64,000 nucleotides of DNA from Blastomonas fulva (lineage in GTDB: Bacteria; Pseudomonadota; Alphaproteobacteria; Sphingomonadales; Sphingomonadaceae). The translations under genes were made by a program, and so were the position numbers. Under the pieces are notes generated by a model, which did no database searches, was not told the origin of the DNA, and was given only the letters and a program-made list of their open reading frames with translations. Shown here one piece after another: positions 1 to 64,000 of this stretch (the stretch's first letter is position 1; each line of letters begins with the position of its first letter). Location of the stretch: assembly GCF_003431825.1 (NCBI RefSeq), contig NZ_CP020083.1, positions 3,634,501 to 3,698,500 on the forward strand, in the 5' to 3' direction.

Positions 1-78
1 GCCGAGGCTTTGGTCGCAGTGCCGAGGCTACAGGCCGAGCGGATCACCGCGATGCGGGCGGCGGGGCCCGCCGCATGA
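1..78 (+). CDS. C-terminal end of an upstream gene, probably the ABC transporter ATPase (partial)
   Basis: The first reading frame is open from base 1 and ends in a TGA at 76-78, giving only 25 residues. The stop overlaps the start of the next gene (ATGA), the usual arrangement for translationally coupled transporter genes. As the next gene encodes an osmoprotectant permease/binding protein, the missing upstream part is most likely the matching ATP-binding subunit. That identity is inferred from position only; 25 residues carry no diagnostic motif. Confidence 0.55.
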   Translation, partial: AEALVAVPRLQAERITAMRAAGPAA

Positions 79-1619
79 ACCAGGACTGGCCGCGCATCCT
101 CGATCTGCTCGCCCAGCATGTGCAGCTGAGCTTTGCCGCGCTGGGGCTGGCGCTGGTGATCGCACTGCCGCTGGGAATCGCGTCCGCGCGCAGCCGCACC
201 GTCGCAGGCGTGACGCTGGGCTTTGCCAGCCTGATCCAGACGATCCCCGCGCTCGCGCTGCTGGCGCTGTTCTTTCCGCTGCTGCTGGCGCTTTCGGCGG
301 TGTTCGGCGATGCGATCTCGCCTCTGGGCTTTCTGCCCTCGCTGCTCGCGCTGACGCTCTATGCGCTGCTGCCGATCCTGCGCAACGCGGTGACCGGGCT
401 GCGCTCGGTCGAGCCGGCGATGGTCGAGGCAGCGGACGGCGTGGGCATGACCGCGCTGCAGAAACTGTGGCTGGTCGAAGCTCCCCTCGCCTCCCCCACC
501 ATCATGGCGGGGGTGCGCACCGCTGCGGTCTGGACCATCGGCGCAGCGACGCTTTCGACCACCGTGGGCCAGCCCAGCCTGGGCGATCTGATCTTTGCCG
601 GGCTGCAGACCCAGAACTGGTCTTTGGTGCTCGCCGGATGTCTCGCGGCCGCGGGGCTCGCGATCAGCGTCGATCTGCTGCTCGGGCTGATCGAGAGCGG
701 GATCCGCTGGCGCAAGCACCTGCGGATCTGGCTGGCGGGAATCGCGCTCGCTTTGGGGCTGGGTGCGGCTCTGTGGCCCGCGCCGCAGGCCGACCGCCCG
801 GTGGTCACCATCGGCGCCAAGCGCTTTTCCGAGCAATATGTCCTCGCGCGGCTGATCGGGCGGCGGCTGGAGGCGGCGGGCTATGCGGTGCGATACCGCG
901 AAGGCCTAGGCAGCGCGGTGGTGTTCCGCGCACTCGCCAGCGACGAGGTGCAGGTCTATGTCGATTATGCCGGCACCATCTGGACCAACGAAATGCAGCG
1001 GCAGGACCCCGGGCCGCGGGCCCAGATGATCGCGGAGATCGCGCGCTGGGCCAAGGCGCAGCATGGCGTGCGGCTGGTCGGGCCATTGGGCTTCGAAAAC
1101 ACCTATGCCTTTGCCGTGCGCCCCGATGACGCGAGGCGGCTGCGCCTGCGCTCACTCGACGATGTGGTGCGCGTTGCGCCGCAGTTCGTGTTCGGCACCG
1201 ATGTCGAGTTTCTCGAGCGGCCCGAATGGCAGATGGTCCAGGCCGCCTATCCGCTGCGCTTCAAGGGCCGGCGGGCATTCGAGCCGACTTTCATGTACCG
1301 CGCGCTCTCGCTGGGCGAGGCGGACATCATCTCGGCCTTCTCGTCGGATGGCAGGATCGCCGCCAACGGCTTTGTCGTGCTCGATGATCCCAAGGGCGCA
1401 ATCCCCTCGTATGACGCCATCCTGATGGTCAGCCGCTCAGCCGCCCGCGACGCACGGCTGGTCGAGGCACTCAAACCGCTTGTCGGCGCAATCCCGGTGG
1501 AAAAAATGCGTGAGGCCAATTATCGCGTCGACAGGGACGACAACAAGCAAAGCCCGGCTGATTCGGCAGCCTGGCTCGACGGGGCGCTGGCTGCGCCTGC
1601 ACAAGGGAAGACTCGATGA
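75..1619 (+). CDS. Osmoprotectant (glycine betaine/choline-type) ABC transporter permease fused to substrate-binding domain
   Basis: A 514-residue protein in two parts. Residues about 1-215 are a MetI-type permease with several hydrophobic helices and the EAA-like loop MVEAADGVGMT that contacts the ATPase. After a further helix near residue 220, residues about 240-505 form an OpuAC/QAT-type binding domain (VTIGAKRFSEQYVLA start, ending in helices typical of betaine or choline binders). Such fusions tether the binding domain to the outer face of the inner membrane instead of using a free periplasmic protein. Coupled by ATGA to the preceding frame and to the next gene. The exact ligand cannot be told from sequence. 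Confidence 0.88.
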   Translation: MNQDWPRILDLLAQHVQLSFAALGLALVIALPLGIASARSRTVAGVTLGFASLIQTIPALALLALFFPLLLALSAVFGDAISPLGFLPSLLALTLYALLPILRNAVTGLRSVEPAMVEAADGVGMTALQKLWLVEAPLASPTIMAGVRTAAVWTIGAATLSTTVGQPSLGDLIFAGLQTQNWSLVLAGCLAAAGLAISVDLLLGLIESGIRWRKHLRIWLAGIALALGLGAALWPAPQADRPVVTIGAKRFSEQYVLARLIGRRLEAAGYAVRYREGLGSAVVFRALASDEVQVYVDYAGTIWTNEMQRQDPGPRAQMIAEIARWAKAQHGVRLVGPLGFENTYAFAVRPDDARRLRLRSLDDVVRVAPQFVFGTDVEFLERPEWQMVQAAYPLRFKGRRAFEPTFMYRALSLGEADIISAFSSDGRIAANGFVVLDDPKGAIPSYDAILMVSRSAARDARLVEALKPLVGAIPVEKMREANYRVDRDDNKQSPADSAAWLDGALAAPAQGKTR

Positions 1620-2155
1620 TGCTCAAGCGCCTGCTGCTGACCTTTCTGATCGCCCCGATGATGCTGTGGGCCAATGCCGCCCATGCCAGCGTCACCATCA
1701 CCTTCTACAGCCACGAACTGGGCAGCCAGTTTCCCCATGCCTTTGCAACGCTCAAGGGCAAGGTCGATTCCACCGGAGAGAGCGTGGACACCAATGTCGG
1801 CTTCACCGCCACCAGCACCGGCCCCAGCATTCTGTTCGGCTGGGTCCAGGGCGAGATCAGCCATGCCAAGCCCAAGTACATCGCCAGTTCCAACCCGCAT
1901 TTCACTTATGAACTGACCGACGCCGAATATCGCGCGGTGATGGCGGTGACCGAAAAGTGGCGCAACAAGAAGCAGAAGAGCTACAACCTCAACACCGCCA
2001 ATTGCGTGCACTTCATCGCGGAAGTGGCGACGGCTGCGGGACTGAGGATCAACTCCAAGAGCAAGTTCTTCAAGAAGCCGACCAGCTTCCTCAAGGAAGT
2101 CACCACGTTGAGCCGCGAGCGGCTCGCCAGCGGGCGGATCCTGTTCAAGGGCTGA
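1616..2155 (+). CDS. Conserved hypothetical exported protein
   Basis: 179 residues with a clear signal peptide (MLKRLLLTFL, hydrophobic core, cleavage near AHA at about residue 24). The mature part has a His in SHELGSQFPHAF and an NCVHF motif about 100 residues later. Cys/His pairs spaced like this occur in papain-fold or permuted NlpC-type proteins, but I do not recognise the family and the active-site idea is only inference. The start overlaps the stop of the transporter gene (ATGA), so it is probably cotranslated with it. A second ATG follows directly at 1619. Confidence 0.7.
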   Translation: MMLKRLLLTFLIAPMMLWANAAHASVTITFYSHELGSQFPHAFATLKGKVDSTGESVDTNVGFTATSTGPSILFGWVQGEISHAKPKYIASSNPHFTYELTDAEYRAVMAVTEKWRNKKQKSYNLNTANCVHFIAEVATAAGLRINSKSKFFKKPTSFLKEVTTLSRERLASGRILFKG

Positions 2156-2162
2156 TCGGCGC

Positions 2163-2669
2163 TCAGCCGCGCAACCGGCGCGCGCATATCCCCATCACGG
2201 TGGCGCCGTGGACCGCCATCCCGGCGACCACCAGATCGAGCGCTTCGAGCCTCCCGGCGCCGGCAAATCGCTCTGCCGCGGCCCATAGGAACAATCCGGC
2301 TATTCCCACCCAGAACGCCATGCTGGCGGTTTCGCCCAGGATCTGGCGCACAAACGGATCGCGATTGCCGTAGAGCCGCCAGATCAGGAACGCCTGGATG
2401 AAGACCAGCGCAGCGACGAGTGCCATCGCAGCGTCGCCCGCCAGCCCGATGGATGGCCCTGCCGATACCAGCACCGTGGCGGCAGCCGAGAGGAACAGTA
2501 CCATCCCCTGCCCCCGCAGCGCCCTTCTGGCAGCGGGAAACTGGCCATGATCGACAGTGCTTCCCATCCACTTTTGCAGCAAGCGCTCCTGCGATGCGGT
2601 GACGAAGGTCAGCACCCCGACCAGCGCAAGCGCCAGTCCCAGAGCCAGACCGCCAAGATGGGCCTGCAT
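2163..2669 (-). CDS. Integral membrane protein of unknown function
   Basis: 168 residues from the ATG at 2669, the first start that leads straight into a hydrophobic helix (MQAHLGGLALGLALALVG). Four membrane segments are visible, near residues 5-25, 55-75, 78-98 and 115-160 (the last region could be two). A basic segment lies between helices 1 and 2. It starts 13 bases after the stop of the DNA glycosylase gene on the same strand, so it is probably in its operon. No known family is recognised. Confidence 0.7.
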   Translation of the reverse strand: MQAHLGGLALGLALALVGVLTFVTASQERLLQKWMGSTVDHGQFPAARRALRGQGMVLFLSAAATVLVSAGPSIGLAGDAAMALVAALVFIQAFLIWRLYGNRDPFVRQILGETASMAFWVGIAGLFLWAAAERFAGAGRLEALDLVVAGMAVHGATVMGICARRLRG

Positions 2670-2682
2670 CGCCGCCGCGTCC

Positions 2683-3300
2683 TTAGAGAGCCGGGTTGTT
2701 ATAGCAGTGCCAGGTGAGGATCGCGATCGCACCGCGATGCGGCGACCAGGGCTCGGCCAGGGCGCGGGTCAGCTTTTCGGATGGCCGTTCGTCGAGCGCC
2801 AGTATGCGCCCGATCCCCGCCTGCACCGCCAGATCGCCCGCGGGCCAGATATCTGGGCGTCCTTCAGCGAACAGCAGATAGATTTCCGCGGACCAGCGCC
2901 CGATGCCCTTGATCCGCACCAGCTCGGCGATCGCCTCCTCGTCGTCGGCGGGCAGGTTTTCCAGATCGAGCGCGCCGGTGACCACCAGTTCGGCGAGCGA
3001 GCGGGCATAGCCCTGTTTCTGGCGCGACATGCCGCAGGCGCGCAAGGCATCGAATTCCGCCGCGATCAGCGCATCGGGGGCGCAGCCCTCGCCCAGCGCC
3101 GCCTCGAGCTTGTTCCACACCGACGCCGCTGATGCCACGCTGACCTGCTGGCCGACGATGGTGCGCAGCAAGGTGGTATAGCCGCGCGATCGGATGCGGG
3201 GTTCGGGATAGCCCGCAATCTCCAGCGCACGCGCGATCGCGGGCTCGCGGGCGGCAACGGTATCGAGCCCGTGGCTCAGTTGCTCGGCGGTCAATCCCAT
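2683..3300 (-). CDS. DNA-3-methyladenine glycosylase II family (AlkA-like, HhH-GPD)
   Basis: 205 residues. The HhH-GPD core is plain: a helix-hairpin-helix LVRIKGIGRWSAEIYLLFA around residue 135, followed by the catalytic aspartate in WPAGDLAVQAG. TTLLRTIVGQQVSVASA near residue 45 is the typical opening of this fold. It removes alkylated bases in base-excision repair. The ATG at 3300 is chosen because an AGAGGA ribosome site lies 7-9 bases upstream; the frame stays open further 5' but without family similarity. Without the extra N-terminal domain of E. coli AlkA it is the short form common in Alphaproteobacteria. Confidence 0.88.
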   Translation of the reverse strand: MGLTAEQLSHGLDTVAAREPAIARALEIAGYPEPRIRSRGYTTLLRTIVGQQVSVASAASVWNKLEAALGEGCAPDALIAAEFDALRACGMSRQKQGYARSLAELVVTGALDLENLPADDEEAIAELVRIKGIGRWSAEIYLLFAEGRPDIWPAGDLAVQAGIGRILALDERPSEKLTRALAEPWSPHRGAIAILTWHCYNNPAL

Positions 3301-3406
3301 AACTGCAGTTCCTCTCGCATCCGCCGCTTGCATTCGCGCGCCCGGTTGATCATAGCAGCGACGTTTGCGGGGGCCATAGCCTGGCTCATTATCTTGGGGA
3401 GTTTCC

Positions 3407-3724
3407 ATGCCAAAGCTGATTGTCGTCAACCGTGCAGGCGAAGAGAGCACCATCGAGGCCGATACCGGACTGTCCGTGATGGAAGCGATCCGCGACAATG
3501 GCTTTGACGAACTGCTCGCATTGTGCGGCGGCTGCTGCTCGTGCGCGACCTGCCATGTGCACGTCGATGCAGAATGGACCGACAAGCTTCCCCCGGTCAG
3601 CGCCGATGAGGACGACCTGCTCGACAGCTCGGATCATCGCAACGCCACCTCGCGCTTGTCGTGCCAGATCCAGATGACGGCTGCATTGGACGGCCTCAAG
3701 GTCGCGATCGCGCCTGAAGATTGA
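3407..3724 (+). CDS. 2Fe-2S ferredoxin, adrenodoxin/putidaredoxin type
   Basis: 105 residues with the vertebrate-type cluster pattern Cys40-x5-Cys46-x2-Cys49 and the distant Cys86 (RLSCQI). Acidic surface residues (SADEDDLLD, residues 66-73) are where partner reductases and P450s dock in this family. It shuttles one electron from a ferredoxin reductase to an oxygenase or P450, but no partner gene is in this neighbourhood. A GGGGAG ribosome site lies before the ATG. It is transcribed divergently from the glycosylase gene. Confidence 0.92.
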
Positions 3725-4501
3725 TCAGATCCCGCCGGGCGTGACCTCGCGCCCGGTGGCTTCCAGCGCGGACACCAGCGCCCCGGCGCATGCGTCCAAC
3801 TGGCCCTGATCGGTGGAGCGGATGACGAAATTCGCGCCCACCCTGCCCTCGCGGAAGAACGGATAGCTGCCGATCTGGCAGCCTTCATGCGCGCGCTCGG
3901 TGGCGCCCAGCATGTCTGCGACTTCGCTTTCCGCCACCCAGCAGCCCAGGGTCGCCGACAGCAGCGGCAATCCGCCCTCCAGCGTCCCGGTCAGCGCGTC
4001 AAGCATGCCTGCGGTGATGTGCGGCACGCCCGCCATCAGAAACAGGTTGCCGATGCGGATTCCCGGTGCACCCGACATGCGGTTTTCAATCAGCTCCGCG
4101 CCATCGGGCACCCGCGCCATCCGCAGCCGTCCTTCGGTCAGCCCGCCGCGTGTCGCATAATAGCCGTCGAGGATCGCCCGCGCCACCGGATGGATCACGA
4201 CATCGACGCCCAGCGCCTGCGCGATCGCATCCACCGTGATGTCATCGTGCGTCGGGCCGATGCCGCCGGTGGTGAACAGATAGTCGTTGCGCGCGCGCAG
4301 CAGGTTCACCGCCTCGACGATCGCATCCATGTCATCGGCGATCACCCGCACCTCTTTCAGCCGGATGCCCTGCACGTTCAGCCAGGTCGCGACCTGCGCG
4401 ACATTCTTGTCCTGGGTGCGACCGGAAAGGATTTCATCGCCGATGACGATCAGCGCGGCGGTCCAGATACGGGGGCTTGATGCGGGTGCGTCTGCTGTCA
4501 T
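3725..4501 (-). CDS. CinA-like competence/damage-inducible protein, molybdopterin-binding (MoCF) domain only
   Basis: 258 residues. The MoCF signature is visible: ALIVIGDEILSGRTQDKN at 17-34 and LFTTGGIGPTHDDIT at about 75-89. Full CinA carries a second, C-terminal deamidase domain of about 160 residues; this protein has no room for it, so it is the single-domain form frequent in Alphaproteobacteria. The stop directly abuts that of the convergent ferredoxin gene. Its substrate is not established; nucleotide or pyrophosphate hydrolysis is known for some relatives. Confidence 0.85.
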   Translation of the reverse strand: MTADAPASSPRIWTAALIVIGDEILSGRTQDKNVAQVATWLNVQGIRLKEVRVIADDMDAIVEAVNLLRARNDYLFTTGGIGPTHDDITVDAIAQALGVDVVIHPVARAILDGYYATRGGLTEGRLRMARVPDGAELIENRMSGAPGIRIGNLFLMAGVPHITAGMLDALTGTLEGGLPLLSATLGCWVAESEVADMLGATERAHEGCQIGSYPFFREGRVGANFVIRSTDQGQLDACAGALVSALEATGREVTPGGI

Positions 4502-4558
4502 GCGCCGGTGTTTAGCGCGTGCGCCGGAGCGCGCAAGCGGTTCGTTCCGGGGCGCGCG

Positions 4559-4954
4559 TCACTCCGACCAGAAGGTGGCGCAGCCTAAGCCGGCCAGTGC
4601 CGGATCGCGGGTGATCACGACCAGCTCGTCATGGATCGCCTGCGCCGCGATCATCCGGTCGAAGGGATCGCGATGCTCGCCGGGAAGCGATCCGGCGAGC
4701 AGGCCGTTGGCAACCGAAACGCTCAACTCGATAAACCCGTCGGCACCTGCAAGCTCTTCAAAGTTCTCGAAAACTGGCACAGCTGCCTGCCATTTGCCGA
4801 TACGGCACTTTGTCGCAATCTCCCAAGCGGAGACAGCGCTGACATAGACTGTATTGCTTTGGTCACTGATTTCCCGGGAGACTGCACCAGGCAAGGCTTT
4901 GTCGCCGGTCCACCACCAGACAAGCGCATGGGTGTCGAACAGATAGTCGGTCAT
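4559..4954 (-). CDS. vapC: PIN-domain ribonuclease toxin, VapC family
   Basis: 131 residues with the four acidic PIN residues in place: Asp7 (YLFDTHALVWW), Glu45 (SAWEIATK), Asp96/Asp99 (HRDPFDRM) and Asp117 (TRDPAL). Proteins of this subtype cleave RNA in a magnesium-dependent way and stop translation. The start overlaps the stop of the antitoxin gene by four bases, which couples synthesis and keeps the antitoxin first. The motifs look intact, so the toxin is probably functional. Confidence 0.92.
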   Translation of the reverse strand: MTDYLFDTHALVWWWTGDKALPGAVSREISDQSNTVYVSAVSAWEIATKCRIGKWQAAVPVFENFEELAGADGFIELSVSVANGLLAGSLPGEHRDPFDRMIAAQAIHDELVVITRDPALAGLGCATFWSE

Positions 4955-5187
4955 TCCCAGGCCCGGAGCTCTTCCTCGGGCAACGGATCGAAGAAAAAGC
5001 CGTCGGGTATTGGCGTCTTCAGCTTCAGCCGACCCGGCCGCCGCTCGACCTTGGGTTTTTCCAGCGGGACCAGCCGCGCATAGGGCTTGCCCGCCTTGGC
5101 GAGGATGATCTCCTCGCCCGCATGCGCGCGGTCGAGCAGCTTGGAAAAGTGCGTCTTGGCGTCGTGGACATTGACGATGCTGGTCAT
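4951..5187 (-). CDS. Type II antitoxin, Phd/YefM family
   Basis: 78 residues beginning MTSIVNVHDAKTHFSKLLDRAHAGEEI, the typical Phd/YefM DNA-binding fold, followed by AKAGKPYARLVP. The C-terminal part (about 45-78, acidic and proline-rich, ending in PEEELRAWE) is the segment that should wrap the toxin. It is the first gene of a two-gene operon with the PIN toxin. Antitoxins of this family repress their own promoter; a fitting inverted repeat lies just upstream at 5198-5231. Confidence 0.92.
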   Translation of the reverse strand: MTSIVNVHDAKTHFSKLLDRAHAGEEIILAKAGKPYARLVPLEKPKVERRPGRLKLKTPIPDGFFFDPLPEEELRAWE

Positions 5188-5197
5188 ATCGCTTGGG

Positions 5198-5234
5198 TTA
5201 GTCCATTGACCGGACTAAGTCAATGGACTAAGTC
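5198..5234. promoter_or_regulatory. Putative operator of the toxin-antitoxin operon
   Basis: A perfect 13-base inverted repeat, TTAGTCCATTGAC (5198-5210) and GTCAATGGACTAA (5219-5231), separated by 8 bases. A direct repeat GGACTAAGTC (5212-5221 and 5225-5234) is laid over it. It ends 10 bases before the antitoxin start and is more AT-rich than its surroundings. Autorepression by the antitoxin or the complex is the expected role; that is inference from position and symmetry. Confidence 0.75.
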
Positions 5235-5286
5235 CGCTGCAATCCAGGGTCGCAAAATGACCGCCCCTCCCCTATATGGAATCACC

Positions 5287-6111
5287 ATGAACCAGTATGT
5301 CACCGTCACGAATGCCGATACGCCGATGCGCGATGGCACCATCAAGCTGCACGGCCCCGAGGGCTTCGAAGGCATGCGCAAGGCAGGGCAGCTCGCCGCG
5401 CGCGTGCTGGACGAGTTGACGACGTTCGTCCGCGAAGGCGTCACCACCGCAGAGATCGACGCCAAGGCGCGCGAACTGATGCTGGCGGGCGGCGGTATCC
5501 CGGCCACGCTCGGCTATCGCGGCTTTACTCATAGCTGCTGCACCTCGATCAACCATGTCGTGTGCCATGGCATCCCCGCCGACCGCAAGCTCAAGGACGG
5601 CGACATCATCAACATCGACGTCACCCCGATTCTCGATGGCTGGCATGGCGATACCAGCCGCATGTTCCTGATCGGCGATGTCGGGGTAAAGGCGCGGCGG
5701 CTGGTCGATGTGACCTATGAGTGCCTGATGCTGGGCATCGAGCAGGCGCGCCCCGGCAACACGATGGGCGACGTCGCGCACGCCATCCAGTCGTTCGCCG
5801 AGAAGCACCGCTACGGCGTGGTCCGCGATTTCTGCGGCCATGGCCTGGGCCGGCTGTTCCACGACGCGCCCGAGGTCGTCCACGCCGGGCGCCCCGGCAC
5901 CGGACCCGAGCTCAAACCCGGCATGTTCTTCACCATCGAGCCGATGATCAACATCGGCAAGCCCGCGGTGAAGATGCTGGAGGATGGCTGGACGGCGGTC
6001 ACCCGCGACCGATCGCTGTCGGCACAGTTCGAACACTCGATCGGCATCACCGAAACCGGCTGCGAGATCTTCACCAAGAGCCTGGCAGGCCTCGACCGCC
6101 CGCCGTATTGA
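5287..6111 (+). CDS. map: Methionine aminopeptidase, type I
   Basis: 274 residues from the ATG at 5287. All five metal ligands are present: Asp111 (NIDVTP), Asp122 (GDTSRMF), His185 (GHGLGRLFHDAP), Glu218 (TIEPM) and Glu249 (QFEHSIGIT). His93 (VVCHGIP) matches the conserved substrate-binding His. It removes the initiator methionine from new proteins and is essential. An alternative ATG at 5257 adds ten residues and has an AGGG site in front; family alignment favours 5287 but 5257 is possible. Confidence 0.95.
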   Translation: MNQYVTVTNADTPMRDGTIKLHGPEGFEGMRKAGQLAARVLDELTTFVREGVTTAEIDAKARELMLAGGGIPATLGYRGFTHSCCTSINHVVCHGIPADRKLKDGDIINIDVTPILDGWHGDTSRMFLIGDVGVKARRLVDVTYECLMLGIEQARPGNTMGDVAHAIQSFAEKHRYGVVRDFCGHGLGRLFHDAPEVVHAGRPGTGPELKPGMFFTIEPMINIGKPAVKMLEDGWTAVTRDRSLSAQFEHSIGITETGCEIFTKSLAGLDRPPY

Positions 6112-6254
6112 GGCGCGCCGGACCGGGCCTTGCTGCGCTTCGCACGCGTCCGGCGGGCAGAACATTTGCCCAAAATATAGGCAACCGCGATATCGCGTGC
6201 CCGCATTTCCATCATCCGCCGCAATAATGTTGCGATGCGGCCAAGCAATTGTAG

Positions 6255-6776
<522 letters not shown>

Positions 6777-6898
6777 ACAACAGCGCGCGATCCAAGGAGA
6801 GGCCTGCCTCGGCAAGGCTGCAAGAACACACGTCAGTTTCACCAAAGGGGGGCCCGGCAACAGGCCCGGACCGGATTTCATGAAGAGGGAAAGCTAAG

Positions 6899-8311
6899 AT
6901 GGCAAAAACCGCCAAAGACATTCTGGCAATGATCAAGGAAAACGAGATCGAGTGGGTCGATGTCCGCTTCACCGATCCCAAGGGCAAGTGGCAGCACCTC
7001 ACGATGTGCGCCGGCGTGATTGGCGAGGATGAGCTCGAAGACGGTCTGATGTTCGACGGTTCGTCGATCGAAGGCTGGAAGGCGATCAACGAATCCGACA
7101 TGATCCTGCGCCCCGACATGGACGCGGCGTACATCGATCCGTTCTCGGCCGATCCGATGCTGATCCTGTTCTGCGACATCGTCGAGCCCGGCACCGGCGA
7201 GCTGTATGCCCGTGATCCGCGCAGCACCGCCAAGCGCGCCGAAGCCTATCTGCAGTCGACCGGTATCGGCGATACCGTCTATGTCGGCCCCGAAGCCGAA
7301 TTCTTCATGTTCGACGATGTGCGCTTCTCGGACGGCTATGCCGGATCGATGTTCTCCATCGACGATATCGAGCTGCCGACCAACTCGGGCCGCGCCTATG
7401 AAAGCGGCAACCTGGGCCACCGTCCGCGCGCCAAGGGCGGCTACTTCCCGGTTGCGCCGGTCGACAGCGTCGTCGACATCCGCGCCGAGATGGTCAGCAC
7501 CATGCTCGAAATGGGCCTGCCCTGCGACAAGCACCACCACGAGGTTGCCGCCGCGCAGCACGAGCTTGGCCTGACCTTCGGCACGCTGACCGAAACCGCC
7601 GACCGCATGCAGATCTACAAGTACGTCGTCCACATGGTCGCGCAGGCTTACGGCAAGACGGCAACGTTCATGCCCAAGCCGATCAAGCAGGACAACGGAT
7701 CGGGCATGCACACCCACATCTCGATCTGGAAGGAAGGCAAGCCGCTGTTCGCTGGCAACGGCTATGCGGGCCTGTCGGACATGTGCCTGTACTTCATCGG
7801 CGGCGTCATCAAGCACGCCAAGGCGCTCAACGCCTTCACCAACCCGACCACCAACAGCTACAAGCGGCTGGTGCCCGGCTTTGAAGCGCCGGTTCTGCTC
7901 GCGTATTCGAGCCGCAACCGCTCGGCATCGTGCCGCATCCCTTATGGCACCGGCGAGAAGGCCAAGCGCGTGGAATTCCGTTTCCCCGACGCGATGGCCA
8001 ACCCCTATCTGTGCTATTCGGCGCTGCTGATGGCGGGCCTCGACGGCATCCAGAACAAGATCCATCCCGGCGAGGCGATGGACAAGAACCTGTACGACCT
8101 GCCGCCCGAAGAGCTGAAGGAAGTGCCGACCGTCTGTGCGTCCCTGCGCGAAGCACTCGACGCGCTGATCGCCGACCACGACTTCCTGCTCAAGGGCGAC
8201 GTGTTCCTGAAGGACCAGATCGAAGCCTATATCGACATGAAGTGGGCTGAAGTGAGCCGCTGGGAAACGACCCCCTCGCCGGTCGAATTCGACATGTATT
8301 ACAGCTGGTAA
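6899..8311 (+). CDS. glnA: Glutamine synthetase type I
   Basis: 470 residues, the normal type I-beta length. Visible signatures are [10 protein letters not shown] (51-60), the metal-ligand motif [11 protein letters not shown] (129-139), [12 protein letters not shown] (266-277) and the adenylylation site Tyr399 in NLYDLPPEE. It makes glutamine from glutamate, ammonia and ATP, and is switched off by AMP addition under P-II control. It forms an operon with glnB. A GAGGGAAAGC ribosome site precedes the ATG and a strong terminator follows. Confidence 0.98.
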
Positions 8312-8331
8312 GCTGCCGGCGTATTGCGCAC

Positions 8332-8368
8332 AAAAAAAGCGCCTCGGGGAAACCCGGGGCGCTTTTTT
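8332..8368 (+). terminator. Rho-independent terminator after glnA
   Basis: A stem of about ten pairs (GCGCCTCGGG with CCCGGGGCGC), GAAA loop, followed by TTTTTT and preceded by seven A. It lies 20 bases after the glnA stop. The A-run on the other side means it can also work for the convergent lipoprotein gene, whose stop is at 8391. Confidence 0.93.
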
Positions 8369-8390
8369 CTGTGTGGAGTGTCTTGCTCGA

Positions 8391-8813
8391 TCAGCGGCAG
8401 CGTGTCCCGTTGCGATCGATCGCCCGGCCAGCGGCCGCGCCGCCAATAGCGCCCAGTATGGTGCCCAAAGTGTCCGATCCGCCCGGAGCGATGACATTGC
8501 CCAGCACGCCGCCTGCGACGCCGCCGACGATCAGCCCGGTGGTGCCATCGGACCTGCGACAATAATAGCGTCCGTCCTGACCCCGATAGACGCGGTCGTT
8601 GCGGCTGAGGCGGCGCTCGCGATAGCGCCGGTCGTCACGATAATAGCGTCCGGCATCGTAGCCACCGTAGGATGGATCCGGGCGGTTATAGTCGTATTGC
8701 CGAGCGTTGCTGAAACCGCGATCGTTGAAGCCCGATCCAGCGCAGCCGCTGACGACCGTCGCCGCAGCAATCGCAGCGCCCACAGTCCATGCCTTTGTGG
8801 TGAAAAATATCAT
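8391..8813 (-). CDS. Glycine-zipper lipoprotein (surface-antigen/17-kDa-like)
   Basis: 140 residues from the ATG at 8813, which has a GAGGAAC ribosome site seven bases upstream; the open frame extends further but lacks such a site. A lipobox VSGC (about residues 25-28) predicts an outer-membrane or periplasm-anchored lipoprotein. The middle is rich in Tyr, Arg and Asp (RYYRDDRRYRERR). The C-terminal part, GLIVGGVAGGVLGNVI and GTILGAIGGAAAGRAI, is a two-helix glycine zipper. Such proteins are thought to be structural in the envelope; no enzymatic role is expected. Confidence 0.85.
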   Translation of the reverse strand: MIFFTTKAWTVGAAIAAATVVSGCAGSGFNDRGFSNARQYDYNRPDPSYGGYDAGRYYRDDRRYRERRLSRNDRVYRGQDGRYYCRRSDGTTGLIVGGVAGGVLGNVIAPGGSDTLGTILGAIGGAAAGRAIDRNGTRCR

Positions 8814-8952
8814 GATGTTCCTCGCTTTTTGCTGAAGCATGGACGCGCCGCCGCTGCGTTCCGTTCCGCAAAATCCGGATTTTTGAGGGCCTGGCCAAAA
8901 CGCGCTCCATCGCGCCTTCCCTGGCGCCGTCATTCGGGGCAAGCTGCCAGCG

Positions 8953-10545
8953 ATGCGCCTCCTGATCCTTGTCCTGCTCAGCGTGCTGCTGACCTCCTGC
9001 CATGCCGGGCCTGCGGCATCGGACAGCACGCCAGGACCAGACCGACTGGTCCGGCTGACCGATTCCGAGATCCGCGGACTGGACCCGCAAGTCTATTCCG
9101 ACATCGCCTCGCTGCGAGTGGCGGCGGACCAGTTCGAAGGACTGACCCGCTTCGATGGTGCGGGCCGCGCGGTAGCAGGGCTTGCGCGCGACTGGACCGT
9201 CTCGGCTGACGGCCGGGTCTGGCGGTTTACGCTGCGCGACGGGCTGCGCTTTTCGGATAGCTCTGCGATCACCGCCGGGGTGTTCGTGGCGGGGTGGCGG
9301 CGGCTGAACGATCCTGCCATCGGATCGCCGCACACCGCCCTGTTCGCAGCGATTGCTGACGTGAGGGCAGATGGCGATGGCGTGGTGATCGTGACGCTCA
9401 ACGCCCCCTTCCCGCAAATCCCTGCCCTGCTGGCGCACCCGGCCATGGCCGCGCTGCCGCTGCACCGGACTGGTGGCGCGCACGGCGACTGGACTGCCGA
9501 ACGCCCGCTGGTCAGCTCCGGCCCCTATCGCACCCGCGAATGGCGGCTCAACGACCGGCTGGTGATGGAGCGCAACCCGCGCTGGCATGCCGGACGCGCG
9601 CCCATCGCTATGGTGGTGTGGAAGCCGGTGGACGATGCGCTCGCCGGGATGCGGCTGTTCCTGGCGGGCGACGCCGATATCTCGGGCGACTTTCCACAGA
9701 GCCGCCACGGCTGGCTGGTCGCACAAAGGCCGCAAGCGGTGCGCACCGGCGATTATCTGGGCAGCTATTACTTCACGCTCAACACCCGCAAGCCGCCGTT
9801 CGACGACGCGCCGGTGCGCAAGGGCCTGAGCATGGCGGTGGACCGCGAATGGATCGCGCGTGCGCTGCTGCCGATGGGCAACGCACCTGCCTATGCGATC
9901 GTGCCGCCCGCGCTCGCCGGGGGTGCAGCGGTGCAGCCGGACTGGGCGGTATGGCCTCTCGCGCAGCGCCAGCGCGAGGCGCGGCGGCTGATCGCGACGG
10001 CGGGCTTTTCCCCTGCAAGACCGCTGCGTTTCGAAATCCGGATCAACTCGTCGGCTGAACACCGCCGAATGGCCGTCGCCCTGGCGGCGATGTGGAAGCC
10101 GCTGGGGGTCGAGGCGAGCATCCTCAACAGCGAACCTGCGCTGCATTTTGCCGCGATGCGCCGCGGCGACTTCCAGATGGCGCGCTCGGGCTGGATCGCC
10201 GATTTGCCCGCGCCGGAGAACTTTCTAGCGGTGCACCGTTCGGACTCGGGCGAGGTCAATTATTCGGGTCATGCCGATCCGGTGTTCGATGCGCTGCTCG
10301 ATACAGCGATGGCCACCGCTGATCCGCCGGCGCGGCAGGCGGCGATGCGCGCCGCCGAGGCGCGGCTGCTGGAAACCATGCCGGTCATCCCCTTGTGGTA
10401 TTATCGCAGCGGCGCGCTGGTTGCGCCCCGCGTGACCGGCTGGATTGACAATCCCGGCAACGTCCATCCCAGCGCCGCGTTGTCGCTTCGTCGCGGCCCT
10501 GCTATCGCCATCGGCAGCGGCACCGGGTTGAAAGGCGGACAATGA
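8953..10545 (+). CDS. Family 5 (oligopeptide/dipeptide-type) solute-binding lipoprotein, copy 1
   Basis: 530 residues. The N-terminus MRLLILVLLSVLLTSCHAG is a lipoprotein signal with lipobox LTSC. The rest follows the SBP_bac_5 pattern: the GLTRFDGAGRAVAGLARDWTVSADG entry, WRFTLRDGLRFSDSSAITA, and a closing ALLDTAMATADPPARQAAMRAAE. It would capture peptides or similar ligands for an ABC importer. No permease or ATPase gene is nearby; the next gene is a second binding protein, overlapped by four bases. Confidence 0.87.
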   Translation: MRLLILVLLSVLLTSCHAGPAASDSTPGPDRLVRLTDSEIRGLDPQVYSDIASLRVAADQFEGLTRFDGAGRAVAGLARDWTVSADGRVWRFTLRDGLRFSDSSAITAGVFVAGWRRLNDPAIGSPHTALFAAIADVRADGDGVVIVTLNAPFPQIPALLAHPAMAALPLHRTGGAHGDWTAERPLVSSGPYRTREWRLNDRLVMERNPRWHAGRAPIAMVVWKPVDDALAGMRLFLAGDADISGDFPQSRHGWLVAQRPQAVRTGDYLGSYYFTLNTRKPPFDDAPVRKGLSMAVDREWIARALLPMGNAPAYAIVPPALAGGAAVQPDWAVWPLAQRQREARRLIATAGFSPARPLRFEIRINSSAEHRRMAVALAAMWKPLGVEASILNSEPALHFAAMRRGDFQMARSGWIADLPAPENFLAVHRSDSGEVNYSGHADPVFDALLDTAMATADPPARQAAMRAAEARLLETMPVIPLWYYRSGALVAPRVTGWIDNPGNVHPSAALSLRRGPAIAIGSGTGLKGGQ

Positions 10546-12005
10546 CACGCGCTCTGGCAAGGACTTGGCGGGCTAGCAGCATCGCTGCAGTGCTCGTGCT
10601 CGCCGCGTGCAGCGGATCGGACAGCTCGCCGCTGGGCATTTCGATCATCGATCCATCGCCGGTGAACAATCTGGACGCCGCCGAGCTTGCGCCTGCCGCA
10701 GAATATTTGCGCGCGGCGACATCGCAGGGGCTGGTCCGGCTCGATTCGCTGGGCAACATCGTTCCCGCGCTCGCCGAACGCTGGATCGTCACCGATGACG
10801 GCCTCAGCTATATCTTTCGCCTGCGCAACGCGCGCTGGGAAAACGGCGATACTGTGACCTCCGAACATGTCGCGGCGGCGCTGCGCCGTCGGCTGCAGAT
10901 CGAAAGCCGCACCGCGATCGGCGCGGATACTACCGAGGTGCGCGATATCAGGTCGATGACCGGGCGGGTGATCGAGATCCGCCTGCTCGCCCCGCAGCCC
11001 GATCTGCTGCGCATCCTGGCGCTGCCCGAACTTGGCATCCGTCATAGCGGGCGGGGCTCGGGCCCGCTGGTCGCCGATCGGCAGCAATACTGGACCGTGC
11101 TGACCGAGCGCGCCGACGATCTGGTCGAAGGCGAGTTTCGCCCGCCGGTGCGCCCGCTGCAGGTGCGCACCGAAAAAGCCGCGAGCGCCATCGCCCGGTT
11201 CGCGATGGGGGAAACCAGCATGGTGCTGGGCGGCAGGTTCGAGCATCTGCCCTATCTCAGCGCCGCTGCTGTCGCCGACAACACCGTGCGCGCAGACCCG
11301 GTGATCGGGCTGTTCGGGCTGCTGGTGGTCGAAAGCCGCGGGTTTCTGGGCGATGCCGCCAATCGCGAGGCGATTGCGCTGGCAATCGACCGCGAGGCGC
11401 TGATGACCCCGCTGGGCATCCGCGAATGGCAGACCATGACGCGGATCGTGCCGCTGGGGCTGGATCGGTACGCGCCGCTGGTGGGTGAACGCTGGGCGGA
11501 TTTGTCACTCGATCAGCGCCGCGAGCTGGCGCGTGCGCGCGTCGTCCGCTGGCGGCAGGACAACGAGACGCTGCCCGTGCTGCGCATCGCCATGCCCAAG
11601 GGACCCGGCAGCCGGCTGGTATTCGGGCGGCTCAAGCGCGATCTGGCCACCATCGGCATCGATAGCCAGCTGGTAGAGGGCAAGGGCAAGGCCGACCTGA
11701 AGCTGATCGACGAGGTCGCGCGCTATCGTCAGCCCTCCTGGTTCCTCAACCAGCTCGCCTGTGTCGTACGGCCGGTGTGCGACAGGGACGGCGATGTGCT
11801 GCTGGCGCAGGCCAAGCGGGCGGGCGATCCGGCGGTTCGCGCGCAGCAGATGGCCGAGGCCGAGCTGTCGATGACCAGCGCCAACATCTACATCCCGCTG
11901 GGGGCTCCGGTGCGCTTTTCGCTGGTGCGCGGCAACGTCCCCGGCTTTGCCATCACCGCCGATGGATGGCACGCCTTGCCGGATATGGTTGCGATCCCCA
12001 GATAA
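10542..12005 (+). CDS. Family 5 solute-binding lipoprotein, copy 2
   Basis: 487 residues, starting within the stop of the preceding gene (ATGA). Lipobox LAAC (about residue 20-23). SBP_bac_5 elements: ATSQGLVRLDSLGNIVPALAERWIVTDDGLSYIFRLR at 58-94 and ENGDTVTSEHVAAALRRRL after it. It shares the fold but not close sequence with copy 1, so the pair looks like an old duplication or a specialised two-protein capture system. Shorter than most family members; the C-terminal lobe is compact. Ligand unknown. Confidence 0.83.
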   Translation: MTRALARTWRASSIAAVLVLAACSGSDSSPLGISIIDPSPVNNLDAAELAPAAEYLRAATSQGLVRLDSLGNIVPALAERWIVTDDGLSYIFRLRNARWENGDTVTSEHVAAALRRRLQIESRTAIGADTTEVRDIRSMTGRVIEIRLLAPQPDLLRILALPELGIRHSGRGSGPLVADRQQYWTVLTERADDLVEGEFRPPVRPLQVRTEKAASAIARFAMGETSMVLGGRFEHLPYLSAAAVADNTVRADPVIGLFGLLVVESRGFLGDAANREAIALAIDREALMTPLGIREWQTMTRIVPLGLDRYAPLVGERWADLSLDQRRELARARVVRWRQDNETLPVLRIAMPKGPGSRLVFGRLKRDLATIGIDSQLVEGKGKADLKLIDEVARYRQPSWFLNQLACVVRPVCDRDGDVLLAQAKRAGDPAVRAQQMAEAELSMTSANIYIPLGAPVRFSLVRGNVPGFAITADGWHALPDMVAIPR

Positions 12006-12033
12006 GCCGCTGCAAGGGGTTGCGGAGGACAGC

Positions 12034-12474
12034 ATGAAGACGATCCGGCCTGAACAGATGGAACAGATCAAGGCGGCGCAGATGAAGGTCATGGGCGCTG
12101 CGCTTGCCAATGACCCCGCCTCGATCCGCAGGCGCATCGAGATGATGGAACAGGTGCTCGAACGCAGCTTCACCGTGCCCGGCATCAACCGCAAGGTCGG
12201 GCTGGATTTCGCGCTCGGACTGGTCCCGGTGGTCGGCGATATCGTCACCGGCGCAATGGGCCTTTACATGGTGTGGGAGGCGCGGAACCTGGGGATGTCC
12301 AAATTCCAGCTGGCGCGCATGGCTGCGAATGTCGGCTTCGACAGCCTGGTCGGCGCGGTACCGCTGGCAGGCGACCTGTTCGACCTGTTCTGGCGGTCGA
12401 ATACGCGCAATCTCAAGATCATCCGCAAGCATCTCGACAAGCATCATCCGGCGACGCGCATTATCGAGATGTGA
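12034..12474 (+). CDS. DUF4112 family membrane-associated protein
   Basis: 146 residues from the ATG at 12034 with a GGAGGA site seven bases upstream. Two hydrophobic stretches match DUF4112: VGLDFALGLVPVVGDIVTGAMGLYMVW and VGFDSLVGAVPLAGDLFDLFW, both with the PxxGD signature. The N-terminus is charged and probably helical. Function is not known for this family. It follows the second binding protein by 28 bases and may share its transcript. Confidence 0.88.
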   Translation: MKTIRPEQMEQIKAAQMKVMGAALANDPASIRRRIEMMEQVLERSFTVPGINRKVGLDFALGLVPVVGDIVTGAMGLYMVWEARNLGMSKFQLARMAANVGFDSLVGAVPLAGDLFDLFWRSNTRNLKIIRKHLDKHHPATRIIEM

Positions 12475-12668
12475 TTCGCAATCCGAATCACCTTTCATTC
12501 GCGCGCACCCGATAGGCGGCGCACCCGATCCTGACACCGCTGGACAGCGATTCAATGCAATCGTGTGCAGAGCCTTTGCAGGGCAGACGCCGCGTAGAGC
12601 AAGGAAATCAAAGGGTTTGCCAAGCGCGAAACAATTGGTTACGCCACCGCCCTCAGGCCTCAGCAGAC

Positions 12669-12698
12669 AAAAAAAAGGGCCAGCCCGAAGGCTGACCC
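12669..12698 (-). terminator. Strong minus-strand terminator with UUCG loop
   Basis: GGGTCAGCC-TTCG-GGCTGGCCC on the minus strand followed by eight T. It is oriented against both neighbouring plus-strand genes, and so marks the 3' end of the proposed small RNA. On the plus strand the downstream T-run is displaced (GATAAAGTTTTTA), making it a much poorer terminator for the DUF4112 gene. Confidence 0.85.
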
Positions 12699-12766
12699 GA
12701 TAAAGTTTTTAGGAGAGGATGCCTGAAAGGCACGATCAATATGGGTCAGAGACCCTTATTGTGCAA
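12669..12766 (-). ncRNA. Candidate intergenic small RNA with three hairpins
   Basis: Read on the minus strand, this stretch folds into (1) a long 5' hairpin, bases 12764-12730, pairing GCAC-AATA-GGGTC with GACCC-TATT-GTGC; (2) a short hairpin TGCCT-TTC-AGGCA (12732-12720); (3) an unpaired segment with CCUCUCCU (12718-12711), complementary to ribosome binding sites; (4) a terminator of nine positions with one mismatch, C(UUCG)G loop (12698-12677), followed directly by eight U (12676-12669). Both flanking genes run on the plus strand, so this terminator has no protein gene to serve. A weak promoter, TTGCAT-N18-GCTATT (12802-12773), would start transcription near 12766. The rest of the 394-base gap (12475-12668) shows nothing I can support. 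Confidence 0.5.
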
Positions 12767-12787
12767 GTGCGAAATAGCTTTGGATAA

Positions 12788-12847
12788 TTGCAAAGAATGC
12801 AAGTCCACTGACGGAAAACCGCACTAAGTTCGCTATTTGCAATTGCA
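12788..12847. promoter_or_regulatory. Two LysR-type palindromes before the LysR gene
   Basis: TTGCA-AAGAA-TGCAA (12788-12802), a perfect interrupted dyad whose core fits the T-N11-A rule of LysR boxes, and TGCAATTGCA (12838-12847), a perfect palindrome with the same TGCA half-sites. They lie 66 and 21 bases before the regulator start. The first overlaps the proposed promoter of the minus-strand small RNA. Regulator binding here is inference. Confidence 0.5.
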
Positions 12848-12868
12848 CATTTCCGCTGCAGTGCAATA

Positions 12869-13765
12869 ATGCTCGCCGATATGGCCATGCGACGTCTCCC
12901 CCCTTTGCGATCTCTCGAGGCATTTTTGCGTGTCGCGCGACTCGGCTCGGCCAAGGCCGCGGCCAGCGAGCTAGCGCTCTCGCCCTCGGCGCTGAGTCGC
13001 CGGATCGGCGGGCTGGAAGACTTTGTCGGCAAGAAACTGTTCAAGCGCCACAACCAGCAACTCAAGCTCAACGAGGCGGGCGAAGCTCTGTTTGCCAGCG
13101 TTGCCCCCGCGATCGACGCGCTGGCCGATGCGGTCGCCGCGCACATGGATGACAGCCGGGTGCTGCGCCTGCGGCTGGGAATGCTGCCGCTGTTCGGCAG
13201 CCAGCGGCTTGTCCCGCGGCTGGGCGAGTTACGCAGGCTCTATCCGCTGCTGCACATCGATGTCGACACCTCGGGCCATGGCGAGGCTCGGCTGGGCGAC
13301 ACGCTCGATGCCGCGATCATCCTGTCGGAAAATCCCGATCCTTCGCTGCACTCGGTGCGGCTAGATCGCAATTATGTCTATGCGATCGCCTCTACCGAGC
13401 TAGTGGAGAGCCTGGGGTCCACCCCCGATCTTGAGCGGCTCAACCGCCAGACGATCCTGATCCACAACGACATGCCGGAATCGTTCGAGGCCTGGAAGCA
13501 CGCGCTAGGGCTGGTCGACCTGCAACCGGCATCGATCGATCATATCGACAGCGGACCGCTGATGCTCGAAGCTGCAGCCCAGGGCCTGGGCATCGCGATC
13601 ATGCATGACGATCATCTCACCCGCTCGGGCGACACCCGGCTGGCCAAGCTGTTCGATGTTCGGGTGGAAAGCCCGTACAGCTACTGGTTCGTGTGCAAAC
13701 CCCGCGCGCTGGAGACCCGCGCCGTGCGGCTGTTCCACGACTGGCTGGTCGACGCGGGGATTTAA
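12869..13765 (+). CDS. LysR-type transcriptional regulator, GcvA-like
   Basis: 298 residues. The N-terminal winged helix-turn-helix spans about 8-67 (LRSLEAFLRVARLGSAKAAASELALSPSALSRRIGGLEDFVG). The effector domain begins near 95. Its sequence style (LPPLRSLEAF start) is that of GcvA-like regulators. Start choice is uncertain: ATG codons at 12869, 12881 and 12887 are all close and none has a strong ribosome site. No protein gene is divergent from it; the only candidate divergent unit is the proposed small RNA. Confidence 0.88.
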   Translation: MLADMAMRRLPPLRSLEAFLRVARLGSAKAAASELALSPSALSRRIGGLEDFVGKKLFKRHNQQLKLNEAGEALFASVAPAIDALADAVAAHMDDSRVLRLRLGMLPLFGSQRLVPRLGELRRLYPLLHIDVDTSGHGEARLGDTLDAAIILSENPDPSLHSVRLDRNYVYAIASTELVESLGSTPDLERLNRQTILIHNDMPESFEAWKHALGLVDLQPASIDHIDSGPLMLEAAAQGLGIAIMHDDHLTRSGDTRLAKLFDVRVESPYSYWFVCKPRALETRAVRLFHDWLVDAGI

Positions 13766-13778
13766 AACCCGGGAATAG

Positions 13779-13808
13779 AAAAAGCCCTCCCGTTTCCAGG
13801 AGGGCTCT
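13779..13808 (-). terminator. Terminator after the cyclophilin gene (probably bidirectional)
   Basis: GCCCTCC (13784-13790) pairs with GGAGGGC (13799-13805) around an 8-base loop. On the minus strand it is followed by TTTTTC, 8 bases after the cyclophilin stop. The plus-strand side has TCTTC, so it may also stop the LysR transcript. Confidence 0.85.
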
Positions 13809-13815
13809 TCAAGAA

Positions 13816-14268
13816 TTACGCCACCGTTGCCGATGCGATCACGCCGGGCTTTGCGGGCGGTTCGCCCTTGGGCAGCGCGTGGACGTGTTCCATGCCTGAG
13901 GTCACCTGGCCCCACACGGTGTACTGGCGATCGAGGAAGCGCGCATCGTCGAGGCAGATGAAGAACTGGCTGTTGGCGCTGTTGGGGTCCATCGTGCGCG
14001 CCATCGAGCAGACGCCCTCGACATGCGGCTCGTCGTTGAATTCCTGCTTGAGGTCGGGCTTCTTCGATCCGCCGGTACCGGTGCCGTTGGGGCAGCCGCC
14101 CTGCGCCATGAAGCCCGCGATCACGCGGTGGAACTTCACGCCGTTGTAGAAGCCTTCATTGGCCAGTTCGACGATGCGTTCCACATGGCCGGGGGCAAGA
14201 TCAGGGCGCAGCTTGATGACGACATCGCCGCCGTCCTGGATGTGAAAGGTAAGCGTCTCAGCGGTCAT
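13816..14268 (-). CDS. Peptidyl-prolyl cis-trans isomerase, cyclophilin type
   Basis: 150 residues from the ATG at 14268, with AAAGGA upstream. The cyclophilin core is intact: FYNGVKFHRVIAGFMAQGGCP (about 41-61, with the catalytic Arg in FHRVI), SMARTMDPNSANSQFFI (about 89-105) and VWGQVTSGMEHV. It has no signal peptide, so it is a cytosolic PpiB-type folding catalyst. It is the only gene of its transcript by spacing. Confidence 0.93.
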   Translation of the reverse strand: MTAETLTFHIQDGGDVVIKLRPDLAPGHVERIVELANEGFYNGVKFHRVIAGFMAQGGCPNGTGTGGSKKPDLKQEFNDEPHVEGVCSMARTMDPNSANSQFFICLDDARFLDRQYTVWGQVTSGMEHVHALPKGEPPAKPGVIASATVA

Positions 14269-14459
14269 ATGCAGTCCTTTGATGGCATGAGAGGGATTTG
14301 GTGGCACGAGAAATGCTGCCGCCGATATAGCGACGCGCAGGCGAATGTCACCCCCGGCGACGCCCGCCGCATCGGGATTGCTTTTGCAGGTGCGAACCGC
14401 CACACACTCGGTGATTCCCGCGCGCGGGATACACCCATTCCCACAGAAAGGAGCAGGCC

Positions 14460-15887
14460 ATGACCGACCCATCCGACGCCCAGCTCCACGATCATGCACC
14501 CCATGATGCCATGGATGCCAGCACCAGCCTGGACGAGGACAACCGCCTGCTGCCGGGCTTTGTCAGCCAGGTGTGCGATGCGCTCGACGAAGGCGACGAC
14601 GAGGCCGTCTATGATCTGGTCGAGCCGCTGCACCCCGCCGACATCGCCGACCTTTTCGAGCTGGTCGAGCGCGAGTATCGCGGGCCGCTGGCGCGGGCGA
14701 TCACCGATCTGCTGGGCGCAGACGTGCTCACCGAACTCAACGACTATGTCCGCGATGACGTGATCGACGCGCTGCCTGCCGCGCAGGTGGCGGAGCTCGC
14801 CGGGCAGCTGGAAACCGATGACGCGGTGGCGATCATCGAGGAGATGGAAGAGGCCGACCAGCGCGCGGTGCTGGCCGAACTCGAACCTGCAGACCGCGCC
14901 GCGATCGTCGATGCGCTCTCTTTCCCCGAGGAATCCGCAGGCCGACTGATGCAGCGCGATCTGGTCGCGGTGCCGGAACACATGAACGTCGGCCAGCTGA
15001 TCGATTATCTGCGCGAACATGCCGATCTCACCACCGAGTTCTGGGAAATCTTCATCGTCGATCCGCAGCATCGCCCGGTCGGCACCTGCCAGCTGAGCTG
15101 GATTCTGCGCACCCCGCGGCACATCGCGCTTGCCGATGTGATGAAGCGCGACCAGACGCTGATCCCCACCGACATGGACCAGGAAGAGGTCGCGCTGCGC
15201 TTCCAGAAATACGCGCTGATCTCTGCCGCCGTCATCGATGGCGCGGGACGCCTTGTCGGGCAGATCACGGTCGATGACATCATCCACATCGTCCAGGAAG
15301 AAGCGGGCGAGGATATCCTGCGCATGTCGGGCGCGGGCGATGGCGACATCAACGAGCCGATCCGCCAGTCCTACAGCAGCCGCGTACGCTGGCTGATCGC
15401 CAATCTGGGCACCGCATTGGTCGCCAGCAGCATCATCGCGCTGTTCGGCGGCGCGATCGAGCAACTGGTGGCATTGGCGGTGCTGATGCCGATCGTCGCT
15501 TCGGTCGGCGGCAATGCCGGCACCCAGACGATGGCCGTCGCGGTGCGCGCGCTGGCGATGAACCAGCTGACGCAATCGAACACCCGCCGCATCATTGCCC
15601 GCGAACTGCGCATTGCGGTGCTCAACGGTGCCACCGTCGCGGTGCTCACCGGCGCGGGCACCGCGCTCGTCTTTGCCGATGCGATGCTCGGCGGGGTGAT
15701 CGCGCTTGCCATCCTGGTCAACATCATCATCGCCGGCATGGCGGGCGTGATCGTGCCGGTCACGCTCGACCGGCTGGAACAGGACCCTGCGGTCGCCAGC
15801 TCGGTGTTCGTGACGATGATCACCGATTCCATGGGCTTTCTGGCGTTTCTGGGCCTGGCGGTCGCGAGCGGGCTGGCGAGCTTCTGA
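14460..15887 (+). CDS. mgtE: Magnesium transporter MgtE
   Basis: 475 residues with the full MgtE plan: an acidic superhelical N domain (about 30-150, LHPADIADLFELV), a CBS pair (about 155-275, SAGRLMQRDLVAVPEHMNVGQLIDYLRE) and five membrane helices from about 300 onward. The pore motif PIVASVGGNAGTQT is at about 342-355. It is a dimeric magnesium channel gated by cytosolic magnesium binding to the N and CBS domains. AAGGAG precedes the ATG. DUF1489 follows 5 bases after the stop. Confidence 0.96.
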   Translation: MTDPSDAQLHDHAPHDAMDASTSLDEDNRLLPGFVSQVCDALDEGDDEAVYDLVEPLHPADIADLFELVEREYRGPLARAITDLLGADVLTELNDYVRDDVIDALPAAQVAELAGQLETDDAVAIIEEMEEADQRAVLAELEPADRAAIVDALSFPEESAGRLMQRDLVAVPEHMNVGQLIDYLREHADLTTEFWEIFIVDPQHRPVGTCQLSWILRTPRHIALADVMKRDQTLIPTDMDQEEVALRFQKYALISAAVIDGAGRLVGQITVDDIIHIVQEEAGEDILRMSGAGDGDINEPIRQSYSSRVRWLIANLGTALVASSIIALFGGAIEQLVALAVLMPIVASVGGNAGTQTMAVAVRALAMNQLTQSNTRRIIARELRIAVLNGATVAVLTGAGTALVFADAMLGGVIALAILVNIIIAGMAGVIVPVTLDRLEQDPAVASSVFVTMITDSMGFLAFLGLAVASGLASF

Positions 15888-15892
15888 TCCCG

Positions 15893-16294
15893 ATGGCGCT
15901 CAGCATGACCAAGATCGCGTTCGGCGCGCAGAGCGCAGCATCGCTGCGGCAGTGGCTGGAAAGCCACGCCCCGGTGGGCGAGGCGCGGCTGACCACGCGC
16001 TACATGCCCAAGCGCCACGAGGAGATGGCGGGCGGTTCGCTCTACTGGATCTTCAACAAGGCGATCATCGGCCGCAGCCCGTTGCTGGGCTTCATGGACA
16101 ACGGCCAGGGACGCTACTGGATCAGGGTCGAGCCAAAGCTGATCGCAGTCCAATCCATCCCCCGCCGCGCGCACCAGGGCTGGCGCTATCTCGAACCCGC
16201 CGATGCGCCCGCGGACCTGGGCGAGGGGATGGACGCCGCCGACCTGATGCCCGCAGAGATGCTGGGCGAACTGGCGAGATTGGGGCTGGTTTAG
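15893..16294 (+). CDS. DUF1489 family protein
   Basis: 133 residues: MTKIAFGAQSAASLRQWLESHA start, TTRYMPKRHEEMAGGSLYWIFNKAIIGRSPLLGF in the middle and IPRRAHQGWRYLEPADAPADLG near the end. This matches the alphaproteobacterial DUF1489 family, whose function is unknown. No signal or membrane segment. It follows mgtE by 5 bases and is probably cotranscribed. The effective start may be the internal ATG at 15905. Confidence 0.82.
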   Translation: MALSMTKIAFGAQSAASLRQWLESHAPVGEARLTTRYMPKRHEEMAGGSLYWIFNKAIIGRSPLLGFMDNGQGRYWIRVEPKLIAVQSIPRRAHQGWRYLEPADAPADLGEGMDAADLMPAEMLGELARLGLV

Positions 16295-16328
16295 GAGATC
16301 GTCACCATTTACTGGCGCGCCCCCCAAC

Positions 16329-16355
16329 CCGCTCAGCCTGAGCCTGTCGAAGGCC
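16329..16355 (-). repeat. Palindromic intergenic repeat, family A, left arm of the GIY-YIG cassette
   Basis: Read on the minus strand it begins GGCCTTCGACAGGCTCAGG and ends in TGAGCGG. It matches the element at 16681-16707 in 24 of 27 positions in inverted orientation. This copy contains the stop codon and last six or seven codons of the GIY-YIG gene. Confidence 0.88.
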
Positions 16356-16656
16356 CCGCGCCACTGGTGCCGGATGGCATCCGGTTTTTCGCAAGAATAG
16401 AGATTAATTGCCAATCGCCAGCGATCAGAGCCTCTTTCTTTGCACGAGACCAGCCCTTGATCTGCCGCTCGACGGCAAATGCGTCATCGCGCGTCCCGAA
16501 ATCTTCGGACCAGACGAGCGTCACAGGACGCCGCTTCGCAGTATATCCGCCAAGTGTACCGGCCTGATGCTGTGACAGGCGATGCTCCAGATCATCGGTA
16601 TGTCCAGCATAAAAGCTGCCATCATTACATCGCAGCAAGTATGCGTAAAAAGCCAT
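16333..16656 (-). CDS. GIY-YIG nuclease superfamily protein
   Basis: 107 residues. The GIY-YIG core is seen as FYAYLLRC (3-10) and SFYAGHTDDLEHRLSQH (14-30), with the family arginine Arg26 and glutamate Glu63 (AVERQIKGW). Such small stand-alone proteins (YhbQ/UPF0213-like) have a nuclease fold, but the substrate is mostly unknown. The C-terminal GPSTGSG is encoded by the family A repeat at 16329-16355, which also supplies the stop. An inverted copy of the repeat lies 24 bases before the start. The gene thus sits inside a roughly 380-base repeat-bounded cassette. Confidence 0.88.
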   Translation of the reverse strand: MAFYAYLLRCNDGSFYAGHTDDLEHRLSQHQAGTLGGYTAKRRPVTLVWSEDFGTRDDAFAVERQIKGWSRAKKEALIAGDWQLISILAKNRMPSGTSGAGPSTGSG

Positions 16657-16680
16657 GTCTGCACGCTACCGTTATAGCGT

Positions 16681-16707
16681 GGCCTTCGACAAGCTCAGGC
16701 AAAGCGG
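16681..16707 (+). repeat. Palindromic intergenic repeat, family A, right arm of the GIY-YIG cassette
   Basis: Starts GGCCTTCGACAAGCTCAGG and ends AAAGCGG; inverted relative to 16329-16355. A small hairpin, CACGCTA with TAGCGTG, lies immediately to its left (about 16663-16682). Confidence 0.85.
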
Positions 16708-16740
16708 ATCTTTGCATGATTCTGCTGCAGAACAGCGCAG

Positions 16741-16767
16741 GGCCTTCGACAGGCTCCCGCTGATCGG
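16741..16767 (+). repeat. Palindromic intergenic repeat, family A, third copy
   Basis: Begins GGCCTTCGACAGGCTCCCGC, same orientation as the copy at 16681 and 60 bases further on. The right half has diverged (TGATCGG). No gene lies between the two; the stretch 16657-16807 contains only these elements. Confidence 0.8.
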
Positions 16768-16807
16768 AGGTGGGGCGACCTTGCTGCGGAATTCGCGGGG
16801 ATGCCCC

Positions 16808-17473
16808 TCAAGCCAATGCCTTCTCGCGCACCTTGCGGATCACGTTGACGAAGGTTTCGGCCTCCTGTGCGCCGGGGACCAGATACTTGCCATCGAAGAT
16901 GATCGCGGGAACGCCGCTGATGCCCTGTTCGATCCAGTGGTCGAGATGCGCGCGGACTTCGGCTTCGTTGTCGGGATCGTTGAGCACAGCGCGCCCCTCG
17001 TCAGGATCGAGGCCGATGTCCGCGACCACGTCGAGCAGCACCTCTTCATCGCTGATATCGCGGTTGTCCTGGAAATACGCCGCGAACAGCGCCAGCTTGA
17101 GCCGTGTCTGCGCCTCGCAGCCTTGCGTGTCGCCCGCCCAGGTGAGCAATTGGTGCGCCTTGAAGGTGTTGTAGATCCGCATGCCAGGGGCATGGTTGAA
17201 CTCAAAACCCAGCCGCTCGCCGGTTTCCTTCAGCCGCGATCGGTTGGCCGCGCTCTGCTCTGCACTGGCGCCGTATTTGCGCGCGACATGCTCGGAAATC
17301 GCTTCGCCCTCGGGTGCCATCTTCGGGTTAAGCTCGAACGGGTGCCAGGTGATCTCGGGTAGGACCTCGTCGCCGACGATATCGAGCGCCTTTTGCAGCT
17401 GCTTGTAGCCGATGATGCACCATGGGCAGACCACGTCTGACACGATATCGATCTTGAGCGGATGGGCGGTCAT
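16808..17473 (-). CDS. DsbA-family (FrnE-like) thiol oxidoreductase
   Basis: 221 residues from the ATG at 17473, with GGAGA upstream. It has the thioredoxin-like active site Cys16-Pro-Trp-Cys19 (SDVVCPWCIIGYKQL) and the cis-proline loop GISGVPAIIF near the C-terminus. No signal peptide, so cytosolic. Relatives such as FrnE act as disulfide isomerases or in stress tolerance; others take part in polyketide or aromatic metabolism. The substrate here cannot be named. Follows hbd on the same strand. Confidence 0.9.
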   Translation of the reverse strand: MTAHPLKIDIVSDVVCPWCIIGYKQLQKALDIVGDEVLPEITWHPFELNPKMAPEGEAISEHVARKYGASAEQSAANRSRLKETGERLGFEFNHAPGMRIYNTFKAHQLLTWAGDTQGCEAQTRLKLALFAAYFQDNRDISDEEVLLDVVADIGLDPDEGRAVLNDPDNEAEVRAHLDHWIEQGISGVPAIIFDGKYLVPGAQEAETFVNVIRKVREKALA

Positions 17474-17561
17474 TGTCGGTCTCCGGTAGTTGAACTGTCG
17501 GCGCGCCCCGGCAAAGCGCAGCATATCGCGTTTTGCCGGGGCTGTCAGCCTGTGGTGACCA

Positions 17562-18431
17562 TCAACGCGTCGGAACCGGGGTTTCTCCCGAATAATCGTA
17601 GAAACCGCGCTTGGTCTTGCGACCCAGCCAGCCGGCCTCGACATATTTGACCAGCAGCGGCGCGGGGCGGAACTTGGGGTCGCCGGTCGAGCTGTGCAGC
17701 ACCTGGGTGATGCTGAGGCACGTATCCAGCCCGATGAAATCGGCAAGCGTCAGCGGGCCCATCGGATGGTTGAGCCCGAGTTGCACCGCGGCGTCGATGT
17801 CCTCGATCGTCGCCAGGCCCTCGCCTAGCGCGAAGCACGCTTCGTTGAGCATCGGCAGCAGGATGCGGTTGACGATGAAGCCGGGCGCGTCATTGGCCTG
17901 CACCACCCGCTTGCCGATCCGCTCTGCGTACGCGCGGACGAAATCGACCGTCGCATCTGAAGTGGCAAGCCCGCGGATCAGCTCGATCAGCCCCATGACG
18001 GGCACCGGGTTGAAGAAGTGCACCCCAACAAATCGCGACGCATCCGTAGTGGCGGCGGCCATGCGAGTGATCGGGATCGATGAGGTGTTGCTCGCCAAGA
18101 TCGCGTCTGCTGCCAGAACCTTGCCGACATTCTCGAAGATCGTGCGCTTGATGTCCTCGCGCTCGGTCGCCGCCTCGATGATCAGGCCTGCCTCGGCCAT
18201 CTTGGCATAATCGCTCACCGGCTCGATCCGTGCCAGCGCCGCGTCGGCGTCGGCAGCATCCATTTTGCCCTTTTCGACCGCACGCGCCAGCTGCTTGGCG
18301 ATGCCAGCCTTGCCCTTTTGCGCGAGCTCCACCGACACGTCGGAGAGGAAAACATGATAGCCTGCCTGCGCACTGACCTGTGCGATGCCCGCGCCCATCT
18401 GGCCCGCGCCGATAACTGCCATTTTGTCCAT
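17562..18431 (-). CDS. 3-hydroxybutyryl-CoA dehydrogenase
   Basis: 289 residues, typical length for the single-domain-pair enzyme. The NAD-binding Rossmann motif is [13 protein letters not shown] (6-18). The active-site segment [21 protein letters not shown] (about 131-151) contains the catalytic His, and [19 protein letters not shown] follows. It interconverts 3-hydroxybutyryl-CoA and acetoacetyl-CoA in fatty acid, butanoate or PHB-linked metabolism. It lies 88 bases upstream of the DsbA-like gene on the same strand. Nothing is unusual in it. Confidence 0.93.
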
Positions 18432-18517
18432 AAGTGCCTCTTTCTGGTGCCGCTGGAATAGGATAGGCCCGCCGCATAACCGATGATTCCGTCTCTGGCT
18501 AGGATCGAGAAACGCCC

Positions 18518-19564
18518 ATGCTGATGCCCGCCCTGCTCATCGCCGCGACGGTTGCTGCCGCGCCCGCGGGTCAGACCCCAGGCGAGGTCAAGACCTTCAA
18601 GGACTGGTATGTCGCCTGCGACAATGTGTGGTCCTGCGAGGCGGGAACGCTGGCGGAAGAAGGCGGCGAATTCACCACCGCGATGGCGGTGCGCATCCGG
18701 CGCGAAGGCGGACCCGACGCGCCCTTCCGTATCGAATTGAGCCCGCCCGAGGAAATGGCGACCGGCCCGGCACGGCTGAAGATCGACGCGCGCCCGCCGC
18801 TCAGCGGCACGCAGGACACCGAAGGCGACACTTGGTTGGACGAAGCGCAGTCGCTCGCGATCGCCCGCACACTCGCCAATGGCACCAAGGCAGACCTGAT
18901 GCTGTCGGATGGCAAGGCCATTGCGCTATCGCTCGCCGGATCATCGGCGGCGCTGCGCTATATCGATGCGGTGCAACAACGCGCGGGCACGCTTGGCGCG
19001 ATCATCGCCACCGGCACCAGGCCTGACACCGCCCTGCCCCCTGCGCGGCCGCAGCTGACAGCGCGCGCCGCCTCGAAGCTTACCGAGCTTCCCGACCTCA
19101 AGCGATACCCTGAGATCATCGCCGAAACCGGGTGCGAATACCGGATGGAGGGGGTGGAAGACACGGTGCACCCGCTCGGCCAGCGCGGCGGTCTGGACAT
19201 GGCGCTGGTGCTGATCGCCTGCGATTCGGGTGCGTATAATTTCGGCTCGGCAGTCATGGTCGCCACCCGTCCGATGGAAGACCCCAATGCGGGATGGGAA
19301 TTTGCCCCGGCCAAGTTCGACAGCCCCACCGGCTGGGGCGGCGATGATCAGGTGTCGCAGGTGGTCAACGCCGATTTCACGCCCGAAACGGGTACGCTTT
19401 ATGATCGCGCGAAGGGTCGCGGCATCGGCGATTGCGGCGTCGCCAGCAGCTATGTCTGGGATGGAGAGATGTTCCGCCTGAGCGAAAAGCACGAAATGGG
19501 CGAGTGCCGCGGCGTGTGGGAATGGCCGCGGGTGTGGACCGCCGAGGTCTCGGTAGTGCGCTGA
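18518..19564 (+). CDS. DUF1176 family exported protein
   Basis: 348 residues. It begins with a short signal-like segment ([18 protein letters not shown]) followed by [19 protein letters not shown], the defining start of DUF1176. Several conserved cysteines recur ([42 protein letters not shown]), which suggests disulfides in a periplasmic protein. Function unknown. Divergent from hbd with an 86-base gap. Confidence 0.85.
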
Positions 19565-19570
19565 CCGGGC

Positions 19571-20038
19571 TCAGAGCGTGCGCGTCATGCACATGCTGAA
19601 CGGGTCATCGGTATAGTCGGCAAAGGGCGGACACCGCTCGAAGCCGTGCTTGCGGTACAATGCGTGCGCCGGGTGGAACGGCTCTGGGAGGCCGGTTTCG
19701 AGGCTAAGCCGCGAATAGCCGCGCGCGCGCGCCTCGGCGATCAGATGCACCAGCATGGCCTCGCCCAAGCCGCGCCGCAGGAATGCAGGATCGGTTCGCA
19801 TCGACTTGAGCTCGCCATGGCGGGCATCGATCTGCTTGAGCGCGCCGCACCCGGCGAGCCGCCCATCGACGCGCAGCGCGTAGAAGGTCACATCGCCCGC
19901 GCGCAGCCGTTCGACCGGAAAGGCATGCACCGAGCAGATCGGCGAATGCAGCTGCATCTGGTCGAGATGATAGCGCAGCAATGCGACGATATCCTCCCCG
20001 CTCAGATCATCCTGTTCGATCGTGATCGTCTGATCCAT
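19571..20038 (-). CDS. GNAT-family N-acetyltransferase
   Basis: 155 residues from the ATG at 20038 (GAAGG upstream). The acetyl-CoA site is seen as ELKSMRTDPAFLRRGLGEAMLVHLIAEARARGYSRLSLETG (about 75-115), with the RxxGxG/A loop RRGLGEA. The style matches PhnO/YpeA-like small-molecule or protein acetyltransferases; substrate unknown. The C-terminus DDPFSMCMTRTL is usual for this subgroup. Convergent with the DUF1176 gene, six bases apart. Confidence 0.9.
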   Translation of the reverse strand: MDQTITIEQDDLSGEDIVALLRYHLDQMQLHSPICSVHAFPVERLRAGDVTFYALRVDGRLAGCGALKQIDARHGELKSMRTDPAFLRRGLGEAMLVHLIAEARARGYSRLSLETGLPEPFHPAHALYRKHGFERCPPFADYTDDPFSMCMTRTL

Positions 20039-20183
20039 GCCTGCCTTCCCCTTGCAGCGGAACCTTTGCCCCGGTGAGACATTGCGACAGCACAGCTGCG
20101 GTTTCCACTCAAAGTTTGCGTGACCGTCCAAAGGTCTTTAATCGCCCGGCCTTGTCGTTCGCCTTGGACCAAGGGAGCTGAAT

Positions 20184-21281
20184 ATGCGCCTGATCCTGTT
20201 GCTTGGAGCCCTGTTGATGTCGTCTGCCGCCCCCGCCTCCGCCAAGCCCGAAACCACCGCAGAGCCGGGCTGGTCGCTGGTCATCCATGGCGGCGCCGGA
20301 ATTCTCGAACGCTCGCGTGTCTCGCCCGAGACCGACGCCGCGGTGCGCAGAGCGCTCGACAAGGCGCTCGAGGCCGGATCGGCGGTGCTGCAGAGCGGCG
20401 GCGCAGCCCTGGACGCGGTACAGGCGGCGATCCTGGTGCTGGAAGACGACCCCAATTTCAACGCCGGGCACGGCGCGGTGTTCACCTATGAAGGCACCAA
20501 CGAGCTCGACGCCGCGGTCATGCAGGGTATCGATCGCAAGGCCGGCGCAATCGCGCGCGCGCACCACACCCGCAACCCCATACTGCTGGCGCGCAAGGTA
20601 ATGGAGGAAAGCCCGCACGTGCTGCTTTCGGGCGAAGGCGCGGACCGCTTCTCCAAGGAACAGGGGCTCGAGCAGGTCGACAACGCCTATTTCGGTACGC
20701 CCGAGCGCAAGCGCCAGCTGGAAGAACTCAAGTCGAAGAAGGTCGGCTGGTTCGATGTCGATCTGAAATACGGCACCGTCGGCGCGGTCGCGCGCGATGC
20801 GCAGGGCCATGTCGCGGCGGGCACCTCGACCGGCGGCCTGACCGGCAAGCGCTATGGCCGCATCGGCGATTCCCCGCTGATCGGCGCGGGCACCTATGCC
20901 GATGACCGCGCGTGTGCGATCTCCGCCACCGGCGCGGGCGAATTCTTCATCCGCGTCGGCGTGGCGCACGAAATCTGCACCCGCATCCGGATGAAGGCCG
21001 AGGCGCGCGCAGAATTCCTGACGCAGGAAGCCGAGCGGGGCGGCACCCGGCTCGACGGAGCGGCGCAGGCCAGGCTGATCGCAGCCGCGCTCACCTCCGA
21101 GGAGGTGCAGGCCATCGCCGATGCGGTGATCGGCGAAATGGGCGCGCTGGGCGGTTCGGGCGGGATCATCTACCTGACCCCCTGGGGCCATCAGGGCTAC
21201 AGCTTCGACACCCCGGGCATGTACCGCGGCATGGCGAGCAGCGACGGAAGCAGGAGCGTCGCGATCTACGGCGACGAATAA
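20184..21281 (+). CDS. Isoaspartyl peptidase / plant-type L-asparaginase (Ntn hydrolase)
   Basis: 365 residues with a signal peptide ending near ASA (residue 20). The N-terminal strand SLVIHGGAGI (31-40) and NFNAGHGAVF (91-100) are typical. Autocleavage is expected before Thr198 in KYGTVGAVA, giving alpha and beta chains with Thr198 as nucleophile; TSTGGLTGKRYGRIGDSPLIGAGTYA supplies the substrate loop. Such enzymes cleave isoaspartyl dipeptides. The signal peptide indicates a periplasmic form; the E. coli enzyme is cytosolic. Divergent from the GNAT gene. Confidence 0.93.
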   Translation: MRLILLLGALLMSSAAPASAKPETTAEPGWSLVIHGGAGILERSRVSPETDAAVRRALDKALEAGSAVLQSGGAALDAVQAAILVLEDDPNFNAGHGAVFTYEGTNELDAAVMQGIDRKAGAIARAHHTRNPILLARKVMEESPHVLLSGEGADRFSKEQGLEQVDNAYFGTPERKRQLEELKSKKVGWFDVDLKYGTVGAVARDAQGHVAAGTSTGGLTGKRYGRIGDSPLIGAGTYADDRACAISATGAGEFFIRVGVAHEICTRIRMKAEARAEFLTQEAERGGTRLDGAAQARLIAAALTSEEVQAIADAVIGEMGALGGSGGIIYLTPWGHQGYSFDTPGMYRGMASSDGSRSVAIYGDE

Positions 21282-21284
21282 GGG

Positions 21285-23090
21285 TCAGCTGCGCGGCTTG
21301 CCGGTCTTGGCCAGCCTGGCCTTCTCCCGCGTGATGAACTCTTCCATCTTGGCCTCCATCACCGGCAGCGGCACCGAGCCCAGGTTGAGGAAGGTGTCGT
21401 GGAACGGCCGCTGGTCGAACCCGGCGCCAAGCTCCGCCTCGGCCTTGGCGCGCATCTTGCGCAGCGCAAGCTCACCCAGCTTGTAGGCGAGCGCCTGCGC
21501 GGGCCAGGAGATATAGCGGTCGACCTCGGTCTCGACATCGCGCTGCGCCAGCGCGGTGTGGCCCGCCAGATAGTCGATCGCCTTCTGGCGGCTCCAGCCC
21601 TGGGTGTGGATGCCGGTGTCGATCACCAGCCGCACCGCGCGCCACATCTCGAAGGTCTGGCGGCCGAATTCCTCATAAGGCGTTTCATAAAGCCCCAGCT
21701 TGGTGCCCAGCCATTCGGTGTACAGCCCCCAGCCCTCGCCATAGCCCGAGAAATAGGTCTGGCGACGGAAGTCGGGGCGATCTGGCGCCTCAAGCGCGAC
21801 TGCCGCCTGAAAGCTGTGCCCCGGGATGCACTCGTGCAGCGTCAGCGCGGTGAGGTTGTACAGCGGGCGCGAGGGCAGATCATAAGTGTTGAAAAGGCAG
21901 CTATCCAGCCCGCCGCGCCCCGAGGTGTAGATCGGCGCGATGACATCGGGCACCGGCAGGATGGTGAAGCGATAGCGCGGCAGGAAATTGAACGTTTCCT
22001 TAAGCTTGCCGTCCATTCTCTTGGTCACATACGCCGCATAGGAGAGCAGTTCGCGCGGGGTCTTGGCATAGAATTGCGGGTCGGTGCGGAGGAACTGCAG
22101 GAACTCGGGGAACGTGCCCTTGAACCCGGTTTCGCGCATCGTCTTCTGCATGTCCGCATCGATCCGCGCGACCTCCTTGAGGCCGATCTCGTGGATCTGC
22201 TCAGGGGTCAGATCGAGCGTGGTGTAGAGCTTGATCTGGTCCTGATAGAAGGCCTTGCCATCGGGCAGCGAGTACGCGTCGATCTGCGTGCGCGCCTTGG
22301 GCATATACTCGCCCCGCATGAAGGTCAGCAGCTTGGCATAAGCGGGTGCGACCGATGTCTCGATTGCTTTCAGCGCATCGGCGCGCAGCTTCGCCTGCTG
22401 GGCCGCCGGGATGCTCTCGGGCATCGTGCGGAAGGCATCGTAGAACGGGTTCGCCTCGCCGGTGACGGAATAGGCCTCGATCGTCGCATCGCGCCCCTCG
22501 ATGGCGACCCGCGGCACGGTGTAGCCTCGCGCCAGGCCCGCGCGCATGTTGACGATATTCTCATCGAAATAGCGCGGAATGTCGTTCATTCGTCCCAGAT
22601 AGCGGCGATAGCTGGCGGCATTGGGAAAGCCCTGGCGCGGGTTCAGCCCACCCCAGAAGAAGGTGTCGCTGTTGAACGGCGCCTCATAGGTCTTGTGCTC
22701 GATGCTGTTGGCATTCTCCCACACCGACTGGCGGAACACTGCGGCGTTGACCTGCTCCTCGGGCGAGAGCTTGTCCATCGGGATCATATCGAGCTGGCGC
22801 AGCACATCGGTCCAATAGGCCAGCCGCCGCGCCTGCGCCTCGGCGGTGACATCGCCCAAGCTTTCGCCCTGGATCCAGCGGCCACCCTCCTTCACCCGCG
22901 CATATTCGGCCTGCCGCCACTCCCATTCGGCATCGTAGAGCGCGCGCAGCGTGGCATCCATGGGGCCCGGCGCGCTCTTCGTCTCGACAACCGGGGCAGC
23001 GGGCGCGGGATCGTCCTGCGCAAACACAGGCGCGGCCTGGATGGCCGCAGCGCCCATTAGAAACGAAGCGAGAAGACGTGATGCGCGCAT
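21285..23090 (-). CDS. DUF885 family exported metallopeptidase-like protein
   Basis: 601 residues, with a signal peptide (MRASRLLASFLMGAAAIQAAPVFAQ). The key motif is LTLHECIPGHSFQ near residue 420, an HExxxGH-type zinc site as in DUF885 proteins, with a second glutamate in FSGYGEGWGLYTEWLG about 35 residues on. These proteins are gluzincin-like and probably degrade peptides in the periplasm; few have been assayed. Its stop lies 3 bases from that of the isoaspartyl peptidase gene (convergent), so two peptidases sit side by side. Confidence 0.87.
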   Translation of the reverse strand: MRASRLLASFLMGAAAIQAAPVFAQDDPAPAAPVVETKSAPGPMDATLRALYDAEWEWRQAEYARVKEGGRWIQGESLGDVTAEAQARRLAYWTDVLRQLDMIPMDKLSPEEQVNAAVFRQSVWENANSIEHKTYEAPFNSDTFFWGGLNPRQGFPNAASYRRYLGRMNDIPRYFDENIVNMRAGLARGYTVPRVAIEGRDATIEAYSVTGEANPFYDAFRTMPESIPAAQQAKLRADALKAIETSVAPAYAKLLTFMRGEYMPKARTQIDAYSLPDGKAFYQDQIKLYTTLDLTPEQIHEIGLKEVARIDADMQKTMRETGFKGTFPEFLQFLRTDPQFYAKTPRELLSYAAYVTKRMDGKLKETFNFLPRYRFTILPVPDVIAPIYTSGRGGLDSCLFNTYDLPSRPLYNLTALTLHECIPGHSFQAAVALEAPDRPDFRRQTYFSGYGEGWGLYTEWLGTKLGLYETPYEEFGRQTFEMWRAVRLVIDTGIHTQGWSRQKAIDYLAGHTALAQRDVETEVDRYISWPAQALAYKLGELALRKMRAKAEAELGAGFDQRPFHDTFLNLGSVPLPVMEAKMEEFITREKARLAKTGKPRS

Positions 23091-23229
23091 AATCGAGGAC
23101 CCCGGATGGCAGTGTTCTGGTGCGCCGCATTAGACACAGGACGGGGTCGCAGGGTCAATGGGCTCGGCGTAGCTATCGTATACAAATCAGCGCAAATAGC
23201 TGTTTTAATGGGACTATAGGTACTGCCTC

Positions 23230-23314
23230 ATCGTCACCCCCGCGCACGCGGGGGTCCCGCTTCCTTTTTGCGGCAGCGCCAAAGCGAGATTCCCGCGTTG
23301 GCGGGAATGACGGG
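23230..23314 (+). repeat. 85-base double-hairpin repeat, family B, copy 1
   Basis: Two adjacent palindromes: CACCCCCGCGCACGCGGGGG and ATTCCCGCGTTGGCGGGAAT, joined by a spacer containing GCGCCAAAGCG. An inverted copy of the same length lies at 46589-46673. The element ends exactly at the stop codon of the MaoC gene. The rest of the 23091-23229 gap shows no gene. Confidence 0.87.
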
Positions 23315-23767
23315 TCAGGCCTCGCGCTTCTTGAGCAATGCCGAGCGAAGGCAACGGCAGACGACCTCGCCCCGCTGGTTGATCAGCTCATGCGTGAACG
23401 TCACGATCCCGGCATTGGGGCGCGACTTGGATTCCTTGAGTTCGGTCACTTCGCTGATCGCGCGCATGGTATCACCGATGAACACCGGCTTGGGCATGAC
23501 GAGCTTGTCGTACCCCAGATTGGCGACCAGCGTGCCCAAGGTCGTATCGCCCACCGACAGCCCGATCATCAGGCTGAAGGTGAAAGTGCCGTTGACAAGG
23601 ATCTGCCCGAATTCGCTCGCCTTGGCCGCCTCGACATCGAGATGCAGCGGCTGCGGGTTGTGTGTCATGGTGCTGAACAACAGATTGTCGGTCTCGGTCA
23701 CCGTGCGCCGGATCTCATGCTCGATCCGGTCGCCGATGTTCCACTCGTCAAAAAATTTTCCTGCCAC
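23315..23767 (-). CDS. MaoC-family acyl-CoA hydratase
   Basis: 150 residues from a GTG at 23767, placed 8 bases after a GGAG site (a second GTG at 23773 is too close to that site). The hot-dog fold motif is [21 protein letters not shown] (about 25-46) with the Asp/His hydratase dyad, followed by [17 protein letters not shown]. Close relatives hydrate enoyl-CoA or mesaconyl-type CoA esters. Being last in the isovalerate degradation operon, it may serve the hydratase step there in place of LiuC, but this is inference. Confidence 0.85.
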
Positions 23768-23781
23768 TCTCACTACTCCAA

Positions 23782-23956
23782 TACCCCTCTCCCTTGATGG
23801 GAGAGGGCTGCGCAGACTTGGCAGCTTGCTGCCTAGTCGAAGCTGGGTGAGGGTGAAAATGCGCTACGCGAGCTCTGCATCACCCTCATCCAACTGCGCC
23901 TAGCCTCGCTACACTCGGCAAGGCTCCGTATCCTTCTCCCATCAAGGGAGAAGGCA
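23782..23956. repeat. MITE-like nested palindrome, family C, about 175 bases
   Basis: The ends are hairpins that are inverted copies of each other: CCTCTCCCTTGATGGGAGAG (left, 23785-23807 region) and CCTTCTCCCATCAAGGGAG (right, 23932-23954). Inside, GGGTGAGGGTGA (about 23845) pairs with TCACCCTCATCC (about 23880). There is no coding capacity. It lies between the carboxylase alpha and MaoC genes, inside the operon. Confidence 0.82.
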
Positions 23957-23964
23957 TTGGCGCA

Positions 23965-25881
23965 TCACTCCGCCGCCTCAATCCGCACCAGCAACGCGTC
24001 GACCTGCACCTGCGCACCCTCGCTGGCGTTCAATTCCGCCACCACGCCATCGAACGGCGCGACCAGCGAATGCTCCATCTTCATCGCCTCGAGCGTCAGC
24101 AATTTCTGCCCCTTGGTGACCGACTGGCCCGCGGTCACATCCACCGCGATGACCTTGCCCGGCATGGGCGAAAGGATCGAACCGCTCCCCGCCGCCGCAT
24201 GACCGGATCCGCGGGCAGCGATATCGAACGCATAGGCTGTCCCGTCCGCAAAGAGGATCGCCTGGTCGCCCTGGATATGCCCAGTGACAACCGCAGCATC
24301 GGTGTTTTCGGGCAGGTAATAGTCGGCGGCATCGTCTCCGACGGACACGATCTGGTCGCCGATCATCGCGACATCGACTGTTCGGGTTTCACCGCCGCTT
24401 GCCAGCGTGACGCGATGCACGGGCACAGTGTTCAAACGGAAGCCAGCATTGTGCACAGGCTCGGTGCTGTCGTGCACCAATCTCGCCGCCACCTCGAACA
24501 GGGCATCCTCGGGCTCGCTGGGCGGGATCAGCGCGTCGCCAGCATTGGCGATGAAACCGGTATCCAGATCGGCCTCGACAAAGCTGTCCGACCACAAGGC
24601 GCGCACCAGAAAGCCAGCATTGGTCCTCACGGGCCAGACTTCGGTCTCGCTGACGGCATGCGCCAGCGCGGATATGGCATCGCTGCGGGTTTCGCCATGG
24701 CAAACGATCTTGGCGATCATCGGGTCATAAAAGGGCGAGACCGCCCCGCCCTGCTCGACCCCGGTCTCGACGCGGTCTGCCTCACCGAACACCAGGTGCT
24801 CCAACCGTCCCGTACTCGGCAGAAACCCCTTCGCCGGATCTTCCGCATACAACCGCGCTTCCATTGCCCAGCCGTTGATGCTGAGCTCCTCCTGCCTGAG
24901 CGGGATCGGCTCGCCGCTCGCAACACGCAGCTGCCATTCGACGAGGTCGACCCCGGTGATCTCCTCGGTCACCGGATGCTCGACCTGCAGCCGCGCGTTC
25001 ATTTCCATGAACCAGATGCGGTCGGCGCGCAGGCCTTGCGAGCCATCGGCGATGAACTCGATCGTGCCCGCGCCCTCATAATCCACCGCCTTGGCCGCGC
25101 GCACCGCAGCGCCGCACACCGCCGCGCGCGTCGCTGCGTCCATGCCGGGCGCGGGGGCTTCCTCGATGACCTTCTGGTGGCGGCGTTGCAGCGAGCAATC
25201 GCGCTCGAACAGGTGGACGACGTTCCCATGAGAGTCACCGAACACCTGCACCTCAATATGGCGCGGGCTTTCGATCCATTTTTCGAGCAGCACGACATCG
25301 TTGCCGAAACTCGCCGCCGCCTCGCGCTTGCAGCTGACCAGCGCATCGGCGAAATCCGCCGGTGCATCCACTTTCCGCATCCCCTTGCCGCCGCCGCCCG
25401 CGACCGCCTTGATCAGCACGGGATAGCCGATCGCAGCGGCCTGCTCGGCGAGGAAATCGGGGTCCTGATTGTCACCCAGATAGCCCGGCGTGGTCGGCAC
25501 GCCCGCTGCGTCCATCAGCTTCTTCGCCGCGTCCTTGAGCCCCATCGCGCGGATCGAATCCGGCTTCGGCCCCACCCAGATCAGGCCCGCGTCGATCACG
25601 GATTGCGCGAACTCGGCGTTTTCCGAGAGGAAGCCGTAACCCGGATGGATCGCCTCTGCCCCGGTCTGTTTCGCGGCGGCAATGATCTTCTCGCCCACCA
25701 GATAGCTCTCGCGCGCCGGCGAAGGCCCGATATGCACCGCTTCATCGGCCGAACGCACATGCAGCGCCTTGGCGTCGGCGTCTGAGTACACCGCGACCGT
25801 GCGGACACCCATGGCCCGCGCGGTGCGGATGATCCGGCAGGCGATTTCGCCACGGTTGGCGATGAGGAGGGATTTCAGCAT
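23965..25881 (-). CDS. liuD: Methylcrotonyl-CoA carboxylase-type biotin carboxylase/BCCP subunit (alpha)
   Basis: 638 residues from the ATG at 25881 (AGGAT upstream). Order of domains: biotin carboxylase (1 to about 450, starting MLKSLLIANRGEIACRIIRTA, ATP-grasp loop VAGGGGKGMRKV near 160), a linker, and a C-terminal biotinyl domain with Lys601 in LEAMKMEHS. It loads CO2 on biotin for the beta subunit. With an acyl-CoA dehydrogenase of isovaleryl type in the same operon, 3-methylcrotonyl-CoA is the likely substrate; propionyl-CoA carboxylase is less likely. Confidence 0.9.
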   Translation of the reverse strand: MLKSLLIANRGEIACRIIRTARAMGVRTVAVYSDADAKALHVRSADEAVHIGPSPARESYLVGEKIIAAAKQTGAEAIHPGYGFLSENAEFAQSVIDAGLIWVGPKPDSIRAMGLKDAAKKLMDAAGVPTTPGYLGDNQDPDFLAEQAAAIGYPVLIKAVAGGGGKGMRKVDAPADFADALVSCKREAAASFGNDVVLLEKWIESPRHIEVQVFGDSHGNVVHLFERDCSLQRRHQKVIEEAPAPGMDAATRAAVCGAAVRAAKAVDYEGAGTIEFIADGSQGLRADRIWFMEMNARLQVEHPVTEEITGVDLVEWQLRVASGEPIPLRQEELSINGWAMEARLYAEDPAKGFLPSTGRLEHLVFGEADRVETGVEQGGAVSPFYDPMIAKIVCHGETRSDAISALAHAVSETEVWPVRTNAGFLVRALWSDSFVEADLDTGFIANAGDALIPPSEPEDALFEVAARLVHDSTEPVHNAGFRLNTVPVHRVTLASGGETRTVDVAMIGDQIVSVGDDAADYYLPENTDAAVVTGHIQGDQAILFADGTAYAFDIAARGSGHAAAGSGSILSPMPGKVIAVDVTAGQSVTKGQKLLTLEAMKMEHSLVAPFDGVVAELNASEGAQVQVDALLVRIEAAE

Positions 25882-25886
25882 GGATT

Positions 25887-26327
25887 CTATCCTGAAAATC
25901 CTCCCCGAGCTTGTCTCGGGGAGGGGGACCGCCCGGCACTTGCCGGGTGGTGGAGGGGCAATCGCGACCGAGCGAACTGAACGATTCCGTCGGCAGCAGT
26001 GGAACAATCCCCAAGCACATCACTTGCGGGAATTCGCAGGGTTTCAATGCCTTGCGACTTCAGCCAGGCATCGCGGCGCTCGTCGCGATATGGGCGGTCG
26101 CCAAAAGCGTGCGACTGGCCGTCTATCTCGATCGCCAGGCGTGCGTCGGCGCAGTAAAAATCTAAAGTGAGCTCCCCACTGGGATGTTGACGGCGGAACT
26201 TCAGGCCTTCTGGCCGCGCCTTGAGCAGTTGCCAAAGCAGAACCTCCGGCAGGCTCATATCCTTGCGCAGTCGACGGGCGCGGGTGACCGAGCCCGTTTG
26301 GGGTTTGGGGGCCTCATCCTTGAGCAT
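25887..26327 (-). CDS. DUF559 (Vsr/PD-(D/E)XK-like) nuclease-fold protein in a repeat cassette
   Basis: 146 residues. The core RQHPSGELTLDFYCADARLAIEIDGQSH contains Asp56, Glu67, Asp69 and His73, the pattern of DUF559 proteins related to very-short-patch repair endonucleases. The start is read from a ribosome site GGAGGGG lying in the right-hand repeat (26333-26393). Residues about 123-144 (LPLHHPASAGRSPSPRQARG) are encoded by the left-hand inverted copy (25896-25959). It separates two carboxylase subunit genes that normally adjoin. No enzymatic role is proven for these small proteins. Confidence 0.88.
   Translation of the reverse strand: MLKDEAPKPQTGSVTRARRLRKDMSLPEVLLWQLLKARPEGLKFRRQHPSGELTLDFYCADARLAIEIDGQSHAFGDRPYRDERRDAWLKSQGIETLRIPASDVLGDCSTAADGIVQFARSRLPLHHPASAGRSPSPRQARGGFSG
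25896..25959 (+). repeat. Palindromic repeat, family D, left arm of the DUF559 cassette
   Basis: About 64 bases beginning AAATCCTCCCCGAGCTTGTC, with internal palindromes CCTCCCCGAG/CTCGGGGAGG and CCACC-like ends (GGGTGGTGGAGGGGC). The same sequence, inverted, is found at 26333-26393; they differ mainly in the small loop (GGCACTTGCC versus CGCAGC). Confidence 0.92.
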
Positions 26328-26332
26328 CAAGA

Positions 26333-26393
26333 GCCCCTCCACCACCCGCTGCGCGGGCGGTCCCCCTCCCCGAGACAAGCTCGGGGAGGATTT
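26333..26393 (-). repeat. Palindromic repeat, family D, right arm of the DUF559 cassette
   Basis: Inverted copy of 25896-25959. Its inner end reads GGAGGGGCTC on the minus strand and places a Shine-Dalgarno sequence directly before the DUF559 start codon at 26327. The cassette bounded by both arms measures about 498 bases. Confidence 0.92.
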
Positions 26394-26424
26394 AGATGAC
26401 GAATGGGGCTGCCCACCACCCCCA

Positions 26425-28026
26425 TCACATCCGGAAAACCCCAAACCGGGGCCCCTCCTCCACCGGCGCGTTGAGGCATGCCGCGAGCGCCAGCCCAAGG
26501 ACGTCCCTCGTCTGCGCGGGGTCGATGATGCCGTCGTCCCACAGCCGCGAGGTGGCGTGGTAGGGGCTTCCCTGCGCCTCATAGTCATCACGGATCGGCT
26601 GCTTGAACGCTTCGGCCTGCTCAGGGGTCCAATTGTCGGCATCACGATGGACCGTCGCCAGCACCGCTGCCGCCTGCTCGCCGCCCATCACCGAAATCCG
26701 CGAATTCGGCCAGCTGAACAGGAAGCGGGGCGAGTACGCCCGCCCGCACATGCCGTAATTGCCCGCGCCGAAGCTGCCGCCGATCAGCACGGTGACCTTG
26801 GGCACGCTCGCGGTGGCGACCGCGGTGACCAGCTTGGCGCCATGCTTGGCAATGCCTTCGGCCTCATACTTGCCACCAACCATGAAGCCGGAGATGTTCT
26901 GCAGGAACAGTAGGGGAATGCGCCGCTGGCAGGCGAGTTCGATGAAATGCGCGCCCTTGACCGCGCTTTCGCTGAACAGCACACCGTTGTTGGCGAGGAT
27001 CGCGACCGGCATTCCCCAGATATGCGCGAAACCGCATACCAGCGAACTGCCGTACAGCGCCTTGAACTCGTGGAACTCGCTGCCGTCGACGATCCGCGCG
27101 ATGACCTCGTGCACGTCATACGGCGCGCGGACATCCGAGGGGATGATGCCGTACAGCTCCTCCGCGTCGAACTTCGGCGGACGCGGATCGCGGATGTCGA
27201 TATTGGGCTTCGGGATCGGGCCGAGGTGCGAAACGATATCGCGTACAATCGTCAGCGCGTGCTCGTCATTCTCGGCAACATGATCGACCACGCCCGATTT
27301 GCGTCCGTGCAGATCGCCGCCGCCCAGATCTTCGGCGCTGATCTCCTCGCCCGTCGCGGCTTTCACCAAGGGCGGCCCGGCGAGGAATATCGTGCCCTGG
27401 TTGCGGACGATCACGCTTTCGTCGGACATTGCGGGCACATATGCGCCGCCTGCGGTACAGCTACCCATCACGCAGGCGATCTGCGGGATGCCCTTGGCGG
27501 ACATGTTCGCCTGGTTGAAGAAAATGCGGCCGAAATGCTCGCGGTCGGGGAAGACCTCGGCCTGGTGCGGCAGGTTGGCGCCGCCCGAGTCCACCAGGTA
27601 GATGCACGGCAGCCGGTTGGCCTCGGCAATCTCCTGCGCGCGCAGGTGCTTCTTCACCGTCATCGGGTAATAGGTGCCGCCCTTCACCGTGGCGTCGTTG
27701 CACACGATCATGCACTGGCGACCCGAGACGCGGCCGATGCCGGCGATCATCCCTGCGCCGGGAATTTCGCCATCGTACAGGTCACAGGCAGCAAGTTGGC
27801 CGATCTCGAGGAACGGCGAGCCTGGGTCGAGCAGCCGCTCGACGCGCTCGCGCGGCAGCAGTTTGCCCCGCGATGTGTGCCGCTCGCGCGACTTGGCGTT
27901 GCCGCCCAATGCGGCCTCGGCAACCTTGCTCCAGAGCTCATCGCGCAGGGTGATATTGTGCGTGAAAGATGCGCGGTAGGTGTCTGAATTGGTGTCGATC
28001 TTGGTGTCGAGGGTTGGCGCGGTCAT
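26425..28026 (-). CDS. liuB: Methylcrotonyl-CoA carboxylase-type carboxyltransferase subunit (beta)
   Basis: 533 residues with the two-lobed carboxyltransferase fold: [19 protein letters not shown] (about 145-165), [34 protein letters not shown] (about 170-205) and [37 protein letters not shown] near 440. This GANLP...[10 protein letters not shown] set is typical for methylcrotonyl/geranyl-CoA carboxylases rather than propionyl-CoA ones. The start ATG overlaps the stop of the dehydrogenase gene (TGATG), so the two are coupled. Its natural partner, the alpha subunit, lies beyond the DUF559 cassette. Confidence 0.93.
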
Positions 28027-29183
28027 CACCGAGCTCCAATCAGTTCGCGCGCGATCAGGAAGCGGCGGATTTCGTTGGTCCCTGCCCCGATGTCGTACAG
28101 CTTGGCATCGCGCAGGAAGCGTTCGACCGGCCAGTCGGTGGTGTAGCCCGCCCCGCCCAAGGCCTGGATCGCCTCGAGCGAGCATTTGACCGCGTTCTCG
28201 CTGGCCAATAAGATCGCACCGGCGGCATCGAACCGCGTCGTCTTGCCCGCATCACAGGCGCGCGCGACCGCATAGACATAGGCGCGGGCGCTGTTGAGCG
28301 CGACGTACATGTCGGCGACCTTGGCCTGCACCATCTGGAACGAGCCGATGGGGGAGCCGAACTGCTTGCGCTCGCGCACATAGGGCAGCACCACGTCGAG
28401 GCACGCCTGCATGATGCCCAAAGGCCCGGCAGCGAGCACCGCGCGCTCGTAATCGAGCCCGCTCATCAGCACGCCAACGCCGCCGTTCAATGGCCCCATG
28501 ACGTTTTCTTGCGGAACGAAGCAATCGTCGAACACCAATTCCGCCGTCGGGCTCCCGCGCATCCCCATCTTCTGGATCTTCTGGCCTATGCTGAAGCCCG
28601 GCATATCCTTTTCGATGATGAACGCGGTGATCCCGCCCGATCCCTCCCCGGTCTTGGCATAGACAATCAGCGTCTCAGCATACGCCGAATTGGTGATCCA
28701 GAACTTGGTGCCGTTGAGCCGGTATCCGCCCGCGACTTCGCTGGCCTTGAGCTTCATCGAGACCACGTCCGATCCGGCGCCGACTTCGGACATCGCCAGC
28801 GATCCGACATGCTCGCCCGAGATCAGCCCGGGCAGATACTTCGCCTTCTGTTGCGCGTTGCCCCAGCGGCGCAACTGGTTGACGCACAGGTTGGAGTGCG
28901 CGCCGTACGACAGCCCCAGCGAAGCGCTCGCGCGGCTGACTTCTTCCATCGCGATGACATGCTCGAGATAGCCCAGCCCCAGCCCGCCGTCTTCCTCGCT
29001 CACCGTGATGCCGTGCAGGCCCAGCGCCCCCATTTGCGGCCACAATTCGATCGGGAACCAGTCCTCGGCATCGATCTTCGCGGCGATCGGCGCGATCTTG
29101 TCCGCGGCAAAGCGCGCGGTGGTGTCGCGGATCATGTCCGCAGCCTCGCCCAGCGCGAAGTCGAAATCGGGCATCGTGGACAT
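28026..29183 (-). CDS. liuA: Isovaleryl-CoA dehydrogenase-type acyl-CoA dehydrogenase
   Basis: 385 residues from the ATG at 29183 (GAGGA upstream). Acyl-CoA dehydrogenase hallmarks: [35 protein letters not shown], and the C-terminal flavin site [37 protein letters not shown]. The catalytic glutamate for isovaleryl-CoA dehydrogenases lies unusually in helix [11 protein letters not shown] near 250 fits that. It oxidises isovaleryl-CoA to 3-methylcrotonyl-CoA. First gene of the operon, divergent from a LysR gene. Confidence 0.92.
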
Positions 29184-29273
29184 CGCAATGATCCTCTCGT
29201 TTATCTGTCGATTGAAGCGGCTTTTAGAGGGGACGGTCAACAAAGGAAAATTGATATTGAAAGGGGTTTATCC

Positions 29274-29286
29274 TAGACGCTGTCTA
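29274..29286. promoter_or_regulatory. LysR-type box at the LysR start codon
   Basis: TAGAC-GCT-GTCTA, a perfect dyad of 13 bases obeying T-N11-A. Its last base is the A of the regulator ATG at 29286. It lies in the 102-base divergent gap to the isovaleryl-CoA dehydrogenase gene, so one bound regulator could both repress itself and switch the operon. Inference from symmetry and position. Confidence 0.55.
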
Positions 29287-30158
29287 TGATCGAACGCTAC
29301 CTGCTGCGCTATTTCCTCGCTGTCGTCGAGCACGGCAATTTCACCCGCGCCGCCGAGAGCTGCAACGTGACCCAACCGACGCTGTCGGTGGGCATCGCGC
29401 GGCTGGAAGAGAGCGTGGGCCAGCGCCTGTTCCACCGCACCAACCGCCGCGTCGACCTCACCCCCAATGGCGCGCAGTTCGCCGAGCATGCGCGGCGGAT
29501 CGAGGCGCAGTTCAATCTGGCCGAACAGGCGATGCAGCAGCGCCAGCCCCAGGCGATCGTGCGGCTCGGGCTGCTCTCCACGCTGCCCAGCCCGGTGGTC
29601 GCGGCCATCGCGCAGGCGCTGGGCGAGATCGATGGCCTGCGCACCGAGTTCGTCGAAGGCCGGGCGAGCGAGCTCACCGACCGGCTGGATGCGGCGCGGA
29701 TCGATCTGGCGGTGACGCTGGAGCCACAGGGACGCCACCGCGCGCAGTTCCAGCCCGTAGCAACCGAAGGCTACAGCCTCGCTTTGCCCGCCAGCCACCC
29801 GCTCGCGGCGCGCACATTGATCGCCGGGCACGAGCTCGCCGACAATGTGATGCTGGTGCGCCGCCATTGCGAGGTGCTCACCGCCACCAGCCAGCACTTC
29901 ACGGCGCGCGGCGTCCGCCCCTTCTTCGCCGCCCGCTCAAGAAGCGACGACCGCATCCTCGCACTGGTCGCGGCGGGCGTGGGCGTGACGGTGATGCCCG
30001 ATTGCTTCACCGCAGCAGGCGTGGCGCGGGTGCCGATGGAGGACTTCGCGCATATGCGGACCCTAGGGGTGCTGATGCGGGAGGCGGATGTGGTGCCGGA
30101 GGCGGTCGTGGCGCGGGTGCGCGGGGTGTTGGCGGAACGGATTGGTGGGACTTGGTAG
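29286..30158 (+). CDS. LysR-type regulator, probable regulator of the divergent isovalerate operon
   Basis: 290 residues. The N-terminal helix-turn-helix is YLLRYFLAVVEHGNFTRAAESCNVTQPTLSVGIARLEESVGQRLFHR (4-51). The effector domain starts near 90 (AIVRLGLLSTLPSPVVAAIAQAL). Divergent placement next to the acyl-CoA dehydrogenase and carboxylase genes is the textbook sign of a local LysR regulator; an intermediate of leucine or isovalerate breakdown is a possible inducer (inference). Confidence 0.9.
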   Translation: MIERYLLRYFLAVVEHGNFTRAAESCNVTQPTLSVGIARLEESVGQRLFHRTNRRVDLTPNGAQFAEHARRIEAQFNLAEQAMQQRQPQAIVRLGLLSTLPSPVVAAIAQALGEIDGLRTEFVEGRASELTDRLDAARIDLAVTLEPQGRHRAQFQPVATEGYSLALPASHPLAARTLIAGHELADNVMLVRRHCEVLTATSQHFTARGVRPFFAARSRSDDRILALVAAGVGVTVMPDCFTAAGVARVPMEDFAHMRTLGVLMREADVVPEAVVARVRGVLAERIGGTW

Positions 30159-30292
30159 GGGGAGGATCTGATCCTGTCGCGCCAGGCTGCGCGGTTCCAA
30201 GCCTCTTCGACCGCCTGAAAAGACAGACTCCCAACGCAGGTCGTCAGGGATCAACCGAATGATATCGGCTCACCCCTCAGCCCAGCCTCCCC

Positions 30293-30813
30293 TCAGGGCT
30301 GCTCGGTCACCGGCGCCACCGTCGGCGTGGACGCCACCGCTTCTGCCGACAGCACCGGCTTGGCGGCGGCCTGGTCGATGGCGGTGATCAGGCGGTTCGT
30401 CTCGGTGCAGCCGGTGGTGCAGATTGCCTCGATGCGTAGCAGGTTGCGGCGCGCCTTTTCGACCGCGCCGCGCTGGACCATCGCCTCGCCTTGCCCTGCC
30501 AGAGCGGCGACATCATTGGGGTCGAGCCTGAGCGCCTCGCGGTAGAAGCGGATCGCCTTGCCGGGCAGGCCTTGTGCGCTCGCGACCTGCGCCAGCGCGT
30601 ATAGGCGGTGCGGTTGCCCGGATCGACCGCCAGCGCGGCCTCGTACAGTCCGATCGCCTCGTCGAGCTTGCCCGCCTGCTGCACGCTCGAGCCTTCGTCC
30701 ACCAGCGCCTGCGAGGCGGGGTTGACGGCATAGCGCACCGGCTGGCCGATCCCGGTGCTGGAAACAGTGGCAAGCAGCAGTGACAGCGCGACGGCTGCGG
30801 GCGTGAAACGCAT
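30293..30813 (-). pseudogene. TPR-repeat exported protein, frameshifted near 30600
   Basis: The first part, from the ATG at 30813 (GGGAG upstream), has a signal peptide ([19 protein letters not shown]) and a first TPR unit ([22 protein letters not shown]). At about 30600 the frame is lost; the adjoining frame continues the same protein: [53 protein letters not shown], then [15 protein letters not shown] and a Pro/Val-rich end at 30293. One missing base between TAT and CGCGCTGG would restore a protein of about 173 residues. It is either a young pseudogene or a sequencing error. Confidence 0.8.
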
Positions 30814-30842
30814 GATAGTCTCCCAGGTTGACCGCAAGGCTA

Positions 30843-32069
30843 TCACGACCGGATCGCTCTTGTGAAGAAAAAGCCATCGGTGCCGTCGTGATGCGGCGTC
30901 AGGAGCATTCCGGCGGGCTGGTCGGCGGCATCGTGCGATGCGGCCAGCGCGCCATCGGCCCTAACAGGGCGGCCAATGTTCATAGTCTTCAAGGATATAT
31001 GCCAGCCGGGCTGATCGCACAAGCCGCGCGCGACCTGCCGTGCGCCCTCTTCGGGGAGCAGCGAGCACACCGCATAGACCAGAGCCCCGCCGGGCCGCAC
31101 CAGCCGCTTTGCGATCTCGATCAGCCGCGCCTGTTCGGCGACCAGTTTGTCGAGCCGCTCGGGGGTGAGCCGCCAGCGAGTCTCGGGGTTTCGCCGCCAG
31201 GTGCCCGAGCCGCTGCAGGGCGCATCGACCAGCACCACGTCCGCCTGCCCCTCGAAATGCTCGAGGCTTTCCCATTCGCGCTTGGGGTTGAGCAGCAGCG
31301 TCTCAATGCTATCGGACCCGGCGCGCCTGCGCCGGGGCTCCATGGCCGCGAGTCGGTCGCGGCTGGTGTCGGAGGCGATGATCCGCACCCCAGGCAGCAT
31401 TGCCGAGAGCGCGAGCGTCTTGCCGCCTGCGCCCGCGCACAGATCGATCACCAGCGCGGGCGCATCGTCATCCAGGCACGCCTGGACGATCGCCTGGCTG
31501 CCCCAGTCCTGCACATCGACCGCGCCCTGTAGCCAAGGCTCGCTGGCCTCGATCGCGGTGCCGTTGGGCAGCCGCGCCGCACGCGGCAGCGCATCGCTGA
31601 AGGCTATCTCGGGCCAATGCGCGCTCAGCGCCGCCCGGGTCGTGCGCGCCGGATCGTAGCGCATATCGAGCGCCGCGCGATCGAGCAACGCGGCCTTTTC
31701 CTCGGCGTCGAACAGCGCGGGCAAATGCGCCTCGATCCAGCTGGGGATCACGCCGCCGCTTGCAACAGGCTCGTCATCGGTGAGCGCCGCCGGGCCATAG
31801 CCGCTGCCGTCGAACAAGGCGGCAAGCGCAGCATCCTCGCGCGCCAGCCCCGCCATCGCGGCGCGGCCGTTATCGGGAATCTCGCCGAAGCGCCGCACCG
31901 CGCGCCAGGCCAGATCGCGCACCGCGCGCCGGTCGCCAGAGCCCATATAGCGCCGCTCGCGGAAGAAATTGCGCGCCAGGGTGTCCGCGCTCGCCCCCTG
32001 CCCGCGCGCTGCGGCCAGGATCGCATCGACCAGATCGATCGCCGCCTGGACGCGGGCCGAGGGCCTCAT
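30843..32069 (-). CDS. RsmB/NOP2/Sun-family rRNA (cytosine-5) methyltransferase
   Basis: 408 residues. The N-terminal helical part resembles the NusB-like domain of RsmB. The SAM site is [20 protein letters not shown] (about 208-227). Catalytic motifs are [19 protein letters not shown] (motif IV) and [11 protein letters not shown] (motif VI, with the nucleophilic Cys). It methylates a cytosine of rRNA, as RsmB does at C967 of 16S rRNA; the exact site here is inference. It sits 6 bases downstream of guaB. Confidence 0.9.
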
Positions 32070-32075
32070 GCGCGG

Positions 32076-35134
<3,059 letters not shown>

Positions 35135-35143
35135 GCCATCGTC

Positions 35144-35401
35144 ATGGCGCAAAGCCCGATGCTGGTGCAAGAGAGCGAGCGGCGCACGGCATCCCGCCGC
35201 GCCGAAATGCCCAAGGCTGTTGCAAAAATGCCCCGCACCCGGCTCAGCATCTGCGTACGCAAGCGCCGCTTTGCCAGCCAGAGCGATGCGATCGCCACGG
35301 CGCTGGCCGCGGATATCGAACTTCGCCCCTATGTCTGCGACCGGTGCGGGCAATATCATCTCACCAGCAGGTTGAAGGGCAAGCGGCGGCTTGCCCCCTG
35401 A
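35144..35401 (+). CDS. Small hypothetical protein with a zinc-ribbon-like end
   Basis: 85 residues. The N-terminal half is basic and Ala/Arg-rich (RRTASRRAEMPKAVAKMPRTRLSICVRKRRF). The C-terminus YVCDRCGQYHLTSRLKGKRR resembles half of a zinc ribbon with CxxC and a nearby His. Similar short proteins occur in Sphingomonadales and phages, function unknown. It starts 9 bases from the divergent peptidase start, so the two must share a tiny promoter region; a later ATG at 35159 or 35207 could be the true start. Confidence 0.55.
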   Translation: MAQSPMLVQESERRTASRRAEMPKAVAKMPRTRLSICVRKRRFASQSDAIATALAADIELRPYVCDRCGQYHLTSRLKGKRRLAP

Positions 35402-35596
35402 CGTCGGACACGCCGATCACGAACCGAATTGATTCAGACGCTTGGATCTATCGTTTGATATTATCGCATTTCCAAGCGGCCACAGTTGCCTGTAAAACAA
35501 TTGCATGGCATACAACTGTATCAAGTTGAGTGAAGCTGCATTGGGAATGCATGCTTTGCAATAGGGCTTTATGCTGCACTGCAGTATAGTAAACCC
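35402..35596. other. AT-rich gap without a recognisable gene
   Basis: About 195 bases, visibly lower in GC than the surroundings, between two small zinc-motif genes. It holds short symmetric pieces such as CAACT-GTATCA-AGTTG (about 35513-35528) and CTGCACTGCAG (about 35574). This is probably promoter and leader for the gene at 35597. No open frame or terminator is seen. Confidence 0.4.
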
Positions 35597-35848
35597 ATGG
35601 CGATTCGTATTCCTCTTGCGTGTCTTGCTGTCGGCCACAAGCCGGATCGCAAGCGCGCATGGTACGATAACTTGAATTGGCGAAGTAACTGCATGTATTG
35701 CGATGCTCCGCTGATCAAGACCCACAATGGCTGGCGCACCTTTGCCGATGCGGATCTCGCGCTGGGCCGTTGCAGCAAGGATGAAGCCAAGCTGCTCAGC
35801 CAGGCGGAACTGACGAAATTGCGGACAGGATCGGACAAGACCACCTGA
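35597..35848 (+). CDS. Small hypothetical protein with Cys pairs
   Basis: 83 residues: MAIRIPLACLAVGHKPDRKRAWYDNLNWRSNCMYCDAPLIK and later LGRCSKDEAKLLSQ. The CMYCDAPLI unit looks like a small zinc knuckle together with Cys9 or Cys58 and His14. The codon use and length suit a real gene; such short cysteine proteins are common in Sphingomonadales but uncharacterised. No signal peptide. No ribosome site is obvious. Confidence 0.6.
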   Translation: MAIRIPLACLAVGHKPDRKRAWYDNLNWRSNCMYCDAPLIKTHNGWRTFADADLALGRCSKDEAKLLSQAELTKLRTGSDKTT

Positions 35849-35911
35849 TCGCGGCCGCAACAGCGGCGCCGCGGATAGCGGAAGGTCGAATTTCGGCGAG
35901 AACCTGGCAGT

Positions 35912-36718
35912 TCAGCCCTGCTGCGCGAGCACCTCATAGGCCATCACTGCGCCAGCAACCGCCGCATTCAGGCTGTCGGCCTTGCCCAGCATCGGGATCT
36001 TGACCAGAAGATCGCACTCGGCCTCGTACTGCGCAGGCAGGCCCTGCGCCTCGTTGCCGATCAGCAGGAAGGTGGGGCTGGCATAGGCCGCGCCGCGATA
36101 GTCGTGGGTCGTGTTGAGGCTTGTGCCGACCAGCTGGCCCGGCCCGGCGCGCAGCCAGATGAGGAAATCGCTCCAGTCGGCCTGCGCCAGCGGCACGGTG
36201 AACACCGCGCCCATGCTCGCACGCACCGCCTCGACCGAAAACGGATCGACGCACTGGTCGACCAGGATCAACCCGCCCGCCCCCACCGCATCGCAGGTGC
36301 GCAGCATGGTGCCGAGGTTGCCCGGATCGCGCATCGCCTGCGCCACCAGCCAGATGCCCGACCGGCTGCGGTCGAGCGTTGCCAGCGAGGTCGGCAGGTC
36401 CGCAAACACGCCGAGCACCGTCTGCGGATTGTCCTTGCCCGATATCTTGGAGAGAATGTCGGTGGTGGTTTCGTAGATCGTACCGCCGCTGTCCGCCACC
36501 GCCCGCTCGAGCGCGTCTACCAGCGGGTGCGGATCACGATGCTGGCCCAGCCACAGGGCTTCAGGCACGATCCCCGCCTCGCGCGCTTCGGTGAGCAGGC
36601 GCAACCCCTCGGCAAGGAAACGCTCCTCGCGCCTGCGGTGCTTCTTCTCGCGCAGCGCGCGCGCTGCCTTGACCGCAGGGTTGGAAAAGCCGGTGATCGG
36701 CAGGCGGGAAATGGTCAT
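35912..36718 (-). CDS. TrmH/SpoU-family RNA 2'-O-methyltransferase
   Basis: 268 residues. The N-terminal substrate-binding domain (5-100, VKAARALREKKHRRREERFLAEGLRLL) is followed by the SPOUT knot with its three motifs: AQAMRDPGNLGTMLRTCDAVGAGG (about 127-150), FLLIGNEAQGLPAQ (about 217-230) and VKIPMLGKADSLNAAVAGAVMAYE at the end. It methylates a ribose in rRNA or tRNA. It lies 31 bases downstream of the HPr gene on the same strand. Confidence 0.92.
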   Translation of the reverse strand: MTISRLPITGFSNPAVKAARALREKKHRRREERFLAEGLRLLTEAREAGIVPEALWLGQHRDPHPLVDALERAVADSGGTIYETTTDILSKISGKDNPQTVLGVFADLPTSLATLDRSRSGIWLVAQAMRDPGNLGTMLRTCDAVGAGGLILVDQCVDPFSVEAVRASMGAVFTVPLAQADWSDFLIWLRAGPGQLVGTSLNTTHDYRGAAYASPTFLLIGNEAQGLPAQYEAECDLLVKIPMLGKADSLNAAVAGAVMAYEVLAQQG

Positions 36719-36749
36719 GGCGTTTCGGACACGGGGGCGCGGCGGACCA

Positions 36750-37022
36750 TCAGTCCTCGCCGAAGCCGTCCATCACCAGCCCCACCAGCTTCTTGAGCGC
36801 GGCGTCCGCACCCTCGCCCTCGACACTGATGGTGATGCTGTCGCCGCGTGCCGCACCCAGCATCATCAGCCCCATGATCGAGCTGCCGGTGACGATATTG
36901 TCATCCTTGGCGACATGCACCTGCACCGTTTCGGGCAGGCGCGCCACGGCGGTGACGAACTTGGCGCTGGCGCGGGCGTGGAGCCCCCGCACATTGGTGA
37001 TCGTCACCGTCTGCTGGATCAT
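36750..37022 (-). CDS. ptsH: HPr phosphocarrier protein
   Basis: 90 residues, standard HPr length. The phosphorylated histidine is His15 (RGLHARASAKFV) and the regulatory serine site is around Ser47-Ser48 (VTGSSIMGLMML). It accepts phosphate from enzyme I on His and from HPr kinase on Ser. In Alphaproteobacteria it works in a regulatory, not sugar-transporting, PTS. The start overlaps the EIIA stop (AATGA), so the two are translationally coupled. Confidence 0.95.
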   Translation of the reverse strand: MIQQTVTITNVRGLHARASAKFVTAVARLPETVQVHVAKDDNIVTGSSIMGLMMLGAARGDSITISVEGEGADAALKKLVGLVMDGFGED

Positions 37023-37429
37023 TGCGCGCTTTCCTGCCCCAGCAGGTCAGAGGCGACGCTGATATACTTCTGCCCGGCATCGCGCGCGGCGGCCACTGCG
37101 TCGCGCACGTTCATCGATCGGCGCGCGCCTTCCAGCCGGATCAGCATCGGCAGGTTGACGCCGGCGATCACCTCGACCCGGCCTGCATCGAGCAGCGAGA
37201 TCGCGAGGTTCGAGGGCGTGCCGCCGAACAGGTCGGTGAGCACGATGACTCCCTTGCCTGTGTCCACCTTGGCAATGGCGCTGGCGATGTCCGCACGACG
37301 CTGTTCCATGTCATCGTTCGGGCCGATGGCGATGGTTTCAATGCTTTGCTGTTTGCCGACCACATGCTCCATCGCGACCAGAAACTCCTGCGCGAGCCGT
37401 CCATGGGTGACGAGAATAAGACCAATCAT
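37019..37429 (-). CDS. PTS EIIA component, mannose family (regulatory)
   Basis: 136 residues from the ATG at 37429: MIGLILVTHGRLAQEFL with the phosphorylated His near position 9, and VIVLTDLFGGTPSNLAISLL at about 63-82. It accepts phosphate from HPr. No EIIB, EIIC or EIID genes are present, as expected for the orphan EIIA-Man that partners with ChvGI or other regulators in Alphaproteobacteria. A TTG at 37447 preceded by CAGG could be the start instead, as the ATG has no ribosome site. Confidence 0.92.
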   Translation of the reverse strand: MIGLILVTHGRLAQEFLVAMEHVVGKQQSIETIAIGPNDDMEQRRADIASAIAKVDTGKGVIVLTDLFGGTPSNLAISLLDAGRVEVIAGVNLPMLIRLEGARRSMNVRDAVAAARDAGQKYISVASDLLGQESAQ

Positions 37430-37544
37430 AGGGGATGCTTGTACCAATATGCCTGTATCTGAGCCAAATTACTTGGTTCTTGAGAATATCTCTGCCTGAC
37501 CCTGCGTCGTCTGCTTCAGCTCTCCCTGCCCTCTTGTGCCGCCA

Positions 37545-38504
37545 TCATTCGGGCGGCTGCACGGGGCTTCCTTCTATGGCATCGACGGGTCTTGACGTCA
37601 GGTTGCGATGCTGGACAGTGGGACAAAACCCCGCTTCTTGCAAGCGTTTGGTTATCTGCTCGGCAACGAACACCGACCGGTGTCTCCCCCCGGTACAGCC
37701 GATGGCAATGTGAACATAGGCCTTGGCCCCCGCCTGATAATGGGGCAGCAGATAGCTCAGCAGATCGACGATCCGGTCCACCGCGCCCTGATAGGCGGGG
37801 TCCTCCATCACGAACGCGCCAACCGGCGCATCCAGCCCGGTGAGCGGGCGCAGGTCCCTGTCCCAGTGCGGATTGCGCAGGAAGCGCATGTCGAACACCA
37901 GATCGGCGCTCGGCGGCATTCCGCGGGCAAAGCCGAAGCTGGTGACGATCACGCTGGTGGGGGATTTTTCGAGCGAAAACCGGCGGCGCACCTCCTGCTG
38001 CAGCTCGGACAGCGGCATGTCAGTGGTGTCGATGACGTTTTCCGACCAGCGACGCAGCGGCTGCAGCCATTCGCGCTCCTCGGCGATCCCTGCCTCGGCC
38101 GAACGGTCCTGCGCCAGCGGATGGCGCCTGCGGGTCTCGGCGTAGCGCCGCTGCAGTTCGCGGCCCGCGCAATCGAGAAACAGCGTGCTCACCGCATATT
38201 CGGGGTGCTCTTCCAGCTCGCGTACCTGCCGCACGATCGAGGCGGGATCGAAGCCGCGCGTGCGCGCGTCGAACCCGATGGCGAGCGGACGCCCCTGATC
38301 GGGGCGCCGTGCCGATTGCGGCGTATCGATCAGGAGCGGCAGCAGCCGGATGGGGAAGTTGTCGATCGCCTCCCAGCCCAGATCCTCGAGCGTCTTGAGC
38401 GCGGTGGTCTTGCCCGCGCCCGAAAGGCCGGTGACCAGCATGATGCGCTGGGGCACGGGATCGGATGTTGAACCCGCGCCCTCGTCAGTGCTGGAATCGA
38501 TCAT
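37545..38504 (-). CDS. rapZ: RapZ-type nucleotide-binding protein (YvcJ family)
   Basis: 319 residues. Walker A is GLSGAGKTTALKTLEDLG (26-43), and the C-terminal half carries the conserved FGFARGMPPSADLVFDMRFLRNP and IAIGCTGGRHRSVFVAEQI. In enterobacteria RapZ guides RNase E to the GlmZ small RNA; in other bacteria its role is less clear. The position between hprK and EIIA is the conserved alphaproteobacterial order and suggests a link to PTS phosphorylation state. 49 bases separate it from hprK. Confidence 0.94.
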   Translation of the reverse strand: MIDSSTDEGAGSTSDPVPQRIMLVTGLSGAGKTTALKTLEDLGWEAIDNFPIRLLPLLIDTPQSARRPDQGRPLAIGFDARTRGFDPASIVRQVRELEEHPEYAVSTLFLDCAGRELQRRYAETRRRHPLAQDRSAEAGIAEEREWLQPLRRWSENVIDTTDMPLSELQQEVRRRFSLEKSPTSVIVTSFGFARGMPPSADLVFDMRFLRNPHWDRDLRPLTGLDAPVGAFVMEDPAYQGAVDRIVDLLSYLLPHYQAGAKAYVHIAIGCTGGRHRSVFVAEQITKRLQEAGFCPTVQHRNLTSRPVDAIEGSPVQPPE

Positions 38505-38553
38505 GTCGCCACCCCTGGTGCGGAGGGAATGCTGCCGCAGCTCTGCGCCAGAC

Positions 38554-38994
38554 CTAGCCCTTCAAGCCATAGGCATGCAACGCCATTTCCGCCTTGATCG
38601 GCAGCACATGGCTGTCGGGAGTGAGCAGGATCTGCGGGATCGCGACCCCCAGGATCACCCGCTGCTCGCAGCGCTCGATCCAGCGCGGCGCTACGCGGTT
38701 GAGCTCGATCAGCAGCGCCACCGGGCATTCCGGTCCCGGCTGCATCGGCATCAGTCCCAGGTTGCGCACCTCGATCTGCCCGGCGATGTTCTGCGCAGGC
38801 GATGCGATCAGCCGGCCGTCATCGCCGCAGCGCAGCGTGACGTGATCATCGCTGATCAGCCGCGCGCCACGATCGATCAGCGCCAGCGCGAGTTCGGACT
38901 TGCCGATCCCCGATTCGCCGCTGATCAGCAGCGCCGCCCCGCCAATGCTGACACAGCTTGCCGGATAGGTGCAGTGCCCTGCTGGCTGCATCAT
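38554..38994 (-). CDS. hprK: HPr kinase/phosphorylase, short kinase-domain form
   Basis: 146 residues from the ATG at 38994. Walker A is SGESGIGKSELALALIDRG (25-43), with VSIGGAALLI before it and LISDDHVTLRC after it. The K3-like end PVALLIELNRVAPRWIE follows. Firmicute HprK is about 310 residues with an N-terminal MurF-like domain; that domain is absent here, the normal alphaproteobacterial form. It phosphorylates the serine of HPr in response to metabolite levels. It follows chvG by 32 bases. Confidence 0.92.
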   Translation of the reverse strand: MMQPAGHCTYPASCVSIGGAALLISGESGIGKSELALALIDRGARLISDDHVTLRCGDDGRLIASPAQNIAGQIEVRNLGLMPMQPGPECPVALLIELNRVAPRWIERCEQRVILGVAIPQILLTPDSHVLPIKAEMALHAYGLKG

Positions 38995-39026
38995 TGTCCT
39001 CCCCCTTGTCCGCCTTACCCCGCGCC

Positions 39027-40637
39027 TTAGGCCGGTGATATCGGCAGTCCCTCCTGGTCGATCCCCGGCAGACGGATCTCGAAACACGCCCCCGTGTTGC
39101 CGTCGTCGCGGTCATCGACACTGATCGCGCCATGATGCCCCTCAATGATCGTGCGCGCAATCGCCAGGCCCAGCCCGCTGTGCTGGCCAAAGGCCTCGCC
39201 TTCCGGGCGAGCGCTGTGAAAACGGCGGAAGATTTCCTCGCGCTCGCTGGGCTCCACGCCGGGGCCTTCGTCGATCACCCTCACCAGCACGCGCGACCGC
39301 TCGGGCCCGCGCACCTGCGTCGCCTCAATCCGCACCAGCCCGCCCGGGGGAGAGAAGGACACCGCATTGTCGAGCAGGTTGGAGATCACGCGCTCGAGCC
39401 TTGTGCCCTCGCCCATCACAACCGCCACCCCGCGCCGGGGCCGCGCGAACACTATCTCGCGCCCATGGTTGAGCCCGCGCGCGCGGCGAAGATCGAGCAG
39501 GTTCTCGATCATCTCGCCCAGATCCACCGGCTCGAACCGGGTGCGGGTAAGCTGCGCATCGACCCGCGAGGCTTCGGATATGTCGGTGATCAGCCGGTCC
39601 AGCCTGCGCACATCGCTGCACGCGATGTCGAACAATTGCGCGCGCAGCCCCTCGTCCTTGACGCTGCCCAGCCCCTCGAGCGCCGATCGCAACGAGGCGA
39701 GCGGGTTCTTGAGCTCGTGGCTGACATCGGCGGCAAAGGCCTCGGTCGCGTCGATTTTCTGCCGGAGCGCCAGGCTCATGTCCGAGAGCGATCGTGCCAG
39801 CAGGCCGATCTCGTCGCCGCGCGAAGGCAGCCGCGGCACAACGACCTCACGCGCCCGGCCGAGCCGCACCCGCACCGCGGCGCTCGCCAGCCGCCGCAGC
39901 GGCTGTACGATCGTGCGCGCCAGGAACAGCGAGAACAGCACCGACACCAAAGCCGTCGCCAGCACGATCAGCGCCAGGTTGAACCGCTCCGCGCGGACGA
40001 TGCGGGTGATGTCGCGTGCGTTGTAGCTGGTGAACAGCACGCCCGAGCCCTGCGGCAGCGCGATCGCGGCGCTGATCATCGGGGTGCGATCGCGCGCATA
40101 GCGCATCCGCGCATGCGCAGCGCCGCTGTCGCGCGCGGCCACGGCTTCAGACCAGTTCTCCAGCCTGTCGGGACGGCGCTCGACATAGGCGTCCACCTTC
40201 TGGGCGTTGACCAGCCCGTCAAACCCTTCATCCAGCAGCCTCGCGGCATGGCGCTGCCAGGGCTCGTCGGCAGGATCGCGCAGGGTGTAGGTCGGTCGGC
40301 CCAGCGCAAAGCTATCCAGCTGCAGCGCCCCCGCCCGGTCGTAAAGCCTGACCCGCGAGGCATAGCGGCTGGCGACCGCCTTCATCATCGCGATGCGGTC
40401 AGGCTGGTCGAGCCGTTCGAGCGCGTGCGCCAGCAGCCAGATGCTCTGCTGCTCCTGCTCCAGCCGTTCCTGGATAATCTGCTCGCGATAGCTGTCGAGA
40501 TACAGCAGCCCGCCGCCAAGCATCGCGACCGCAAAGATATTGACCGCCAGAATCCGCCAGGTCAGCGAGACCCGCCGCGTCCAGCGCAAGCGCAGCGCGG
40601 GCGGGTTACTCGCCTGAGAAACGGTATCCGGCGCCAT
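39027..40637 (-). CDS. chvG: Sensor histidine kinase ChvG
   Basis: 536 residues from the ATG at 40637, which overlaps the end of chvI by 32 bases. Membrane helices at about 25-45 and 230-252 enclose a periplasmic sensor domain. HAMP follows, then the phosphoacceptor [24 protein letters not shown] (about 318-341) and the ATPase boxes ([39 protein letters not shown]). Known ChvG/ExoS kinases respond to acid or envelope stress. Its operon with PTS genes suggests cross-talk to carbon status. Confidence 0.94.
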
Positions 40638-41313
40638 ACAATGTATCAATTGCTGAAAATTCGGGATCGACTTCGCGGAACTTGCGCCGCAGCCGCTTGA
40701 TGTGGCTGTCGATGGTGCGGTCATCGACATAGACGTCGTCCTGATAGGCCGCATCCATCAGCTGGTTGCGGCTCTTTACCACCCCAGGCCGCGCCGCCAA
40801 CGCCTCGAGGATCAGGAATTCGGTGACGGTCAGCGTCACCCGCTTGCTATCCCAGCTGACCATGTGCCGCGCGGGATCGATCTCCAGTCGCCCGCGCACG
40901 ATCGGTTCGGCGGCGGGTTCGTCGCTTGCGGCATCGGGGGTGCGCATAAGCTCGGCGCGGCGCAGGATCGCCTTGATCCGCGCGATCAGCAGCCGCTGCG
41001 AGAACGGCTTGGTGATATAGTCGTCCGCGCCCATCGCCAGTCCCAGCGCCTCGTCGAGCTCCTCGTCCTTCGATGTCAGGAAGATCACCGGCACTGCGCT
41101 GTGTTCACGCACCCGGCGCAGCAGTTCCAGCCCGTCCATGCGCGGCATCTTGATGTCGAACAGGCACAGGTCGGGCGGCGTCTCGACGATCGCCTTGAGC
41201 GCCGCTTCGCCATCCGAATACAGCCGCGTGACAAAGCCTTCCGCCTGTAGCGCAATCGATACCGATGTCAGAATGTTGCGGTCGTCGTCGACCAGCGCGA
41301 TCACTGCCGCCAT
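40606..41313 (-). CDS. chvI: Response regulator ChvI (OmpR/PhoB class)
   Basis: 235 residues. The receiver domain has the acidic pair Asp10/Asp11, phosphoacceptor Asp53 ([13 protein letters not shown]) and Lys near 103 (YITKPFSQR). The winged helix DNA-binding domain (about 140-235) ends [30 protein letters not shown] and LYGAGYRF. It is first in the block chvI-chvG-hprK-rapZ-EIIA-HPr and divergent from pckA, 286 bases away. The pckA-chvI arrangement is conserved and fits regulation of gluconeogenesis by this system (inference). Confidence 0.95.
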
Positions 41314-41599
41314 GCCAGGGCTGAAACCTCCTCAATGAACCTGCCTGCCGGTCGCATATCGTCGCGTCAGGGACAACTGCTTTATGCACAATGCTGCGCC
41401 GCACCATCGCGAACCGCTCTGACGCGGAATCGCTGACCCATGTTATGACACCGGTAGCAGCTATTGACAGACCGTGTGGCAGTGGTCTTGGACGATTGAA
41501 CATCAGGGATGAAACATGCGAGTCGCCTCCACGAGGTCGAGGCTGGCCAGTGGGCGCAAGTCCAGCCATCGGTGACCGCGACATGGGAGAATACTACCA

Positions 41600-43207
41600 G
41601 TGGCTAACAAATCCAAAGTTTCGCTTGCCGATCAGGGCTTTACCGCAACCGATAACCAGAAATGGAACCTCGGCACCGAAGCGCTGGTCGAAGAAGCCCT
41701 GCGCAATGGCGAAGGTTCGCTCGCCAAGGGCGGAGCGCTGGTCGTCGCGACCGGCAAGCACACTGGCCGCAGCGCCACCGACAAGTTCATCGTCCGGGAT
41801 GCCGAGACCGAAAACTCGGTCTGGTGGGGCAAGACCAACGTAGCGATGACGCCCGAGAATTTCGCCGCGCTGAAGGCCGATTTCCTGGCCGCGCTCGCCG
41901 AGAAGCCCAAGCTGTACGTGCAGGACCTGTTCGGCGGATCGCAGAGCGAGTACCGCGTCAACGTTCGCGTGATCAACGAATTCGCCTGGCACAGCCAGTT
42001 CATCCGCACGCTGCTGGTCCGCCCCACCGCCGACCAGCTCGCTGATTTCGCGCCCGAATACACGATCATCGATCTGCCCAGCTTCCGCGCCGATCCGGCC
42101 AGGCATGGCACGCGCAGCGAAACCGTGATCGCGGTCAACCTCACCGAAAAGCTGATCCTGATCGGCGGCACCGCTTATGCCGGCGAGATGAAGAAGTCGG
42201 TGTTCGGCATCCTCAACTATCTGCTGCCCACCAAGGGCGTGATGCCGATGCACTGCTCGGCCAACATCAGCCCCGAGGGCGAAACCGCCGTGTTCTTCGG
42301 CCTGTCGGGCACCGGCAAGACCACGCTGTCGGCTGACGCCAGCCGTACGCTGATCGGCGATGACGAGCATGGCTGGTCGGACACCGCGGTGTTCAACTTC
42401 GAAGGCGGTTGCTACGCCAAGATGATCAACCTCTCGCCCGAGGCCGAGCCCGAGATCTACGCCACCACCCAGCGTTTCGGCACCGTGCTCGAGAACGTGG
42501 TGATGGATGCGGACACCCGAACGCTCGATTTCGCCGACAACACGCTCGCGGAAAACAGCCGCGGTTCGTACCCGATTGACTTCATCCCCAACACCTCGGC
42601 CGAAAACCTGGGTCCGGTGCCGAAGAACATCATCTTCCTCACCGCCGATGCCTATGGCGTGCTGCCTCCGATCGCGCGGCTGACCGCAGAGCAAGCAATG
42701 TATCACTTCCTTTCGGGCTACACCGCGCGCGTCGCGGGCACCGAAATCGGCGTGACCGAGCCTTCGGCGACGTTCTCGACCTGCTTCGGTGCGCCGTTCA
42801 TGCCGCGCCATCCCTCGGTGTACGGCAACCTGCTCAAGGAGCGCATCGCGAAGGGCAACGTCACCTGCTGGCTGGTCAACACCGGCTGGACCGGCGGCAA
42901 GTACGGCGTGGGCAACCGCATGCCGATCAAGGCAACGCGGGCCCTGCTCAATGCCGCACTCGACGGCAGCCTCAACAGCACCGAATTCCGCAAGGATCCG
43001 AACTTCGGCTTCGAGGTTCCGGTGAGCGTTCCCGGCGTCGACACTGCGATCCTCGATCCGCGCGGCACCTGGGCCGACAAGGCGGACTATGACGCCACCG
43101 CGCAAAAGCTGGTCGGCCAGTTCATCGACAACTTCGCTCAATTCGAAGACCATGTCGATGAAGGCGTTCGCAGCGCCGCTCCTGTCCGGCAGTCCGTCGC
43201 TGCCTGA
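41600..43207 (+). CDS. pckA: Phosphoenolpyruvate carboxykinase (ATP)
   Basis: 535 residues beginning with a GTG at 41600 after GGGAGA. Signature motifs: [10 protein letters not shown] and [28 protein letters not shown] (about 229-262) with the P-loop and metal site, and later [29 protein letters not shown]. It converts oxaloacetate to PEP with ATP, the entry to gluconeogenesis. The divergent 286-base gap (41314-41599) holds TTGACA at 41464 but no convincing -10; I see no gene in it. Confidence 0.97.
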
Positions 43208-43210
43208 TCC

Positions 43211-43233
43211 GGCCCGGACAGCATCGGGCCTTT
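43211..43233 (+). terminator. Short terminator after pckA
   Basis: GGCCCG (43211-43216) pairs with CGGGCC (43225-43230) around an 8-base loop, followed by TTT. It begins three bases after the pckA stop. The stem is short and the T-run brief, so read-through into the next gene is likely. Confidence 0.6.
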
Positions 43234-43248
43234 CCAGTCGAAAGCCCG

Positions 43249-43701
43249 ATGATGCCCGCAGCCGAAATCCGATATTTTGAAACGTCGTCAGCCGTTCGCC
43301 TCCTGGGCGAGCGGCTGATTGGCGCTTGCCTGCCGCGCGCCGAATGGACGCACGAGGCGCATGTCGCCGCCTGCCTGTGGCTGATCACCGAGCGCCCAGA
43401 TCTGGATGCGGCGCACGAACTGCCCGGCATCATCCGGCGGCACAACGAAAGCGTCGGGACGCCAAACACCGATGCGCAGGGGTTCCACGCCACGATCACG
43501 CATTGCTATGCGGTCGGGGTCGCCGCGTTCGTGCGGCGCATCCATCCTGCGCTTGCGCTGGTCGACAAGGTCAACGCGCTGCTCGACGCACCCGAAAGCG
43601 CGCGCGACTGGCCGCTGCGTTTCTATTCGCGCGAGCGGCTGTTTTCGGTAGAGGCCCGGCGTGCGGTGATTTTACCAGATGTCGCCCGCCTGCCGGGGTG
43701 A
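43249..43701 (+). CDS. Conserved hypothetical protein
   Basis: 150 residues, cytosolic. Conserved-looking points are EWTHEAHVAACLWLITERPDLDAAHELPGIIRRHNESVG (31-70) with paired histidines, NTDAQGFHATITHCYA (72-87) and DWPLRFYSRERLFSVEARR. The His/Glu/Asn clusters suggest a metal or nucleotide site, but I do not recognise a characterised family. It follows pckA by 41 bases behind a weak terminator. Two ATGs (43249, 43252) are adjacent. Confidence 0.72.
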   Translation: MMPAAEIRYFETSSAVRLLGERLIGACLPRAEWTHEAHVAACLWLITERPDLDAAHELPGIIRRHNESVGTPNTDAQGFHATITHCYAVGVAAFVRRIHPALALVDKVNALLDAPESARDWPLRFYSRERLFSVEARRAVILPDVARLPG

Positions 43702-43784
43702 TTGGCGTGGCGAGCGCGCCGTCGCCATGTTAACTTGCCCCCCGTTCGCCGGAAGAGCCCGGCTGGAGATGGGAGCACGCATCG

Positions 43785-44102
43785 ATGGATTTCCTCAACA
43801 ACATCGTCGGCCAGCTGGGCGGCGTCGACAAGATTGCCGGCCTCGCCAAGCAGGTAGGCCTCAGCGAAGAGCAGGTGCAGTCAGCCATGGCCGCGCTCGG
43901 CAAGGCCGCCCCCCAGCCCGGGGACACCGTCGCATCGGCTGCTGAGTCGACCGGCCTGCCGATGGACAAGCTCAATGACCTGCTCGCGCAGGTCGGCGGC
44001 GAGGATGCGCTGAAAAAAGTCACCGGCTTTCTCGATCGCGACGGCGACGGCAACCCGATGAACGACATCATGGGCTTCGCGAAGAAGTTCACGGGGCAGT
44101 AA
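43785..44102 (+). CDS. Small acidic protein with an EF-hand-like loop
   Basis: 105 residues. The N-terminal part (MDFLNNIVGQLGGVDKIAGLAKQVGLSEEQVQSAMAALG) resembles the helical DUF937/YidB type of protein. Near the end is DRDGDGNPMND (about 84-94), a calcium-loop-like DxDGDG segment. No signal peptide or membrane helix. A GGAG site lies before the ATG. Function unknown; the EF-loop reading is by pattern only. Confidence 0.75.
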   Translation: MDFLNNIVGQLGGVDKIAGLAKQVGLSEEQVQSAMAALGKAAPQPGDTVASAAESTGLPMDKLNDLLAQVGGEDALKKVTGFLDRDGDGNPMNDIMGFAKKFTGQ

Positions 44103-44111
44103 GCCTACCCT

Positions 44112-44197
44112 TAATCCTCCCCGAGCTTGTCTCAGGGAGGGGGACCATCCGCAGGATGGTGGTCCCCCTTCCCCAGCAAGCTGGTGGAGGATTTTAG
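44112..44197. repeat. Palindromic repeat, family D, solo copy
   Basis: Starts AATCCTCCCCGAGCTTGTCT and GGGAGGGGGACC, as in the DUF559 cassette arms, but continues into its own inverted half (GGTCCCCCTT...GGTGGAGGATT), so the whole is one long imperfect palindrome. It lies just after the DUF695/RraB gene (convergent with the EF-hand-like gene), with no nuclease gene attached. Confidence 0.85.
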
Positions 44198-44198
44198 G

Positions 44199-44948
44199 TC
44201 AATTACACTGCGATGGTACGGCAACGCAGCCCCAGCCATCGTAATCACCACCATGATCCTTGGCAGCCCTGAACAGATCAATTGTCAGGTCGTCAATCTC
44301 CGCGGGGCAACCGAAAGTCTTGAACGCTACGGTAGTCGTTCCGTCAGCGTCCTCATTAACCAAGGCTTCACCGACCAACGTGTCTGGCAACGCAGCCATA
44401 AAGCCCTCGACGTCACCACCGGCTTCAAAAACGGCATAATGATCGATCTCGCGCGGCACGGCATGATCGTCTCCATGTATGCGAAGTTGCTCCAGAACGT
44501 CGCGGTTCCCCATACGTTGAAAGTCTTCGGCGGAAGGATACAGGAAGCGCCAGTACACACCCCAATCAGGGTCGGGTTGGGATCCATGCGAAAATTCATA
44601 GCCGGGCCAAGCCGCAACCATATGCTCCGCAACGGCCCCCAATTCGTCACCCTTGCTGTAGAAGAAAAAGTCCCGCCCGCCATCATGGGTGGAACGCCCA
44701 ACATACCTAAGGCTTGGACTTGGATCTACAAACGCCTGCAGGGTGCTCTCAATCTGACTAAGGGTCTCAAATTCCTCGTTGCTTGATAGTCCATCAGGCC
44801 GAGGCATGTTCATCTTCACACTCAAGAAGGACAGCGTGCCGAAGCCTGGAACAGGCGCCGCATCAGCCACACCAATATCAACGCAGTTCGATGCCGGGCT
44901 GCCGTCTACGCGCAGTGCATAGAAATTCCAGTTTTCGGATGACTTCAC
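44199..44948 (-). CDS. DUF695 domain fused to an RraB-like (RNase E inhibitor) domain
   Basis: 249 residues. The first part (ENWNFYALRVDGSPASNCVDIGVAD ... RDFFFYSKGDELGAVAEHMVAAWPGYEF) matches DUF695. The second part (RDVLEQLRIHGDDHAVPREIDHYAVFEAGGDVEGFMAAL ... FKTFGCPAEIDDLTIDL) resembles RraB, which binds and inhibits RNase E in E. coli. It begins with GTG at 44948 overlapping the rmuC stop (GTGA), after AAGGA. So it is coupled to rmuC and shares its LexA box. Inhibition of RNase E here is inference. Confidence 0.82.
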   Translation of the reverse strand: MKSSENWNFYALRVDGSPASNCVDIGVADAAPVPGFGTLSFLSVKMNMPRPDGLSSNEEFETLSQIESTLQAFVDPSPSLRYVGRSTHDGGRDFFFYSKGDELGAVAEHMVAAWPGYEFSHGSQPDPDWGVYWRFLYPSAEDFQRMGNRDVLEQLRIHGDDHAVPREIDHYAVFEAGGDVEGFMAALPDTLVGEALVNEDADGTTTVAFKTFGCPAEIDDLTIDLFRAAKDHGGDYDGWGCVAVPSQCN

Positions 44949-46453
44949 TCCGCCGCGTCCTTCACTCCTTCTCCCGCCTCGATCAGCGTAGCATCGCCAT
45001 AGCGCGGGAGCGCTTCGATCTCGTCGATCGTTTCCAGCTCGCGCTTGCCGGTCTCGATGTTGAGCGCGGCGAACTTGCGGCCAGTGGACAGCACATTGCG
45101 CTCGAAGCTGCCGACGAACTTGTTGTAGTGCCCAACGGCGCTCGACAGGCCTGATCCGACGCGCTTCAAATGCTCGGCGGATACCGCGAGGCGATCGTAC
45201 ATTTCCTTGCCCAGTTCGGCGATCTCACGCGCATTGGCCGCGAGCGCCTCCTGCTGCCAGACGCTCGCCACCGTCCGCGCAATGGCAACAAGATTGGTCG
45301 GCGTCGCGATCAACACCTTCTTGCCGAACGCAAAATCCCAGAGCGTGGAGTCATGCTCCATCGCGGCCGACAGGAAATGCTCGCCCGGAACAAACATGAT
45401 CACATAATCGGGCGCGTCACCGAATTGGGTTTGATAGGCTTTGCCGCCAAGCGCATTGACGTGATTCTTCATCGACTGGAAATGCCGCGCCATTGCGGTG
45501 GACTTGACCAGATCGTCTTCCGCCTCGAACGCGTCTTGGTAATCGTTGAGCGAAACCTTGGCATCGACAATGAGCGTGCGTCCACCCGGAATGCGTATCA
45601 CCGCATCGGGACGCAGCCGCCCGTCCTCGGATTCGACGCTGACTTCCATCATGAAGTCGGTGTGTTGCGACAGCCCGCAGCTTTCGAGAACGTTCTTGAG
45701 CTGCTGTTCGCCCCAGCGACCGCGCGCCTTGGGAGCGTTGCGAAGTGAATTGACCAACCGTGCGGTCTCGTCACGGACCTGCTGCTGGCCAGCTCGCATC
45801 TGATCCATCAAGCCCTTAAGGTCGCCATAAGCCTCACTGCGGGTCGCCTCGATCTTCTGCACCTGCTCCTCATAGGTCTTGAGCCGTTCGCCGACCGGCG
45901 CCAGCAGCGTGCGGATCTTTTCCTCGTTCTTCTCTTCGGACTGCGCAAAGCGTTCGTTCGCGCGGCGCAGGAATGCCTCCTGCGCTTCTCCCAGCAGCTT
46001 GTTGCCGACTTCGCCGAACTGCTGCGAGAGCTGTTCGCGCGCTTCGACCAGCATCCGCACCTGCTTTTCATGGTTGGCGGCATCGGCCTTCATCGTGGCA
46101 AGCTCGCGCGCCGCGGCGGCGTGGTCGGCACGCAGGGTGTCGAGCTTTGCTGCCAGCTCGTCGGCCTGGCGTGCACGCTCGGCAGCGGCGGCGAGCTGGC
46201 CCGAAAGCGCGGCATGGTCGGTGCGCACGGCTTCCAGCCGCAGCGACAGGTCGTCGGCCAGCTTCGCCCGCTCGCTCGCGCCTGCCAGATCGCGGATCGC
46301 GGCGTTGAACCGCTCCTGCAGCTCCTTGAGCGCGCCTTGCGCCTCCTCGCGCTCGGCGCGCGCATCGGCGAGTGGCCTGCCGCCCAGCCACCAGCCAATG
46401 GCGAGCCCGATGATCAGGGCGACAACGATAAGGACGGCGACCACGGGGTCCAT
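44945..46453 (-). CDS. rmuC: DNA recombination protein RmuC
   Basis: 502 residues. An N-terminal membrane helix (VAVLIVVALIIGLAIGWWLGG), a long Ala/Glu/Arg-rich coiled coil (about 30-200) and the RmuC domain (NAPKARGRWGEQQLKNVLESCGL, PGGRTLIVDAKVSLNDYQDAFEAEDD, with PD-(D/E)XK-like residues Asp and Lys in VDAKV). RmuC limits DNA inversions and acts as a putative nuclease at damaged DNA. A LexA-type box lies 28 bases before the start. Cotranscribed with the DUF695/RraB gene. Confidence 0.94.
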   Translation of the reverse strand: MDPVVAVLIVVALIIGLAIGWWLGGRPLADARAEREEAQGALKELQERFNAAIRDLAGASERAKLADDLSLRLEAVRTDHAALSGQLAAAAERARQADELAAKLDTLRADHAAAARELATMKADAANHEKQVRMLVEAREQLSQQFGEVGNKLLGEAQEAFLRRANERFAQSEEKNEEKIRTLLAPVGERLKTYEEQVQKIEATRSEAYGDLKGLMDQMRAGQQQVRDETARLVNSLRNAPKARGRWGEQQLKNVLESCGLSQHTDFMMEVSVESEDGRLRPDAVIRIPGGRTLIVDAKVSLNDYQDAFEAEDDLVKSTAMARHFQSMKNHVNALGGKAYQTQFGDAPDYVIMFVPGEHFLSAAMEHDSTLWDFAFGKKVLIATPTNLVAIARTVASVWQQEALAANAREIAELGKEMYDRLAVSAEHLKRVGSGLSSAVGHYNKFVGSFERNVLSTGRKFAALNIETGKRELETIDEIEALPRYGDATLIEAGEGVKDAAE

Positions 46454-46480
46454 GCTGGTACTTTCCGATCGGGGTATGGA

Positions 46481-46495
46481 GAACGAAAAGCGAAC
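46481..46495. promoter_or_regulatory. LexA (SOS) box upstream of rmuC
   Basis: GAAC-GAAAAGC-GAAC on the plus strand, that is GTTC-N7-GTTC read in the direction of rmuC. This is an exact match to the alphaproteobacterial LexA operator. It lies 28 bases upstream of the rmuC ATG, a normal operator position. Confidence 0.72.
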
Positions 46496-46588
46496 CTAAA
46501 GCGCAGGGGAAGGCTTGGCAATGGGGCAAAGCCATCGCTCTGGGGACAACTGCCGCCGCCTTCGCGGGGGAAGCAACTGGGTAGTATA

Positions 46589-46673
46589 CCCGTCATTCCC
46601 GCGAATGCGGGAATCCCGCTTTGGCGTAACGTACGCGCAGAAGCGGGACCCCCGCATACGCGGGGGTGACGAT
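46589..46673 (-). repeat. 85-base double-hairpin repeat, family B, copy 2
   Basis: Inverted copy of the element at 23230-23314: CATTCCCGCGAATGCGGGAAT and ACCCCCGCATACGCGGGGGT with the spacer TTGGCG. Same length. Loop bases differ between copies while stems are kept (for example CAC versus TAT in the GC-rich hairpin). It lies between rmuC and def, outside coding sequence. Confidence 0.87.
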
Positions 46674-46701
46674 CTGATCTAAGCTGTCAAAGCGTTGGCG
46701 A

Positions 46702-47223
46702 TCAAGCAGCCTTGCGCAGCTTCTCGAGCTTTTTCAGCACCATCTGGCGCTTGAGGCGCGAGAGGTGGTCGATGAAGAGGATGCCTTCGAGGTGGTCCAT
46801 CTCGTGCTGCAGGCAAGTCGCCATCAGCCCGTCCATCGCCTCTTCATGCACCTTGCCGTCCAGATCCTGCCAGCGGGCGCGGATCGTCGAGGGACGCTCG
46901 ACCTCGGCATACTGATCTGGGACCGACAGGCAGCCCTCGTTGTAGAGCGTGTGCTCGTCCGAGGGATCGAGGATTTCGGGGTTGATGAACACCCGCGGGG
47001 TCTTGACCAGCTCGCCGTCTTCGCCCTCGTGCTGCAGATCGATCACCAGCACGCGCTTGGGTACGCCGACCTGGATCGCGGCCAGCCCGATGCCGGGCGC
47101 GTCGTACATCGTTTCGAACATGTCGGCGACGAGCGTGCGCAGGTCTTCGTCGAACGTCTCGACGGGTGTGGAGACGGACTTCAACCGCGGATCGGGCACT
47201 TCAAGAATAGGGAGGATAGCCAT
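46702..47223 (-). CDS. def: Peptide deformylase
   Basis: 173 residues from the ATG at 47223. All three family motifs are present: [10 protein letters not shown] (about 45-54), EGCLSVP (about 96-102) and [11 protein letters not shown] (about 138-148), giving the Cys-His-His metal site and catalytic Glu. It removes the formyl group from nascent proteins and acts before methionine aminopeptidase. Usually fmt follows def; here the next gene downstream is not fmt. Confidence 0.96.
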
Positions 47224-47283
47224 GCCGCCCAGATATGACTGCAAAGCTGCCTGGTCAAGCCATGGGCAGAAGGAGAGACGCGG

Positions 47284-47733
47284 TCAGCCGCGCCCGAAGC
47301 TGCGCTGCGCGCCCATTGCGGCGCCCGCGACAGGCGTACGGCGGCCGAAGCTGCGGCGTTCGACCAGCGGGTTGGCCTCCTTTTCAAGCGACGCCAGCGA
47401 CAGGCGGAACACATCGCGCAGCCCTACGATATCCTCGAGCAGCTCGTCGGGTTCCTGCTGGGTTTCGACACAGTGGCGCGCGGTCATCTCGATCTTCTCG
47501 GCCAGCATCGCCAGCTGCTCGGCGCCAAACTGCCATGATTCGCCCTTGAGCGTGTGCGCAGGCAGCACCAGCCTGGCAGCGCTCTTGTCGCGCATCGCGG
47601 CCTCGATCGCGTCGACGGACTTTGTGCCGTCTTCGCGGAAATAGCCCAGAATGCGCACGAAATCGGTTCCCAGCGTGGCACGCGCCTCCGCAAAGGTCGA
47701 CCAGTTGATCAACGGCGCCTCTAGATAGGACAT
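47284..47733 (-). CDS. Orphan HPt (histidine phosphotransfer) domain protein
   Basis: 149 residues from the ATG at 47733. The phosphotransfer motif is LVLPAHTLKGESWQFGAEQLAMLAEKIE with His60 and the following Lys63/Gly64. It is a four-helix HPt domain with a basic tail (VERRSFGRRTPVAGAAMGAQRSFGRG) that could bind nucleic acid or another protein. No hybrid kinase or receiver gene is adjacent, so its partners are elsewhere. ChpT-like proteins are a different, dimeric fold; this is a canonical monomeric HPt. Confidence 0.85.
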   Translation of the reverse strand: MSYLEAPLINWSTFAEARATLGTDFVRILGYFREDGTKSVDAIEAAMRDKSAARLVLPAHTLKGESWQFGAEQLAMLAEKIEMTARHCVETQQEPDELLEDIVGLRDVFRLSLASLEKEANPLVERRSFGRRTPVAGAAMGAQRSFGRG

Positions 47734-47867
47734 GATGCAATCTCCCGTCGTGCCCCAAAGCACTCCGAGAGTAAATTACCCCGACAATGGTAAACGAAGT
47801 CTTGCAACGTCCCAATAACCGCGCGCGGATGCCCGCAATATTTGCACAATAGGCCGCTTGCCCGCAG

Positions 47868-49274
47868 TCAGTCCTTGGCGAACGGGTTCTTGGGCGCGCG
47901 ATAGGTCAGCCGCACCGGAACCGCGCCAAAGTCCAGGTCACGCCGCAGGCTGTTGATCAGATAGCGCGAATAGCTCTCGGGCAGCTCCTCCACCCGGGTG
48001 CCAAAGATGATGAAACCGGGCGGGCGGACCTTGGCCTGCGTCATGTAGCGCAGCTTGATCCGCTTGCCGCCGGGCGCAGGAGGCGGGTTGGTCTCGATCG
48101 CCATTTCGAACCAGCGGTTGAGCTTGCCGGTGGAGACGCGGCGCGACCACGCGGTGCGCGTTTCGAACGCGACCTTGATCAGCGTGTCGATGCCCTTGCC
48201 GGTGATTCCCGATATGGTGAGCACCGGCACGCCCTTGAGCTGCGCCAGACCTTCGTCGAGCGCGGCCTTGATGCCGTTGAACAGGCTCGAGGCGTCCTGC
48301 GCCACATCCCATTTGTTGATCGCGATGATCAGCGCGCGGCCTTCCTTGATCACGTTGTCGGCGATCTTGAGCTCCTGCAGTTCCAGCCCGCGGGTCGCAT
48401 CGAGCAGCAGCACCACGACCTCGGCATAATCGATCGCACGGCGCGCATCGGCGACCGAGAGCTTTTCGAGCTTGTCGACCACCTTGGCCTTCTTGCGCAT
48501 GCCGGCGGTATCGATCAGCCGCACGGGGCGCGAGGGCGCGCCGTCGGCGGGGTTCCAGGTCCAGTCGATCGCGATCGAATCGCGGGTGATACCGGCCTCG
48601 GGCCCGGTGATCAGCCGGTCCTCGCCGAGGATGGTGTTGATCAGCGTGGATTTGCCTGCATTGGGGCGACCGACGATAGCGAGCTGCAGCGGTGCAGCCT
48701 CCAGCGCGTTCTCGTCCACCGATTCGGCATCGATGTTGACCGCGGGCAGCTGCGTGTCGTCATCCCCGCCCTCGTCCCAGTCCTCGATCAGCGGGCGCAG
48801 CGCGTCGAAAAGCTCGGCAAGCCCCACGCCGTGCTCGGCGCTGAACGCGATCGGCTCGCCCAGGCCCAGCGAATAGGATTCCATCAGCCCGCCATCGGCA
48901 GCGCGGCCCTCGGCCTTGTTGCCCATCAGGATGATCGGGGTCTTGGTGGTGCGCAGCCAGCGCGCGATTTCCTCGTCCAGCGGGGTGATGCCGGCGCGGG
49001 CATCGAACACGAACAGCGCCGCGCGGGCGGTCGCGACCGCCTGCTCGGTCTGGCGGCGCATGCGACCGGGGAGCGTTTCGGGGTCCTCGTCCTCATAGCC
49101 TGCGGTATCGACGATCTGGAAGTGCAGGCCGAGCAGCTCCGCCTTGCCCAGACGCCGGTCGCGCGTGACACCGGGCTGGTCATCGACCAGCGCCAGCTTC
49201 TTGCCCACCAGGCGGTTGAACAAAGTGGATTTGCCGACATTGGGTCGGCCGATGATGACGATTTCAGGTAACAT
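47868..49274 (-). CDS. der: Ribosome biogenesis GTPase Der (EngA)
   Basis: 468 residues from the ATG at 49274. Two tandem GTPase domains are plain: the first with GRPNVGKSTLFNRLVG (8-23), DTAGYED and NKAEG; the second with GRPNAGKSTLINTILG (about 205-220), DTAGMRKKAKV and NKWDV. A KH-like domain ends the protein (KIRLKYMTQAKVRPPGFIIFGTR). It is essential for 50S subunit assembly. The order yfgM-bamB-der is conserved in Proteobacteria. A GTG at 49280 is a less likely start. Confidence 0.97.
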   Translation of the reverse strand: MLPEIVIIGRPNVGKSTLFNRLVGKKLALVDDQPGVTRDRRLGKAELLGLHFQIVDTAGYEDEDPETLPGRMRRQTEQAVATARAALFVFDARAGITPLDEEIARWLRTTKTPIILMGNKAEGRAADGGLMESYSLGLGEPIAFSAEHGVGLAELFDALRPLIEDWDEGGDDDTQLPAVNIDAESVDENALEAAPLQLAIVGRPNAGKSTLINTILGEDRLITGPEAGITRDSIAIDWTWNPADGAPSRPVRLIDTAGMRKKAKVVDKLEKLSVADARRAIDYAEVVVLLLDATRGLELQELKIADNVIKEGRALIIAINKWDVAQDASSLFNGIKAALDEGLAQLKGVPVLTISGITGKGIDTLIKVAFETRTAWSRRVSTGKLNRWFEMAIETNPPPAPGGKRIKLRYMTQAKVRPPGFIIFGTRVEELPESYSRYLINSLRRDLDFGAVPVRLTYRAPKNPFAKD

Positions 49275-49343
49275 GCGCACGCCTGTATCGCGGAAGGAAG
49301 GTTTTGTCTCCCCCCGCGAACAGGTGCTTCGCTTTAGCCGGTG

Positions 49344-50672
49344 TCAGCGGAACGCGGTGATCGTTCCGCCATCGTCCAGGACGTACAGCGTGTTGTCCGC
49401 GACGATCGGAGGCAGCGAGACCTTTTCCTTCACGTCGAACAATACGCTGAAGCTGCCGTCAGAAGGATTGACCACACCGATTTCGCCCAGCGTATCGACG
49501 GTGAAAAGACGTCCGCCGGCCAGCACGGGGCCGTTCCAGTGTACCTGGCCTTCCTTCTTCTTTTCCTTGCGATACTGCTGCAGTTGGGTCGACCAGCGCA
49601 CCTTGCCGGTGGCACGCGCGATGCACAGGATGCGCGCATCGTCGGTCAGCACGAACAGCCATTCGCCCGCGATCACCGGGGTCGAAATGCCTGCGATGTT
49701 GAGTTCCCAGATGCGCTGTCCGGTAACGAGTTCGTACGCCGCCATGCGGCCGCCCTCACCCACCGCATAGACGCGGCCGCGATCGATGATCGGGTCGGCA
49801 TCGATATCGGTCAGCGACGACACCGAGGTCGAGATGCTGGTGCGCGCAAGCGCATCGGACCACAGGTTGCGGCCGTTTTCATAGCGATAGGCGATGAGCT
49901 CGCCGCTCGAGAAACCCGCGACCACGGTGCCTTGGCCTGCCGCGGGAGCGGCAACGCCGAACACGCCGGCCTGGCCCAGCGATCCGCCCTGCTGCCAGGC
50001 GATGGAGCCATCTGCCTGGTTGAGCGAGACCAGCTGGTTGTCCTGGGTCATCACATAGACCGAACCGAACGCCAGCGTCGGTGCGCCGCGCAGGGGGCCA
50101 GCAGGCTTCACCCGCCAGATCTGCGAGCCATCGGCGGAATTGAGCGCAGCGACCTCGCCCACGCCGTTGGTGGCATAGACACGGGTCGCATCGGCGCTGA
50201 CGCCGCCGCCGAACACCGAGGCCGAACCGTCATCACGCGCTTCGAGTGCAACCTGCCAGACCTTGGCACCGGTGGCGGTATCGAAGGCGTGGACCATGCC
50301 ATCGGTATCGACCGCATACAGCCGTCCGCCATAGACCACGGGAGCCGCCGCCAGCCGGACGCGCAGGCTGGAGCCTGCGATCTTGGCCGACCAGGCGCGC
50401 GTGATCGTCTCGCCGATCGACAGATGGCCGATCGCCTTGGTCGCGCTGCCGCCGGGCTGGTTCCAGTTGGCGTTGGTGACGGCCGCAGGCAGGATCACCG
50501 AAACGCCTGCAAGGTCCTTGTCAACTTCCGCGCCGCTTTCCGCGCGGGTGAGGATCGCGGTGCGGTTGCCAACGGTCGGCGTGATCTTGGGCTTGTCCTT
50601 GCCGCCCAGCACACCGCACCCGGCGACAGTAGCCGACAGCGCGAGAATCATTGCCCATTTCGCTTTTTGCAT
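49344..50672 (-). CDS. bamB: Outer membrane assembly lipoprotein BamB
   Basis: 442 residues. Lipoprotein signal with Cys19 (ILALSATVAGCGVLGG). The rest is an eight-bladed propeller with repeated units such as GAKVWQVALEARDD, ADGSQIWRVKPAG, ADGSIAWQQGG and GQRIWELNIAG. It is an accessory part of the BAM complex that inserts beta-barrel proteins such as the TonB receptor encoded next door. It lies between the YfgM-like gene and der. Confidence 0.93.
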   Translation of the reverse strand: MQKAKWAMILALSATVAGCGVLGGKDKPKITPTVGNRTAILTRAESGAEVDKDLAGVSVILPAAVTNANWNQPGGSATKAIGHLSIGETITRAWSAKIAGSSLRVRLAAAPVVYGGRLYAVDTDGMVHAFDTATGAKVWQVALEARDDGSASVFGGGVSADATRVYATNGVGEVAALNSADGSQIWRVKPAGPLRGAPTLAFGSVYVMTQDNQLVSLNQADGSIAWQQGGSLGQAGVFGVAAPAAGQGTVVAGFSSGELIAYRYENGRNLWSDALARTSISTSVSSLTDIDADPIIDRGRVYAVGEGGRMAAYELVTGQRIWELNIAGISTPVIAGEWLFVLTDDARILCIARATGKVRWSTQLQQYRKEKKKEGQVHWNGPVLAGGRLFTVDTLGEIGVVNPSDGSFSVLFDVKEKVSLPPIVADNTLYVLDDGGTITAFR

Positions 50673-50736
50673 TGCCAGTCCAGCTCCCGAATCTTCAATA
50701 GTGCATCATCAACGGTAGCGACCCGCAAACTTGATA

Positions 50737-51504
50737 TTACTGTCCCGCGGCCGGCGCGGAAAGTCCCGCAGCCGTGACAGGTTCTGCAACGCCTTGGGCC
50801 TTGCTGGGATCGCTCACCGCATCGACGCCCATGACACCAGCCAACTGACGGCTACGTGAACGAATGGTTTCAGGCACCTGCTTATCTTCCGACAGTTGCA
50901 GAAACAATGGTCCTGCAAGATCGGGCTTGTTCATGCGCATGTGCGCGATGGCGACCATCTCGCCTGCGCTCCCGAACCAGGGATTGCCCGGTACGGCCAG
51001 CGGCTTGAGCCGCGCGATGACATCGGCGGGCTTGAGGCTGTCATATTCCGCCGCGGTCTGGCGGATCAGCGCCAGATCGCGCAGCGGCTGCGGCAGGCTT
51101 TCGTCCGCCGCGACCTTGGCGAAGGTGGCTGCTGCCGCCTTGGGGTTGTCCTGTTCCTGCGCGATGCCCGCGGCCAGCAGCTGCGATACAGCGCGATAGC
51201 CCGGTTGATCGGCGGTTTCGAGCGGCTTGAGTGCATTGGCCGCGCCGCTGAGGTTGTTGTTGCGCACCGCATCCAGCGCGTTGGTCAGCTCTTCGCCGCG
51301 CTCGCCGGCCGCTTCTGCGGTGGCATGGCGGTAATAGAACCAGCCGCCCAGAGCGAGCAGCACAACGACGATGCCGATCAGGATGATCTTGCCGTAATTC
51401 TGAACGATTCCGGCCATCTGGTCCTGCCGCAGGGCATCATCGACCTCACGCATGAACATGTTGTCGCGCGCGGCATCTGCGTCCTTGTTAGGTGTCAGCG
51501 CCAA
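50737..51504 (-). CDS. YfgM-like tetratricopeptide membrane protein
   Basis: 255 residues starting with TTG at 51504, chosen because GGGAG lies six bases before it and the family start (ALTPNxDA...FMREVDDALRQDQM) is then complete; the first ATG (51459) would cut it. One membrane helix (GKIILIGIVVVLLALGGWFYYRH, 38-60) and periplasmic TPR-like helices. YfgM associates with the Sec translocon and periplasmic chaperones. The Ala/Pro-rich tail AAGLSAPAAGQ is probably unstructured. Confidence 0.88.
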   Translation of the reverse strand: MALTPNKDADAARDNMFMREVDDALRQDQMAGIVQNYGKIILIGIVVVLLALGGWFYYRHATAEAAGERGEELTNALDAVRNNNLSGAANALKPLETADQPGYRAVSQLLAAGIAQEQDNPKAAAATFAKVAADESLPQPLRDLALIRQTAAEYDSLKPADVIARLKPLAVPGNPWFGSAGEMVAIAHMRMNKPDLAGPLFLQLSEDKQVPETIRSRSRQLAGVMGVDAVSDPSKAQGVAEPVTAAGLSAPAAGQ

Positions 51505-51621
51505 TTGGGACTCCCTGAATCAAAACCCTTGCCGAAAGGCGTCCGCCCCGGCTCAAGCTGGCGTCTTTACCTGCCGGAACTTGCAAAAGCCATGGCAAAT
51601 TTGGCGCTGGTTGGCGCTGTT

Positions 51622-54540
51622 TCAGAAGCGCTTTCGGAAGCTCAGCGAGATCACGCGGCCCTGCGGGTCGATGAAGCCGGGCTGGTAGCGCAGCGGTACG
51701 GTGCCATCCTGTGTGGTCACGCGCTGCTGTGCGTTGAAGATGTTGTCGACCGACAGCCGCAGCCGGCTTCCCTTGAGGAACGACACCGCTTCGGTGAGCT
51801 TGGGCTTGTTGTCGAAGTTGACGAAAGCGCGCAGGCCGAAAGTCGCGATGTCGTTGAAGCGCAGATCGGTCGAGCCGACCAGCCCGCCGCCATCGACTCG
51901 CGATCCGCTCTGGTAATTGCCGGTGAAGCGCAAGCCGATGCCGTTGAGGAACAGCCCGCCTTCCATCTCCACGCCATGGCGCGGCACGCCGCCGCTCGAT
52001 CCGGTCGCCGAACCACCGAGCAGGTCGAGATCGGCCAGACCCGGACGGATGCGGATCGTCTCGGCAAAGCGGACGGTATGATAGATCGAGACGTTCCAGC
52101 GACCACCGCGTCCGCCCGGGCCAAAGCCGCCCGGAGGCCCGCCGCGCGGCGGGCCGCCTGCAGCTGCGCCAGCTCCGGCGCCGGGGCCGCGCGGAGCGGC
52201 ATCGCCGCGGGTGGCGCCTCCGGGCGGAGCGCCAGCCTGGCCTTCACCGCGCGAAGGTCCGCCCGCGCCTGCAGGGGCAGCGCCCGGCGGGCCACCGCGT
52301 CCACCACCGGCGCCAGGGCCGCCAAAGCCACCGCCGCGCTGGTCGTTGCCGCCGATCCGCTTGGAGAAGTTGATGCCGTAGCGCACCCGGTCGCTGGTCA
52401 CCCGGTCATAGTTGATCGCGCGCTGGTCGATCGCCAGCAGCGTGCCATCGGTGTCGCGGATGATGCGGTCGGGGAACGCCGCCTCGATCTCGGGGGTCAG
52501 CACCGGGAAGGACGAGGTGGTGCCATAGCTGCGGTTGCGGATGAACTCGGCGAGGAAATCCAGTCCTTCGAGGAAAGGCGGGCGATAATTGAGCGAAATC
52601 TTGACGTCGCGCCGTTCCTCGGGGGTCAGCAGCGGGTTGCCGCCGGTGATGATCGTCGCGAGCACGGTCTCGTTGCGCGCCAGATCGAAGGTGCTGATAT
52701 TGGGGGTGACGATGCGCGGATCGCCCAGCTGGCTGATTCCGGGCGCGGCCTCTTCGGCGATCAGCGAAGCCTGGATCGTCAGCGTGTCGGTCGGCGCCCA
52801 GTTGAGGCCGTAGCCGAAGCTCAGCAGCCCGCCGACATCGCTCAGCTCGCGATAGCCAAGGTTGCCGTTGATCGAGAGCTTGCCGAACCATTCGCTCATG
52901 TACTGATCGACCAGCGGCACATCGATGTTGGCCGAGACGTTCGCCTCGCTGCGGGTGAGCGAAGTGTTGCCCTGCCCGGCCAGCCGGCTGTCTGTCGAAT
53001 CCTGCAGTCGCCGGGCAAAGCCGCCGACCAGGGTCATCGCGATCGGCCCGGCGGGCAGATCGGCCACGGTGCCGTTGACGGTCAGCTGCGAATTGAACAG
53101 CTGGTTGCGGCTCTGCGCCGAATCGCTGATCAGCGCGGGCAGCAGCGTGCCGAGCGTGCCAGTGAACGGATTGATCGCGCCGGTGGGCGCAGAGATCGCC
53201 GCCTGCAGCCCCGAGACATCCGCGCCGCGGTCGATGATCGTCAGCGTATCGACCCGGGTGTAATCCCCGGTCAGCGCCCATTTCCAGTTGGCGGGCAGCA
53301 CGCCGTTGGCGTTGAAGCCCAGTGAATAGGTGTCGCTGTCGACGGTGCGGGTGATGCTGCGCGGATCACCGAACGCGGTGAGCAGCGTGACATCGCGACC
53401 AAAGGGCGAGAACGGATTGGTCGCGGGAATGGTCAGCGTCGCGGTGTTGAGTCCGAGCAGCGAGGTCGCGAAATTGTTGGTGTAGGTCGCGTTGACCTGG
53501 ACATTGGTGTCCGGCCCCAGATTGCGGATATAGGTCGCGTTCGCCTGGATGCGGTCCGAATTGGGGATCAGCGTGCGGAATTCACCGAGATCGGTGGTGT
53601 TCGCGGCGCCATTGAAGGCCGAGAGTGCTGGTGCTCCGGTGATCCCCTGCGGCACCCCTGCCAGCGACACCGGCCGTCCGGCCAGCGCGCTCAGCGCAGG
53701 CGAAATCTCGGCGCCCGTGCCAAAGGGCGATGCACCGATATTGCCGCCCAGCGCGAACGGTGCGCTGCTGTCGGGCTGGACGATGCCGCGCTCGCTTTCG
53801 CGCAGCGCGGTTGCCATCTCGTATTCGACATCGACGATCAGCCGGGTGTTCTTGCCCAGCTTGGTGAAGGTGCCCTCGAACTCGGTGGTGCCATAGCCGC
53901 CCTGGGTGGACAGGCCGTTGTCGATCTCGGCGGCAATGCTCTGGTAATTGTCGACCAGGATGAAGTTGATCACGCGCTGGTCGGGGCGGAAACCGTATTT
54001 GAGCGCGAGCTCCTCGGGGAACACCTCGACCTTCTGGATCGCTTCGGGCGGGATATCGCGGATCGCGCGGAAGCCCGAGACGCGCTGGCCGTTGAGCAGC
54101 ACCACCGGGCCATCGCCGCCGCGTCCACGCGCGCTGCCGGTCTGCGGCGCGATCTGCGCGAGCAATTCGGCAAGCGAGGAGGCGCCATAGCTTGCGATGT
54201 CGGTGGTGTTGAGCTCGGTCACCGGAGGCACATCGGTCTGGATCGATCCGCGCAACCGCTCTGCGCGCACGACGATGGTATCGCCATCGTTGTCGGGCTC
54301 GGTATCGGCGGGCTGGGTTGCCGCGGTCTGCGCCTGATCGGCTTCGGCCGTTATCGCCGCTCCCGTTTCCGCCCCCGTGATCGCCACATTGGCAGCCTCG
54401 GCATTCGCCTCGGTATCGGCAAGCGATGCCGCCAGGGCCGCAGGGCTCCCCGCCAGCAGCAGTGCGGTGGCAAGCGTCACCCCAAGCGCCGGACGGGCAT
54501 GGGGCATCGGGGCGGCAAGGGGGCGCAGCGTAAACATCAT
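51622..54540 (-). CDS. TonB-dependent receptor with a Gly/Pro-rich insert
   Basis: 972 residues. Signal peptide near 1-37. A plug domain lies at about 95-230 (VTELNTTDIASYGASSLAELLAQIAPQTGSARGRGGDGPVVLLNGQRVSGFRAIRDIPPEAIQKVEVF), then a beta-barrel ending in the terminal aromatic VISLSFRKRF required for BAM insertion. Residues about 733-813 form a run of Gly, Pro, Ala and Arg unlike any barrel strand. It imports some scarce ligand (siderophore, cobalamin, carbohydrate or other); the ligand is not readable. No regulatory genes adjoin. Confidence 0.92.
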   Translation of the reverse strand: MMFTLRPLAAPMPHARPALGVTLATALLLAGSPAALAASLADTEANAEAANVAITGAETGAAITAEADQAQTAATQPADTEPDNDGDTIVVRAERLRGSIQTDVPPVTELNTTDIASYGASSLAELLAQIAPQTGSARGRGGDGPVVLLNGQRVSGFRAIRDIPPEAIQKVEVFPEELALKYGFRPDQRVINFILVDNYQSIAAEIDNGLSTQGGYGTTEFEGTFTKLGKNTRLIVDVEYEMATALRESERGIVQPDSSAPFALGGNIGASPFGTGAEISPALSALAGRPVSLAGVPQGITGAPALSAFNGAANTTDLGEFRTLIPNSDRIQANATYIRNLGPDTNVQVNATYTNNFATSLLGLNTATLTIPATNPFSPFGRDVTLLTAFGDPRSITRTVDSDTYSLGFNANGVLPANWKWALTGDYTRVDTLTIIDRGADVSGLQAAISAPTGAINPFTGTLGTLLPALISDSAQSRNQLFNSQLTVNGTVADLPAGPIAMTLVGGFARRLQDSTDSRLAGQGNTSLTRSEANVSANIDVPLVDQYMSEWFGKLSINGNLGYRELSDVGGLLSFGYGLNWAPTDTLTIQASLIAEEAAPGISQLGDPRIVTPNISTFDLARNETVLATIITGGNPLLTPEERRDVKISLNYRPPFLEGLDFLAEFIRNRSYGTTSSFPVLTPEIEAAFPDRIIRDTDGTLLAIDQRAINYDRVTSDRVRYGINFSKRIGGNDQRGGGFGGPGAGGGRGGPPGAAPAGAGGPSRGEGQAGAPPGGATRGDAAPRGPGAGAGAAAGGPPRGGPPGGFGPGGRGGRWNVSIYHTVRFAETIRIRPGLADLDLLGGSATGSSGGVPRHGVEMEGGLFLNGIGLRFTGNYQSGSRVDGGGLVGSTDLRFNDIATFGLRAFVNFDNKPKLTEAVSFLKGSRLRLSVDNIFNAQQRVTTQDGTVPLRYQPGFIDPQGRVISLSFRKRF

Positions 54541-54834
54541 GGCTAGGTACGGCTCTTTTTATGGTTCGGACGCCGGGGGAGAGGCGCGATGGGGAATTAA
54601 TCTGTTGCAGTGCAATATGATGCGGGGCCGAGCCTTAGCCAGTGCTGAATTGTAACAAATTTTCGCGCAAGCGGCGAAGCGCTGCGACAGACGACATCAA
54701 CTCCCGTCTTTTCTTTTGCACGCTTTGTCTGTAAGGCGCGCTCACCTTTGCGCAGGCGGTTCCCCGGAACAGCGGCGCATTTCGATGACACACCGTTTGT
54801 GCCGTCATAACCAGAACCACATTGCAGGGGCCGA

Positions 54835-55053
54835 ATGGCAAAAGAAGAACTTCTCGAAATGCGCGGCCAGGTGGTCGAACTGCTTCCCAACGCCATGTTC
54901 CGCGTGAAGCTGGAAAACGATCACGAAATCCTGGGCCACACCGCCGGCAAGATGCGCAAGAACCGCATCCGCGTGCTGGTGGGCGATGAAGTTCTGGTCG
55001 AGCTGACGCCTTATGATCTGACCAAGGGCCGGATTACATACCGCTTCAAATGA
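54835..55053 (+). CDS. infA: Translation initiation factor IF-1
   Basis: 72 residues, the exact family length: [53 protein letters not shown] and [15 protein letters not shown]. It binds the A site of the 30S subunit during initiation. An AGGGG site precedes the ATG. The 294-base gap upstream (54541-54834) lies between divergent genes and shows no gene. The stop overlaps the maf start (ATGA). Confidence 0.98.
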
Positions 55054-55646
55054 GCATGGCGGCGATGCCCCCGCTCATCCTTGCATCGGCCAGTCCGCGA
55101 CGCCAGCAGCTGCTGGCGCGGATCGGCGTGACCGCCGATGCCATTGTCCCTGCAGATATCGACGAGACCCCGATCAAGGCCGAACTGCCGCGCGTCTATG
55201 CGCGGCGGATGGCGGCGCAGAAGGCACAGGTCGTCGCCAGCCAGCACCCCGACAGCGCGGTGCTTTCGGGCGATACCGTGGTGGCGGTCGGCCGCCGCAT
55301 CCTGCCCAAGGCCGAAAGCGAAGCCGAAGCGCGGATGTGCCTCGAGCTGGTTTCGGGCCGCCGCCATATGGTGCTGAGCGCCGTCACCCTGATGCTGCCC
55401 GATGGCCGCAGCCTGCACCGGCTGTCCGAAAGCGCGGTCATCTTCAAGCGGCTCCACGCCGATGAGGTCGACGCCTATATCGCCAGCGGCGAATGGCAGG
55501 GCAAGGCGGGTGGCTATGCCATCCAGGGCAGCGCCGAGGCACTGATCCGCTCGATGGCGGGGAGCTATAGCGGCATCATGGGCCTGCCCTTGTACGAAAC
55601 GCGCAGCATGCTGGTTACCGCCGGTCTGCTGAGCCCCGCCGCATGA
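55050..55646 (+). CDS. maf: Maf-like nucleotide pyrophosphatase
   Basis: 198 residues. The family start [18 protein letters not shown] (9-26), [16 protein letters not shown] (about 71-86) and the C-terminal [35 protein letters not shown] are complete. Such enzymes hydrolyse modified or non-canonical nucleoside triphosphates (dTTP, UTP, m7GTP, depending on subtype). Coupled on both sides: ATGA overlap with infA and an ATGA overlap with the next gene. Confidence 0.95.
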
Positions 55647-56611
55647 CCCACTGGATCCACGAAGACGGCATCGGCGAGGAGCGCGCCGCGCTGATCGAGC
55701 ATGGCCGCATCGTCGAAGCGCGCATCCAGCGCAGCGATCTTGCGCTGGGCTGCGGCGCGGTGGTCGAGGCGCGGCTACTGGCGAAAAGCGCAGGCGGCCA
55801 CCGCGCGCGCGTCGCGCTGGCCGATGGCCACGAAGCGATGCTGCAGCCGGTCCCCAAGGAGCTGAGCGAAGGCAAGATGCTGTGCGCCGAGGTGCTGCGC
55901 GAAAGCCTGTTCGAGGCCGGAACCGCGCGCCACAAGCCCGCCAGGCTGCGCGCGGTCTCCGCCGATACGCCGTTGCGCGCGACCCCGAGCCTGCTCGATC
56001 GGATCACCGCCGATGGGCACGAGATCGTCCGCGCCACACCGCACGGAGCCGATCTGCTCGCCGATTCAGGCTGGCACGATCTGCTGGCCGAGGCTGAAAC
56101 CGGCGAGGTCGCCTTTACCGGCGGATCGCTGACGCTGTCGCCCACCCCTGCGATGATGGTGATCGATGTCGATGGCGACATCGCGCCGCGGGCGCTGGGG
56201 CTGGCAGCAGCAACGCAGAGCGCGCTCACGATCCGCCGCCACGGCATCGGCGGCGGCGTGGTCGTCGATTTCCCGACGCTCGCCGACAAGGCCGATCGCA
56301 ATGCCGTGGCCAACTATTTCGACGCCGCAATGACCATCCCGTGCGAGCGCACCGCGATCAACGGCTACGGGCTGATGCAGATCGTGCTCAAACGCACCCG
56401 CGCCTCGCTGATCGAACTGCATGCCGCAGACCCGGTGCGCTGGCGGCTGCTCGCCGCGCTGCGCAGCGCCGAGCGCGATCGCGGCACCGGCCCGATCACG
56501 CTCGATCTGGCGTTGGGCGAATCGCGGCTGCTGCAACGCGAACCGGCGCTGCTCGAAGCACTGCAGCGCCGCAGCGGGCGCCCGGTTGTCCTCGCCGAAC
56601 GCACCGCCTAG
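55643..56611 (+). CDS. Truncated RNase E/G-like ribonuclease
   Basis: 322 residues against about 490 for RNase G. An S1-like region (VEARLLAKSAGGHRARVALADGHEAMLQPVPKELSEGKML) is followed by the DNase I-like catalytic part with Asp residues in MMVIDVDGDIAPRALGLAAATQSALTIRRHGIGGGVVVDFPTLADK and DAAMTIPCERTAINGYGLMQIVLKR. The zinc-link CPxC motif and the tetramer domain are lacking. The short form recurs after maf in Sphingomonadales (from memory). It may act in rRNA processing or mRNA decay as a monomer or dimer. Confidence 0.88.
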   Translation: MTHWIHEDGIGEERAALIEHGRIVEARIQRSDLALGCGAVVEARLLAKSAGGHRARVALADGHEAMLQPVPKELSEGKMLCAEVLRESLFEAGTARHKPARLRAVSADTPLRATPSLLDRITADGHEIVRATPHGADLLADSGWHDLLAEAETGEVAFTGGSLTLSPTPAMMVIDVDGDIAPRALGLAAATQSALTIRRHGIGGGVVVDFPTLADKADRNAVANYFDAAMTIPCERTAINGYGLMQIVLKRTRASLIELHAADPVRWRLLAALRSAERDRGTGPITLDLALGESRLLQREPALLEALQRRSGRPVVLAERTA

Positions 56612-56621
56612 ATACGGCATC

Positions 56622-56798
56622 ATGACCGATCCTCGCCCCAATCCGCGCGCCTGCCCGATGTGCCGCAAGCCCGCGCGCGCCGAATTCACACCCTTTTGCA
56701 GCAAGGCCTGCAAGGACCGCGACCTGCTGCAATGGCTGGGCGAAGGCTATAGCGTCCCCGGCCCGCCCGCCGACCAGCCCGATGCGGATTATGATTGA
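56622..56798 (+). CDS. yacG: DNA gyrase inhibitor YacG
   Basis: 58 residues. Four zinc cysteines are present: Cys11 and Cys14 (ACPMCRKPA), Cys26 and Cys30 (FCSKACKDRDLLQWLGEGY). The E. coli protein binds GyrB and blocks DNA binding. It starts 10 bases after the RNase gene and ends the infA-maf-RNase-yacG operon. The acidic tail (PPADQPDADYD) is typical of the alphaproteobacterial members. Confidence 0.95.
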   Translation: MTDPRPNPRACPMCRKPARAEFTPFCSKACKDRDLLQWLGEGYSVPGPPADQPDADYD

Positions 56799-56924
56799 GG
56801 CCGAATCCGAAAAGGGAGAACGGTCGCGCGATTTTGCTATGGACAAGCCCCGCCTGCCCTGCCTATAGGCGGCGCTCCAAATCGCCGGTGAGGCGATGCA
56901 GGCGGCACGTCGGTGCCACCAGAT

Positions 56925-57000
56925 GCCCGGGTAGCTCAGTTGGTAGAGCATGCGATTGAAAATCGCAGTGTCGGCGGTTCGACCCCGTCCCCGGGCACCA
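56925..57000 (+). tRNA. tRNA-Phe (anticodon GAA)
   Basis: 76 bases with encoded CCA. The acceptor stem pairs GCCCGGG with CCCGGGC; the D arm begins GTAGCTCAGTTGGTAGAGC; the anticodon stem GCGAT/ATCGC encloses TTGAAAA with anticodon GAA; the T arm is GGCGGTTCGACCCCGTC. A standard discriminator A is present. It is downstream of yacG. Confidence 0.98.
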
Positions 57001-57124
57001 CTTCCTTCCTTTCATGATCAGGTCCCCGGCGTCCCGCCGCCTTGAGCCTTCTAAAAACGTCTGGCTTGGCGCGCGCCGGCGGCCCATGATCGGCGTGCGT
57101 CCGTTTTTCAGCAAGGAAAGCCAG

Positions 57125-57778
57125 ATGACCGGCAGCATTCTCGTGATACTGGGATCGGAGCGCATATCCGGCCCGCCCGAACCGCCGCGGCTTGGCGAAC
57201 GGGTGGCATCCGCATGCGTGCACAGGCTGGAGGCAAAGGCGGTGCCTGCCACGCTGGTCGACCCGATCGAGATCGAGCTGCCGCACCCCTTCAAGCCGCA
57301 TTTCGCCTATCGCGGCGGATCGGCGCCTGAAGTGCTCGACCGGCTTGCCGCGCAGATCGCCACGGCCGATGGCTATGTGATGGTCAGCCCCGAATACAAC
57401 CACATGATGAGCCCGGTGCTCGCCGACCTGCTCAACCATTTCGGCAGCTCGCTGTTCTCGTACAAGCCCAGCGCCATCGTCACCTATTCGGCAGGCCAGT
57501 GGGGCGGGACGCGCGCTGCGGTCAGCATGCGCACCTTCCTGTCCGAGCTGGGCTGCCTGCCGGTCTCGGCGATGATCCATGTGCCGCGCGCGCACGAGGT
57601 GTTCGGTGCGGATGGCACCTACCTTGCCGGCATCGATGCCGCGCGCTGGGACGGCTATCTGGACCGGACGCTCGACCAGCTGGGTTGGTGGGCGGCAGCG
57701 GCTGCGCGGCAGCGCGGCGATGGCGGCAAGCGGCCCGGCGCGTTCATGGTCGATCCATCGCAAAGAAATGCGCCCTGA
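57125..57778 (+). CDS. NADPH-dependent FMN reductase family protein
   Basis: 217 residues from the ATG at 57125 with AAGGAAA eight bases upstream. The flavodoxin-like fold shows ILVILGSERISG at the start, and the FMN contact DGYVMVSPEYNHMMSPVLADLLNHFG (about 83-108) is diagnostic. AGQWGGTRAAVSMRTFLSELG follows. It reduces FMN, quinones or azo compounds with NAD(P)H. The AraC gene starts inside its last codons. Confidence 0.9.
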   Translation: MTGSILVILGSERISGPPEPPRLGERVASACVHRLEAKAVPATLVDPIEIELPHPFKPHFAYRGGSAPEVLDRLAAQIATADGYVMVSPEYNHMMSPVLADLLNHFGSSLFSYKPSAIVTYSAGQWGGTRAAVSMRTFLSELGCLPVSAMIHVPRAHEVFGADGTYLAGIDAARWDGYLDRTLDQLGWWAAAAARQRGDGGKRPGAFMVDPSQRNAP

Positions 57779-58604
57779 CGCCATGGCCGGGCCGGTCGCG
57801 CACCCGATGCCGGGCGATGTCAGGTTCACCACCCGCGCCGCGCCGCCTTCACTCGATCATGCGGTGCTCGAGCTGTGGCATCTCGACGATCCGGGGGCAC
57901 CGCATTGCGGCTTGCCCAAGCCGTATGTCGAGATCGTGGTCAGCCTCCGCGGGATCCACTGGTGGCGCGCGGCGCCGGGCATGCCCGAGCATCGCTATGC
58001 CACCGCCTGGGTGACCCCGGTGCAGGACGGCCCGCGATATGCCCGCGCCGAAGGTCGGCGCGAGCTCGTGGGCGCACGGCTGCAGCCCTGGGCGGCCAAG
58101 GCCTGGCTTGGTACGCTGCCCCCCGGCAATGGCGCCCCGCCCCCCAGGCTATCGGCGCTGCTCGGCCGCGAGGCAGGTCTGTTGCGCGATTCGCTCAAGG
58201 CTGCGGACAGCCTGGACTCGCTGTTCGAACGCTTTGCTGCGTGGCTCGAGGTACGGCTGCCCGACCGCGATGCGATCACCCTGCCCGCCCCTTGTCGCGA
58301 CACCGACCGCGCTATGGATCTCGCCAGAGCGGTCGAAGCGACGCCGCGGCACTATCGCAGGCTGTTTTCGGGCCGTACCGATCTGGCGCCCAAACGCTGG
58401 CTGCTGCTCCACCGGATCGACGCGGTGCTGCGCGATCCCAGGCTCGCCGACCCGCAATTCTCGCTCGCGGTGCTGGCGTGCGAGCATGGCTTTGCCGATC
58501 AGGCGCATCTCACGCGCGAAATGAAGCGGTTCACCGGAGCCACCCCCGGCCAGTTACGGCACCGCGCCGCGCATTATCCGCCGCACATGCTGATGCCGCG
58601 ATGA
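57768..58604 (+). CDS. AraC-family transcriptional regulator
   Basis: 278 residues from the ATG at 57768, overlapping the reductase gene by 11 bases; an ATG at 57783 is also possible. The N-terminal domain (EIVVSLRGIHWWRA) belongs to the DUF6597-like sensor type. The C-terminal AraC helix-turn-helix pair is in about 190-262 (SLAVLACEHGFADQAHLTREMKRFTGATPGQLRHR). It probably controls the reductase or hydrolase genes beside it (inference). Confidence 0.9.
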   Translation: MRPDAMAGPVAHPMPGDVRFTTRAAPPSLDHAVLELWHLDDPGAPHCGLPKPYVEIVVSLRGIHWWRAAPGMPEHRYATAWVTPVQDGPRYARAEGRRELVGARLQPWAAKAWLGTLPPGNGAPPPRLSALLGREAGLLRDSLKAADSLDSLFERFAAWLEVRLPDRDAITLPAPCRDTDRAMDLARAVEATPRHYRRLFSGRTDLAPKRWLLLHRIDAVLRDPRLADPQFSLAVLACEHGFADQAHLTREMKRFTGATPGQLRHRAAHYPPHMLMPR

Positions 58605-58665
58605 CCCCTTTGTTCAATCCTGCGCTTGCGCCCGCTGCTAATCGAGGCATCGAAAGGAGCTTGGC

Positions 58666-59022
58666 ATGAGCATGGGACGGAAAATTTTGGCGGTGGTGCT
58701 GGGGACGGTCACTGCAGGGCTCGCGATTGCAGGGGTGGAGATGCTCGCGCATGGCCGCATCACCGGCGACGCATTGTTCGCTGCAGTGGCGGCGGGTTAC
58801 GGGCTCGGCGCTTTCGGCGGCAGCCTGGTGGCATTCCGCCTCTCAGGGGCGCGCTGGACTGCGGTCGCGGTGACGGCGATCCTTGCGCTGCTCGCCATCG
58901 GCAACCTGTTCGCGCTGCCGCATCCGATGTGGTTCGTGCCGGTCGCTGCGGTCACGCTGGCGGCGGGCCATGCCGCAGCGATCGCGGTATCGCGCCGGTC
59001 TGGCGGACAGGCCTTGTCCTGA
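58666..59022 (+). CDS. Small membrane protein
   Basis: 118 residues with about four hydrophobic helices: KILAVVLGTVTAGLAIAGVEM, ALFAAVAAGYGLGAFGGSLVAF, WTAVAVTAILALLAIGNLFALP and MWFVPVAAVTLAAGHAAAIAV. A GGAG site precedes the ATG. No charged pocket or motif suggests transport. Unknown function; 43 bases before a DUF1993 gene on the same strand. Confidence 0.78.
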   Translation: MSMGRKILAVVLGTVTAGLAIAGVEMLAHGRITGDALFAAVAAGYGLGAFGGSLVAFRLSGARWTAVAVTAILALLAIGNLFALPHPMWFVPVAAVTLAAGHAAAIAVSRRSGGQALS

Positions 59023-59065
59023 CGGGGTCCCGGCCTATGATCGCGCATCAGGCACGGAGACGAAT

Positions 59066-59635
59066 ATGACGCTGAAAGACACGCTGGTTCCCACCTACAT
59101 CCAGATGCTCGGGGCGCTCTCCGCGTGGCTGGACAAGGCATCGGACCAGCTGCCCGCTGACAGGGCCGCAACGATCATGCGCGCGCGGCTCGCGCCGGAC
59201 ATGTTCCCGCTGTTCACCCAGATCTGCTTTTCGTGCGTCCAGGCGCAGGAGGGCATCTTCCGCCTGCGGCAGGAGGAAATGCCCGCCTCGGTCGGCGCGC
59301 TGCTGGCGGACGGGCGCAACGCCGACACGACCACGCCGACGATCGCCGATGCTCAGGCCCGGATCGCCGAGACGCTGCGGATCGTCGAGGCAGCCGCTGC
59401 GGACGCGCCCGATCTGTCGCCCGATGCGCCGCTGGCGCACACCTTGCCCAACGGCATGGTGTTCGATCTCACCGCCGCGCAATACGTCCGCGACTGGGCG
59501 CTGCCGCAGCTCTATTTCCATGTGATGGCCGCCTATGCCATCCTGCGGGCCGAGGGCGTGGGCATCGGAAAGGCGGATTTCGTCGCGCACATGTTCCCCT
59601 TCCTGCGTCCAGGGACGATGCCGAAACCCGGCTGA
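59066..59635 (+). CDS. DUF1993 family protein
   Basis: 189 residues from the ATG at 59066 (GGAG upstream). TYIQMLGALSAWLDKAS at 10-26, LAPDMFPLFTQICFSCVQAQEGIFRL at 43-68 and LPQLYFHVMAAYAILRAEGVGIGKADF near the end match DUF1993, a DinB-like helical family of unknown function. In several bacteria it lies with regulators and hydrolases of xenobiotic response, as here. Probably cytosolic. Confidence 0.88.
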   Translation: MTLKDTLVPTYIQMLGALSAWLDKASDQLPADRAATIMRARLAPDMFPLFTQICFSCVQAQEGIFRLRQEEMPASVGALLADGRNADTTTPTIADAQARIAETLRIVEAAAADAPDLSPDAPLAHTLPNGMVFDLTAAQYVRDWALPQLYFHVMAAYAILRAEGVGIGKADFVAHMFPFLRPGTMPKPG

Positions 59636-59678
59636 CCCTTGCGGCAACCGGACACAAGGCGAGTGCGTACGGAGCGAT

Positions 59679-59701
59679 GATGACGCCAGGCTGGCGTCAT
59701 C
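59679..59701. promoter_or_regulatory. Perfect 23-base palindrome before the hydrolase gene
   Basis: GATGACGCCAG-G-CTGGCGTCATC: eleven matching pairs around a single central base. It lies 48 bases before the hydrolase start and 43 after the DUF1993 stop, without a following T-run, so an operator is likelier than a terminator. The binding protein is unknown; the AraC regulator nearby usually prefers direct repeats. Confidence 0.5.
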
Positions 59702-59748
59702 GACGAGTCCTTTTCGCGGGCTATCACCGCGATCAGCAAGGGAGAACG

Positions 59749-60588
59749 ATGATGGCCTATGTTTCCGCAGCCGATGGCACGCAGATTTTCTACAAGGACT
59801 GGGGACCGCGCGATGCCCAGCCGATCGTGTTCCACCATGGCTGGCCGCTGTCGTCCGACGACTGGGACACGCAGATGCTGTTCTTCCTCGATCAGGGATT
59901 CCGCGTCGTCGCGCACGACCGGCGCGGCCATGGCCGGTCACAGCAGGTGAGCGAGGGACATGACATGGACCATTATGCCAATGATGCTGCAGCCGTCACC
60001 GCGCATCTCGATCTGAAGAATGCGGTGCACATCGGCCACTCGACCGGCGGCGGCGAAGCTGCGCGTTATGTCGCTCAGCACGGCATCCCGCAGGGCCGCG
60101 TCGCCAAGGCCGTGCTGGTCGCGGCGGTGCCGCCGATCATGATCAAGACCGAGCGCTACCCCGGCGGACTCGACATGGAGGTGTTCGACGGCTTTCGCAG
60201 CGGACTCTCCGCCAACCGCGCCGCGTTCTTCCGCGATGTCGCGTCGGGCCCGTTCTACGGCTTCAACCGCGAGGATTCTCAGCCCGATGAGGCGGTGGTC
60301 GATAACTGGTGGCGGCAGGGCATGATGGGAAGCGCCAAGGCGCATTACGATGGCATCAAGGCCTTTTCCGAAACCGACCAGACCGACGACCTGAAGGCGA
60401 TGACCGTCCCTACCCTGGTGCTGCACGGCGATGACGATCAGGTGGTGCCTTACAAGAACGCCGCGCTGCTGCAGGCCGATCTGCTCCCCGATGCCACGCT
60501 GAAAATCTATGAAGGCCTTTCCCACGGGATGCTGACGGTCAACGCCGACACGCTCAACGCCGATATTCTCGCCTTCATCCGATCCTGA
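59749..60588 (+). CDS. Alpha/beta hydrolase, non-heme chloroperoxidase/esterase type
   Basis: 279 residues. The catalytic triad is visible: Ser98 in GHSTGGG, Asp in LVLHGDDDQVVPY and His in GLSHGM. The oxyanion motif HHGWPLSSDDWD (29-40) and AHDRRGHGRS are typical of the bacterial chloroperoxidase/perhydrolase family. It hydrolyses esters or forms peracids; the natural substrate is unknown. AAGGGAG before the ATG; a second ATG follows at 59752. Confidence 0.93.
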   Translation: MMAYVSAADGTQIFYKDWGPRDAQPIVFHHGWPLSSDDWDTQMLFFLDQGFRVVAHDRRGHGRSQQVSEGHDMDHYANDAAAVTAHLDLKNAVHIGHSTGGGEAARYVAQHGIPQGRVAKAVLVAAVPPIMIKTERYPGGLDMEVFDGFRSGLSANRAAFFRDVASGPFYGFNREDSQPDEAVVDNWWRQGMMGSAKAHYDGIKAFSETDQTDDLKAMTVPTLVLHGDDDQVVPYKNAALLQADLLPDATLKIYEGLSHGMLTVNADTLNADILAFIRS

Positions 60589-60600
60589 TCCCAAAGGTCA

Positions 60601-60638
60601 CGCGCCCGGTACGCAGAAAACGCGACGGACCGGGCGCG
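60601..60638. other. GC-rich hairpin after the hydrolase gene
   Basis: CGCGCCCGGT (60601-60610) pairs perfectly with ACCGGGCGCG (60629-60638) over an 18-base loop. It probably ends the hydrolase transcript, although no T-run follows. It also insulates it from the LexA-controlled gene beginning 53 bases on. Confidence 0.65.
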
Positions 60639-60656
60639 GAGCACCGCCAAGCCCCT

Positions 60657-60671
60657 GTTCTTTCTTTGTTC
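60657..60671 (+). promoter_or_regulatory. LexA (SOS) box upstream of the radical SAM/UdgX operon
   Basis: GTTC-TTTCTTT-GTTC, an exact alphaproteobacterial LexA operator. It lies only 19 bases before the ATG at 60691, at the place of the promoter, followed by TTGACTCTATAT. LexA bound here would block transcription until DNA damage. The identification is by consensus; binding is inferred. Confidence 0.75.
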
Positions 60672-60690
60672 TTGACTCTATATCGGTGGC

Positions 60691-61941
60691 ATGAGCGAAA
60701 AACCGATTCTGCAAAAATTGGGCGTGCTGGCCGACGCCGCCAAATACGACGCTTCCTGCGCCTCGTCGGGAACGATAAAACGCGACTCAACCGGTACCAA
60801 GGGGATTGGATCGACCGGCGGGATGGGGATCTGCCACAGCTATGCACCTGACGGCCGCTGCATCTCGCTGCTCAAGATCCTGCTCACCAATTTCTGCATT
60901 TATGATTGCCGCTTCTGCATCAACCGCGCGTCGAGCAACGTGCCGCGCGCGCGGTTCAATCCGGAAGAGGTCGTGCGGCTGACGCTCGATTTCTACAAGC
61001 GCAACTATATCGAGGGGCTGTTCCTCTCTTCCGGCATCATCCGTTCGGAAGATTACACGATGGAGCAGCTTGTCGAGGTCGCGCGGCTGCTGCGCGAGGA
61101 GCACCGTTTCGGGGGCTATATTCACCTGAAGACCATCGCCGGCGCTTCGCCCGAACTGATCGCGCGTGCAGGCCTCTATGCCGACCGCCTCTCGACCAAT
61201 GTCGAACTGCCCACCGAAGCAGGGCTCAAGAGCTTCGCGCCAGAAAAAACCTCGGCGACGATCCGCAAGACGATGGCAGGCGTGCGCGTCGGGTTAGACG
61301 ATGCGGCAGAAGCTGCGCGCGGGCGGCTGCTCAAGAAAGCCAAGCCACCGCGCTTTGCCCCGGCGGGCCAATCGACCCAGATGATCGTCGGCGCGGATGG
61401 GGCCAAGGACGACGACATCCTGCAATCGGCAACCAGCCTCTATTCGGGGTACAAATTGCGCCGGGTCTATTATTCTGCCTACAGCCCGATCCCCGATGCG
61501 AGCAGCGACCTGCCCCCCGTGCGTCCGCCGCTGATCCGCGAGCACCGGCTGTACCAGGCCGACTGGCTGCTGCGCTTCTACGGCTTTTCGCGCGGCGAGA
61601 TCATGGAAGGCGCAGAGGGGGGCATGCTCGACCTGACGATCGATCCCAAGCTCGCCTGGGCGCTGCAGCGGCGCGAGGCGTTTCCGGTCGACATCAACCG
61701 CGCGCCGCGCGAGATGCTGCTGCGCGTGCCGGGCCTCGGCACCAAGGCGGTCGAGCGGATCATCGCCACCCGGCGGCTGGGTGCGGTGCGGCTGGGCGAT
61801 CTGGCCAAGCTCACCGCCTCGGTGAAGAAGGTGCTGCCGTTCATCACCACCCCCGACTGGCGCCCCGGCGGGTTGACCGACAGCGAAAACTTGCGCGCAC
61901 GCTTCGCCCCGCCGCCCGAGCAGATGAGCCTAGCGCTCTGA
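60691..61941 (+). CDS. Putative DNA modification/repair radical SAM protein
   Basis: 416 residues. The iron-sulfur motif is Cys-x3-Cys-x2-Cys in NFCIYDCRFCINRAS (about 68-82); GGYIHLKTIAGASPELI and RLSTNVELPTE are usual for this family. A C-terminal helix-hairpin-helix (REMLLRVPGLGTKAVERIIATRRLG, about 345-370) suggests DNA contact. Members are always found next to the uracil-glycosylase-like gene that follows here, 11 bases on. The reaction is unproven; repair or editing of DNA bases is suspected. LexA box upstream. Confidence 0.92.
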   Translation: MSEKPILQKLGVLADAAKYDASCASSGTIKRDSTGTKGIGSTGGMGICHSYAPDGRCISLLKILLTNFCIYDCRFCINRASSNVPRARFNPEEVVRLTLDFYKRNYIEGLFLSSGIIRSEDYTMEQLVEVARLLREEHRFGGYIHLKTIAGASPELIARAGLYADRLSTNVELPTEAGLKSFAPEKTSATIRKTMAGVRVGLDDAAEAARGRLLKKAKPPRFAPAGQSTQMIVGADGAKDDDILQSATSLYSGYKLRRVYYSAYSPIPDASSDLPPVRPPLIREHRLYQADWLLRFYGFSRGEIMEGAEGGMLDLTIDPKLAWALQRREAFPVDINRAPREMLLRVPGLGTKAVERIIATRRLGAVRLGDLAKLTASVKKVLPFITTPDWRPGGLTDSENLRARFAPPPEQMSLAL

Positions 61942-61952
61942 AGCCACGAACG

Positions 61953-63392
61953 ATGCGCGAAATCATCCTCAAAACCCCCGGAGACTTTGCCGAATGGCGC
62001 GATGCCGCGCGCGCGCTGCTCGCCGCCGAGGTGCCGCCCGAGCAAGTCGTATGGCGGCAGGCGGGCGAGAGCGCCTCGCTGTTTTCCGACGACGCGCCGC
62101 TGGTGCCCGGGCGCACGGTCGCCCTGCCCCGCGCGCTGGTGACCACGCTCGACCGCGTGATCTGCCACCGCGATGCCAATGTGCCAACGCGGCTCTACAC
62201 CATCGCCTGGCGCGCCTTGGGCGACCGGCGGCTGCTCGAACGGCGCACCGACAACGACGTCGACTGGCTGGCCAAGTCCGACAAGGCGATCCGCCGCGAC
62301 CTGCACAAGATGCACGCGTTCGTCCGCTTCCGCAGGCTGGGCGGCGAGGATGCCGAACGCGAATCCTTCGTCGCCTGGTTCGAGCCCGAACACCGGATCG
62401 TGCGGCTGGCGGCACCTTTCTTCCGCAAGCGCTTCTACGGCATGGACTGGGCGATCCTGACGCCCGACGCGCGCGCGATCTGGCAGGACGAGACGCTCAG
62501 TTTCGGCCCCGGCGGCACCCGCGACGAGGTGCCCGATTCCGACGTGGTGGAGGAGCAGTGGCGGATGTATTACGGTTCGATCTTCAACCCCGCGCGGGTC
62601 AAGATTGCCGCGATGCGCGCCGAGATGCCCAAAAAATACTGGCACAACCTTCCCGAGGCGCAGGATATCGGCCCGCTGCTGGCGGGCGCGGGGGCGCGGG
62701 TCGAGCGGATGCGCGAGACTGCGGTCCAGCTCGCCAATCCGCGCAGCGACAAATGGCGCGTGCGGGGGGAGATGGAGGCTCCGATAGCGGGCGAAACAGC
62801 GACCCTCGAGGAGCTGGCGCGCAGCCTGCAGACATGCACCCGCTGCCCGATCCACTGCAATGCCACCCAGGCGGTCCCGGGCGAAGGCAAAGCAGGCGCG
62901 CGCATCATGCTGGTGGGCGAACAGCCGGGCGACCGAGAGGATCTGGAAGGCCGCCCTTTCGTCGGCCCGGCAGGCCAGCTGCTCGACGAGGCGCTGGCGG
63001 AAGCGGGGCTCGACCGCGCGCAGCTCTACATCACCAACGCGGTCAAGCACTTCAAGTTTGAGCCGCGCGGCAAGCGCCGGTTGCACCAGAACCCTTCCAC
63101 CGGCGAGATCGACATCTGCCGCTGGTGGCTCGATCAGGAGCGCGCGCTGGTCAGGCCCGACATCATCGTCTCGCTGGGTGGCAGCGCGCTGCGCGGGCTC
63201 ACCGGCAAGAGCGCCAGCATCGCCTCGGTGCGCGGCAAGCCGATGACCCTGGAAGGCGGCGAAAGGCTGGTGGCGACGGTGCATCCCTCCTTCCTGCTGC
63301 GCCTGCCCGACCGCCAGCGCGCCGCGGCCGAACGCGCCGCCTTCATCGCCGATCTGGCAGCCGCGCGGAAGCTTGCGCTGAATGCAACCTGA
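61953..63392 (+). CDS. UdgX-family uracil-DNA glycosylase fused to a DUF4130 domain
   Basis: 479 residues from the ATG at 61953. The N-terminal half (1 to about 265) is DUF4130 (KAIRRDLHKMHAFVRFRRLGG, FEPEHRIVRLAAPFFRKRFYGMDWAILTPD). The C-terminal half is a family-4-like glycosylase: CTRCPIHCNATQ, MLVGEQPGDREDLEGRPFVGPAGQLLDEAL and GKRRLHQNPS. The RRxH loop marks UdgX, which forms a covalent bond with DNA through that His at uracil sites. Follows the radical SAM gene in one operon. Confidence 0.92.
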   Translation: MREIILKTPGDFAEWRDAARALLAAEVPPEQVVWRQAGESASLFSDDAPLVPGRTVALPRALVTTLDRVICHRDANVPTRLYTIAWRALGDRRLLERRTDNDVDWLAKSDKAIRRDLHKMHAFVRFRRLGGEDAERESFVAWFEPEHRIVRLAAPFFRKRFYGMDWAILTPDARAIWQDETLSFGPGGTRDEVPDSDVVEEQWRMYYGSIFNPARVKIAAMRAEMPKKYWHNLPEAQDIGPLLAGAGARVERMRETAVQLANPRSDKWRVRGEMEAPIAGETATLEELARSLQTCTRCPIHCNATQAVPGEGKAGARIMLVGEQPGDREDLEGRPFVGPAGQLLDEALAEAGLDRAQLYITNAVKHFKFEPRGKRRLHQNPSTGEIDICRWWLDQERALVRPDIIVSLGGSALRGLTGKSASIASVRGKPMTLEGGERLVATVHPSFLLRLPDRQRAAAERAAFIADLAAARKLALNAT

Positions 63393-63416
63393 TCGGGATC
63401 GCCGCGTAGGAGTGGG

Positions 63417-64000
63417 ATGTTTATTCCTTGCAGCAATACCGATCATCCGCTGGCGCAACGGTTTCGCGCATTTATCAAGCAACCCGAATTCCCCTGTGTC
63501 GGCGCCAAGTCGGCTCTGGGCAAAGGGCAGATGCGGATCATCGTCGGGCGCGATCTGCGTTCCGGCTGGGACGATCTGCGCATCCTGCCCTCGCTGATGG
63601 CCATTGCGCAGGATTATGCGCGCGACCCCGTGCCGTTCCAGTCGCTGGCGGTGCTGTTCGAGGAGGACGCAGGTCTGAACGAAGAGCAGTTCGAACAGCA
63701 TCTGTGGCAGCGGGTGCAATCGCTGACCGACAAGGACGCATGGCTCGGACAGGAGGCCGATCCGCGTGTGAGCTCGGACCCCGATGATCCGCATTTCTCG
63801 CTCAGCTTTGGCGGTGAGGCGTTTTTCGTCGTCGGGCTGCACCCGCATGCCAGCCGCCCCGCACGGCGCTTCGAGCGTCCGGCGCTGATCTTCAACCTGC
63901 ACGACCAGTTCGAGCAATTGCGCGCCAATGGGCTTTACGACAAGATGCGCGGCACGATCATCGCGCGCGACATCGCGCTTGCGGGCGATGCCAACCCGAT
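63417..64000 (+). CDS. GntA/YqcI-YcgG-family heme protein (partial, runs off the window)
   Basis: At least 194 residues open to the window end. It starts at the ATG at 63417 with TAGGAG upstream: MFIPCSNTDHPLAQRFRAFIKQPEFPCVGAKSALGKGQ, then FEEDAGLNEEQFEQHLWQRVQSL, FSFGG-like FSLSFGGEAFFVVGLHPHASRPARRF, and YDKMRGTIIARDIALAGDANP. This matches the YqcI/YcgG (GntA) family, of which one member N-hydroxylates an arginine derivative in guanitoxin synthesis; others have unknown substrates. It starts 24 bases after the UdgX gene, perhaps in the same transcript. Confidence 0.85.
   Translation, partial: MFIPCSNTDHPLAQRFRAFIKQPEFPCVGAKSALGKGQMRIIVGRDLRSGWDDLRILPSLMAIAQDYARDPVPFQSLAVLFEEDAGLNEEQFEQHLWQRVQSLTDKDAWLGQEADPRVSSDPDDPHFSLSFGGEAFFVVGLHPHASRPARRFERPALIFNLHDQFEQLRANGLYDKMRGTIIARDIALAGDANP

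Follow-up and report, generated by a model that had tools for sequence, protein, structure and literature searches.

A DUF559 nuclease gene situated between two acyl-CoA carboxylase genes of Blastomonas fulva was found to be framed by two inverted copies of a palindromic repeat. The unit probably represents the copy that carries the nuclease within a REPIN-like repeat family, whose repeat would be cut and spread by the DUF559 protein. The unit lies in a stretch of 64,000 nucleotides that was analysed as a whole (the window), and its features have the following positions in the window.

25887..26327, minus strand: gene for a DUF559 nuclease; the product counted from the ATG (26327-26325) has 146 aa (PF04480 profile and sequence)
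26333..26393, minus strand: upstream (5′) repeat copy, with outer hairpin, GGGACC, inner hairpin and G-rich tail with terminal GGAGGGG
26365..26389, no strand assigned: outer palindrome of the upstream copy, CCTCCCCGAG-loop-CTCGGGGAGG
26341..26361, no strand assigned: inner stem-loop in the upstream copy; its sequence varies, its pairing is conserved
26334..26340, minus strand: Shine-Dalgarno-like GGAGGGG within the upstream repeat (sequence)
25896..25959, plus strand: downstream (3′) repeat copy, coding for the C-terminus when read on the minus strand
25900..25924, no strand assigned: outer palindrome of the downstream copy (inverted-arm comparison and repeat search)
23965..25881, minus strand: host gene for the acyl-CoA carboxylase biotin-carboxylase subunit, immediate neighbour
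26425..28185, minus strand: host gene for the acyl-CoA carboxylase carboxyltransferase subunit, immediate neighbour

The two repeat copies share two pairs of arms, 25896-25935/26354-26393 (40 nt) and 25944-25959/26333-26348 (16 nt), both 100% complementary. From outside to inside, the repeat of about 62 nt consists of AAAT, the 25-nt palindrome CCTCCCC-GAGCTTGTCTC-GGGGAGG, GGGACC, a second stem-loop and GGTGGAGGGG, and with DNA energies a two-hairpin fold was obtained for both copies (z -4.32 and -5.55). The initial annotation, made from the letters alone, had described inverted copies of a palindrome of about 62 bases; the inverted copies were confirmed, but each contains two hairpins, a constant outer and a variable inner one, instead of a single palindrome. 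Read on the minus strand, the right copy runs ...GGTGGTGGAGGGG-CTCTTG-ATG. Its GGAGG is separated by 8 nt from the start codon (26327-26325), in agreement with the proposed role of its GGAGGGG as ribosome site. Since the ORF stop is at 25887, its final 24 codons, which specify 23 residues and the stop, fall within or just past the left copy, close to the about 20 C-terminal residues assigned to it before. A scan of the 64-kb window at the geometry of the cassette (1575 positions) detected five distinct inverted repeats with a score of at least 14, of which the DUF559 cassette scored 49, a GIY-YIG gene at 16322-16775 scored 22 and the remaining three scored 14-15.

The assignment of the gene to DUF559 held, the PF04480 profile matching with 80.9 bits compared to a curated cut-off of 20.6. 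In an alignment of 63 sequences R21, D56, E67, G70, H73 and R98 (ATG numbering) were invariant and D69 was near-invariant (at least 90% of the sequences); in the numbering of the fragment, which starts 6 codons upstream of the ATG, these residues are R27, D62, E73, D75, G76, H79 and R104, i.e., ATG numbering plus 6. The AlphaFold model of the protein (pLDDT 90.2) matched the structures 3hrl (E 1.4e-5) and 3r3p, the catalytic domain of I-Bth0305I (E 2.5e-4), and weakly 1vsr (E 0.067), and profile matches were obtained to 3hrl (NGO0050, 5.4e-35), PvuRts1I and 3r3p. As modelled, the protein is a PD-(D/E)XK nuclease of the Vsr/EDxHD fold with a conserved putative active site, and by profile it does not contain a Y1 domain (PF01797). 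For the two Blastomonas orthologues dN was 0.09 and dS was saturated at about 2.2, and dN was far below dS in 12 of 13 close pairs, these being the pairs that gave a ratio, with dS saturated in several. Judged from these substitution rates the gene is under purifying selection, and together with the invariant residues and the fold matches this indicates a conserved and probably active predicted nuclease. A role as phage-defence gene was rejected, PADLOC giving weak matches only (DpdF, 26 bits; a methyl-directed restriction enzyme, 12 bits).

Framing was scored by local alignment of the left flank with the reverse complement of the right flank (match 1, mismatch -2), and loci with a score of at least 14 were regarded as framed. 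The B. fulva genome contains five DUF559 genes, all five located between inverted palindromic repeats, and the repeats belong to five different families. A second framed gene of this genome is located between nrdA and nrdB (L002; G000 C1 392806-396114). Nine Blastomonas genomes contain 25 DUF559 genes, and all 21 with full flanks scored 19-49, with shifted control windows at 7-12. Near contig ends, L031 scored 21 and is the 22nd framed locus of the genus, L024 retained a repeat remnant where it is cut and had a repeat on the opposite side, and L026 and L038 were kept outside the genus framing count.

Within the class, DUF559 was present in 97/289 genomes. The best 30 class loci included 27 with full flanks, 17 of which scored at least 14 (shifted-window controls in DUF559 rows 1/108), and in a random class sample 24 of 38 loci with full flanks were framed (controls 2/146). 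This sample held one locus per genome for 40 of 50 genomes and was drawn from 91 further rows with about 90 bits and above; weaker, often partial rows and rows whose start was less than 1.7 kb from that of the contig were left out. Among the best 80 of 213 relatives of the window protein in named genomes, 73 had full flanks and 51/73 were framed (controls 2/290); in other classes of the phylum 10/19 top-scoring loci were framed (controls 4/76). Framed loci were found in Caulobacter, Brevundimonas, Mesorhizobium, Pseudoxanthomonas, Algibacter and a Prevotellaceae, as well as in assemblies from Nitrospirae, Verrucomicrobia, Planctomycetota, Thermoflexus and Gracilibacteria, many of which are metagenome assemblies. 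The initial annotation would have been contradicted by a DUF559 family that usually lacks flanking repeats, and these results do not fit such a family. About one third of the loci (14/38 random class loci and 22/73 named loci) were unframed, and Aeromonas, E. coli, Synechocystis and Photobacterium were unframed at the threshold. A pooled, non-random set that leans to relatives of the window gene contained 139 framed loci out of 192 with full flanks. Chance or local composition as the cause of framing was rejected, shifted-window controls reaching the threshold in only 9/608 cases, and the window scan pointed the same way.

Plasmid records yielded 33 matches, of which seven were picked by hand; L193, L194 and L196 were framed and L192, L195 and L197 unframed. 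The framed gene of L194 lies among transhydrogenase genes in a plasmid record of Sphingomonas parapaucimobilis, and that of L196 among paa genes in a plasmid record of Deinococcus psychrotolerans. In Neisseria gonorrhoeae (L346) repeats of similar style were present nearby with a score of 13, controls reaching up to 17, and this locus was not counted as framed. By a rough automatic rule the repeat was apparently reversed in 14/135 framed loci; in L029, L032, L059, L196, L260 and L272 the C-rich tail appears to lie outside the palindrome and the G-rich tail to point away from the gene. A ribosome site and start codon were located beside the upstream repeat end in 59/124 framed loci, and the reading frame entered the downstream repeat by at least 9 nt in 78/124, so that the cassette ends double as expression signals. 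A G-quadruplex was rejected as common principle, a canonical motif being present in only 34/135 upstream arms (about 3 expected from shuffles).

The repeat and the protein were found to go together. Among 149 genomes of the family, the window repeat pattern was present in 66 (reversed-pattern control 0 among the rows listed), and of the 52 that have the cognate protein 45 carry it, compared to 21 of the 97 lacking the protein (Fisher p 1.5e-14, genome counts ignoring phylogeny), and the median number of copies was 11 with and 0 without the protein, kinship again being ignored. The cut for the cognate protein (E≤1e-20) was chosen post hoc on viewing the list. Seven of the 52 genomes with the cognate protein contained zero copies by the exact pattern. 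One genome (G304) carries 100 window-type repeat copies and no close DUF559 protein (best E 1.7e-11); its repeats may be orphaned or may be served by another partner. Across 133 framed cassettes, protein identity was correlated with repeat similarity when the pairs with most similar flanks were removed (rho 0.336; reached by 0/500 permutations), and when permutation was restricted to within genomes (42 cassettes in 18 genomes) the observed correlation was reached in 3/1000. A host-wide repeat decorating any gene was rejected on the basis of this within-genome permutation and of the five DUF559 genes with five repeats in one genome. A RAYT was likewise rejected as the mover, as a search for the Y1 transposase domain gave 0 matches in the B. 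fulva genome; two of the nine genus genomes have one.

Away from the gene, the 25-nt palindrome is present in 13 copies in the B. fulva genome (at most 3 mismatches), and the full unit in 19 by pattern. The bases outside the palindrome in these 13 copies were AAAT, CAAT, AAGT or TAAT and the inner side was GGGACC or a variant; no GTAG or CGTC tag was found beside the palindrome in any of the 13. Among 150 repeat sites listed for 16 genomes there were 36 neighbouring pairs at most 1 kb apart, 33 of which faced each other with tails inward, the other three being otherwise oriented. The facing pairs comprised 24 doublets 12-99 nt apart and nine pairs at 350-392 nt, of which eight enclosed and one overlapped a match from an independent DUF559 protein search. 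Thus, starting from the repeat alone, every cassette-sized pair listed held DUF559 and the rest were REPIN-like short doublets; the majority of the listed window-repeat copies were gene-less. Of 26 distinct 11-nt cores, 22 form at least 3 Watson-Crick pairs compared to 13.6% of chimeras, and by this comparison the inner stem is constrained for pairing and free in sequence. The window itself contains a gene-less doublet of its repeat at about 44113-44195, and relatives at this site (L198-L206) showed the full doublet, one fused palindrome, other repeats or nothing, a fused single palindrome replacing the doublet in L206. No clean empty site for the doublet near 44116 was found in L198-L206, the flanks being too rearranged. 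Two Rfam matches each scored under the gathering score, so that assignment to a known RNA family was rejected, and so was carriage by viral contigs, in which 0/11 pattern stretches encode a relative of the window protein.

Movement of the unit was assessed from homology blocks. Two duplicates in one genome (L085 and L176) showed 79% DNA identity over 681 columns, ending at most 5 nt from the cassette ends; no target duplication was seen there by eye. Of 215 pairs with a protein identity of at least 0.55 and unlike flanks, 181 yielded a homology block over the gene; these pairs are non-independent and some consist of junction cassettes in opposite orientation. Both block ends lay at most 15 nt from the repeat ends of either member in 56 of these pairs, in 114 the block broke off within the cassette at one or both ends, and in 27 it continued past the cassette at one or both ends. 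Among pairs with a protein identity of at least 0.7, 39/50 had similar flanks, indicating the same locus, which counts against frequent movement.

The junction of the carboxylase genes was occupied in all nine Blastomonas genomes: three carry a DUF559 cassette and six a GIY-YIG gene on the opposite strand. The position between these genes was correctly described, but the statement that they normally adjoin does not apply to the genus: simple adjacency was found in 0/9 genomes and a nuclease cassette in 9/9, with no clean empty site. The six GIY-YIG genes (L040, L043, L044, L045, L046 and L047) are framed by GTCACCCTGAACTTGTTTCAGGG(T/C)CCAT palindromes. Three of the six genomes keep a solo repeat at the junction, of the window type and in matching orientation; in one of these three, G002, it is reduced to its outer hairpin. 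With other genera included, DUF559 was found beside or between carboxylase genes at 12 loci, on the carboxylase strand in seven (including the three Blastomonas) and on the other strand in five; the gap exceeds 1 kb in L123, L126, L193 and L208, and the L211 stretch has only one carboxylase gene. In the tree the junction needs four changes and the orientation three. A single clade of 11 junction rows was weakly rejected (AU p 0.026), so that purely vertical insertion at the junction was set aside, and a clade of the three Blastomonas rows was unrejected (p 0.107). The presence of junction cassettes in both orientations, together with these tree changes, indicates that the gap is either a hot spot or a site where the cassette flips.

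The proposal of the initial annotation that the unit is a self-contained mobile cassette was thus upheld in part. It is a real unit, as judged from the framed shares in the random class and named samples, the doublets, the 56 pairs with blocks ending at the repeats, and a junction occupied in either orientation or by a GIY-YIG cassette instead. On the other hand, most close pairs stay put, neither a clean empty site nor (by eye) a target duplication was found where these were looked for, and most of the listed repeat copies are gene-less.

An alternative is a free-standing homing endonuclease, which would cut the cassette-free intergenic allele so that break repair copies the cassette, the repeats acting as homology arms or landing sites. 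The 12 junction loci in both orientations, the further DUF559 gene between nrdA and nrdB, the solo repeat that matches in type and orientation in three Blastomonas genomes without DUF559 at the junction, and I-Bth0305I among the nearest solved folds all point in this direction. Still, homing leaves the dispersed gene-less doublets, the link to copy number and the five different framed repeats in one genome unexplained, and a single clade of the junction cassettes was weakly rejected; we regard homing as unlikely. The similarity to EDxHD/Vsr-like homing endonucleases (I-Bth0305I, PDB 3r3p) comprises the fold, the acidic active-site pattern and a compact gene between conserved genes; in contrast to I-Bth0305I, the DUF559 gene is not intron-borne and is framed by multi-copy palindromes, and its ends have gene-less relatives.

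Less likely still is a Vsr-like host enzyme for mismatch repair around which unrelated hairpins were collected as terminators, ribosome sites and C-termini. The Caulobacter protein VsrA, which belongs to the DUF559 family by the paper's own statement, is described in part of that report as linked in its function with a solitary cytosine methyltransferase (PMC12907096), and the purifying selection and the many orthologues that keep their position would also suit a repair enzyme. VsrA differs in being known, according to the same part of the report, from a 5mC-dependent DNA-damage phenotype, and that part mentions no association with repeats (PMC12907096). The partner cytosine methyltransferase of a Vsr enzyme is not among the immediate neighbours of the B. 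fulva gene, which are the carboxylase genes. However, a repair enzyme does not account for a framing hairpin family that differs from gene to gene within a genome and co-varies with the protein, for a gene within all nine cassette-sized facing repeat pairs, or for homology blocks ending at the repeats. A guardian nuclease, which would attack hairpins extruded by repeats of its own class and thereby keep these repeats in check or edit them, with framing as self-regulation, is very improbable, since a limiter predicts fewer repeats and genomes with the cognate protein have more, even if the ribosome sites beside the upstream repeat ends and the fused palindrome of L206 where a doublet is expected would fit it.

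The most economical inference from the sequence comparisons is thus that the DUF559 protein cuts and spreads its own repeat. The protein would most likely recognise the folded repeat, consisting of outer hairpin, inner hairpin and G-rich tail, and would nick or cut at or beside it; by such cutting the protein may disperse short repeat doublets without a gene, in trans, to other sites of the genome and, rarely, its own framed gene. DUF559 would then fill the role presumed for RAYTs on classical REPs by means of an unrelated enzyme.

Insertion sequences with MITEs have inverted ends, one coding copy and many short non-coding copies. The DUF559 cassette resembles them in its inverted ends, coding copy and many short non-coding copies, but it has complex hairpin ends and neither a recognised transposase nor a target duplication seen by eye. 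NGO0050 (PDB 3hrl) shares the DUF559 domain family and is known from its structure alone. The closest resemblance in organization is to REPIN-RAYT systems, for which the relevant sections of earlier reports describe one gene per repeat family between two inverted REPs, with inverted doublets elsewhere and co-variation of repeat and gene (PMC2817692, PMC3116915, PMC8266576), and orthologues that can hold their position while the repeats change (PMC3116915, PMC2817692). DUF559 genes are similarly framed by inverted repeats, with dispersed inverted doublets and co-variation of gene and repeat, and their orthologues are mostly found at one locus, as those sections describe for RAYTs (PMC3116915, PMC2817692). 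The enzyme differs, being a predicted Vsr-fold PD-(D/E)XK nuclease where RAYT is a Y1/HuH transposase, and so does the repeat, which does not carry a GTAG tag and has a grammar of its own (a C-run hairpin, often an inner hairpin, and a G-run tail); besides, the DUF559 arrangement was found here in several phyla. As the architecture matches that of REPIN-RAYT except for the enzyme and the tag, DUF559 may be read as a second, convergent REP partner. Among the papers listed from the open-licence PMC literature, none describes framing of DUF559 or GIY-YIG genes by repeats of this kind; a report may be in print elsewhere.

A parallel was found among small GIY-YIG genes. The window contains one at 16333-16656 (minus strand) within inverted CCTGAGCCTGTCGAAGGCCC-type repeats (16322-16775; inverted-repeat score 22). 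In the B. fulva genome two of three small GIY-YIG genes were framed and two long GIY-YIG frames were unframed. The best 29 GIY-YIG loci of the class included 24 with full flanks, of which 13 were framed (controls 1/96), by palindromes of a style unlike those of DUF559. We tentatively propose, as a reading with somewhat less than even chances, that DUF559 (Vsr-like) and GIY-YIG, enzymes of unrelated folds, are each dedicated partners of hairpin repeats across bacteria and move a large share of REP-like repeats where RAYTs are absent. If this is true, they would represent two further enzymatic classes of REPIN besides those of the tyrosine transposases.

Bacterial genomes commonly contain short palindromic repeats, but to our knowledge it is chiefly for the RAYT-linked palindromes that a candidate mover has been put forward. 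For these, the candidate is set out in the relevant sections of PMC2817692 and PMC3116915. Our results suggest that the DUF559 family helps to spread bacterial repeats for which a spreader was hitherto unknown. They thereby suggest what DUF559, which is widespread and classed as “of unknown function”, may do, and how several quite different DUF559 copies may come to be present in one genome; a named enzyme family and its cognate repeats would constitute a matched, testable pair in each genome.
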